From Methanobacteriota archaeon (GTDB taxonomy: Archaea > Thermoplasmatota > Poseidoniia > Poseidoniales > Thalassarchaeaceae), in assembly GCA_002722595.1 (NCBI GenBank), contig PBMO01000017.1, forward strand, positions 1-45,613: a stretch of DNA of 45,613 nt. Direction: 5' to 3'. Below the pieces are notes generated by a model, which saw only the letters and a program-made list of their open reading frames with translations, had not been told where the DNA came from and did not search any database. The first letter of the stretch is position 1; every line of letters starts with the position of its first letter. The position numbers were made by a program, and so were the translations under genes. This document shows, in pieces, positions 1 through 45,613 of this stretch.

Positions 1-19
1 AGAACACCTTCGAACACGT

Positions 20-526
20 ATGGCTGAGTGGCGAAGAGAGCCTGTCATCAACCGAATAGAGAGACCTACTCGTCTCGATGCAGCACGCCGTCTGGGCTAC
101 AAAGCAAAGCAGGGTGTTGTTATGGTTCGCACTCGAGTTCGCCGTGGTGGCCTTCGCAAGTCGAAGATTAACATGAAGCGTAAACCAAGCAAGTCTGGTA
201 TGCTTAAGATTACAATGGGCAAAAGCATTAAGCGAATTGCTGAAGAAAGAGTCGCTCGCAAATTCCCTAACCTAGAGGTCCTCAACTCCTACTGGGTTGG
301 TGAAGACGGAAAGAACAAGTTCTTCGAAGTAATCATGCTTGATCCTAAGCATCCTTCAATTCAGAACGATAAGCAACTTGGATGGGTCGCAAAGAGTCGC
401 CACACAGGTCGTGTCTATCGTGGAAAGACCAGTGCTGGAAAGCGTGGCCGTGGTATGCACAAGAAGGGCAAGGGAGCTGAGAAGGTCCGCCCATCCATCC
501 GTGCTAACCTAAACCGTGGAAAGTAA
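20..526 (+). CDS. rpl15e: 50S ribosomal protein L15e
   Basis: 168-aa basic protein; [22 protein letters not shown] and the [26 protein letters not shown] region are characteristic of L15e. Confidence 0.96.
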
Positions 527-575
527 TCCAGTTTTGGCCCAAGGTTGATGGGCAGCCCAGTGTCAGGCAATTCTG

Positions 576-839
576 ATGGGCGAAGCAGTCGCATCAGAAC
601 TTCGAGGTATGCCGGTCATCTTACCGGATGGCAGATATCTTGGGACAGTTCATGACACAGTTGTCGATTCCGATGAGTGGAAATGCACTCATATTTTTGT
701 TACGAATCCACCCGAAGACATCGTCGAAGGTCGGATCCATGTAGCCATTCCATGGAGATGGATTCGCGGCGTGGAAGACGTTGTTTTACTCCGATGGTTT
801 CCACCCACACCTATTCCTAAAGAACCAGTGAACCCTTGA
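576..839 (+). CDS. PRC-barrel domain protein
   Basis: 87 aa; LRGMPVILPDGRYLGTVHDTVVDSDEWKCTHIFV followed by IPWRWIRGVEDVVLL resembles archaeal PRC-barrel proteins. Confidence 0.75.
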   Translation: MGEAVASELRGMPVILPDGRYLGTVHDTVVDSDEWKCTHIFVTNPPEDIVEGRIHVAIPWRWIRGVEDVVLLRWFPPTPIPKEPVNP

Positions 840-918
840 AATGTGATGGGTAACCCCGGTTAATCAGGCCGCTACCTGTGAAAGCGGGTGCCGATCTATT
901 GAATCGCGAGGTAAATGC

Positions 919-2019
919 ATGTTTGAATTACATGTGCTGGGCACATCCAGTGCAAGGTTTGCCCACGGCCGTTCTGTTTCCGGTTCAGTGATTAATACGC
1001 CTGGGGGATTGGCCCTAATTGATTGTGGCGAAGGTATGCAAAATAGAGTCATAATGCACAATCGGAATTTGAAAAAAAGTGGAAGAGATAATCGGACCAG
1101 ACTTTCACGTATACGTGCAATTTTCCTAACGCACGGACATTTAGATCATTCTTGGGGTGTTCTTCCACTATTGCAAACCCTAAATTTAGATGGTCGTAAG
1201 AACCCTTTGACAATAATTGGCCCAACAACTCATGAGGCAATGGAGTGGGCGAAAAATCACCCAGGAGAAACTCCGCCAATAGAATCCGATATTTCCCCAA
1301 CAGATTTGGCAATTCTATTCTCTCAGTGGCAAGCAATAGGTGCCAAAGACGAGTTGTCCTACACAATCAATTGGGTCCCCATAATCATAGACCGCGATTT
1401 GCCTTTCACCTGTCCAGAACAACCACTTGATGGAGTCAATGTTACAATTCTACCAACTACACATGGAGTCCCATCTTGTGCTTATCACTTTGAAACACAA
1501 CGAAAACCTCGATTCAACCGCGAAAAGGCGGAACAATTGCAGCTTTCTGATAGCCAAATTTCTAGGTTGGCTTCCGGAGAAAATATCGACCATGGGGGCA
1601 ACGATTTGAGAGCAGAAGATTTCCGTTCCGAAACACGACCTAATTGCAGTATTGTAGTGAGTGGGGATACTGCATTTGGTCCACCTGGATTCGACATTAA
1701 TCATCTTCCAAGCCCTCCCAATTTACTCCTACACGAGTCTACTTTCACATCTGAAAATCAGGAGAAAGCAACTCAGTATTTCCACTCAACCGCTACAGAT
1801 GCTGCAAAACATGCCAGTAAATGTAAGGCAGGAGTTCTTGCCCTCACACATTACTCAAGCAGAATAGAGCGTTTATCGCCATTGGTTAGTGAAGCAAGAG
1901 AGCACTTCTCTGGCCCCGTTGCCGCAACCAGTGATGGCGATTGGTTCAGAGTGGATTCAGATGGGAAAGTCACTCACTATGTACGCATAGAAGAAGGCTG
2001 GAATCAGATGATTCTTTGA
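919..2019 (+). CDS. rnz: Ribonuclease Z-like metallo-beta-lactamase fold protein
   Basis: LGTSSA start, IDCGEGMQNR, metal motif LTHGHLDHSWG, later SGDT and ALTHYSSR motifs. Confidence 0.88.
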   Translation: MFELHVLGTSSARFAHGRSVSGSVINTPGGLALIDCGEGMQNRVIMHNRNLKKSGRDNRTRLSRIRAIFLTHGHLDHSWGVLPLLQTLNLDGRKNPLTIIGPTTHEAMEWAKNHPGETPPIESDISPTDLAILFSQWQAIGAKDELSYTINWVPIIIDRDLPFTCPEQPLDGVNVTILPTTHGVPSCAYHFETQRKPRFNREKAEQLQLSDSQISRLASGENIDHGGNDLRAEDFRSETRPNCSIVVSGDTAFGPPGFDINHLPSPPNLLLHESTFTSENQEKATQYFHSTATDAAKHASKCKAGVLALTHYSSRIERLSPLVSEAREHFSGPVAATSDGDWFRVDSDGKVTHYVRIEEGWNQMIL

Positions 2020-2062
2020 TACACTGGCATGGGCGACCTTCAAAGGTAAGCGAATCGAGCGA

Positions 2063-4462
2063 GTGGATATGCGCCTTACGAGTTCGACCTTGTTTGTCGT
2101 CAGTTTGTTGTTATTATCTACAATTCCATTTAGTTCAGCATCCCAAGGCCGTTCTACTGTTTGTAGTTCAACAGATCTATCATCAATTCCTGATCCAATT
2201 ATCATTAATGATCAGAGTTGTGAACAAATTGCTCTAGGTATACTACAACCTGGCACCATCGTAGAATTCGAGGTAACTGGCGATGTCAATTTTGATTTCT
2301 TAGTATTCCGTAATGCTGCACTCCAGGTATATGCAAATGATCAATCCTATCGGTCACCGACTTATTGGGCTGAAGACACAGTATTCGAGGACATGGTTGG
2401 CTCTGCTCGCTGGCATTGGACAGTTCCTACCGATGAAAGTGAAAAGAATTGGTGGGTTGTTCTTGATAATCTCGCACATCCAAGTGATGATGGAGAAGGT
2501 GCTCAAGGTGGCACATCAGTTCAGATTAATCTAGATATTTCCTTCCCCACTCCAAATTATTGGAATCTGTATGATGGATTAGTTCAATTGCCGGTGAACG
2601 ATCACAGCAAGCTTATCGATGAAAATTCACTAATTCTCGATGAAGGGACTCAAGTTGAGATTAGCGCCATACCTATGGATGGGAATCCAGATTTGTTTAT
2701 TTTGACAGAAAGTCAGCGGGCGGGGTATCTTGATGGTTCTGCACCAGAATTCCGAGTTAATGGTGCGGATTTGCTGGACATCACTACAGAGGGTAGTGTA
2801 ACTTGGACGGTTGATTCAGAACATGCAAATCAACCTCTGTACATTTATGCGGATAATGAACAAGGACCAACAGGTGGAGGAGATGGCCAAAGCAATGCTA
2901 AATTCACAGTCATCATCAATTTGCTACCAGTTCTTAATGCAACAATTTCTTCCGACTCTCCATCTTATACAATTGGCGATTTTATCGATGTTGGTGAAAC
3001 AATTACCCTTTCTGCTAATTCGACCCCCAACCTTTCCAGCCAGATAGATACAACTCAGTTTCAATGGGATCTTGATGGAGATGGTCAATTTGAATTCACA
3101 GGTTCTTGGGCAGAAGTTGATTGGCCAACAGAGGGTTCTAACACCATCCATTTGAGAGTCAATGGTGTCGATGGTCGCACCGATACATCTTCAATCACAA
3201 TTGATGTTGATGATGTAACAGATCCGGTTGCGATAATCAATGGTGGCAGCACTATTGTGCGAGGTTTTGGAGAATCGTTTACCCTCACTAGTTCATCTAC
3301 TGACAACTTCGGAATAGACCGCGAAGAATGGTGGGCAGATGGGATTCTTGTCCAGAACAACAGTGGAACAGGCAATACTTTCACTTACAGTTTTGAATCA
3401 GATGGAAATCATTCAGTAGAACTGAAGTCGTTTGACCTAGCAAATCGTCATTCTACGGTCACAGCATCAATACTAATTCAAGATCGAACGGCTCCAATTC
3501 TTGATGATATATCAGGCCCTATTGAGGTCAAACAAGGGGAAGAAAATTCTTGGAGACTAAATGCCACTGACGATGAATCTCCAACACTGTATTGGGTCTG
3601 GGATTTTGATCTCGAAACAGATTCGGACGGTGATGGTGATTCGACCAATGATATTCAAGCAGCAGGTGATCTTGTTTCATGGACATTCAACAAGGGAGGA
3701 GACTATTCGATAACATGTACAGTTACCAATGAACAGGGTATTTCTTCATCTCGTGAAGTAAATGTTTACGTTGAATCTGAGCCTAAATCGTCTAGTTCAT
3801 CTATGGAAATGATTTACACAATTGGTGGTGTTTTGGGAGCCCTAGTTATTGTCGCTGGAATTGTTGGAGCCATCCTATCAGTGAGAAGGCGCCGCGCTCA
3901 TCAAAGTATGATGCGGATAGAAGCCGAAAGAGCGGCATTAGAAGAAGCAGAGGCGGCTAGAGAACCCACCCACGAAGAGCAGCTTTCAATGTACCAAAGT
4001 CGTAACGAAAATACCGGTTTTCAACGGGCAGGAAGTGGAGATGAAATGGCAGAAATTGCAGGTGTGGGTTCGTCCTATGGCGGCCAAAGACCCGCTACAA
4101 GCGCACCTGTACAGAATGTATCTGATGATGCACTATTAGCAGCATTTGTTGAAGAGGACGAACCACAACCTGAAGAGATATCCAAACCAGAACCAACTCC
4201 TACAAGCAAACCTGTGGAATCATCAGGCCCTCAAGGAAGTGTCATCGCCAGTGGGATTCAGTTACCTGATGTTATCACACGAACAAGTTCACCTAGTGAA
4301 ACCAAACCAGAACCAGTTGCTCAGATTCAACCCCAAACCACTGAGGTAACTGGGGTCTGCAAATCCTGTGGACAACAATATGCAGTGGATATGCCAGTTG
4401 GAGTGAATCAAGCAAGGGTAGATTGCCCTAAATGTGGGGAACCGGGCATAATTAGCCGTTAA
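2063..4462 (+). CDS. Exported PKD/Ig-domain protein with one C-terminal TM helix and a cytoplasmic zinc ribbon
   Basis: Signal-like N-terminus (start GTG 2063 or ATG 2069); PKD-like QFQWDLDGDGQFEFTG; TM IGGVLGALVIVAGIVGAIL; CKSCGQQYAV...DCPKCGEPG at the C-terminus. Confidence 0.8.
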   Translation: MDMRLTSSTLFVVSLLLLSTIPFSSASQGRSTVCSSTDLSSIPDPIIINDQSCEQIALGILQPGTIVEFEVTGDVNFDFLVFRNAALQVYANDQSYRSPTYWAEDTVFEDMVGSARWHWTVPTDESEKNWWVVLDNLAHPSDDGEGAQGGTSVQINLDISFPTPNYWNLYDGLVQLPVNDHSKLIDENSLILDEGTQVEISAIPMDGNPDLFILTESQRAGYLDGSAPEFRVNGADLLDITTEGSVTWTVDSEHANQPLYIYADNEQGPTGGGDGQSNAKFTVIINLLPVLNATISSDSPSYTIGDFIDVGETITLSANSTPNLSSQIDTTQFQWDLDGDGQFEFTGSWAEVDWPTEGSNTIHLRVNGVDGRTDTSSITIDVDDVTDPVAIINGGSTIVRGFGESFTLTSSSTDNFGIDREEWWADGILVQNNSGTGNTFTYSFESDGNHSVELKSFDLANRHSTVTASILIQDRTAPILDDISGPIEVKQGEENSWRLNATDDESPTLYWVWDFDLETDSDGDGDSTNDIQAAGDLVSWTFNKGGDYSITCTVTNEQGISSSREVNVYVESEPKSSSSSMEMIYTIGGVLGALVIVAGIVGAILSVRRRRAHQSMMRIEAERAALEEAEAAREPTHEEQLSMYQSRNENTGFQRAGSGDEMAEIAGVGSSYGGQRPATSAPVQNVSDDALLAAFVEEDEPQPEEISKPEPTPTSKPVESSGPQGSVIASGIQLPDVITRTSSPSETKPEPVAQIQPQTTEVTGVCKSCGQQYAVDMPVGVNQARVDCPKCGEPGIISR

Positions 4463-4495
4463 TTTCACTTGAAGAATAGCCTTTCTTACGCGCAC

Positions 4496-4512
4496 AAGGG
4501 TCGAAGACCCTT
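4496..4512. promoter_or_regulatory. Inverted repeat AAGGGTC-GAA-GACCCTT upstream of the 1504-aa ORF
   Basis: Perfect 7-bp arms with 3-nt centre; lies between the stop at 4462 and the likely ATG at 4541. Confidence 0.6.
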
Positions 4513-4540
4513 TAGAAGGAGTTCGGAGCAGTTTGGTTAC

Positions 4541-7500
4541 ATGGGAGACAGCCCGCGCCTAATTCTTGGTGCGCCCCGGACCCGGGATCGCACAGGATTA
4601 GCGATGGTTTTGATCCTAGTATTGCCCCTCTTGAGTCCCTTGGCTGCAGTTGAAGCTGCACAAATAAAGGCCGAGGATTTCGGAATAATTGCAGAATTGA
4701 ATGAAGTATTGGATGCCCGTGATGAAATGCTTGACAGCAATCAAATCACACTCCAAGCAGAAAATGCACTTTCCCCAGTCCGAAACGGAGTGAGATCATT
4801 GGGTTCAGAGGATGCACTTACTCAAATTGATGTAGCACTGGATGGGTTGCAAATAGAATCAACAGCCCCCGAAGAACCAAATCATCCCAAACCAGTTGAC
4901 ATTTTAACCAGTCAAAATGATGTTACGCAGGATGTTTTCGTAACTTCAGTATTCAGCACAATTTTAGAACTCACAGAATATGTGATTTGGACCGATTATC
5001 GTGCAATTAATGATGGCCCAACTTATCAGAACCATCAGAAAGTTGATTTTTCATCCAATCTCCTGAGTTTGTTTAGTCAAGATCCTTTGATGCACGACAT
5101 TGACATTGATGGGAATGGGGTCGATGATATTCGAGTTGGCATCACCATCTCATTTCAGCCCACACCAGGTAATGGATGGGGACTTAGTGGTTCACCACCA
5201 ACTCAATTATGGATTGAACCAACGATTGAATACCGCGTAGAAGTCATCGATATCAACAATCCACTTTGGAATCAAATGGAATCATTGGAAGTATCTCTAA
5301 TCAAAGCCTTCGCATATGGAATTAATCTCGGAGGGATATTGGATGAAGGTGGAGAATCTTATCTCTGGCTAATTGATTCTCATTTCACAATACCTCCCAC
5401 TGATTGGGCACTTCAGGTTGGGTTTGAGAGGTTCTGGTTTGATATCTCAAATGCAGGCACTGAGTTGATTTCAGCATTGGTTTTACTTGCTTCAGGTATT
5501 ACATCTGGTGGAGGAGTAAATGCTGATGACACTGGAGTAACCATCGCTGCACTCTCTGCCCCAATCTCAATTCAGATTGATAATGGCGGTCAAACAGATT
5601 GTCCATCTCATTATGAGCCGAATGCACACCATTTCAACCAATCATGGCAGCATGATTGTCGGGTAGGCATTGGATTTGGTTATGCCCATTTTGCTCCAGA
5701 GGAGAACAATGTCCGTGAACTATGGGAGTTAGAGTATTTGGAGGTAGGCGTTCATCCAGAATCAACAGAATACAGTTTACCCTCAATCGTAGATTTGACA
5801 ATACGTACAGATAATGTTCTACCTACAGGTTCAGGCAATATTGGTGAGGATGGTTTAACGACAATTGAATATTATGCTGATGAAAGAGCCGATTTATGGC
5901 TGCATTTCTATGAGAACAAGAGCAACTACAGAGAGAGTGCTTCCGAACCTTATGGAAATGTTTCAGAGACATTGGTATGGCTTCGTGGCATGCCATCTGG
6001 AACACTTTCTCCGCTGGAAATTGAACGATGTTTCCAAATGTTGGGTAGTGCCTCACAACCTGAATTACCAGGTCAGTTACCAACCCGACTTTCCTTGATA
6101 CTTGGAATCAAGAATTTCACACGTGATTCTACACCTAATGTAGACGATCCAACGCTACCAATTAACCCTCAAAACCCTCCAAATACATTGGTTCTCTTAC
6201 GTTCAACCCAATCTGTTTCTTCATTAGAATACGTATCTTGGTTCCTCAGAGAAGGCGTAGAAACAGATCACAGAATGACTCGAATTGACGCTGCAGCTTT
6301 ACCCACAGGTTTGGTGCTGTATGGTGACTTCTGGCTTGGTGGCAGTGAAGAGCAAGAGATTGGTAATGCCGACAATAGTCTGGACATTTTTTCAAGATTA
6401 TTGGATACTACAATTCTGACAGTAGTTGATATTTTCATTGAGATTTCAAATGTAATCAATAGTATCCCAAATGCATTGGTTGATGTCATCAGTGGCAGCA
6501 CTGGAAGTGCTTCACAAGGCACTGCAATTCATCTGGAGATGTTCAATCACTTTGAAGTTGGACGTCAACCCATGCCAGTTGGCTCGCTAAGTTTAGTAAT
6601 GGGCTCCAGTGATGTTCCGGTTGGTTTAGGGCCACACATGCTGTTGGCTGATGACAAATCGACAACAGAAGTTCAGGGTAGAAATGGTTCAAATTCGAAA
6701 TTGGTACCAATTGCATTGAGTCTACATCATGAAGGATTACATTCGCTACATATTGTCGACGACGCTCAAGCCGGAACACAGAGATTAGAGTTCGGAGCAA
6801 ATGGCGGTGGACCATTGAGAATATTATTCTTGGAACACACAGATGATGAGAATGGAGCAATTGATATTCCAACGAGTGATTTCCAATATGTATTCATTTC
6901 AGATCATCCAGCATCTTTAGTCGTCGATGTATCTGCACAGGAACTGGTATTCAATTCAGATCGAGATATACCTGAGGTTGTTTATGCTGGTCGCGAGGGT
7001 CAGCAACGCCAAGTATTGGATATCGATACTATGCCAGGAAATTTCACAATGGAAATCGGTGATGACGTATCGTGGCTTTCCCAATCTCCTATCGGGTCAA
7101 TTTCATTGATGATATCAAATGCAACAGATCCCAAAACGATGGATGGAGACCACTTCCTTTTCATGCAAGACCTAGATGCAGGTGAGGCGACACTCTCTAC
7201 TAGAGTACATGGAATAACTGAAGTTGGCTTCTTGGGAGCAGAAGAGCCTGGTGCACCCGGCGAGGCGGGTCGCGGTACAGGATTCCTCGTAGGTCCTGGT
7301 GATTCACCCTTCCGGGCAGTCATTGTTGATGAGACCGAACACGAGTCCCCTGCAGATGGAATAACGGCCCATGTTCTAATCGATCCATTGCCTGCAAATT
7401 TATCACTTGAGGTGCCCCAAGGAGGAGTGGGCGATGATGATTCATTGAATGTCCCTGAGTTCACTAAAGATGAGGGACTTGCAGGAATTGCATTTTTCTT

Positions 7501-8983
7501 AGCAGGCTTTACTGATTTTGGAGAGAGTGTAAATGCTATGCTTGGTGAGATGGTAACCAGTGTTACTGGTGGAGCGATTGAAGATCAAAGAACAGATTTT
7601 TCTTTTGGAGTAGAACTACAGGCGACAGAGAACTTCGATTTGGTGGTTGATGCCCGTCAAGGTCGAATGCCCTTGGAAGAACCAGAGTGGCTGCATGGTA
7701 TATCGATGGAAGCAGATTTGTCTGCAGATAATCACACAGCATTCCATGCCCGTATTTGGTTACCAGATTTGGCCCCTCACATAGATCTTTCAGTGGACTA
7801 TCAGAATTTGTCTGTAACTGATCGATGGGAAATCGGGATTGAATTGAATGGATGGGTACCTGCCAATCCAGAATTCATGATTGAAGTAAACAATTACAAT
7901 GGTAGGGATTTGAATTTCTTGATGCTTGGTTTCCAACCAGGTCAAGCTACAGACATCAAGGTCGAAGCAGAAATCACAACAGATTACCGGCCAGTTGTTC
8001 CTCAGTTGACTATGTTTAGTAACTATCAAATGAGCGTAGCATTAGATGCAATTCATGCAGTGGTATTGGATCGAAATGAGTGGGCAAGATATGAGTTACT
8101 TTTGCAGGGCATCCCAAAGGAATTGGACATGACTGCTTCACTTGGCTCAGTGATAACTGTTGGAATGGAAGCAGATGATTCAGAAAACACAGGTCTATCT
8201 TTAGATTCTCTAATGCTGGAAATGAAACGATTCAATGATGGTAAATGGTGGCCGGCAACGGTTTTCCTTCACGAGTTACCCGCACAAATGAATCTCACAA
8301 CAGCGCCTTCAGAAATATTTGACATTACTCAACCTATTAGTTTCCAAGGCATGGCTACTCTAATATTTTCATCATCATCTCCTGGAATGGATTTGTTCAT
8401 ATCTACTACAGGTCGTTCAGTGGACGTCCGTGGTGATTCACTGTTGTTGGCAGATAATTTAGCCAGTCACATGAGTATTGAACCGACAGAGGATTTCGGA
8501 TTGAGAATCACAAGTAGTGGAGAAGGCATAGGTCGTCTGTATCTCCGTCAAAGCGACGTTCCTGCTGAACCAGGGATTTGGATTGATCAGTTAGAAGCAG
8601 CGGGTGAGAACCTCAAGAGCGCTACAATTCACATGACATTTGTTGGTTATTCTTACTACACATATCCAGTTGTTAAGGTGGAGGACGTTCGAGGTGGCCG
8701 AATTATTGCAAACGCTAGGGCCTACGTCGATGTTTCCACGGTATCCGAATACTATGGCACGCCCATAGATGCAGGCAATCTGACATTAGATGGTAGAGCA
8801 GTATTAATTGACGCACAAGTGACTGGTGGAATACCGTCTGGTACTACAATTGGTGTCAACGGATTGGCATCTGATCTTTCTATACTGAACATGATGGGTG
8901 TTGAAGCATCAACGACCCATTATCTGATACCCGAGCCTCTTACATCGGGATTATTGACCATATTTGCAACAGTTACGGGGTGA
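4541..8983 (+). CDS. Very large exported protein of unknown function
   Basis: ORF track 4469..8983; likely ATG at 4541 (MGDSPRLILGAPRTRDRTGLAMVLILVLPLLSPLAAVEA signal-like). beta-rich body with DIDIDGNGVDD calcium-loop-like motif; no family recognised. Confidence 0.75.
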   Translation: MGDSPRLILGAPRTRDRTGLAMVLILVLPLLSPLAAVEAAQIKAEDFGIIAELNEVLDARDEMLDSNQITLQAENALSPVRNGVRSLGSEDALTQIDVALDGLQIESTAPEEPNHPKPVDILTSQNDVTQDVFVTSVFSTILELTEYVIWTDYRAINDGPTYQNHQKVDFSSNLLSLFSQDPLMHDIDIDGNGVDDIRVGITISFQPTPGNGWGLSGSPPTQLWIEPTIEYRVEVIDINNPLWNQMESLEVSLIKAFAYGINLGGILDEGGESYLWLIDSHFTIPPTDWALQVGFERFWFDISNAGTELISALVLLASGITSGGGVNADDTGVTIAALSAPISIQIDNGGQTDCPSHYEPNAHHFNQSWQHDCRVGIGFGYAHFAPEENNVRELWELEYLEVGVHPESTEYSLPSIVDLTIRTDNVLPTGSGNIGEDGLTTIEYYADERADLWLHFYENKSNYRESASEPYGNVSETLVWLRGMPSGTLSPLEIERCFQMLGSASQPELPGQLPTRLSLILGIKNFTRDSTPNVDDPTLPINPQNPPNTLVLLRSTQSVSSLEYVSWFLREGVETDHRMTRIDAAALPTGLVLYGDFWLGGSEEQEIGNADNSLDIFSRLLDTTILTVVDIFIEISNVINSIPNALVDVISGSTGSASQGTAIHLEMFNHFEVGRQPMPVGSLSLVMGSSDVPVGLGPHMLLADDKSTTEVQGRNGSNSKLVPIALSLHHEGLHSLHIVDDAQAGTQRLEFGANGGGPLRILFLEHTDDENGAIDIPTSDFQYVFISDHPASLVVDVSAQELVFNSDRDIPEVVYAGREGQQRQVLDIDTMPGNFTMEIGDDVSWLSQSPIGSISLMISNATDPKTMDGDHFLFMQDLDAGEATLSTRVHGITEVGFLGAEEPGAPGEAGRGTGFLVGPGDSPFRAVIVDETEHESPADGITAHVLIDPLPANLSLEVPQGGVGDDDSLNVPEFTKDEGLAGIAFFLAGFTDFGESVNAMLGEMVTSVTGGAIEDQRTDFSFGVELQATENFDLVVDARQGRMPLEEPEWLHGISMEADLSADNHTAFHARIWLPDLAPHIDLSVDYQNLSVTDRWEIGIELNGWVPANPEFMIEVNNYNGRDLNFLMLGFQPGQATDIKVEAEITTDYRPVVPQLTMFSNYQMSVALDAIHAVVLDRNEWARYELLLQGIPKELDMTASLGSVITVGMEADDSENTGLSLDSLMLEMKRFNDGKWWPATVFLHELPAQMNLTTAPSEIFDITQPISFQGMATLIFSSSSPGMDLFISTTGRSVDVRGDSLLLADNLASHMSIEPTEDFGLRITSSGEGIGRLYLRQSDVPAEPGIWIDQLEAAGENLKSATIHMTFVGYSYYTYPVVKVEDVRGGRIIANARAYVDVSTVSEYYGTPIDAGNLTLDGRAVLIDAQVTGGIPSGTTIGVNGLASDLSILNMMGVEASTTHYLIPEPLTSGLLTIFATVTG

Positions 8984-8987
8984 GAGT

Positions 8988-9659
8988 TTGTCTGATGATG
9001 AAGAGATAGAAGGCATGTACACCCTTGTTGGGGATCCTGAAAACCCTGATTTACAAGAGGCTGATGAAAAATCAGTTAGCTTGACGGATAGGATACGGAA
9101 ATTGCGTTCAAAAATGCGTTCGAGTGAATTTACCCCTACAGAGGAGCAAAAAGAAATCGCTGACGAAGCCTACGAACGAGCGTTAGATGTAATCCAAAAA
9201 GTCACTCCACTCAGAGTAGTATTTGCTTCGGTATTCATGGCTGCCTTGATGTTCAGTTTGTTTGCGGTAGGGTTCTGGGTAGTTCCTCGTGATGCAGTGG
9301 ATGTAGAAGTCATCTACAAACAGGCTGGCCCAGGACATGTAGTTCTAATGCAGGTTCACAACTATGGAAGCCGACCTATAGCGAATGTTGAAGTTGATGC
9401 CTCATTCATTAATGAGGACGGAGAAGTCCTCAATTCAACTGAATTTAGAGTGGCATCGCTTCTTGCCCACACATCCATTGCTGGTGATGATTTAGAAATC
9501 ATAGTGACTGGCGAAACAAGATGGGATATTTACACGATAAACATCACTTTAGATTATGACAACTATGATGGTGCTGTATCACCCCAAACATGGAGTCTGC
9601 AAGTTGGCGAATATACTTCTGAAATGCATTTGCTCGAAGCAGACCGACAGTGGCTCTGA
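8988..9659 (+). CDS. Single-pass membrane protein with extracytoplasmic FxLYD-like domain
   Basis: Likely TTG start at 8988 just after the upstream stop (8981-8983); TM LRVVFASVFMAALMFSLFAVGFWVV; HVVLMQVHNYGSRPIANVEVDASFINEDGEVLNSTEF resembles FxLYD. Confidence 0.7.
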   Translation: MSDDEEIEGMYTLVGDPENPDLQEADEKSVSLTDRIRKLRSKMRSSEFTPTEEQKEIADEAYERALDVIQKVTPLRVVFASVFMAALMFSLFAVGFWVVPRDAVDVEVIYKQAGPGHVVLMQVHNYGSRPIANVEVDASFINEDGEVLNSTEFRVASLLAHTSIAGDDLEIIVTGETRWDIYTINITLDYDNYDGAVSPQTWSLQVGEYTSEMHLLEADRQWL

Positions 9660-9678
9660 ACGACACCGTAGGTGTCGT
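9660..9678. other. Perfect inverted repeat ACGACACC-GTA-GGTGTCGT directly after a stop codon
   Basis: 8-bp arms, 3-nt centre, begins the base after TGA 9657-9659. Confidence 0.7.
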
Positions 9679-9707
9679 CATAAACAGGCAAGATAGAAAA
9701 CGGAACA

Positions 9708-9730
9708 GGTTCCCCACACATTGGGGAGCC
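9708..9730 (+). promoter_or_regulatory. Hairpin GGTTCCCC-ACACATT-GGGGAGCC occluding the SD region of the protease gene
   Basis: 8-bp stem (one G.U) ending 2 nt before ATG 9733; the 3' arm contains the purine-rich GGGGAG. Confidence 0.55.
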
Positions 9731-9732
9731 TT

Positions 9733-12700
9733 ATGCAGTATCGACTAGCAGCCTGCATTCTGGCTATTCTCCTGCTATCTAGCGCGTCTCCTTTGGCTCA
9801 ACAAAACCACGTCGTGCAACAATATGATGAAGATGAATCGGTTGGCATTGAAAGAATAATCATCACTCCAGATCCAGATAGTATAGGTTCAGCACATCCC
9901 TCCGCGAGTTGGGACGGCGATGAACGAGTTCGTGAAACAGTGGCCGATACTCATCTTGGCCGCTTTGATGTAAACGGTTTGCAGTCAGACATTCAAGTTC
10001 CGGAAATATTGGCAGATATCCGTCCAGATTTGGCCTTAGTTCTGATTGATGGAGAAGTTGGTCTTTGGTCAGCTAGGTTGGCAATTAGTGAATTGCCAGG
10101 GATTGAAATTCGTGCACATATACCACCCTCTGGATTCCTAATTCAGGGCCATCCTCAAATGATTTCGGCAGTGCTGGATTTACCTCAAGTTGAAGCATTA
10201 CACAATCTTCCTTTAGCATTCGTTGTCGATCACAAATTGCAAAACCTAGTGGCAGACACTGCTCAATTGTCCCTTACATCCGAACCCTCCACCGCTGTAG
10301 AATTGTCAGGTTGGCGCTTAGCAGATTTAGGCACACCACAAGATCATGTTCGATTGTTAGGTTTATCCGGTGATTTGGATACTCTAGCTGAAGAGTACCT
10401 CGAGAGCCACAAACCCATTGATTCAGGCCGTCATCTAGGCATCATTGGTTTAGGTGAAATCGCAACAGTTGCCGCTAACCCAGCCTTATCTTGGTTAAGT
10501 CTAGAACCGATTCTCAGTATTGATAATAACAAAGCAGTTGAGCATATGCGAGCTGACGATGTATCCAACTATTTTGTTATTGGATTGAATGGAAGTGGTC
10601 ATTCAATCACGGTCGCAGATTCTGGTATTGATCGAGATCATGGCGATTTTAATGGCCGCATTGATCACGTTGAATCAGTAATATGGGGTGATAGCTCAAC
10701 TGAGGACATGCATTCAGGCCATGGTACACACGTTCTTTGCACTGTACTGGGCGATGCTAGTAGAGGTGGATATGCAGGCGTTGCTCCACAAGCAACTTTG
10801 CGATTTCAAGCGATGGAAGACGATAGTTCTGGAGAGTTTGGAGGCGTCAGTATGGACACATTAGTCCGTAAAGCGTACGAAGGGAATTCATACATTCACA
10901 CAAATTCTTGGGGAGCAGGTTCATCCTTTGGAGAATACACAACCAGTAGTGAGGATGCCGATAGTCGGACGAGCCGCTATGATCAATTCTGGTCGTACAA
11001 TGGTATGCTGGTACTTGTTTCAGCAGGTAATGATGGTCCCAATTCAGATACAATCACTCCACCAGCTACAGCAAAGAATGTAGTCGCAGTTGGTAATCAC
11101 CATAACCGCGGCGGCGGTGCTCCAGATTTATTGTCGGATAGCAGTAGCAGGGGGCCAACCGACGACGGTCGAATCAAACCAGATGTCACCGCACCAGGTT
11201 CTTGGGTCCGTTCATGTAAAAGTCAAGACGCTTCAGATACTGGTGGTTCTACATGGGATAATCAATGGTACATTGAGTATAGTGGGACATCTATGGCTGC
11301 ACCGAATGCAGCCGGAGCGTCTTTGTTAATCCGCGAATATCTGATGGAGGTTGCAGGTCGCCCATCACCTCAAGGCGCACTAATCAAGGGTATGCTGATT
11401 CTAGGTGCTGAAGATGAAGGAACTAGAGATATACCGAATATGAATGAAGGATGGGGCAGAGTCAATCTGGCAAACTCACTGATTCCGGGTACAGATACAG
11501 GGGTTTGGGTTGATGATAGAAACACCGTCCGTAGTGGTCAAACTCGTGAATATGAGTTCAATCTAAGCCGTGGTAACACTCCATTCAAGGCAGTATTAAC
11601 TTGGTCTGATTACCCAGGAAGCACATTTTCCAATATTCAATTACAAAATGATCTAGATATGGTAGTGATTTCCCCAGATGGTACCACCTACAAAGGGAAC
11701 GATTTCTCTAATGGACGTTCAACTACTGGTGGTGACGCTGATGATATCAACAACGTAGAAGTCGTGCTAATTGACCAAGCAGCGGCTGGTGTTTGGACAG
11801 TCCGAATCACAGACGTCGCCCATGGTGGGCAACGTAGTGATCAACCATTCGCATTGGCAGTTCGCGGAGCAGGTGTCAATGATTTACGTAGTGACCCTGT
11901 GCCTATCGCATCCTCCTTCCAATTATCAACAGCCATTCCACAGGTGAATGAAGAGTGTCAATTTTCAATCCAAATCGAAAATCAGGGCGGGGGATCTGCG
12001 GATGGATTACTGATTGAAGCCATTGCAGGGACCCAGAATCTCGGCACAGTAGAGTTGGATTTAGGCCCAGGCATGATTCGCTGGGCTACGTGGGATTGGA
12101 CTCCTGTAAATGAAGGTCAACAGGCAATAACTATCCGGATAGACCCGAGTAATTCAGAAGAAGAAATCGATGAAGATAACAATCTCTTTGAGACACCAAT
12201 TGCAGTTAGTGCACCTGGGGTGAGAGTAACAACAAATCAAACAATATTGGATGTACAAAGCCCCAGCCAAACCAGTACTTCATGGGACTTACAAATACGT
12301 AATACCGCTTTGCTTTCGACAAATGCATCTATTAGCGCGTCCACACCTATGCGAATAAATAATGGACAAATGATGACTGGTTGGTTCACCTCCTTCACAC
12401 AGAACAATTTCCAACTTTCAGGTTCACAACAATCTGATTTAGGCTTCACCTTAGTTCATGACAAGTCACCCGCACCTGGAATATATCAACTCACAATCAC
12501 TGCAACAGATGATGACAACAACATCCAATTCCCTTTGACATTGACACTTGATGTGCCAGTACTATCTGATGTAGAATTTCAGGCTGCATTCTCAACACTA
12601 TACGTGCACCCTGCTGAACCGACCACATTCAATATTGATGTATTGAACAAAGGAAACGGGATTCAGGGATACAATCTCTTCGTTGAATCTCCGTCAGGGT

Positions 12701-14238
12701 GGTCAGTTGGTTTGGATAGTCTAGGTTCCAACATAGGCGCATCGTCGGGTTCAACGGGAGCAATCCCCCTCGGCGGCGCACGAACTGTAGATATGACAGT
12801 TACACCACAGTTAGGAGTACCTCCTGCGCCAGGCCAGACTTTACAGGCGAACTTCCGGGTAATATCTCAGGTTGATCCTACATTGCAATGGTTGTACCCA
12901 GTCATTATGGAAGTAACAGAATATGATTATGCAACAATCGATGTTGAATCTTTGCCTAGTCAAGCGAGACCAGATTCGACAGTTTATTTCCAATACACAA
13001 TTGTCAATAGAGGTAACACTGAACTAACTTTCATTCCAAATATTGACAACCGCCCAGGAGGATGGTCAGTTGTCGCAGGTGAAGCACCACTTACTGTGCC
13101 AGTTGGTGGATCAGCAAATTATCTCCTAAGCCTTCAAGGCAATGGCTACGCAGTTGGCGGCCCAATCACTTTGCACCTCACAACTGCAGATGGATACAGA
13201 ATTTCTTGGGATGGTGACATTGAAGTTGTTGAACAACCAGAACCAGTATTGACATTTGTTGGTTTCATAGATGAAAATGATCTAGAAGTTGCTGCAATCT
13301 ATCCTGGATTACCTGGAATCAAAGGTAAATGGTTGATTTTCAATGACGGTGCAGCTGCTTGGACACCTACAATAGAATTGATCCTTCCTGACAGTGATTG
13401 GACAGGCATTTGTGATGCGATTGGCCAAGTTGAACCATCAACTTCTTCAGAATTAACATGTATAATTACAGCACCCGATTTGACTCCAGCCGGATGGCAA
13501 CCCGAAATCCAACTGAAGATAGTTGCAGAAGGTGTTGAACGCACCTCTGGTTCGACTCTGACAATTGCACCAGATGCAGAGATTAGTTGGTCAACGGTTT
13601 CTATCGATGAAATCATCGAAGGGCAAACATCTACATTGTATTTGGAAGCTGTTAATCATGGAAATACAGCAATTCAAGAGAGAATTATCGTGGATGTACC
13701 AAAGGGTTGGAATGCAGATATAGAAGGCTCAGATTTATTGAGTTTAAGCATTGGTGAAACTCAAAGAGTGCGAATACTTGTTACACCAGATGATTCTGGA
13801 AAAGAAACAGTCGAAGTATCGCTAGAAGGCTCATCGATTGAAGGTGCATCCTATGATATATCGTTAGATGTGGAAGAAGACCCGACACGATCAACAGGAA
13901 GCAAATTAGGCACAAATATAGCAATTATTGGATTGTTGGTTTTCATCACATTAGGTCTTGTCATTTCAGCGGTAATGATAATGCGTCTTAGGGAACAAAA
14001 TACTCCGCAATCAAATCTTAATGCACCTCCAACTAATGCCTTCGCTGAATCCCAAAGCACCTCACAACAAGTAGTATGTTGGGGTTGCAATACTCCCATC
14101 TTGGGCTCGCGAAGAGGTTGTCCAGGATGTGGTGCAAGATACCATGATTCAACACAACCATGCCAAGCCTCGAACATCACTAAATGCAGAAATTGTCAGG
14201 CAGACGTTAGTACTTTCATCGAGGAGGCAGCATCCTGA
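9733..14238 (+). CDS. Subtilisin-like (S8) serine protease with CARDB-like repeats, TM helix and C-terminal zinc ribbons
   Basis: Catalytic motifs VADSGID, GHGTHV, GTSMAAP; P-domain-like AGVWTVRITDVAHGG; TM IAIIGLLVFITLGLVISAVMIM; CWGCNTPILGSRRGCPGCGARYH...CRNCQ. Confidence 0.92.
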   Translation: MQYRLAACILAILLLSSASPLAQQNHVVQQYDEDESVGIERIIITPDPDSIGSAHPSASWDGDERVRETVADTHLGRFDVNGLQSDIQVPEILADIRPDLALVLIDGEVGLWSARLAISELPGIEIRAHIPPSGFLIQGHPQMISAVLDLPQVEALHNLPLAFVVDHKLQNLVADTAQLSLTSEPSTAVELSGWRLADLGTPQDHVRLLGLSGDLDTLAEEYLESHKPIDSGRHLGIIGLGEIATVAANPALSWLSLEPILSIDNNKAVEHMRADDVSNYFVIGLNGSGHSITVADSGIDRDHGDFNGRIDHVESVIWGDSSTEDMHSGHGTHVLCTVLGDASRGGYAGVAPQATLRFQAMEDDSSGEFGGVSMDTLVRKAYEGNSYIHTNSWGAGSSFGEYTTSSEDADSRTSRYDQFWSYNGMLVLVSAGNDGPNSDTITPPATAKNVVAVGNHHNRGGGAPDLLSDSSSRGPTDDGRIKPDVTAPGSWVRSCKSQDASDTGGSTWDNQWYIEYSGTSMAAPNAAGASLLIREYLMEVAGRPSPQGALIKGMLILGAEDEGTRDIPNMNEGWGRVNLANSLIPGTDTGVWVDDRNTVRSGQTREYEFNLSRGNTPFKAVLTWSDYPGSTFSNIQLQNDLDMVVISPDGTTYKGNDFSNGRSTTGGDADDINNVEVVLIDQAAAGVWTVRITDVAHGGQRSDQPFALAVRGAGVNDLRSDPVPIASSFQLSTAIPQVNEECQFSIQIENQGGGSADGLLIEAIAGTQNLGTVELDLGPGMIRWATWDWTPVNEGQQAITIRIDPSNSEEEIDEDNNLFETPIAVSAPGVRVTTNQTILDVQSPSQTSTSWDLQIRNTALLSTNASISASTPMRINNGQMMTGWFTSFTQNNFQLSGSQQSDLGFTLVHDKSPAPGIYQLTITATDDDNNIQFPLTLTLDVPVLSDVEFQAAFSTLYVHPAEPTTFNIDVLNKGNGIQGYNLFVESPSGWSVGLDSLGSNIGASSGSTGAIPLGGARTVDMTVTPQLGVPPAPGQTLQANFRVISQVDPTLQWLYPVIMEVTEYDYATIDVESLPSQARPDSTVYFQYTIVNRGNTELTFIPNIDNRPGGWSVVAGEAPLTVPVGGSANYLLSLQGNGYAVGGPITLHLTTADGYRISWDGDIEVVEQPEPVLTFVGFIDENDLEVAAIYPGLPGIKGKWLIFNDGAAAWTPTIELILPDSDWTGICDAIGQVEPSTSSELTCIITAPDLTPAGWQPEIQLKIVAEGVERTSGSTLTIAPDAEISWSTVSIDEIIEGQTSTLYLEAVNHGNTAIQERIIVDVPKGWNADIEGSDLLSLSIGETQRVRILVTPDDSGKETVEVSLEGSSIEGASYDISLDVEEDPTRSTGSKLGTNIAIIGLLVFITLGLVISAVMIMRLREQNTPQSNLNAPPTNAFAESQSTSQQVVCWGCNTPILGSRRGCPGCGARYHDSTQPCQASNITKCRNCQADVSTFIEEAAS

Positions 14239-14285
14239 ATCGAGTGATAGGCGCCCTTTTGAGGGGGTCGTCCCGTCGACCAACC

Positions 14286-16985
14286 ATGCGCACGCCCGCG
14301 CGAGGCCACTGTTTGCGAATGGTCGCGATGCTCTTGCTTGTCATTGCGAGCCCTCTTGTAGCCGCTGAGGCCAGCGTTCAGTTACTATCTGACTCCTCTT
14401 CAAAGGAAGCATCACCGGGCAGTCCCGCCGAATATACAATCACTGTCAGGAATACAGGTGATGAGGATATCACCGTACAGTTAGGGACAAGTCAAGAGCC
14501 AGGCGGTTGTCAGGGTTATTCGAGTGCTATTGAACAAGTTCCAGGGACAATATCAGCAGGATCATATGAACAGGTTACTTTGACAGTCAACGTCACCGAT
14601 GATACTGCTGAACAAGTTGCTGATGATTGTGACACTACTGTTACAGCAACAGCAACATCGGCAGCACCAGGGGCACCAAGTCAGCCAGCACAGGATGACC
14701 TCACAGTTACGACAACAAAAGGCGAGGGCTCCGGGAATGCCGCGCAGGGCGTCGAATTATCTACTAGCCAAGCTACCAAAAATTACGGTGGACAGGCAGA
14801 AGTTGAATGGTCTGTAACTGTTAAGAATACAGGTCAAACACAGGAAACAATTTCTCTTGAGTTGGATGATTCTTCGAGTTGCAGGTCTGATGGTTTGACT
14901 GCAACAGTTGATCCTGCTCAGGTCACTTTGAACTCCGATGATGAGGAAACTGTGACTGTAACTGTAGAAGTTCCAGATGGCGATCAAACAGAGGCAGGTT
15001 CACATTGTTTCATCACCCGTGCAACTGTTACTGCTCCAGCTCCTCCTCCAGGGACTGATGCTGCTCAGGACAATCTATCTGTGACCCTCAATATTCCCGA
15101 ATTACACGAGTGTGATGCATCCTTATCGCCTACATCAATGACTATAGCACCAGGTGCAACTTCATCTGGAACCTTTACATTAACAAATACAGGTAACAGT
15201 GATTGGACAGTAGGCTTTGGAAAAACTGGTGCTAAGGCAAACTGGGTCTCACCAGATGTAAATCAGCGAACATTGCCATATGACGGTGGAAATGGTCAGA
15301 CTTCAATCGCTTTTGATGTAACTCCTGATGATAGTTTACCAGCGGATAGTTCTACAGAGATTCGAATTAGAGGTTTGGATGGCAATAGTGAACGCTGTTA
15401 TGCAACTCTAACGATTAATGTAGGCCAGTCTTATGGTGCAAATGCTGCATTGAACAACAACTATCTGAGCAACGTTGAACCCGGCACATCTCAAAGCACA
15501 GACCTTTTGATTACAAACCAAGGCAATGGTGATGATTCATTTTCGATTGGACACAGTCCAGTCCCAGCAGGTTGGTCAGTATCGATTTCAGCCTCACCGA
15601 TTTCACTAATGGGTAAGCACAGTGACCCTGATAACAAGGCCACAGTTGAAATCGAAGTTTTCGTACCAATAGACGCTTTAGCAGATGAGACGGTGGATAT
15701 TGTTTTCACAGTCACTAGTTCTGGAGACTCATCAATTGAAATTACAGATTCAGTAGAGGTATCTGTTGCTGAAAGGCATGAGGTTGCAGTTGGTGTTTCA
15801 TCAATAGACCAAACCGGTAGAACTGGTCAAACGATTGATTTCCCAGTCACTGTGGAAAATAAGGGCAACGTTCAGGATTCATTCCGTCTTAGGGCCTGTG
15901 ACCCTTCACAACAGAGTTCGTGTGCTCCCCCTCCTTGGCAAACCCGTTATGTGGATGCATCTGGCAACGATATTTCTCAGATTTCACTTGAAGCAGGAGC
16001 CTCAGAACAGGTATTCCTTCGAGTTGACATTCAAGGTGAAGATGAAGGAACCTATCTTCAAATCCAGATGAAGATTAGTATCGTATCTGCTCCATCTAAT
16101 GAATTCACAAAAACGGTTACAGCACGGGTATCGAATTATGACTATTTGATGCAACTTATTCTAGCTGAGCCACAAGGTGCACCTGATTCGACTAGTGTAA
16201 CACTACCTCCGGGTGGACAAATTGTCATACCTATGCTCGTGACAGATGTGGGCACATCACCTTACATTGAATCAGCGCTATTCACAAAACAAGGAATGGA
16301 CTCTGTAATTTCGTCCACATTGAAAGTAAATGGATTTACGGTAGATATTGGCACAACTCCTTACGAAATTGCCGACGACACAAGTGTTTACTATGCTAAC
16401 TTCACACTTTCTGTAATGGGCGACACTCAAGATTTGAATGGGGAGGCAGGAGTTGTGAATATTTGTGCTGCCTCAATGAGGAATACAGCTACACCATCAT
16501 GTGTCAACATAGTCGTTAATGTGGCAACTGTACACGATCTAGGTGTGTCAATAGTTGATGGTCCAGAAAGGAACATAACTCATCCAGATTTTGCTGACTT
16601 TGAAGTAAATATCACAAACGAAGGCAACATAGAGGAACAAATTGAGGTTTCATCTACAGAAGGCCTACGAGGTTGGACCATTGATATCGAACAGACTGAC
16701 TTATTGCTACAACCTGGGGAAACCGAAACCATTCGTGTCCGTGTCAAACCACCAGTTCAGATGGCAGTTGATGATGAGTTTGAATTCACATTAATTGTAA
16801 CTCCTGAAAGTGCTCCTGTAGCTGCTCAACCCGTTGACTTAACGGTGAAAGCAACAATTGATGATAGCGTGTTTGGGTTGTCAGCAAAAACATTCGAAAC
16901 GGTTTCTTGGGCCATCATGGGAGTGATTTGTTTACTGATTATTTTGACTGTTTTAGGTAACAGGAAAAGAAGCATTCGAGTCTAA
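14286..16985 (+). CDS. Exported protein with repeated NEW3/CARDB-like beta-sandwich domains and a C-terminal TM helix
   Basis: ORF track 14244..16985, likely ATG at 14286; signal MLLLVIASPLVAAEA; repeated VKNTGxxxETISLE / ITNQGNGDDSF units; TM VSWAIMGVICLLIILTVLG then basic end. Confidence 0.78.
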   Translation: MRTPARGHCLRMVAMLLLVIASPLVAAEASVQLLSDSSSKEASPGSPAEYTITVRNTGDEDITVQLGTSQEPGGCQGYSSAIEQVPGTISAGSYEQVTLTVNVTDDTAEQVADDCDTTVTATATSAAPGAPSQPAQDDLTVTTTKGEGSGNAAQGVELSTSQATKNYGGQAEVEWSVTVKNTGQTQETISLELDDSSSCRSDGLTATVDPAQVTLNSDDEETVTVTVEVPDGDQTEAGSHCFITRATVTAPAPPPGTDAAQDNLSVTLNIPELHECDASLSPTSMTIAPGATSSGTFTLTNTGNSDWTVGFGKTGAKANWVSPDVNQRTLPYDGGNGQTSIAFDVTPDDSLPADSSTEIRIRGLDGNSERCYATLTINVGQSYGANAALNNNYLSNVEPGTSQSTDLLITNQGNGDDSFSIGHSPVPAGWSVSISASPISLMGKHSDPDNKATVEIEVFVPIDALADETVDIVFTVTSSGDSSIEITDSVEVSVAERHEVAVGVSSIDQTGRTGQTIDFPVTVENKGNVQDSFRLRACDPSQQSSCAPPPWQTRYVDASGNDISQISLEAGASEQVFLRVDIQGEDEGTYLQIQMKISIVSAPSNEFTKTVTARVSNYDYLMQLILAEPQGAPDSTSVTLPPGGQIVIPMLVTDVGTSPYIESALFTKQGMDSVISSTLKVNGFTVDIGTTPYEIADDTSVYYANFTLSVMGDTQDLNGEAGVVNICAASMRNTATPSCVNIVVNVATVHDLGVSIVDGPERNITHPDFADFEVNITNEGNIEEQIEVSSTEGLRGWTIDIEQTDLLLQPGETETIRVRVKPPVQMAVDDEFEFTLIVTPESAPVAAQPVDLTVKATIDDSVFGLSAKTFETVSWAIMGVICLLIILTVLGNRKRSIRV

Positions 16986-17047
16986 TCAAATCGGTCGAAG
17001 GCAAAGCACTTCCAGATATGCTTATGATGCCTCTATCAGTCGAGAGT

Positions 17048-17075
17048 CTCAAGGAACCCTACGGGTTCCCTTGAG
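17048..17075. promoter_or_regulatory. Strong hairpin CTCAAGGAACCC-TAC-GGGTTCCCTTGAG before nuoA
   Basis: 12-bp stem with one bulged base and 3-nt loop; ends 8 nt before the nuoA ATG at 17084. Confidence 0.75.
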
Positions 17076-17083
17076 GCTTCGAA

Positions 17084-17554
17084 ATGACCACTGTATCATC
17101 AGCCTACCTTTCACTTGGTTTGATGACTATTGTCGGCATCCTTTTTCCATTGGGCGGGTTCTTGCTTTCTCGCTTCCTCCGACCAATGCCTGACCCAAAC
17201 GATCCCACCAAACTACGTAGTTTTCTCCTTGAAGGATATGAAACCGATCAATCGCTGTACGTTCGCCGCCTCAGCACCTACGAGTGTGGCGCAGATCCTG
17301 TTGGCGATGCCATGATTGACTTCCACTTCCAATATTATTGGTATGCAATTATTTTCCTAGTTTTTGACATCGCATTCATGTTCCTTGCATTTGGAGGAAT
17401 TGTTGCGATGAGTGCAGATCACACTGCTGCACCTGGCGCAGATGGTGGAATTGATGCTGCGATTGGTTCACTAGTATCGCTACTTGTCTTCTTTTTCCTA
17501 ATGGGGCTTGGAGTGTGGCATGTTTTCCGCAAGAGAGGTCGAATTTACATCTGA
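17084..17554 (+). CDS. nuoA: NADH-quinone oxidoreductase-like subunit A
   Basis: YECGADPVGDAMIDFHFQYYWYAIIFLVFDIAFMFL signature and first position in the cluster. Confidence 0.95.
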   Translation: MTTVSSAYLSLGLMTIVGILFPLGGFLLSRFLRPMPDPNDPTKLRSFLLEGYETDQSLYVRRLSTYECGADPVGDAMIDFHFQYYWYAIIFLVFDIAFMFLAFGGIVAMSADHTAAPGADGGIDAAIGSLVSLLVFFFLMGLGVWHVFRKRGRIYI

Positions 17555-17563
17555 GGTGATAAC

Positions 17564-18157
17564 ATGGGCGACGGACAAAATTACACAGCGTTCAGTAGTC
17601 GTGGACTACTCGACATGATTGGAGATTTGAACGATAAAGCCCTCGAAGCTACACGGATGAAGGACTTCATCAGTGTTCTTGGAGGTCGATTCCTAAATTG
17701 GGCACAGAGGAAATCACTATTCCCATTGCACCTTGGAATCAAGTGTTGTGCTTTGGAGATGGCAGCTGCAGGTGGCGGCAGATTCGATGCTGAAAGTTTC
17801 GGTGTTGTTTTCCGCAGCAGCCCGCGGCAATGTGACGTACTCCTAGTAAACGGCCCAATTTCCAAAAAATTTGCCGACCCGATAGTTCGACTTTGGGAAC
17901 AAATGCCTGAACCCAAATGGTGTATTGCAATGGGGGAATGCGCAATTTCTGGAGGCCCGTACTATCAGTCTTACAACATCCTCGAAGGCGTAGATACAGT
18001 AATTCCAGTTGATGTTTACATTCCTGGATGCCCACCTAGGCCGGAAGCCCTTGTGGATGGATTTGGTAAGTTACGTGAGAAAATTATCCGCATCGGAGCA
18101 GTTCCGAGTGGTGAATCTGAGGCGCGAGGGGCGCCGATTATCGTTTCTGATGATTGA
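17564..18157 (+). CDS. nuoB: NADH-quinone oxidoreductase-like subunit B
   Basis: GIKCCALEMAA, MGECAISGGPYYQSYN, VDVYIPGCPPRPEAL; SD GAGGTGAT. Confidence 0.97.
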   Translation: MGDGQNYTAFSSRGLLDMIGDLNDKALEATRMKDFISVLGGRFLNWAQRKSLFPLHLGIKCCALEMAAAGGGRFDAESFGVVFRSSPRQCDVLLVNGPISKKFADPIVRLWEQMPEPKWCIAMGECAISGGPYYQSYNILEGVDTVIPVDVYIPGCPPRPEALVDGFGKLREKIIRIGAVPSGESEARGAPIIVSDD

Positions 18158-18166
18158 GGTGATTTT

Positions 18167-18874
18167 TTGGGTAAGGAAGTCAGTTCAAAGCAAGCGTTGA
18201 CAGCAGCAGAGGATATTGTTGCAGACATAGGCGACTTCGGTGATTCAGTTTCAGCAGAGGTCCGATTCCATACAGGCGGCCGTCGCAAAAATGCATACGT
18301 TTTCATTGAACTTGAGCCAACAAAATGGCGACCTGTTGCTGAGTGGCTCTGTGATTCCAAGGGAGTAGATCACTGCTCGATGATTACTGGTATCCATTGG
18401 CCAGACAAACCAGAAGCAGAATGGCAAGTGGTAGTTCACCTAATGCGCACAGGAGTATTTGATCCAGGATTTGCAGTAAAAGTCGAAAATGATGATTTAG
18501 GATCTAAAAATCCGCGAATAAAGAATCAGCATGTTAGTGAAACAAAGGTCGATGTCGGGTCATTATCTGGTAATCGAATACCAATCGAACTCGAGATTTC
18601 GATGAAACTTCCCAGCACAAGAGAGCCAAAAGTTCCGAGCGTTGCAGACATTTGGATAGGTGCCGATTGGAATGAAAAAGAAACTTGGGATTTAGTCGGG
18701 ATCGATTTCGAAGGACATGTTGGTATGAGACGTGTCCTCCTTCCACATGATTCACCAACAGGATATCATCCGTTACAAAAGCAGCACAAATTACGCTATC
18801 ATGATTTCAATGAGATGTATGACGATCCACAGGGCTTCACTCGCAAACCTGACGATATTGGGAGGGTCAAGTAA
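18167..18874 (+). CDS. nuoC: NADH-quinone oxidoreductase-like subunit C
   Basis: TTG start after GAGGTGAT; C-terminal WNEKETWDLVGIDFEGHVGMRRVLLPHDSPTGYHPLQK. Confidence 0.94.
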   Translation: MGKEVSSKQALTAAEDIVADIGDFGDSVSAEVRFHTGGRRKNAYVFIELEPTKWRPVAEWLCDSKGVDHCSMITGIHWPDKPEAEWQVVVHLMRTGVFDPGFAVKVENDDLGSKNPRIKNQHVSETKVDVGSLSGNRIPIELEISMKLPSTREPKVPSVADIWIGADWNEKETWDLVGIDFEGHVGMRRVLLPHDSPTGYHPLQKQHKLRYHDFNEMYDDPQGFTRKPDDIGRVK

Positions 18875-20010
18875 TGGCAGAAATGTGGATTTCAATGGGG
18901 CCACAACACCCTATGACTCACGGCCTTTGGACATTAAAGGTCAAGATTGACGGTGAAACTGTTGTTGATACCGAACCTGATTTGGGATATATCCATCGAG
19001 GTGTCGAGAAGATATGCGAAGCTCGTGATTTCACACAAATCACAACATATTGCGATCGATTATGCTATGCTAGTGCAAACACATGGTCGCATTCTTGGAT
19101 ATATGCAGCCGAAGATTTACTCGAGGTAGAAGTGCCAGAGCGCGCAGAATACATTCGGTTAATTGCTGTTGAATTACAACGCATAGCTAGCCATTTGATG
19201 TGGCTAGGCGCATATTGTCCAGATATTGGCAGCCTCACCGGCATGGTTTGGTGTCTCCGTGAAAGAGAGATGATGATGGATTTGATGCAAGAACTGGGCG
19301 GTTCTCGGATGCACTACAATTTCCCTCGAGTAGGAGGTGTAAAGCGTGACCTCCCGATTGGATTTGCACTTAGATGCCGAGCGAAGTTGAAATTGTTCCT
19401 CGATCGTATCCAAGAGTACGAAGCGATTCTGGATGAAAGTACAATTTTCCTAATCCGGACACAAGGTGTTGGTTATGCGAAGGCTGAAGATATGATCAAT
19501 CATGGTGTTACTGGACCAAATGTTCGAGCCGCTGGACACGACTATGACGTTCGCTGGGCCCACCCATATTCAGTTTACGACGAACTCGATTGGGAGCCCT
19601 CAGTTGAGCGACCATCTATCAAAGGAAGTGATTGCTACGACCGATACCGTGTACGTGTTGAGGAAATGCAACAGAGTGCTTTGATGATTCTTCAGGCTCT
19701 CGACAAGATTCCTGGAGGTTCAGAAACCTATCATGAACCAGGCGATCCCGCCATTCTGGCTAAAGCACCAGCTCGTGCGGCAGAAGGCCAGACTGGATTC
19801 CACCACTTTGAGGATAGCCGTGGCGAATCAATGTTCTACATTGTGGGAGGAGGAGAAGAAAGAGGAAAACACCCGTACAGAGTGTCAATTCGTAGTCCGA
19901 TGTTCATTACAATTCCTTATGCTAGTAAGTGCATGATTGGTTATAAAATTGCAGATATACCTGCAATTATGGGTTCATTCGACCCATGTATTGGAGAAAC
20001 AGATAGGTGA
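18874..20010 (+). CDS. nuoD: NADH-quinone oxidoreductase-like subunit D
   Basis: MGPQHPMTHGLWTL, DLGYIHRGVEKICE, C-terminal IPAIMGSFDPCIGETDR. Confidence 0.97.
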   Translation: MAEMWISMGPQHPMTHGLWTLKVKIDGETVVDTEPDLGYIHRGVEKICEARDFTQITTYCDRLCYASANTWSHSWIYAAEDLLEVEVPERAEYIRLIAVELQRIASHLMWLGAYCPDIGSLTGMVWCLREREMMMDLMQELGGSRMHYNFPRVGGVKRDLPIGFALRCRAKLKLFLDRIQEYEAILDESTIFLIRTQGVGYAKAEDMINHGVTGPNVRAAGHDYDVRWAHPYSVYDELDWEPSVERPSIKGSDCYDRYRVRVEEMQQSALMILQALDKIPGGSETYHEPGDPAILAKAPARAAEGQTGFHHFEDSRGESMFYIVGGGEERGKHPYRVSIRSPMFITIPYASKCMIGYKIADIPAIMGSFDPCIGETDR

Positions 20011-20014
20011 TACC

Positions 20015-21463
20015 ATGACTGAAGATATCCTTGACATCCGCGGTTGGGTCCGGTCTGGGATGGATTTCCTCTCCGAAAACACAATCGGAATGTCGAGACA
20101 CTGGGAGTACACTGACTCCGTTGCATGGTTCCTTACAGAGTTCCTCATGTGTGCATTGATGTTTGCAGGTATTATGGGAACTCTTCTCGTTCTACTTTGG
20201 ATGGAACGTAAGGTTCTGGGCCGCATGATGGATCGTCGTGGAGCGAGAACTTCCTTACGCAGTCTTTGGATTGGTGAAAATGGAGTTACTGCAGGGGAAT
20301 GGTGGAACCAACTACCATTCGGTACAGGTGTACCAATTGGTATGGTAAACAGGGCGTTGAATGATTTCGCAGGAAATGATCACGAACTTGAGTCAGTTTC
20401 AAGAGTTCAGAATCGCGGTTACCATGGAGTTTGGTGGCTCTTGCCTGGATTTTTCCAGAATCTAGCTGACGGGATGAAGTTCCTGACAAAAGAGCATATG
20501 GTTCCTGAGAAAGCAGATCACTACGTTTACGAAGTCGCCCCATTTTTGATTATCGCCACAACGGTGATGTGTTTTGTTTTCATCCCACTGAGTCCGAATT
20601 ACTATGCTAATAATTCTGAAATGTCAATTCTTTTCTTAATGGCTGTTTTCAGCGTTGCACCTCTCGGTGTTTTCTTTGCAGGGTGGTCATCGAATAACAA
20701 ATACACACTACTTGGTGGGATTCGGTCCGCAGCACAATTGACTGCATATGAGATTCCTCTCCTCATCACAGTGCTAAGCGTCGTTGTAATTTCAGGTTCA
20801 TTCAATATGATTGAAGTGATTGAATTCCAAGCAGATAGTGGAGTTTGGAATATCTTTTTACTACCATTAGGTGGAATACTATTCCTTGTGGTAATGGTTG
20901 CTGAAGTGGAAAGGATACCATTCGATATGCCAGAGGCTGAAGCCGAATTGGTTGAAGGATGGTGGACTGAATACGGTGGAATGCGTTGGGGTTTGATGTT
21001 TGCCTCGGAGTACTTGCGTACATATGCTGCTTGCATATTATTCGCACACTTTTTCCTAGGAGGATGGGAAGCACCATTTGAAGATTCCATACCATTCATC
21101 GAGAATTTACCACACATAATGTGGCTTCTCCCTAAAGCATGGCTGATTTTCTTCATATTCGTCTGGCTCAGGGCCGCATTACATCGTGTCAGAACCGATC
21201 AAATTCTGGAATTTGGGTGGCGATGGTTGCTACCACTAAGTTTGGTGAATTTAGTTATGGCAACAATTCTGAGGTTGTGGGTTTACGACGGCATCAATGG
21301 CGAATGGCCAATTCTTGTTCCGATTCTAATTACAAGTATAGGACTTGTTTTGTTCGTCCTACTCTCTATCGATGAGGACCCTGAAGCGTTAGCTGCTCAA
21401 ACAAGGCCATTCAGTGTTCAAACAACAGACGTAGCAAGCCCGGGGCAAAGAAGGAGTGATTAA
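20015..21463 (+). CDS. nuoH: NADH-quinone oxidoreductase-like subunit H
   Basis: True ATG likely 20015 (MTEDILDIRGW); WMERKVLGRM, LADGMKFLTKEHMVPEKAD, ERIPFDMPEAEAELVEGWWTEYGGMRWGLMF. Confidence 0.96.
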   Translation: MTEDILDIRGWVRSGMDFLSENTIGMSRHWEYTDSVAWFLTEFLMCALMFAGIMGTLLVLLWMERKVLGRMMDRRGARTSLRSLWIGENGVTAGEWWNQLPFGTGVPIGMVNRALNDFAGNDHELESVSRVQNRGYHGVWWLLPGFFQNLADGMKFLTKEHMVPEKADHYVYEVAPFLIIATTVMCFVFIPLSPNYYANNSEMSILFLMAVFSVAPLGVFFAGWSSNNKYTLLGGIRSAAQLTAYEIPLLITVLSVVVISGSFNMIEVIEFQADSGVWNIFLLPLGGILFLVVMVAEVERIPFDMPEAEAELVEGWWTEYGGMRWGLMFASEYLRTYAACILFAHFFLGGWEAPFEDSIPFIENLPHIMWLLPKAWLIFFIFVWLRAALHRVRTDQILEFGWRWLLPLSLVNLVMATILRLWVYDGINGEWPILVPILITSIGLVLFVLLSIDEDPEALAAQTRPFSVQTTDVASPGQRRSD

Positions 21464-21464
21464 A

Positions 21465-22460
21465 ATGGCATATCATAAGCATGCAACACCTAACTTTCGA
21501 AATCTAATCGTAAGACCGCTTTGGATGACTCTGAAAACTGCATTACGCACATTCCCAATCATTGGGAATTCGAAGTTCCTTCGATCCCATGGAACCAGCG
21601 GCGCTTATCATGGCAAGAAGACAAACATGCTATCTGATGTTGAGGTTGAGCAGTACTCTTCTGTAGACCATCCAAGTGTCAATCAGACATTTTCAGCCGA
21701 TAGAGAAACCTCTGAATTGTTTCCGCATTTCAATCGCCCACTTACGGTAATGTACCCATATGAAAGACTCGAGGAGTTGGAACCATGGCTTTTCGTACCA
21801 GGAAACTACAATGGAAGAATTGGAGTGATATGGGAAACATGTACTGCCTGTAAAGCATGTGTCAGAATTTGTCCGAACAATTGTTTGCACATGGAAACAG
21901 AAACTCGAGTAAACGTACTCGATATTCCTGAAGAAGGGGAAGAGAACTTTGGATACGGAGTCAAAGTTGAAGTTGGTGGGCTTGCAGCTCGCCGCTTAGA
22001 AGGAAGTAAGGAAGCGGCAAGTAATTTCCAACTATCTGTGACTCACGAAGCACCTCCGGAAGAGTATGAATTTGGTGAAGTAATCACCATATCAGGAGAT
22101 ACAGTTAGTGTCGCTTGGAATCATTCAGGAGTTGTTGAAGAGGTTGCAGCAAACGAACTTGTTGGGGCTGAAACAGATATCGTGTCTGGACGAATAGACA
22201 TTGGTCGTTGCATGTTTTGTGGTCTCTGTATGGAATCTTGTCCATTTAATTCATTCTTCATGACCAATGAATACGATGGTATGTCTGGATTCACCAGAGA
22301 CGATTTGTGGTTTGAAGCAGATCGAACTCGAGTCCTGCCCGTGCAACATGCAGAAGCAGTAGATCGTGAATTAGCAAAGAGAGCCACACAGGCTCGGAAG
22401 AAAGCAGAGAAGGCTGCAGAGCGTGAAGCTGCAGCTCAAGCAGAAAAGGCGGAGGCTTGA
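21465..22460 (+). CDS. nuoI: NADH-quinone oxidoreductase-like subunit I with an unusual inter-cluster insertion
   Basis: CTACKACVRICP and CMFCGLCMESCP 4Fe-4S motifs separated by about 110 residues. Confidence 0.93.
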   Translation: MAYHKHATPNFRNLIVRPLWMTLKTALRTFPIIGNSKFLRSHGTSGAYHGKKTNMLSDVEVEQYSSVDHPSVNQTFSADRETSELFPHFNRPLTVMYPYERLEELEPWLFVPGNYNGRIGVIWETCTACKACVRICPNNCLHMETETRVNVLDIPEEGEENFGYGVKVEVGGLAARRLEGSKEAASNFQLSVTHEAPPEEYEFGEVITISGDTVSVAWNHSGVVEEVAANELVGAETDIVSGRIDIGRCMFCGLCMESCPFNSFFMTNEYDGMSGFTRDDLWFEADRTRVLPVQHAEAVDRELAKRATQARKKAEKAAEREAAAQAEKAEA

Positions 22461-22771
22461 TTGTGGAACTACCGAGCATCATAATGGACCCCTTTGGGAG
22501 TTTATTCGCCTCTGTAGAGAGTATATCCTTTGGAATTCTTGCGATAGTAGCAATATTTGGGGCACTTGGTACTGTTTATTCCAATCGAGTTGCTCATTCA
22601 ATGCTTGCGCTAATCATGTGCTTTTTCGCTGTTGCTGGAATATTTCTCATTGCAGGAGCGGAAATGTTAGCTGCGGTACAGATTCTTGTTTATCTTGGTA
22701 GTGTTATGCTTGTTTATGCATTTGGAGTGATGCTATCTCGACGACAAATCATGGAGGAGGATTTCGAGTGA
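22457..22771 (+). CDS. nuoJ: NADH-quinone oxidoreductase-like subunit J, N-terminal part
   Basis: Small TM protein with VQILVYLGSVMLVYAFGVML, typical of NuoJ TM3; position between I and K. Confidence 0.88.
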   Translation: MIVELPSIIMDPFGSLFASVESISFGILAIVAIFGALGTVYSNRVAHSMLALIMCFFAVAGIFLIAGAEMLAAVQILVYLGSVMLVYAFGVMLSRRQIMEEDFE

Positions 22772-23109
22772 GGATGTTCAGTACAGTTGCTCGGATTGGG
22801 GTTGCTGGCCTACTGGGTCTTCTGCTCACCGTGATGATGGATCCAGCTAACTGGAATCCAATAGAAGGACCTGATGGCATGACAACTCTCGAGTTCTCAA
22901 ATGCAATTCTCAATGATTGGGCATTTACACTTGTTATCCTTGGCGCTTTATTGACCATGGCAATGGCGGGTGCTGCTTATTTGATTAGAGACGAACGCCT
23001 AATCAACTTACTATGGGAAATTTCAGATGATGCTGAATCCTATATTGCATCTCCAACAAGAAAGGCCGAACGGACTCGTAGAGTCGAGGTAGGGGGTGAA
23101 GAAGAATGA
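22768..23109 (+). CDS. nuoJ: NADH-quinone oxidoreductase-like subunit J, C-terminal part (split gene)
   Basis: 113-aa TM protein, 4-bp overlap with the upstream J half; position J2-K. Confidence 0.75.
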   Translation: MRMFSTVARIGVAGLLGLLLTVMMDPANWNPIEGPDGMTTLEFSNAILNDWAFTLVILGALLTMAMAGAAYLIRDERLINLLWEISDDAESYIASPTRKAERTRRVEVGGEEE

Positions 23110-23408
23110 TTGATCCAAGTTGGATTTCAGGCTTAGGTGTATTTTTATTCTGCATTGGTTTGATAGGCGTTTTTACTAGGAAGAACGCAATCATTGTTCT
23201 AATGTGTGTTGAAATCATGCTTAACGCTGTAAATTTGAATTTCGTAGCAGGAGCATATCATTATGAAAACATCGACGGATGGGTATTTGCTGCCTTTGCA
23301 ATTGCAATCGCTGCTGCTGAAGTAGCAGTTGGTCTGGCCATATTACTGTCACTATACAGCCAAAGGCAGACAATTTCACTTGATGAGGTATCGCTGCTCA
23401 AGCACTAA
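23106..23408 (+). CDS. nuoK: NADH-quinone oxidoreductase-like subunit K
   Basis: GLIGVFTRKNAIIVLMCVEIMLNAVNLNFV and AIAAAEVAVGLAILL. Confidence 0.96.
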   Translation: MIDPSWISGLGVFLFCIGLIGVFTRKNAIIVLMCVEIMLNAVNLNFVAGAYHYENIDGWVFAAFAIAIAAAEVAVGLAILLSLYSQRQTISLDEVSLLKH

Positions 23409-23420
23409 GGAGGGACATGT

Positions 23421-25712
23421 ATGGGAGAACATAGCAAACCAGAGTGGAACCTCCTTGTGCCAGTATTGGCAATGGTCAGTTTCCCGTTTATTCGGCACTT
23501 GCTTGGATACAATCCAATTGATAGTGCCTTCCTCATTGTAGCAGTTCCTTTGGCGATATTCCCAGTAATACTGATTATTGGTCAACAGTATAAGGGCGAA
23601 GATTGGTGGAAACATCAATTGAAAGAAGGTGGCATTGTTGCTTTGGCAGGTTTAGCAATTACACTATCTCTCACCATTTGGCTAATTATTGAATTTTTAG
23701 TTCATCATGCTCATTTTGGGGACCAGGGAGCGGTTTTTGATTGGATTACTTTCGACAACATCGCATCTGACAACACTCTAACAGAATCAGTTTTGAGTTT
23801 TGGAATCTGGGTAGATAGCATATCACTAACCGTCCTATTCGTTGCAGCATTCCTTTGCTTCCTCATTTGCTGGTTCGCTATTGGTTACATGACTACAGAT
23901 CCTATCAATGAGGATCGTAACCATCGTTTCTTCGCCGAATTTGTCTTATTTAGCATGGGAATGTTCGGAATGGTCCTTGCTGACAGTTTCCTTTGGTTAT
24001 TCATATTCTGGGAGATTATGGGTCTTTGTTCCTACCTCCTAATCGGCTTTTACTGGGAGAAACCCAGTGCTGCAGCCGCAGCCAAGAAAGCATTCCTAAC
24101 AACACGTGTTGGAGATGTATTCCTAATGGTTGGATTGTTTATGTTATACGATCTGTATCACAGCCTAGATTTCGCAGTCATATTTGGAGACCCTACATTA
24201 GGAGGTACAATTCATGGAGAAGATCTTCAATGGCCGATAATTATGATGTTCATCGGTTGTGTTGGCAAGTCTGCACAATTCCCTCTGCACGTTTGGTTAC
24301 CTGATGCAATGGAAGGCCCAACCCCGGTTTCAGCGTTGATTCACGCTGCTACCATGGTAAACGCTGGCCTATATCTCGTAGCCCGAATGTTTCCCATTTT
24401 CAGTGAAGCCAGCTTCGAAGGAGCGTTGTCAGATGTGGCGATGTTGATTGCTTGGATTGGTGGTATCACTGCATTTATGGCTGCATTAATTGCATTTGTA
24501 GCCAACGACATCAAGCGTGTTTTGGCCTATTCGACCATGAGCCAATTGGCGTACATATTCACTGGATTAGGTGCTGCCTGCTGGTTGGCCAATGAAGGAT
24601 ATCAGAAGTACGCATTGTTTGCATTCGGAGCCGCAATGTTCCACCTTTTCAATCACGCAATGGCCAAGGCCATGCTGTTCATGTCTTCAGGTTCTGTCAT
24701 CCATGAAATGCACCATGCCCACGATCATGCCCATGGTGATGGTGATGAGGGTGATCACCACCATTTCGACCCACAAGACATGCGAAACATGGGTGGCCTT
24801 GCGAGTAAGATGCCGGTGACTAGTACTGCTATGATGCTTGGCTCCATGTCAATCATAGGCATCCCATTGATTGGCGGATTCTGGTCTAAAGAGGGTATCG
24901 TGGGTCAAGCATGGAACGTTTACCTAAAGGGAGGCGAGATGATTCTCTTCCCTGCTATTTTGGTATTGGCAACTGCAGGCATGACCGGCTTCTACATGTC
25001 ACGCATGTGGTTCATGACATTCGCTGGAAAGCCCAAGAGTGATGTTGTGGAATACGTGCATGAAGAAACTCAGTGGATCAAAACACCATTGGTCACGCTA
25101 TCAATCGTGACTGCCTTTAGTGGCTTCCTTCTCGCCTGTGGACACTTTGTGTATTGGTTGTCAGATCCTGCAAGTGAGAAAGGGTCACATTTCATGACAG
25201 ATTTCTTCAAACATCCATTCGAAGCAATTCTCTACGAACTTGAGCATGCCTTCCTACCTGAAGACAATACACTGAAGATAGTCGGTTGGACAGCAATTCT
25301 CCTGTCTGCCGGATTGGGCCCATTCATCGCCGCCAGAATGCATGGTGGCCATCTTTCCGAAGGCGAGCGGGCTGTACCTCTTACATCCTGGTTGATTCGA
25401 TATTCTGGAAGTGTCGGTCACACAGATGTAGGAGAACTTGCCGAGGGCGGATTAGCTACAGCCTTGCACAACCGTTTGTACATCGATGACGCATATGAAT
25501 GGATTATTTCTAAAACACTCATTCCTTTGTCAGCAATATCTGCATGGATAGACAAGAATTTGGTTGATGGAGTAATCAAGCGCATTGAATGTGGTAGTCA
25601 ATGGGCCAGTACTCAAATCCGGCAACTGACTACTGGTAAGGCTAGCGATTACTTGCTAATGGCTGCGCTTGGTACATTGGTAGTAATTGCAATTTTGTGG
25701 GGGGTGATTTAA
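23421..25712 (+). CDS. nuoL: NADH-quinone oxidoreductase-like subunit L
   Basis: WEIMGLCSYLLIGFYWEKPSAAAAAKKAFLTTRVGD, HVWLPDAMEGPTPVSALIHAATMVNAGLYLV. Confidence 0.97.
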   Translation: MGEHSKPEWNLLVPVLAMVSFPFIRHLLGYNPIDSAFLIVAVPLAIFPVILIIGQQYKGEDWWKHQLKEGGIVALAGLAITLSLTIWLIIEFLVHHAHFGDQGAVFDWITFDNIASDNTLTESVLSFGIWVDSISLTVLFVAAFLCFLICWFAIGYMTTDPINEDRNHRFFAEFVLFSMGMFGMVLADSFLWLFIFWEIMGLCSYLLIGFYWEKPSAAAAAKKAFLTTRVGDVFLMVGLFMLYDLYHSLDFAVIFGDPTLGGTIHGEDLQWPIIMMFIGCVGKSAQFPLHVWLPDAMEGPTPVSALIHAATMVNAGLYLVARMFPIFSEASFEGALSDVAMLIAWIGGITAFMAALIAFVANDIKRVLAYSTMSQLAYIFTGLGAACWLANEGYQKYALFAFGAAMFHLFNHAMAKAMLFMSSGSVIHEMHHAHDHAHGDGDEGDHHHFDPQDMRNMGGLASKMPVTSTAMMLGSMSIIGIPLIGGFWSKEGIVGQAWNVYLKGGEMILFPAILVLATAGMTGFYMSRMWFMTFAGKPKSDVVEYVHEETQWIKTPLVTLSIVTAFSGFLLACGHFVYWLSDPASEKGSHFMTDFFKHPFEAILYELEHAFLPEDNTLKIVGWTAILLSAGLGPFIAARMHGGHLSEGERAVPLTSWLIRYSGSVGHTDVGELAEGGLATALHNRLYIDDAYEWIISKTLIPLSAISAWIDKNLVDGVIKRIECGSQWASTQIRQLTTGKASDYLLMAALGTLVVIAILWGVI

Positions 25713-27325
25713 TGGATCTTTCTAATGTAATTCAGATGTTTGGAAACCCCCTCACTGCCCTCACACTTTTACCAATATTTGGTGCCATCCTTTTGATGCT
25801 ATTACATTGGTTAAGCAATGATCAACGGCGTGAAATGCTAGCAAGTCCGATTCGCTTTGTCAATTTCAGCCTCGCCATTTTGATGTTTATCATGGCAACA
25901 TCCATAGGTCTGCAGGAAACATTTGGCCTTGCATGGGGGGAATACCTCTACCAAAACTGCCAGACAGGTGAAATCATTGAGGGTTCTTGCGCATTAATTG
26001 GAAGTATTGGGGTATCGTGGCATGTAGGAATCGACGCTTTGTCATTCCCAATGGTTTGGCTAACCACGCTACTAATTCCAATCACAATGATTGTTGAGTG
26101 GAATGCAAAGAAGGGTGCTTACTTCCACAGCCTTCTATTGTTGATGGAAGGAGCCCTCATTGGAGTGTTTGTTAGCCTTGATCTCTTCGTATTCTATGTA
26201 TTCTGGGAACTCACACTGATTCCAATGTTTTTCCTTATTCTTATGTGGGGCGGTGAAGACCGTCGATATGCTGCCCAGAAGTTCTTCATCTACACTTTTG
26301 CAGCAAGTGTTTTCATGCTAGCTGGTATATTGATTATGTACTTCAATAACCCTGCTGATTGGAGTGGAAATATCACTAACAAATCATTTGATTTCGTATT
26401 GATGGAAAATAGTACAGGATTTATTGCAGCAGAAGGACTGCGTAGTGTCGTATTCCTCCTAATGCTAATTGGTTTTGCAACTAAGTTACCAAGCGTGCCT
26501 GTGCACACTTGGCTCCCCGACGCTCACGTCCAGGCACCTACAGCAGGCTCAATGTTGCTGGCAGGTGTAATGCTGAAAATGGGTGCCTATGGATTCCTTA
26601 GGCTTGGTGTGACTTTATTCCCAGAACAACTCGTTGAATTCCAAATACTATTGATTGTACTTGGAATGGTTAGCCTGGTATACGGAGCAATTGTTTGTCT
26701 CGGACAGATGAATCTAAAGCGCATGGTGGCATATTCTTCAGTCAGTCACATGGGATTAATTTTCTTAGGTATTGCAACATTAGAACCTCTTGGTATCGCA
26801 GGTGCAATATTCATGATGTTTGCCCATGGTATCATCAGCCCACTACTGTTCGCAGTTTGCGGCGCATTCAAGCACCATTATCACACACTTGAGATAGGAT
26901 CTATGCGAGGTTTAGCTCACCATTCACCGTGGATGTCAGCTCATATGATGGTGGGTTGGATGGGTAGTTTGGGTCTTCCATTAATGGCAGGATTCGTTGC
27001 AGAGGTTGCAGTATTGATCGCCTTCTACATGGCATTTGGATGGTGGGTTTTACTGCCCGCTGTAACACTGATTGTTACTGCAACATATTACCTTTGGAGT
27101 ATGCAACGGACGATATTCGAGGGCGAAGGTGTTGCACAGTTACCACCTACTATGCATGGTGACAAACCACGTGATATCACTTGGCATGAAAATACAGGTA
27201 TGCTCATACTTGGTGTTCTCGCAGTAGTGTATGGTATTTATCCAGACTTCTTTGGCATGTTTGAGATGATGTCTAATTGGGCATCATTATTGGTTGAGAA
27301 TGTTTTGCTGGAGGTGCGACCATGA
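25712..27325 (+). CDS. nuoM: NADH-quinone oxidoreductase-like subunit M
   Basis: FYVFWELTLIPMFFLILMWG, HTWLPDAHVQAPTAGSMLLAGVMLKMGAYG, AYSSVSHMGLI; ATG at 25712 after GGGGGTGATTTA. Confidence 0.97.
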   Translation: MDLSNVIQMFGNPLTALTLLPIFGAILLMLLHWLSNDQRREMLASPIRFVNFSLAILMFIMATSIGLQETFGLAWGEYLYQNCQTGEIIEGSCALIGSIGVSWHVGIDALSFPMVWLTTLLIPITMIVEWNAKKGAYFHSLLLLMEGALIGVFVSLDLFVFYVFWELTLIPMFFLILMWGGEDRRYAAQKFFIYTFAASVFMLAGILIMYFNNPADWSGNITNKSFDFVLMENSTGFIAAEGLRSVVFLLMLIGFATKLPSVPVHTWLPDAHVQAPTAGSMLLAGVMLKMGAYGFLRLGVTLFPEQLVEFQILLIVLGMVSLVYGAIVCLGQMNLKRMVAYSSVSHMGLIFLGIATLEPLGIAGAIFMMFAHGIISPLLFAVCGAFKHHYHTLEIGSMRGLAHHSPWMSAHMMVGWMGSLGLPLMAGFVAEVAVLIAFYMAFGWWVLLPAVTLIVTATYYLWSMQRTIFEGEGVAQLPPTMHGDKPRDITWHENTGMLILGVLAVVYGIYPDFFGMFEMMSNWASLLVENVLLEVRP

Positions 27326-29079
27326 ACCTAGGAACTCTATTCAGTGGACCAGATATGGCTTCAATATTGATGCCAGAATGGATTCTAATTTTGGGTATAA
27401 CAGCCATGATTATTGTGCCTAATTTAGGAAATGCAACATTCCGCTTACCAATTCCAAATACAAGTATCAGGATTCCATATTTACTAGGAGGCAAGCGATT
27501 TTCATTCACAGGTGACCCACGGTTGCCATCAGCCATTGCTGCATTTACTCTATTCGCCTCATTCATTACTGCTTTATTGAGTCAAATGATTGACTCAGGT
27601 GTAGGAGTTGCTGAGGCCTGTATTTCCATGACTGGTGCTGTGAATGAATGCGCAATAAGTGACAACTACATTTTGCGCGTAGATCCATTTAGCCGAATGA
27701 TGGAGATGATTTTTACAGCCGCACTTTTGATTGCAGTTATCGCAAACATGGACCGTCTACCTGCAACTTCACACAAGCGCCTTCAACTTGAGGTACAGGA
27801 AGATCCTGTAGCAGAGAATCGTCGTTTAGCAAAACTTCTCAATAACCGTCGTCAAGTAGACTTTTCACTTCTTGTGTTGATGGTTGCTCTGGGGATGTCG
27901 ACAGTTGCCCTTTCTACCAACCTCTTTTCGCTATTCGTTGGACTTGAATTAGCGAGTATGGCATCTTATGTATTGGTTTCATTCCACAAGGAAACCAAGA
28001 TTGGACCCGAAGCGGGTGTGAAGTATTTCATCGTCGGAAGCGTTGCAGGTGCAGTTGGATTGTATGGCATCTCAATGCTTTACATTTGGAATGGTGATTT
28101 ATCGATATATGGAACAGGGGGACTCGCTGAAAAATGGGCAAGTGAAGGTCCGAATGGGATGGCAATTATTGGCCTCGCAATGATGCTAGTTGCATTTGGA
28201 TTCAAGGTAAGTGCCGTACCATTCCACTTTGCTGCACCTGATGCATATGCAGGGGCTAGTGGGCCAGTTGCAGGTGTGCTATCAACTGCTAGCAAAGCCA
28301 TGGGCTTTGTTGCTCTAATGCGTGTACTCTTCGGTGTCACTCTTGGAGATGGAGGGAATGAGTGGACAATTCTGATTGGTGCAGTTGCCGCTATCACAAT
28401 GACTTGGGGCAATATTGCAGCTTTGGGCAGTAAGAATCCAAAAAGGATGTTGGCATATTCAAGTATCGCACATGCAGGATACATACTTGCAGGAATCGCA
28501 GCAATAGGTGCATTGGGCCCAGGTGCAGGTAGTGAATTAATTGCAACTGCAATTATATTCCATCTTGCAGTTTTGGTAACCTTCAAGATTGGTGCTTTCC
28601 TTGTGGTATCTCTTCTCGAATGCGAAGGTAGAGGCCATGAAATTAGTCATTTCCACGGTCTTGCTCGAAGGGATCCAATGATTGCAATTCCAATGATGAT
28701 ATTCATGTTAGCCTTAGCAGGAGTACCACCATTGTCGGGCTTCCTGTCAAAATTGATGATGGTTAGTGGCATTATTTCCAGTACAGTGGGTGACGTATCA
28801 GGTGCAACACTTTCGGATGCATTTGGGTCACTTTCTTGGGTGTTCTGGCTAGCGATTCTGATTTTCATAAATAGCGCGATATCAATCTTCTATTATCTTC
28901 GAATTTGTGTGGTTATGTTCTTTGAAGAAACAGATCGAAGTCCAAGAATGTCTCGTGCACCAATGATTCGTATTGCCATTATGCTCTGTACAATGGGTGC
29001 TGTGGTTCTTGGATTTGGTGTTCTAGCAGACGTGCTTGCTATTGCTGCATCTGATGCCGCCGCAGCACTATTCAGTTGA
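27322..29079 (+). CDS. nuoN: NADH-quinone oxidoreductase-like subunit N
   Basis: LFSLFVGLELASMASYVLVSF, VPFHFAAPDAYAGASGPVAGVLSTASKAMGF, MLAYSSIAHAGYIL. Confidence 0.96.
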   Translation: MNLGTLFSGPDMASILMPEWILILGITAMIIVPNLGNATFRLPIPNTSIRIPYLLGGKRFSFTGDPRLPSAIAAFTLFASFITALLSQMIDSGVGVAEACISMTGAVNECAISDNYILRVDPFSRMMEMIFTAALLIAVIANMDRLPATSHKRLQLEVQEDPVAENRRLAKLLNNRRQVDFSLLVLMVALGMSTVALSTNLFSLFVGLELASMASYVLVSFHKETKIGPEAGVKYFIVGSVAGAVGLYGISMLYIWNGDLSIYGTGGLAEKWASEGPNGMAIIGLAMMLVAFGFKVSAVPFHFAAPDAYAGASGPVAGVLSTASKAMGFVALMRVLFGVTLGDGGNEWTILIGAVAAITMTWGNIAALGSKNPKRMLAYSSIAHAGYILAGIAAIGALGPGAGSELIATAIIFHLAVLVTFKIGAFLVVSLLECEGRGHEISHFHGLARRDPMIAIPMMIFMLALAGVPPLSGFLSKLMMVSGIISSTVGDVSGATLSDAFGSLSWVFWLAILIFINSAISIFYYLRICVVMFFEETDRSPRMSRAPMIRIAIMLCTMGAVVLGFGVLADVLAIAASDAAAALFS

Positions 29080-29153
29080 TTGATTCATCATCTCCAACCC
29101 AATTTAGTCCCCTTCGTGTTTATGTAGGGTGCCTGATTCGGCGACTTGTTACC

Positions 29154-29744
29154 ATGGGACGACGAGAAGAAACAGTCGACGAAGAACTACTGGCTCAACT
29201 AGAGGGCGGTAGCGGTGACAAGATTCGAGTTGCTCTACCAAATGAGCGTATCAATGAAATGTTTGCAATTGCAGATCAGATTCTTGGAGGACGTCGTGTT
29301 CGAGTGGTTTGTGCCGATGGGGAAACTCGGTTGGCACGAATACCTGGTAAGATGCGTAGGAGGCAATGGGTTCGTGAAGGCGACCTAATTGTTGTTCAGC
29401 CATGGGATTTTCAAGATTCCAAGGCTGATGTTAAGAAACGATATTCCAAAACCCAGTCACTTTATCTCTCACGAAAAGGAGTTCTACCCGAAATAGTCGA
29501 TGTCTTTGGAACAGGCACCGAATCTTGGGACGATCTCGATGATGCTGGAATCTTTGGTGATTCAAATGAAGAATCTACACCACAAGAAGCACCTCCTGAT
29601 GAGGTAGAAACGGTTGAAGAAGTGGCCGAGGAAGTTGCAGAAGAGGAGACATCTGAACCACAATTGGAACCAGCACCTGAACCCGAGCCAATCGACGACG
29701 ATGTCACAGACGAAGATATCGACAGTCTATTTGGCCCCGCTTGA
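29154..29744 (+). CDS. eif1a: Translation initiation factor 1A with a long acidic C-terminal tail
   Basis: ATG 29154; RVRVVCADGETRLARIPGKMRRRQWVREGDLIVVQPWDFQDSKADVKKRY is a canonical aIF1A OB fold; tail of about 80 acidic residues follows. Confidence 0.95.
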   Translation: MGRREETVDEELLAQLEGGSGDKIRVALPNERINEMFAIADQILGGRRVRVVCADGETRLARIPGKMRRRQWVREGDLIVVQPWDFQDSKADVKKRYSKTQSLYLSRKGVLPEIVDVFGTGTESWDDLDDAGIFGDSNEESTPQEAPPDEVETVEEVAEEVAEEETSEPQLEPAPEPEPIDDDVTDEDIDSLFGPA

Positions 29745-29756
29745 GGATGTGGTCAC

Positions 29757-30743
29757 ATAGGTCGTCGCCGCAAGGCTCGTCGAGATGCGGATGACAGAGA
29801 TTGGACAGCTTTCGATGAATCCACTGAGATTGATTTGGATGCCCCACCATCTTCAACCGAAGTGGATATTGAAGCGGAAAACATTGCTCTTGCTGAAGAA
29901 AAGTGGAAAGAAGACGAAGAAATAGCCCACCACAAAGAGATGGATAAAAAAGAAGATTCTTGGTCATGGATGAAAGAAAAGCGATTTTCCAACATGTTCA
30001 AGGAAATTGAACACCGATTGGAGGGCGTCCTAGGCACAGGTCGATTTGAATGGGTAGATAGACGGGTGTTCGATCAAGTTTTTGATCAAAGAACTCTTCT
30101 TGCAGTTTACAAACTAATGCAACAGGGGCATATCGATACCTTGGATTGGCCAATTGCAAGAGGCAAGGAAGCACACGTATTCCATGCAACGACTCCCAAT
30201 GGCGTGGCTGCCGTCAAAATATTTCACACAAGTAATGCTGTATTCAAGGGATTGATGCAATATATTGAGGGCGACCCTCGTTTTGGTGGGCTAAGGCGTC
30301 GTCACCATGAATTAGTCAATATTTGGGTTAGGAAGGAGCATCGGAATATGATGAGAATGGCCAAGCAGGGCCTCAAGGTTCCAGAGCCTCATGCTTTGTT
30401 TCGAAATGTCTTGGTGATGGATTATTTTGGTGATGAAGAAGGACCTAGCCCTCGTTTACGTGATGTCGATGTGGATGATCCGGAACCAATCTTTGATGAA
30501 TTGCTTGAGTGGATACGTGTTTGTTGGAAGGATGCAGAATTGGTGCATGCTGATTTCAGTGAATACAACATTTTGTGGCACGACGACGGTCCCCGCGTTA
30601 TTGACGTAGGTCAAGCAGTTGCAAAAGGGCACCCGCATGCAGAGGAATTCCTAGTTCGTGATGTTACAAGGTTGGTTGAATGGGCGCGACGTCATGGGGT
30701 CGATGTAGAAGTCCCTGAAGCAATGGCTCATGTGCTGTATTGA
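29757..30743 (+). CDS. rio1: RIO1-type serine protein kinase; N-terminus uncertain
   Basis: IARGKEAHVFHATTPNGVAAVKIFHTSNAVFKG, HADFSEYNILWHDDGPRVIDVGQAV; ORF track starts at TTG 29835, but in-frame coding continues upstream to the aIF1A stop; 29757 is an ATA. Confidence 0.9.
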   Translation: MGRRRKARRDADDRDWTAFDESTEIDLDAPPSSTEVDIEAENIALAEEKWKEDEEIAHHKEMDKKEDSWSWMKEKRFSNMFKEIEHRLEGVLGTGRFEWVDRRVFDQVFDQRTLLAVYKLMQQGHIDTLDWPIARGKEAHVFHATTPNGVAAVKIFHTSNAVFKGLMQYIEGDPRFGGLRRRHHELVNIWVRKEHRNMMRMAKQGLKVPEPHALFRNVLVMDYFGDEEGPSPRLRDVDVDDPEPIFDELLEWIRVCWKDAELVHADFSEYNILWHDDGPRVIDVGQAVAKGHPHAEEFLVRDVTRLVEWARRHGVDVEVPEAMAHVLY

Positions 30744-31496
30744 TTATTCCTCTTCAAACCCAACTGATTCATCATCAGAGAGTTCCATCATTTCTTCAAT
30801 TTCTTTTGGATCATCTGGATCAACTTGTGCACCACGATATCGGCGCTCTCTTTTTCTTCTGGCAGCATCTAAACCAGGTACAAGAGCCTCAAACTTACCT
30901 CCATCGCCTCGGGTTTCAATAGATTCCAAACTTCGTGCAGACATCCGCCTTTTCCTTCTCTCAGTTTCAAGATGCTTGAGTACAGATGAGTGCTCAGCCC
31001 CATGCAGCAAGCGTTCAATGGATTGACTTGCCAATGGTAATGCATCTTCATCTCCAATGATGATAACCGTTGAACCATATATCACAATCTCAGCGCCAGA
31101 ATGCTCTTCGATTAATTCGCGTATCCTTCCATTTCTTCCAATCAGGCGACTCCTGACTCGACGTTGCTGGTTAGCATTTTTTCCAACATATTCTCGCATA
31201 TCGAAAAGGGTTAGGTGATGATCATCTTGGAGTAATTGTAATGCTCGATCTGGATTCATACCTCTTCCGATTGCTTTGATGACATCAGGTAGTTTCATAC
31301 GTATTATGGGATCAAAATCATCACTCCACACAACTGAAACATCGCCACTAGTGGAATCAATATACAAGACACACCTTGTTGCATCCTCAAGAGCCTTCTT
31401 GGTTACTCCTTTGCGACCAATAAGCACTGCAATTCGGTCTTGAGGGATTCGAGACAGACTCTCCATCATGCCGGCGACTGTGGCCACCTCTTTCAA
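30744..31496 (-). CDS. KH-domain RNA-binding protein (Dim2/Pno1-like)
   Basis: Two KH segments: RIAVLIGRKGVTKKALE and RSRLIGRNGRIRELIEEHSGAEIVIYGSTVIIIGDEDA; acidic C-terminus. Confidence 0.9.
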   Translation of the reverse strand: MKEVATVAGMMESLSRIPQDRIAVLIGRKGVTKKALEDATRCVLYIDSTSGDVSVVWSDDFDPIIRMKLPDVIKAIGRGMNPDRALQLLQDDHHLTLFDMREYVGKNANQQRRVRSRLIGRNGRIRELIEEHSGAEIVIYGSTVIIIGDEDALPLASQSIERLLHGAEHSSVLKHLETERRKRRMSARSLESIETRGDGGKFEALVPGLDAARRKRERRYRGAQVDPDDPKEIEEMMELSDDESVGFEEE

Positions 31497-33358
31497 GACG
31501 CCGATTGTCTTCGATTGATTAGATGGGTGACAATAAATCCAGCAAGTAGTATCAAAATGGCACTTGGAACAAATCCACTAACAGAACCAACAACATCTGG
31601 ATCCGCTGCACCAATGAGTAGGAAAGCCTCATTGTTTCCCTCATCTCTTTCAGAGATAGAGTTGTCAGGGTCAACAATGATTCGGAGATCGAATTCTCCG
31701 GCAGTTAGTAGTGAGATGTTCAATGAGATTTCCTCACTTTGATCAATCAAATTCCCATTTGAAATCACAATTGAATCCAATGTTGTCCATTCAGTTGTAG
31801 AATCACGACTTGCAGGTGCACTCTGGATTCCAATAACTACACTTCCATCATAAATCTCATTTGAATTGATTGTAGCCTGTAGAAGAACAGGGTCTTGTGA
31901 ACCAGCACGTACAATCAAGCGATCAAGTGATGCATCTGTAACGGAGAAATCTAGGCCAGGTAAAATTAGGAAATGTTGTGCTGGGATCGTGACAGAATTC
32001 CCTGCCTCGTCAACCAAAGTAGCTCGAAGAGAGAGGTATTGGCCCGCCGTAGTTGACCAATCAATAGCCGATGTCAAACTGTTTGACGTGCCCGACCCCA
32101 CACTCAACCAATCAGAGGATATGTCTGGTATTGATCCTGCACCATTTGCATCAAACCCATATTCCAGTCTGCATTCAGAAACATCGATTCCAGAATTGGC
32201 ATCAGTTGCATCAACACTTATTGACACCTGTCCAAACAATGAATCGGTTAAATCAGGCAACAACCAACCACCCGCTGTTGGTGCGGTCCTATCTATCAGC
32301 ATAGTTACATTATGGGGTGTACCAACATTTCCAACTCTATCTACTGCCCTAAACTGAATTGTTCGATTGCCTTCATCAAGTGGCATGGTTCCGAAACCTG
32401 CGGAACTAATATCGGACCAAGTATTCTCACTATCGCGTACCTGATATGAATCAATTCCAGAACCCCCACTATCTGATGCGCTACTGGATAGATCGCTGAA
32501 GATAAGTGTAGTCGCATCATTCCAAACATTTGGGGTTACAGACAAAGATGGTTGGCCAACAGTTGGCCCAGTTCTATCGATGCCGAGGTGTATTGAGGTC
32601 TGTGCTGAATTTCCTGCTTCGTCAAAAACAGTCAGTAGAGGTGTCCAAGTCCCTTCTGAAAGGTCCCCTGGTGACCATGACCATGATCCAGTAATTGTAC
32701 CAGGGCCATCAGTAGGTGGTGTACCAGAACCGGGTATATTTGTCAAAGTCGCGTAGGATAGATGCTCATCACTTGCACTCCAAGAAAAGTCGAGAGTTCC
32801 CGATTCTGGTGAAGTAAACCAAGCACGATTTATTGTGGATGAACCATCACCAATAATCGAATTCGAAACCGATAGCGAAAGAGAACTAGGTGCGGTGTTA
32901 TCAAGTGTGAAAGTAGGGCTAGTTATCCAACCTGTATCACTTCCATTGTCCAAAGTACCTCTTGCTCGTAGGGTATAATCACCATCTGAGTGTGAACTGG
33001 TATCCCATCCAGACAACCATGGTGCAGATGTTACATTCGCAATTGGTGTGGTTTGTGTATTAACATCAATTAGTTCGATGTTTATGTAATCTAGGTTTTC
33101 AACACTAGTGAGTCGTATAGTGTAAGTCCCTGAGATTACTTGCTCAGAATCAGGTCCTCCACTAAATGAAAAGTCACTAGATTTACCAGACGAAGCCTCG
33201 ACATTTATCCAAGATCCATGTGGTGTGACACACAAGATAATTGCTACTAGGGTAGCAAGGATTAACCGACGAGAAATCACTGGCACTGAATATCCACAAG
33301 ATGCCCCGCCCTTCAAGGCTTTCCAATGGGATTGATTCAATTGTGCTTGCTTTGGCAT
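31493..33358 (-). CDS. Exported Ig-like repeat protein with CARDB-like domain and C-terminal TM
   Basis: Signal LILATLVAIILCVTPHGSWINVEA; repeated DEAGNS...DRTGPT and DRVGNVGTPHNVTMLIDRTAPTAGG units; TM VPSAILILLAGFIVTHLINRR. Confidence 0.8.
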   Translation of the reverse strand: MPKQAQLNQSHWKALKGGASCGYSVPVISRRLILATLVAIILCVTPHGSWINVEASSGKSSDFSFSGGPDSEQVISGTYTIRLTSVENLDYINIELIDVNTQTTPIANVTSAPWLSGWDTSSHSDGDYTLRARGTLDNGSDTGWITSPTFTLDNTAPSSLSLSVSNSIIGDGSSTINRAWFTSPESGTLDFSWSASDEHLSYATLTNIPGSGTPPTDGPGTITGSWSWSPGDLSEGTWTPLLTVFDEAGNSAQTSIHLGIDRTGPTVGQPSLSVTPNVWNDATTLIFSDLSSSASDSGGSGIDSYQVRDSENTWSDISSAGFGTMPLDEGNRTIQFRAVDRVGNVGTPHNVTMLIDRTAPTAGGWLLPDLTDSLFGQVSISVDATDANSGIDVSECRLEYGFDANGAGSIPDISSDWLSVGSGTSNSLTSAIDWSTTAGQYLSLRATLVDEAGNSVTIPAQHFLILPGLDFSVTDASLDRLIVRAGSQDPVLLQATINSNEIYDGSVVIGIQSAPASRDSTTEWTTLDSIVISNGNLIDQSEEISLNISLLTAGEFDLRIIVDPDNSISERDEGNNEAFLLIGAADPDVVGSVSGFVPSAILILLAGFIVTHLINRRQSAS

Positions 33359-33412
33359 CTTGAGACCTTTCGGAAAGCAGGTTTGAAGTGCCTTGCCTGT
33401 TCTCCCAAACCC

Positions 33413-36115
33413 ATGGAGAGGCTTCGATTCACAAATGTGCTGTGCGCTTTCCTTTTCCTTGCACCAATTTTTGCAGTAGCAATGCCCGTAAATGCAGAGC
33501 TTGCTGGCAACGTTGCATTCAGTACAGAAGGCCTCTCAATGAGTCCATCAACAGCAGTAGAGGGCGGTGATGTAACATTCACTCTGTCGTTACAGAACGT
33601 GGCAAATGTTGTTGCAGAAGATGTTGTGGTTGAGTTCCACAAAAATAGTTATCAGTCAGGAAATCCATCATCACAATACAATGTTGACATCCCTGCAAGT
33701 GATTTTACGGACATTGATTTTGACTGGATTAATCTGGCTTGGGGAAACGCAGAACAAACTCTTGTGATTAGGGTAACACATAATGGAGAATCAAAGATAA
33801 TTTCGCATGATTTTGATATCCAAGGCCTACCCAATCTTCGTTTTTCACATTTTGAAATTGACCCGTCGACTGGTGCTCATGAAGGCGATCAGATAGAAAT
33901 ACAGATTGGAATCGAAAACGCTGGGCATGCTGAGGCACCATCCAGTCATCTCGAACTCACCTTTGCTGGAACCGCCACAATGCTCTCTGTACCCTCCCTA
34001 CAAGTTGGTGAGACTGCATGGGTGAATCAAACAGCCAGTGCACCTTCAGCAGGTAATTATGATGTAACAGGAGTTGTCAATGCAAATATCAGTGATGACA
34101 TACTTGAGTCCACATCTGCTGATAATTCCGCTTTGCGTGTACTTGATGTTGAATCATTGCCGGATTATTGGCATGCGGACGGTCCGCATGTCACAGCAAA
34201 TCCTGGTTTAGCAGGCCCTTGGACCATTACTGGGACAATTGCCCGTGATTCTGGTTCAGGAAGTACAACAGCTCCTCTTGAAGTTAGGATAAAAGATGGA
34301 ATTACTCTAGAAATAGTATCATTGTCATTTACAGAAGTTGACACATTTGCAGAATACTCTGTTTCAATAACTTCATCCCAACTAACAGACACATCCCCTG
34401 GTGATGTTGAGCTTGAAATGGAAATAGATTCATCTGAAAATCTTGAACAATCCAATCCGTTCAACAATCTTCAAACAACCTCTTTGACGATTTATCAAGA
34501 ACCAAATGTTGTTGTTCGGGGCGTGTCTGTTGACCCGGATGAGACAACCCCTGGAAATATGGTCACTTTCACGGTTTCATTGCAGAACGTTGGAATGGTT
34601 ACAGCTATCGGAGAGTTAACTGCAACATTCGATGGCCAATTCTTAGAAACTAAATCTCTTTCACTTCCACCTTCGAATACAGCAAATCAGGGCCAAATAA
34701 GTGCGACATTTACTTCGATTGTGGAGGGAGAAACTAGGGATATACCCTTCACAGTTACTTGGTCAAAAAATGAGGCGTCTTATGATCGATTAGAAACGGA
34801 TAACATTGGCTTTGCCAATGTCAGTTTGATTTCTGATTTACGACTCCGTTTCCTACAAAATACGGAAGGCTGGTTACCGGCCGGTCCACCACTTTATGCT
34901 GGGAACGAGTATGCCTATGTCATAGATGTAGAGGCCACAAGTGGAGCTGGTAGCGAGATTTTTGATTGTATAGACCGCTCTACAGGTGATGTGTTGGATA
35001 GCACCAACACCCTGTCCTTTTCAGCAAATGAACCGGAAAACAAGAAACAAACAGTGCGTTGTGAGATAAATGCAGAACTCCCTGGTGAAATTGAATTAGC
35101 AATTACACCCAGAGGGACCTCAGTAAGTCCACATGCCAAAGCATGGACAATAGAATTAGAAAATGGTAAAGATGCCTCAGATGATTCAGAATCCTCGTCA
35201 ATAGCCTTGTTTTTAATTGCAGGAATCATTGCATTAGTTACTCTTGTAGGCGCGATTTACTTGACAAGAAGGGGACTTGCAGATGCAGACCGAGAAACAT
35301 ATGAATTATGCCCTGCATGTGATGGAGAGATTGAAGGAAATGAAGACATATGTCCCTATTGTGACTTTGACTTACGAGTAGGAAGATCAAAGTTCCATGA
35401 TTGTGAGGAATGCAAATCTACAATTCCTTCAATGCTTGAGCATTGTCCATATTGTGGTACTGAGCAAGATTTGTCAATACATTATTCACGCCGAAAGCGC
35501 AAGTATCAGGCTTTGCCAGAAACTGTTGAGGAAGAAGTAGTAGAGGAAGAGGATGAAGACATGATTGTTCGTGGCCATGAATCATTTGACTCACATACGG
35601 GTGAAATGGGCTTCACAGAGGAACAATGGGAAGGTGAATGGGACGATAATTTGTCAGAGGCAGAAGCCTACTTCGATGCACAAGAAGAAGAAAGAATCGC
35701 TGCCGAAAATGTTGCCGAAACAGAAGCAGACACCGATGGCGATGAAGTAGTTAGTACGGAATTAAGTGAAGCAATGGAGGATGCACCAGAGCACGACCTT
35801 GATGCCTTCTTGGGTGATGTTGAGTCGAGAAAGCATCTTTCTGATGAAGAAGTTGAACTCACGGCTTCTGATGCAGATTTTAGAGAACAAATCTTTGAGA
35901 TTACTGGGGAGGACGGTGTGTTGCCAGGGCAACAGGTCAACGTCGAAGCCATGGTCGACAATACAGTAGTCGGAAATGAAGTGCGATCTGCAAATTCTGA
36001 TTTCACCATTGGTGAAGAATCTACACCACCCGAAAAACCAACACCTGAAGAAGGAAAAGATGAGACCTCGAGTCCTAAACGGCGAAGTGTTAGACGTAGA
36101 AAGAAGGATGAATAG
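33413..36115 (+). CDS. Exported CARDB-like protein with TM helix, paired cytoplasmic zinc ribbons and long acidic tail
   Basis: ORF track 33326..36115, likely ATG 33413 (MERLRFTNVLCAFLFLAPIFAVAMPVNA); TM IALFLIAGIIALVTLVGAIYLT; CPACDGEIEGNEDICPYC and CEECKSTIPSMLEHCPYC. Confidence 0.82.
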   Translation: MERLRFTNVLCAFLFLAPIFAVAMPVNAELAGNVAFSTEGLSMSPSTAVEGGDVTFTLSLQNVANVVAEDVVVEFHKNSYQSGNPSSQYNVDIPASDFTDIDFDWINLAWGNAEQTLVIRVTHNGESKIISHDFDIQGLPNLRFSHFEIDPSTGAHEGDQIEIQIGIENAGHAEAPSSHLELTFAGTATMLSVPSLQVGETAWVNQTASAPSAGNYDVTGVVNANISDDILESTSADNSALRVLDVESLPDYWHADGPHVTANPGLAGPWTITGTIARDSGSGSTTAPLEVRIKDGITLEIVSLSFTEVDTFAEYSVSITSSQLTDTSPGDVELEMEIDSSENLEQSNPFNNLQTTSLTIYQEPNVVVRGVSVDPDETTPGNMVTFTVSLQNVGMVTAIGELTATFDGQFLETKSLSLPPSNTANQGQISATFTSIVEGETRDIPFTVTWSKNEASYDRLETDNIGFANVSLISDLRLRFLQNTEGWLPAGPPLYAGNEYAYVIDVEATSGAGSEIFDCIDRSTGDVLDSTNTLSFSANEPENKKQTVRCEINAELPGEIELAITPRGTSVSPHAKAWTIELENGKDASDDSESSSIALFLIAGIIALVTLVGAIYLTRRGLADADRETYELCPACDGEIEGNEDICPYCDFDLRVGRSKFHDCEECKSTIPSMLEHCPYCGTEQDLSIHYSRRKRKYQALPETVEEEVVEEEDEDMIVRGHESFDSHTGEMGFTEEQWEGEWDDNLSEAEAYFDAQEEERIAAENVAETEADTDGDEVVSTELSEAMEDAPEHDLDAFLGDVESRKHLSDEEVELTASDADFREQIFEITGEDGVLPGQQVNVEAMVDNTVVGNEVRSANSDFTIGEESTPPEKPTPEEGKDETSSPKRRSVRRRKKDE

Positions 36116-36147
36116 CGCAATTTTTCTCCGTCACACAGAAATGTACG

Positions 36148-36798
36148 GTGTTCAACGGAGGGTTGGGTCATACATTGTCTAGTCCAAGGCATCGAGTTCT
36201 AAGCATAGCCCTAGTGGTCATGTTTCTTACCTTGGCTATGCCCGGCTGTCTATCACTTGTTGTTGGTCGAGAGATGATGGAAGGTGCAAGAGGTAAACCA
36301 GAGGTTCTCAATGTTGCTGAACAATTTGATCTTTCACATACCTTCGTAGTAGATGGAACAGATTTCGTACCTGAACAGGTGCAAAAAACAGTGTCGCAAG
36401 ACCTTCCTATTGATTACACAGTTCAGAAAATAGTTATCAATTTTCAAACCACTATGAATCATGATTGGGTACTTGGTGAGCAAGATGAAAGATATGTGCA
36501 TGTCATATTGTTAGTCTGCGATGAAACCGGTAACAATTGTGAATCAACTCCGATTTATGAGCGCAGAGCAGAGAACGGTTCGTATCCTGCAGAAAGATAT
36601 GAGATTGATCTAAATTCTGATATTTACCAAAGAGGCCAATGGAATCTCACTGTAGAAGGTCGTGGAGTTGGTACAGATACTGGAATCAGTCTCATTGATT
36701 TCAAAGATTCCTGGTCACTCATTGTAACGATAATTCGACCTTGTCTTTCTTTCCCTGAGAGCCCAGAAGTGTGCACACCAACGATAGAGTTTGATTAA
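36148..36798 (+). CDS. Putative lipoprotein of unknown function
   Basis: Hydrophobic VLSIALVVMFLTLAMPGC lipobox-like N-terminus; start codon uncertain (GTG 36148 or downstream TTG). Confidence 0.6.
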   Translation: MFNGGLGHTLSSPRHRVLSIALVVMFLTLAMPGCLSLVVGREMMEGARGKPEVLNVAEQFDLSHTFVVDGTDFVPEQVQKTVSQDLPIDYTVQKIVINFQTTMNHDWVLGEQDERYVHVILLVCDETGNNCESTPIYERRAENGSYPAERYEIDLNSDIYQRGQWNLTVEGRGVGTDTGISLIDFKDSWSLIVTIIRPCLSFPESPEVCTPTIEFD

Positions 36799-38016
36799 TC
36801 AGACCAAGCTCTGGGGACAACTCTTTCGTCGGGAACAGTTTCGACATTTTCCAACTCGTTGATGATTTCTTGTTGCTCCTCCTTCCACCATTAATCGTTG
36901 AACCTCTTTCACAGATTTCACTAAATCTGTTTCCGCTTCGTTGTTCCAAGCAATAGTATACAGCGAATTTTCAGCATATTGTAATATGCCGTAATCAGGT
37001 TTTATGCTCGTGGTTTTCTCTACCAAGTACAAGTATGCAAGTAATTGCATCCTATGGCTCTCATGGGGATTATTTGGCACCTTCCCAGTTTTCTGTTCAA
37101 CTGGAATGAATTGGTTGTCAATTTTTACTATTTGATCAGGCCTGCCTCTGATACCAGTTTCTTGGTCGATTAAAAGCGAGGCTTGTTGCCCGGAATCATC
37201 ACTATATGCTAGGACTCCATTTTTGCTTAATCCTGTTTTCTCACGTGCCTTTTCAGCGTCTTTTTCACGAGTCAGCACTCTGTGCAGTTGCCACGCTGAT
37301 ATGAGTAACCAAGCGAGTGTAATTACAATTAGTGAGAATGTTATGACAGTTCGATTCTCTGCCCAATAAATTGCCAAACCATGTAATGCAACAGCAATTG
37401 AACCTATTAGGAGCCAAACTTCTATGGCGCCACCCTTTCCAACCCCTTCATCTTCTTTGATTAGTGGCTTTTCATATTCATCGATTCCTAAACCACTCCC
37501 AGAAAACTTTGGAGGTTGAGCTAAACCAAAAGGTCGGCCCAGCCATTTTCTCCATGGCAAAGTAATCAGCGTTATTGCTAAGAATAACCAAACAACTGCA
37601 AGTATCACTAGATATTTTCCGATATCTTGTATGAAATCTTCTGAAATAGCTCCTTCTTTCACGAAAAAGAATGCTGCAGAATCAGCAGAAAGAGCACACA
37701 CCACAGTGAACCACCAACTCCAAATTACCAATTCCTTTGATGCTTGTTTCTCCGTTTTTTTGTAATCCAACATCCTTTGATGTATTTCATTGTGGACCCT
37801 AGCACCTCTTTCGATTGCCAAACCTTCTCCACTCACACCTGCTTTCGATAATTGCCACGATACTGGGCAATAGGTATGACGCTCTAGGTCAGAAGCGGAG
37901 ACAGGTAAAGCGATCCCTTCTGAATCAATCCAGAATCCATCATCACGCATTGTACCATCGCTGATGGATCGAGTTAGATTTAGGGCAGATTCAACCGAGG
38001 TATCCTCAAGGCCCAT
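36799..38016 (-). CDS. Cas4/RecB-like PD-(D/E)XK nuclease with inserted transmembrane region
   Basis: Likely start MGLEDTS at 38016 (ORF track to 38109). HTYCPVSWQLSKA, RGARVHNEIH, GRPDQIVKIDNQFIPVEQKTGKVP, QLLAYLYLVE, and CRNCSRRKSCP match the Cas4 Fe-S and nuclease motifs; hydrophobic segments sit between. Confidence 0.85.
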   Translation of the reverse strand: MGLEDTSVESALNLTRSISDGTMRDDGFWIDSEGIALPVSASDLERHTYCPVSWQLSKAGVSGEGLAIERGARVHNEIHQRMLDYKKTEKQASKELVIWSWWFTVVCALSADSAAFFFVKEGAISEDFIQDIGKYLVILAVVWLFLAITLITLPWRKWLGRPFGLAQPPKFSGSGLGIDEYEKPLIKEDEGVGKGGAIEVWLLIGSIAVALHGLAIYWAENRTVITFSLIVITLAWLLISAWQLHRVLTREKDAEKAREKTGLSKNGVLAYSDDSGQQASLLIDQETGIRGRPDQIVKIDNQFIPVEQKTGKVPNNPHESHRMQLLAYLYLVEKTTSIKPDYGILQYAENSLYTIAWNNEAETDLVKSVKEVQRLMVEGGATRNHQRVGKCRNCSRRKSCPQSLV

Positions 38017-38184
38017 AGTAGACAAGTGTATGATGCCCAAGTTAAGGGTTGTTGAAGTTAGCCTCGACCATCCCCAGCAACACTTGAAGGCAGAACAAAA
38101 GCGCATCACTGCGTTTGAAATTGCCTTTTTACGAAGCGAAGCGGTTATGAACGGGAGGTGGGTGGCGATGCCGCACGAGGACTG

Positions 38185-38793
38185 ATGATGAGCGAATCAC
38201 TCTTGATTTCAATAGAGGCCTACGAGTCGCATAACGTTCACGTCGGTGCACATCAGAAGAGTGCAGACATGAAACCATTCCTCAGTACTGAGGGTGACAG
38301 TTCAGGTCTACACTACATTGATTTAGATAAGACAGATTCTAGAATGCGTGTTGTTGCAGAGTTCCTGAATCGCTATGATCCAAGTCGAATATTAGTAGTC
38401 AGTGCACGACAGTATGGCCAGAGACCAGCACGCAAATTCGCACAATCTATTGGTGCCATGCACATCGTTGGAAGATTCATTCCTGGCACTCTCACCAACC
38501 CACGTCTAAGGACTTACATCGAACCTGAAATTATTTTCGTAACCGATCCCCAAGCGGATCAGCAATCACTTTCAGAAGCTGTTAGCAGTGGATTACCTGT
38601 TGTTGCAATATGTGATGCCAACAATACCCTTCGAAATGTCGATTTATGCCTTCCTGCAAACAACAAGGGTCGAATGAGTCTATCACTGGTTTATTGGCTA
38701 CTCGCTCGCGAGGTCTTGAAGGCCCGCGGCACTATGGATGACGACACCTGGGAAACAATGCAGGACGTCACCGAATGGGAATCCACGTTCTGA
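38185..38793 (+). CDS. rps2: 30S ribosomal protein S2 (uS2)
   Basis: DPSRILVVSARQYGQRPARKFAQSIGAMHIVGRFIPGTLTNP, PEIIFVTDPQADQQSLSEAVSSGLPVVAICDANN; start ATG 38185 or 38188. Confidence 0.96.
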   Translation: MMSESLLISIEAYESHNVHVGAHQKSADMKPFLSTEGDSSGLHYIDLDKTDSRMRVVAEFLNRYDPSRILVVSARQYGQRPARKFAQSIGAMHIVGRFIPGTLTNPRLRTYIEPEIIFVTDPQADQQSLSEAVSSGLPVVAICDANNTLRNVDLCLPANNKGRMSLSLVYWLLAREVLKARGTMDDDTWETMQDVTEWESTF

Positions 38794-38813
38794 GAAATCT
38801 CAGTGGTGGAAAT

Positions 38814-39860
38814 ATGAGTGAACAGGTTCCTCTGTTTCTAGCACCGATGGCTGGAGTTACGGACGTTGCCTACAGACTTCTTGCCCGTGAATCCGGGGCA
38901 GATTTCACCTCCACTGAATTCACTGCTGCGAGTGGATTGAGTCGAAAGGACGCCAAATCTTGGGCCAAGGTCGAAACTCACCCAAGAGAATCACCTTTCA
39001 TCCCCCAAATCTTCGGTGGGATTGAGGATGAAATGGTCGAGACTGCTCAACTCCTCTCCAAGGATGCCGATGTGATAGACCTAAATTTTGGGTGCCCCGC
39101 ACCCAAGGTCACCAAAACCTGTGCAGGCGCCGCAATGATGGGTGAGCCAGAAAATCTCGTCCGAATGGTCGAGCGTTGTCTTGAGAACAGTGAGGTTCCT
39201 GTGTCTGTCAAAATGCGGCTTGGTATCAATCAAGAGACTTTGACAGTTCTAGAGATTGCTGAGCGTTGTGCTGAACTCGGTGTGTTGCGCGTTTGCGTCC
39301 ATGGCCGCACACTTTCCCAGAAGTATCGCGGCATCGCAGATTGGGACATGATTGCTAAAGTTGTCGAAGTTTGTGAACCGCACAATACACCTGTCATTGC
39401 TAATGGAGATATTGTTGATGCTGATAGTGCTGCAAAGTGTCTCGAGGTGACCGGTGCTCAAGGATTGATGATTGGGCGTGGGGCTATCGGTGACCCTTGC
39501 ATTTTTGGCCGGATCAAAAGTGAGCTTGGCTGGGAGGATTTCGAAGCCCCATGGGGGGATTCTAACCAAGCGGGTCAGAAGCATTGGGCTTGGAACCGTT
39601 ACGTCGAATTGGTCGACGAAATCGGTGGCCCTTATGCGGCTCGAAACATGAAGCAACATGCGATTTCTTTCACCAAAGGGCTACCTGGTGGCCGCGAATT
39701 ACGCCCTCACCTACACGCTATCAAGGATTTTCGTTTGATTGGTGAACCTCTCAACATAGCCTTAGAGGCCTTCTCTCAGCGGCGCCACAACACACTGATG
39801 GTTCAGGAAGCGATTGAGGCCGCAGCCACGGCCTCAGAAGCTGGGGGCTGGCGTCGATGA
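38814..39860 (+). CDS. dus: tRNA-dihydrouridine synthase
   Basis: LAPMAGVTDVAYRLLARESGADFTSTEF, DLNFGCPAPKVTKTCAGAAMM, VCVHGRTLSQKYRGIADWD; ATG 38814. Confidence 0.95.
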   Translation: MSEQVPLFLAPMAGVTDVAYRLLARESGADFTSTEFTAASGLSRKDAKSWAKVETHPRESPFIPQIFGGIEDEMVETAQLLSKDADVIDLNFGCPAPKVTKTCAGAAMMGEPENLVRMVERCLENSEVPVSVKMRLGINQETLTVLEIAERCAELGVLRVCVHGRTLSQKYRGIADWDMIAKVVEVCEPHNTPVIANGDIVDADSAAKCLEVTGAQGLMIGRGAIGDPCIFGRIKSELGWEDFEAPWGDSNQAGQKHWAWNRYVELVDEIGGPYAARNMKQHAISFTKGLPGGRELRPHLHAIKDFRLIGEPLNIALEAFSQRRHNTLMVQEAIEAAATASEAGGWRR

Positions 39861-40954
39861 GTACTACTCGACGAGGATTGTTCGGTATTGGAATCTTATC
39901 GCTGATTTTTGTTGCACTAATTATTCTTCAGATGGTTTCACCCTATCTAGGCTGGAACGATCCGAAGGTAGAGGGGGCATTCACGATTGAAGAGGTGACT
40001 GATGGTCTCGGAGGTCCATCCTGCCTTGAATGGGTTTCAGACAACGATTTGCTTGTTTGCGATAGAGATGGAGATTCCATTCGATTGTTGAATTTCGATC
40101 CTTCGACAGATGAATGGGAACCGACACAACATAGTTTCACACTGCTCACGAATGTACGTGAACCTCACGATATCCTCATCCTCGATGATCATATCCTCAT
40201 TTCCGAACGTGGTAAGTTAACGCGTATCAATCAAACACTTCTCGACTCAACGTTGGATGACGCAAATCGTTGGACTCTCATCGATGACGTGCCTACTGGA
40301 AACCATCAGACCAACAACCTCGATGTGATGCCGAATGGAACAGTCATTTGGCACGTTGGTTCAACCTGCAACATCTGTGATGAGGCAGATCAACGCAATG
40401 CTGCGTTGTTGTGGGTGAATTCAAGTACCGGTGCACACGGGGTTCTGGCAAGTGGCGTGCGCAATTCTTTCCATGGAATATGGGTGCCCGGTATGGGCTA
40501 CATCTTCAGCGATAACGGCCGTGATTGGGAAGGAGATCATCCCCCTGAAGAAATCAATCTACTCATTCCTGGTGAGGATTATGGCTGGCCAGATGATGAT
40601 CCAGATAAACCTGTACCGGAGGGGACGATTGGACCAATTGCTTCGTGGACGCCCCATTCAAGCCTCAACAATCTTGCATACCGGCCTCCAAACTCGTCCT
40701 TCCCAGGAGGAAACCACACCGTCTACGCTACCGTGTTTGGTTCTTGGAATACAATCGCACCTGTGGGCCATGAAATCGTTCGCATCGACTTTACAGAGAA
40801 CACGAGTTCACCACAAGGCTGGTCTTCCGAAATTTCAGTATTTGCTTCGGATTTGAGTGCACCATTACCGATTGCATTCCATCCCGATGGAGAATTTCTA
40901 TTTTACACAAATTTTCTTGATGATGGTACGTTGTACGTCATCTCACCAAGTTAG
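39857..40954 (+). CDS. Membrane-anchored glucose/sorbosone dehydrogenase-like beta-propeller protein
   Basis: N-terminal TM then VLASGVRNSFHGIWVPGMGYIFSDNGRDWEGDHPPEEINLLIPGEDYGWP typical of the GSDH family. Confidence 0.85.
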   Translation: MSTTRRGLFGIGILSLIFVALIILQMVSPYLGWNDPKVEGAFTIEEVTDGLGGPSCLEWVSDNDLLVCDRDGDSIRLLNFDPSTDEWEPTQHSFTLLTNVREPHDILILDDHILISERGKLTRINQTLLDSTLDDANRWTLIDDVPTGNHQTNNLDVMPNGTVIWHVGSTCNICDEADQRNAALLWVNSSTGAHGVLASGVRNSFHGIWVPGMGYIFSDNGRDWEGDHPPEEINLLIPGEDYGWPDDDPDKPVPEGTIGPIASWTPHSSLNNLAYRPPNSSFPGGNHTVYATVFGSWNTIAPVGHEIVRIDFTENTSSPQGWSSEISVFASDLSAPLPIAFHPDGEFLFYTNFLDDGTLYVISPS

Positions 40955-40959
40955 ATGAC

Positions 40960-42090
40960 CTAATCGGCTTGCATCGCTTTTTCCAAGGTTTCAGCGACAC
41001 GTTTGATTCTCCGAAAGACGCGATCTACTTTTGCCAATACTTTCTCGCATACTTGTGGGGAACTCGCTCCACAGAGGCGCCATCCAATAGGCAATTTCCC
41101 GCCGAGTAAATTCAGTAAGACCATTTGTTCTTTGGGTTCTACAGTAGCGAATATTTTTTCACACTCCGCAACATTGAATGAGTCCTTTTCCAATGATTTG
41201 ATAATTCGAGATGATACTTTTTGGTCAATTCTAGATAGCCCCCCTTTCTGCATCAACCAATCAGTCCCTCGGCGCCCATATTGTGCCCCAATTGCAGACC
41301 AAAGAGTCACTGGAAGGCGATCTAATCTGGGAACACGTTCCACCAATCCTGCTGCACAGAAGCGATCTAATATTCTAGTTAGCCGAGGCCTTGTAGTCCC
41401 CCAATTTTCTAATGCTTCATCCAATGAAAGTGGCGAATCTGCAGATAATAAATGCTCAAAAATCAGCCTCCCTAATGGGGAAGAGCCATCTTTTGGCCGT
41501 CGTACTTTATCGCCTAAGAGGCCAAGATCAGTTAGAAATGCATCTAATTCATCTTGTTCTTCTGTAAGCGGTGCTCTGCCCTTGATTTGGATGTGAAATG
41601 GGTGCGAGTCCCGCTTTTCAGATGGAATTGACATTCTTTTTTGACTTTCTTTCATGTATTGTTCCAACAATTTCAATCGCTGACCGAGTACAAGACGTGC
41701 TTCGACTGCCATTAATTCCACAGCATTCGAGAGTGAACCATTTCGCAGATGATGCACACGCCACCCATCACGATTCACAGAAGATGTCAGTCCACATTCG
41801 TTTAGCTTACCTAACTGATATTGTATTGCAGTTGGAGAAAGACCCAGTTCATCACCTAGTGTCTGAGCATCCCAACCATCTCCTGGATTGGATAGCATAA
41901 ATTCGCAGAGGATGCGGTGTATGGGTGAGTGTATACCATCCCCTGTCCATTCATCGCCATTGCGTCTAACAAACTCGAGGGTGTCGAGTATCCAGACAAC
42001 TAACTGATCTACATCCCGACTGCCTGCAGGGGCTGACTGTTCAGCAAGTCGCATACTCAGCATGCACTTCTCTGGGAAAGGGAGGCTCAA
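40960..42090 (-). CDS. Winged-helix transcriptional regulator-like protein
   Basis: LGDELGLSPTAIQYQLGKLNECGLTSSV and RPRLTRILDRFCAAGLVERV helix-turn-helix segments. Confidence 0.7.
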   Translation of the reverse strand: MSLPFPEKCMLSMRLAEQSAPAGSRDVDQLVVWILDTLEFVRRNGDEWTGDGIHSPIHRILCEFMLSNPGDGWDAQTLGDELGLSPTAIQYQLGKLNECGLTSSVNRDGWRVHHLRNGSLSNAVELMAVEARLVLGQRLKLLEQYMKESQKRMSIPSEKRDSHPFHIQIKGRAPLTEEQDELDAFLTDLGLLGDKVRRPKDGSSPLGRLIFEHLLSADSPLSLDEALENWGTTRPRLTRILDRFCAAGLVERVPRLDRLPVTLWSAIGAQYGRRGTDWLMQKGGLSRIDQKVSSRIIKSLEKDSFNVAECEKIFATVEPKEQMVLLNLLGGKLPIGWRLCGASSPQVCEKVLAKVDRVFRRIKRVAETLEKAMQAD

Positions 42091-42150
42091 AACCTCTCCG
42101 ACAGAAAAAGTGGTTCAGACCTAACTAATTCGTATCAGATGTCGCCCCGA

Positions 42151-42792
42151 TTACTCCGGCAATGGCCGCTCATCAAACCACTCATATTCAACACCAGATG
42201 CCTGTAAACCTTCCAGATGTGGTGCAAGTTTGAGATCGTGGGAATGAATAATTCCTCTCCGCCTCAGTACCTTGATTGCAGAATGAACAGTTGCTCGTGA
42301 GCGACCTAACTCTCTACTCAGTTCAGCCTGACTCTTTGGCATTGGATTTTTCATTAATCTCGCAACTACAAGTCTTTGTGCACCAGATAAACCGACAGGC
42401 ATCATGCGAGCAGCCATTTCTGAATCTCCTACGTTGATTTCACGAAGAATTTCAATTTGTTGCGGTGCTCCTGCGTAATGGCATGATCTTCCATTGACTG
42501 GAATAACTGTGATTGTACGATTAGAGATTAGCACATCGAGGTGGTGGCGAAGTGTTCCATTTGCAGCGCCCAATTCTCTCTGCAATTCTCTGTATGCCAA
42601 GCCAGGTTGCTCTTCTAATACTTGCAGGATTCTTTGTCGTAACGGGTGCTCCCATGGGTTCATCTCGCGAGTACTAATGACTCCCGTTGTTGCCCAATTC
42701 CAAGGCATAACTGCACCAATACTAGCACCAACTGCTGCAACACCGGCCATCAACCAAGGCCGCTGCCGATGCCATTGCTGTAGTAGTGCCAT
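42151..42792 (-). CDS. Tandem winged-helix regulator with N-terminal hydrophobic segment
   Basis: WLMAGVAAVGASIGAVMPW hydrophobic N-terminus; LQRELGAANGTLRHHLDVLISNRTI and LSRELGRSRATVHSAIKVLRRRGII HTHs. Confidence 0.75.
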   Translation of the reverse strand: MALLQQWHRQRPWLMAGVAAVGASIGAVMPWNWATTGVISTREMNPWEHPLRQRILQVLEEQPGLAYRELQRELGAANGTLRHHLDVLISNRTITVIPVNGRSCHYAGAPQQIEILREINVGDSEMAARMMPVGLSGAQRLVVARLMKNPMPKSQAELSRELGRSRATVHSAIKVLRRRGIIHSHDLKLAPHLEGLQASGVEYEWFDERPLPE

Positions 42793-42875
42793 CGAACCTC
42801 TTTGTCACTCAGTGCTTATTGAAGCAATTGGTCCAGTGTTCGTACAAAGTGCATCCTTAATCTGACTGCACTCAA

Positions 42876-43373
42876 CTATTTTTCCTGAACTGAACCTTTC
42901 TGCAATTTCATGTAAGCCACAAGCGGACCCAACAAGCGTCCCGCTCGTTGACCATGCTCAGTTAATCGATAAGTGACACGAACTGGCGGCCCGTCAATGA
43001 CAATACGATTGATCAACCCATTCTCAGTACACCGTCTCAATTTATCAGAAAGAGTTCGACTAGAAATCCCAGTTAACAAATTTCTCAATTCGTTGAATCG
43101 ACGATCTCCCGCTATATACAGGGTGGCGAGAATCTCAATTGTCCAACGACTAGTAAACATCTCAAGTGCTTCAACAGCAGCTTTGACCTCCCAATTCATG
43201 TCATAATCGCCTCCATGATATCCCCCCAAAATCTGACGTATTCTCGCACCCATACCTTCAGTAGTGATGACAGAGGATTGAATTTCTTTCATATCTTCAT
43301 TGGACAAAATCATAGCATTTTCTGACATAATCATCACCGGTTTACTTTTTACAACGTGGTGTGGAAAAAGCAC
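42876..43373 (-). CDS. HxlR-type winged-helix transcriptional regulator
   Basis: SRWTIEILATLYIAGDRRFNELRNLLTGISSRTLSDKLRRCTENGLINR; true start may be an internal ATG near MIMSENA. Confidence 0.85.
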   Translation of the reverse strand: MLFPHHVVKSKPVMIMSENAMILSNEDMKEIQSSVITTEGMGARIRQILGGYHGGDYDMNWEVKAAVEALEMFTSRWTIEILATLYIAGDRRFNELRNLLTGISSRTLSDKLRRCTENGLINRIVIDGPPVRVTYRLTEHGQRAGRLLGPLVAYMKLQKGSVQEK

Positions 43374-43377
43374 CTTG

Positions 43378-43385
43378 GTTTAAAC
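43378..43385. promoter_or_regulatory. GTTTAAAC palindrome in the divergent HxlR / small-ORF intergenic region, flanked by AT-rich TATA-like sequence
   Basis: Perfect 8-bp palindrome; CTTTTTATTCTAAATATA follows about 10 nt downstream. Confidence 0.4.
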
Positions 43386-43455
43386 ATTAATACTTTTTAT
43401 TCTAAATATAGTGCCGTACAATAGTTTACTAATAACACCGAATGGAGGTGATATC

Positions 43456-43590
43456 GTGGATACATGGCTAAAAAATTGGATAGATGAATGGGATAGTGGA
43501 TATGAGCAAATGATTGAGGAACGAGAGCAGAGCCCAAAGAGAAAAAGAATTTGGGCTTTTCTTTTTCCAAAAAATGAGGTGAAATCTTGA
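43456..43590 (+). CDS. Small ORF of 44 aa, MDTWLKNWIDEWDSGYEQMIEEREQSPKRKRIWAFLFPKNEVKS
   Basis: GTG start 3 nt after GGAGGTGAT (43444-43452); AT-rich promoter-like region upstream; not in the supplied ORF track. Confidence 0.65.
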   Translation: MDTWLKNWIDEWDSGYEQMIEEREQSPKRKRIWAFLFPKNEVKS

Positions 43591-43676
43591 GTCTTCGATC
43601 AATCGTGAAGGGATATCTCCGTGCAGTGGCAGAATTTCGTGCCCCTCCATGGGACATGTCACCTAGAAATTTCTAA
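43587..43676 (+). CDS. Small ORF of 29 aa, MSLRSIVKGYLRAVAEFRAPPWDMSPRNF, overlapping the preceding small ORF
   Basis: TTG start overlapping the previous stop (TTGA) and preceded by GAGGTGA. Confidence 0.55.
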   Translation: MSLRSIVKGYLRAVAEFRAPPWDMSPRNF

Positions 43677-45613
43677 TCACGAATTCGAATAATTAGGTCT
43701 TCTTCCCTCAATTAGAGCAGATAGCCCTTCTAGAGCATCAGAAGTGCCGAATATGGTTTCAAGATCAGCGAGTTCTGATGCAAGTCCTGCATCAAGATCG
43801 GACCCAGTTTCAATTGCTCGGTTTAGAAGATCGTTTGCCATATGTAGAGCTATTGGCGCTGTACGACTTAGTGATTTCAGTTGGCGCTCAACGTTTCGCT
43901 CCCCTGCATCGAAACCAGTTGGACAGGAGCCCGATAATAGGTCATCCATATTGTCATCATTGTAGAACGATTGAGCAAATTCTACTATTGGATGTTTAGA
44001 ATTGAATGGTGCACCTGGATACTTGTTCGCAGGTTTCCCTTTAGATGCAATTTGAACTACTGTTGTATCTACTTCTGCAGGGTCGACAAGGTGAGTTAGA
44101 ATTCCAAGTGCATGTGCAGTTGTTGAGTCTACGAAATTACCTGCCAATACTGCCCACCTTGCAGCTTCAATCCCACAAATTCGCACAGTCCTTTGCGTAC
44201 CTCCTAGCCCTGGATATATTCCAATACTTGTTTCGGGGAATCTGAATTGACTTCTGCGAGTTCCAATTCTATAATCACAGGCAAGTGCTAATTCAAGTCC
44301 ACCACCAAGCGCGAGGCCAGTAGTTAGCGCAATAGTAGTCTTCGTACTATTCTCTAATTTGGAGAGGACTTTATGCCCATCCGCAGTGAAATTATATATT
44401 TCTGGAAATGAATCATCTCTGATTTTATCCACGAAGAATTTGACATCTGCTCCTGCAACAAATGCTTTCCCTGCGCCTTCTAGAACGATAGTGTCAATGC
44501 TTGAATCCGAATTTAAATCGTCTAAAACAGCCCCAAGTTGGGCCACAATAGTTTCGTTTAGAGCATTCATTGCTTCAGGTCGGTTCAATCGGATTGTAGC
44601 AACCTTACCATTTTGGACAACATCCACGAAGTTGAATTCCCAGCCATGTCCAGTACCGGCTTTCACTCCAAAGAAATCAGGTAGACTAAATTCAGCAAGA
44701 TTAGCATATGCCTTTGCCATTCTATGTGCATCATCTATACCATGGGCGTTCATCAATTCAAACGGTCCATTCATCCATCGGAGTCCTACCTTTGCTCCCC
44801 GATCCACATCCTCCATGGAGCAAATCTCCTCTTCTACAATCTGACTTGATACTGCAAACACCTGTCCAAGCAACCTTTCTGCAATTATATTCGATGTATT
44901 GTCATCACAATCAGTATCTTCGCCAATATCCCACATAACTCCTTCATCGACAAGTTTCCTGAGGTTTTCTGCGCCAGTATATCGCGGTGTTTCAAGTTGC
45001 TCTGCTAGATAATCAGTTGAGTGTAACGCAATTGGAGGTCCTGTTAAGTTCATCAGAGCAAATGGTCCCATTCCGATATTGAACGCTTTACATGCAACAG
45101 CATCTATCTGTGCAGTAGTTGCAACTCCTTCTTGAAGCAACAAGCACGCTTCGTTGAGCCACGGAACAAAGAAACGATTTACGACAAAGCCAGGACGATC
45201 CTTGCAAACAATAACGACTTTCCCCAGCATCTTACAGTATTGCTCAACACGAGTTACAGTTTCTGGATTCGATAATTCTGAAGGAATTACCTCTACTAAG
45301 CGGTTCTTTGCAGGGTGATAGAAGAAGTGCAAACCCACAAAACGATCTGGGCGCCCAGTTGCTTCTGCTAGATCATTAACACTGAGAGATGACGTGTTTG
45401 ATGCAAGAATAGTATCCTTTCCACAAGCCGCATCTAGAGCATTGAAAACTTCGGCTTTCACATTGAAATCTTCGAACACCGCTTCGATGACTAGATCCGT
45501 ATCTTCTGCAACATTTTCAACTCCAACAACCCCGACAATTCTTGATTTAATTTCATTAACCTGTTTTTCTGAGAAAATACGTCTTTCTATTGCTTCATCA
45601 AGAAAATTAGAAA
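43677..45613 (-). CDS. Fused 3-hydroxyacyl-CoA dehydrogenase / enoyl-CoA hydratase, N-terminus outside the window
   Basis: ASNTSSLSVNDLAEATGRPDRFVGLHFFYHPAKNRLVEVI and DRPGFVVNRFFVPW (HAD) then NRPEAMNALNE, GAGKAFVAGADVKFF, GGGLELALACDYRI, ETSIGIYPGLGGTQR (ECH). Frame stays open upstream of 45479 to the window edge (e.g. VENVAEDTDLVIEAVFEDF). Confidence 0.94.
   Translation of the reverse strand, partial: SNFLDEAIERRIFSEKQVNEIKSRIVGVVGVENVAEDTDLVIEAVFEDFNVKAEVFNALDAACGKDTILASNTSSLSVNDLAEATGRPDRFVGLHFFYHPAKNRLVEVIPSELSNPETVTRVEQYCKMLGKVVIVCKDRPGFVVNRFFVPWLNEACLLLQEGVATTAQIDAVACKAFNIGMGPFALMNLTGPPIALHSTDYLAEQLETPRYTGAENLRKLVDEGVMWDIGEDTDCDDNTSNIIAERLLGQVFAVSSQIVEEEICSMEDVDRGAKVGLRWMNGPFELMNAHGIDDAHRMAKAYANLAEFSLPDFFGVKAGTGHGWEFNFVDVVQNGKVATIRLNRPEAMNALNETIVAQLGAVLDDLNSDSSIDTIVLEGAGKAFVAGADVKFFVDKIRDDSFPEIYNFTADGHKVLSKLENSTKTTIALTTGLALGGGLELALACDYRIGTRRSQFRFPETSIGIYPGLGGTQRTVRICGIEAARWAVLAGNFVDSTTAHALGILTHLVDPAEVDTTVVQIASKGKPANKYPGAPFNSKHPIVEFAQSFYNDDNMDDLLSGSCPTGFDAGERNVERQLKSLSRTAPIALHMANDLLNRAIETGSDLDAGLASELADLETIFGTSDALEGLSALIEGRRPNYSNS

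Follow-up and report, generated by a model that had tools for sequence, protein, structure and literature searches.

Locus and nuclease motifs

The window, meaning the whole stretch of 45,613 nucleotides analysed, derives from a 1.64-Mb, 76%-complete MAG of the order Poseidoniales (Marine Group II). The gene under study, here called TM-Cas4, is located at 36799..38016 on the reverse strand and encodes 405 aa from an ATG at 38016 to a stop at 36799-36801. This start is backed by orthologs of the same genus, which align from residues 1-7 onward; in the numbering of motifs and TM helices used below, residue 1 is placed at 37959. The convergent neighbour (36148..36798, forward strand) encodes a putative lipoprotein of 216 aa belonging to no Pfam family; its stop abuts that of TM-Cas4 and the linkage is conserved. 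The divergent neighbour is the gene for ribosomal protein uS2 (rps2; 38158..38793, forward strand), which adjoins the lipoprotein gene where TM-Cas4 is missing and is followed by dus (38775-39860). In Poseidoniales the neighbours of TM-Cas4 are stable housekeeping genes (rps2 and dus), and its nuclease part evolves at the rate of an ordinary enzyme, with a median identity of 60% against 54% for Dus and 65% for rps2.

The motifs of the protein follow the order Cys31, His56, TM1-TM4, Asp275, Glu288, Lys290, Gln305, Tyr309, Cys372, Cys375 and Cys381, all encoded on the reverse strand. The first cysteine of the Fe-S site, within a YCP motif, corresponds to 37867..37869 and the histidine of the GxxxH motif to 37792..37794. 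The PD-(D/E)XK nuclease core comprises 36802..37227 and contains the Asp (37135-37137), Glu (37096-37098) and Lys (37090-37092), the QLLAY segment from 37047, and cysteines 2, 3 and 4 of the Fe-S site in a CxxC-x5-C arrangement (36817..36846). The pattern of one N-terminal and three C-terminal cysteines is that of Cas4, the Fe-S cluster itself being predicted. Conservation was assessed on 50 Poseidoniales orthologs with a mean pairwise identity of 50%, and all ten motif residues, the catalytic ones and the four cysteines, are identical in 50/50. The alignment of the whole phylum keeps D-ExK, the upstream His and QxxxY, with Asp in place of Glu in a few members.

Pfam, NCBIfam and PADLOC all identify the core as Cas4. 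Its Pfam matches are Cas_Cas4 (6.8e-13) and PDDEXK_1 (5.7e-11); TIGR00372 (cas4) scores 69.6 bits, above the curated cut-off of 65, and PF01930 scores 49.5, above 22.7. The best PDB matches of the structural model in Foldseek are Cas4, Dna2, MGME1 and ACE1. By its motifs, profile scores and predicted fold, the window protein is thus a Cas4-type Fe-S nuclease. An earlier note had read the same elements from the DNA, and each of them (N-terminal Cys, His, D-ExK and C-terminal Cys) was located in the ORF with profiles above cut-off; the loss of catalytic residues among orthologs, which it had named as a refutation, is not seen in any of the 50.

A membrane insertion within the nuclease domain

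The domain of Cas4 is typically compact, soluble and uninterrupted. In TM-Cas4 an insertion of about 150 residues separates the Cys and His motifs from the D-ExK core, and for this reason the protein is classed as a variant within the Cas4 nuclease family. The insertion contains four segments predicted as TM helices, all with strongly favourable Wimley-White octanol energies (in kcal/mol). TM helix 1 (37660..37716, residues 82-100, -6.9 kcal/mol) extends the helix of the His motif, which spans residues 47-101 in the model, and forms hairpin 1 with TM helix 2 (37558..37614, residues 116-134, -15.2 kcal/mol); the loop between them is short, acidic and predicted to lie outside. The cytoplasmic loop predicted between the hairpins (37426..37548) is the fastest-evolving part of the protein, with a median identity of 26% and low model confidence. 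TM helix 3 (37363..37419, residues 181-199, -9.8 kcal/mol) is followed by TM helix 4 (37291..37347, residues 205-223, -13.9 kcal/mol), which runs on toward the core as a helix of residues 203-242. All these features are on the reverse strand. The octanol scale gives exactly four helices in 44/50 Poseidoniales orthologs and five in 6/50. The fifth segment is taken as the core helix that bears QxxxY, since this helix gives an extra match in several non-Poseidoniales proteins.

In the AlphaFold model of the window protein (pLDDT 78.5, pTM 0.59), helices 47-101, 107-133, 178-199 and 203-242 lie apart from the nuclease fold, the loop 141-174 being unreliable. A Thermoplasmatota homolog of another family gave a better model with the same layout (pLDDT 85.8, pTM 0.76). 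The loops contain 16.4 K+R per 100 aa inside and 10.3 outside, and 13.2 D+E inside and 17.8 outside, which agrees with the positive-inside rule if both nuclease parts lie, as predicted, in the cytoplasm. The membrane-integral architecture is therefore well supported by predicted structure and hydropathy. About four TM helices separating the core from the His motif had been proposed at the outset, together with the caution that the hydrophobic segments might be buried in a soluble core; four octanol-favourable segments were identified there, and the model assigns them to long helices outside the core. In genus g20 alone, the loop that links TM1 to TM2, predicted to be outside, is longer by about 95 Asp/Glu-rich residues (L058:8737-10173:+ and L060:8780-10216:+).

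Variation in helix number and the split form

Outside Poseidoniales the position of the insertion is constant and the number of helices is 2, 4 or 8, always even. In the first set of loci, two helices were identified in 5, four in most and eight in 2, and a second set added more two- and eight-helix members. Hairpin 1, hairpin 2 and the lone hairpin of the two-helix forms are homologous repeats by hhalign comparison (97-98%, E 1e-11 to 3e-14); these scores are inflated by hydrophobic bias, with a shared pattern and its W-L-x-A-A-x-x-L-Y-like ending still visible. The eight-helix form occupies two places in a quick tree where support is weak, so that a single origin is possible. This even variation represents a clear case of a catalytic domain that tolerates the duplication of membrane hairpins. 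One eight-helix TM-Cas4 (L109:6980-8884:+) is fused to a C-terminal TRAM domain (1.3e-10), and the TM region of L100:7442-8428:+ passes the cut-off for DUF2101, a predicted membrane protein family (7e-6).

Three families (f6, f16 and f27; loci L126-L141) contain the protein as two overlapping or abutting ORFs, in 16/16 loci examined. The first ORF encodes Cys1, the G..H motif and, just before the stop, a single TM helix; the second opens with a TM helix, followed by D-ExK and three Cys. These last two elements are intact in 16/16 loci and the His in 15/16; the poorest TM calls belong to the GC-rich family f6. The split coincides precisely with the outer tip of the hairpin, which gives independent support for the predicted topology.

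The frame of the second ORF relative to the first is -1, 0 or +1 and differs between genomes, and a start codon (ATG, GTG, TTG or CTG) is located at most 4 nt from the first stop in 13/16 loci, often as an NTGA overlap. A frameshift in the MAGs, or a single programmed frameshift, was rejected as a general cause on these two grounds. In L126, L127 and L129, all of family f16, the second half has no ATG, GTG or TTG near the junction; only an ATA overlaps the stop (ATAG or ATAA), after a conserved GGGGTG that resembles an archaeal Shine-Dalgarno sequence. The split form would represent a natural two-part nuclease whose assembly is membrane-dependent.

Distribution and independence from CRISPR

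TM-Cas4 was identified in 87/146 Poseidoniales genomes. It is present in 70/72 genomes of family f2 and, within family f1, in 17/17 genomes of genera g1, g6, g8 and g11 and in 0/57 genomes of the remaining seven genera. The absence in the latter is a clean empty site and not an assembly gap: the lipoprotein gene, rps2 and dus are consecutive in 15/15 sites inspected. Beyond Poseidoniales, 166 more Thermoplasmatota genomes from 39 families contain a match. The same architecture is thus shared by hundreds of genomes, which argues that it is not due to chance. The survey of genomes for this architecture and its neighbours had been proposed in the earlier note, and the spread across the phylum, the variation in helix number and the split form go beyond what was claimed there.

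The gene is single-copy, vertically inherited and not mobile. The profile scan of viral contigs and the phage records yielded no relative, and plasmid matches cover the nuclease part only, being annotated as Cas4 or PD-(D/E)XK proteins. Viral carriage of TM-Cas4 was rejected, as the insertion was present in no relative from viruses, phages or plasmids. The single profile scan of genome contigs returned close relatives only.

Cas1 was found neither in the genome of the window protein nor in any of 146 Poseidoniales genomes, which upholds, at the level of the order, the remark that no CRISPR locus lies near the gene; it is present in 79/380 Thermoplasmatota genomes. Outside Poseidoniales, 37/62 genomes at least 90% complete with the fused type of TM-Cas4 are without Cas1. 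Linkage to cas1/cas2, the mark of CRISPR-associated Cas4, is not found in TM-Cas4, whose neighbours are rps2, dus and the lipoprotein gene. TM-Cas4 does not depend on CRISPR.

The CRISPR-associated Cas4s (8d3l/8d3q, 7mi5 and SSO0001 4ic1) are the top structural matches of the nuclease part. TM-Cas4 differs from them in lacking a Cas1 partner in the order and any CRISPR linkage, and in containing the TM insertion. None of 15 CRISPR-linked Cas4s of the same phylum has such an insertion; they gave two weak octanol hits and, after the N-terminus, no Kyte-Doolittle hit. In a quick tree they branch apart from TM-Cas4 (SH-aLRT 98); long branches meet between the groups, so that root and separation are only indicative.

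TM-Cas4 lies outside CRISPR loci, on a distinct branch, with vertical inheritance, which are the marks of solo-Cas4. It shares with solo-Cas4 (TIGR00372, PF01930 and PF12705) the nuclease motifs and the four cysteines, and differs in that the domain is interrupted by 2-8 TM helices or divided between two membrane proteins. Solo-Cas4 is common in archaea and mainly vertically inherited, with a role open since its description (Hudaiberdiev et al. 2017, PMC5704561). The main text of that study contains no membrane form, the word 'membrane' appearing once, within the name of a gene, and Thermoplasmata are not named in it. A search of open-access full texts yielded no description of a Cas4 that is membrane-bound or split. 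Within the open-access literature, TM-Cas4 is a previously undescribed form of solo-Cas4. A solo-Cas4 fixed in the membrane limits where the enzyme can act and makes the question of the solo-Cas4 role testable.

Lineage-specific gene neighbours

The search for functional partners by neighbourhood identified only lineage-specific links. A TPD/CDIN1-like gene (PF14811, 3.7e-45), possibly another nuclease, is located directly upstream on the same strand in four families (L096, L100, L101 and L112). TPD was identified in 142/146 Poseidoniales genomes and in 1/14 control genomes, and the search for its co-loss with TM-Cas4 was negative given this near-complete presence. A gene for a THEP1-type NTPase (PF03266) lies directly downstream, on the same strand, in L104 and L105, of a sister family within the same class.

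Possible function

By sequence and model, the chain of TM-Cas4 exits the nuclease domain beyond the His motif, spans the membrane in an even number of passes arranged as one or more homologous hairpins, and re-enters to finish the D-ExK core and the cluster of four Cys, with both halves of the active site on one side, predicted to be the cytoplasm. The helical stalks would hold the active site near the inner face of the membrane, where the enzyme may trim or degrade DNA ends as a Cas4/Dna2-like single-strand nuclease. Its most likely purpose would be an innate barrier to the entry of DNA, for example viral genomes, across the envelope, and the anchor would also keep the nuclease off the chromosome. 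That TM-Cas4 is an integral-membrane solo-Cas4 acting as a barrier to DNA entering at the membrane is proposed tentatively, as a plausible reading somewhat short of probable. It is the first choice because the predicted design is anchored and faces the cytoplasm, because TM-Cas4 is independent of CRISPR, and because a precedent exists in SNIPE, a bacterial membrane-bound anti-phage nuclease that acts on incoming DNA at injection (PMC13190303). SNIPE combines a cytoplasmic nuclease domain with a membrane anchor, as TM-Cas4 is predicted to do, and the idea of cutting during injection would apply to both. SNIPE is formed by GIY-YIG and DUF4041 with one N-terminal TM helix, whereas TM-Cas4 has a PD-(D/E)XK fold, an Fe-S site and internal hairpins, and neither GIY-YIG nor DUF4041 was identified in it by Pfam scan. 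Against the barrier stand the locus itself, which adjoins rps2 and dus and has no defence-island context, the ordinary evolutionary rate, the lack of mobility and the seven Poseidoniales genera without TM-Cas4.

If the barrier reading is true, TM-Cas4 would be an archaeal, Fe-S-dependent counterpart to SNIPE built on an unrelated nuclease. This is relevant to ocean archaea that have known viruses, the magroviruses (PMC10160649), yet no detectable Cas1. A more extended proposal is a phylum-wide class of membrane-integral Cas4s with the hairpin in 1, 2 or 4 copies, in which, in three lineages, two translationally coupled one-helix proteins would rebuild the Fe-S cluster and active site on meeting in the membrane and so guard the envelope; taken as a whole it is possible and rather doubtful.

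The close second choice is a housekeeping nuclease of repair or replication that trims the cell's own DNA ends or flaps at membrane-attached sites of replication or segregation, like Dna2, AddB and MGME1. It is considered on account of the quiet, vertically inherited context: a single-copy gene, phylum-wide, with a stable place by rps2 and dus and an ordinary rate. The TPD/CDIN1-like gene upstream in four families points in the same direction, as do the Foldseek neighbours Dna2 and MGME1. However, seven Poseidoniales genera have lost the gene cleanly and are viable without it, and TPD shows no co-loss. Dna2, AddB, MGME1 and ACE1 belong to the same nuclease superfamily, Dna2, MGME1 and ACE1 being among the Foldseek matches, whereas TM-Cas4 has the membrane insertion and no helicase or Argonaute association was seen; by Pfam scan it lacks the fused helicase domain that characterizes Dna2 and AddB, and no linked helicase was noticed. 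This role is regarded as somewhat unlikely.

The membrane part could instead be a sensor or assembly switch, the nuclease remaining inactive until a ligand or stress arranges the hairpins or the split halves. Such a role would agree with the split lineages, where Cys1 and His are parted from D-ExK and the three Cys so that activity would need assembly in the membrane, with a hairpin number that varies while the nuclease is conserved, and with the extra acidic outer-loop segment of one genus. No known sensor domain was identified, however, and the repeats may be mere anchors, which leaves the switch improbable.

Slightly less probable still is DNA uptake or nutrition, with TM-Cas4 processing DNA imported through a membrane channel, an idea also raised in the earlier note. 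A membrane location and a predicted cytoplasmic active site would suit the degradation of an incoming strand, and the TM region gave a very weak match to DUF4131, the ComEC N-terminus (E 0.052, below cut-off). ComEC (PF03772) itself was identified in 0/146 Poseidoniales genomes compared with 10/14 control genomes, so that the known route is unsupported and ComEC-based uptake in Poseidoniales was rejected. Finally, an ordinary soluble Cas4, with hydrophobic segments that belong to its core or to an assembly artefact, is hardly credible, having nothing found in its favour and being contradicted by the models, the hydropathy, the even helix number, the 39 further families and the lack of such segments in CRISPR-linked Cas4s of the same phylum.

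The window also contains large secreted-looking proteins of a repeated design (33326-36115, 2063-4462 and 9721-14238; CARDB, S8-protease-like). They end in a TM helix and a Cys-rich, zinc-ribbon-like tail that would face the cytoplasm.
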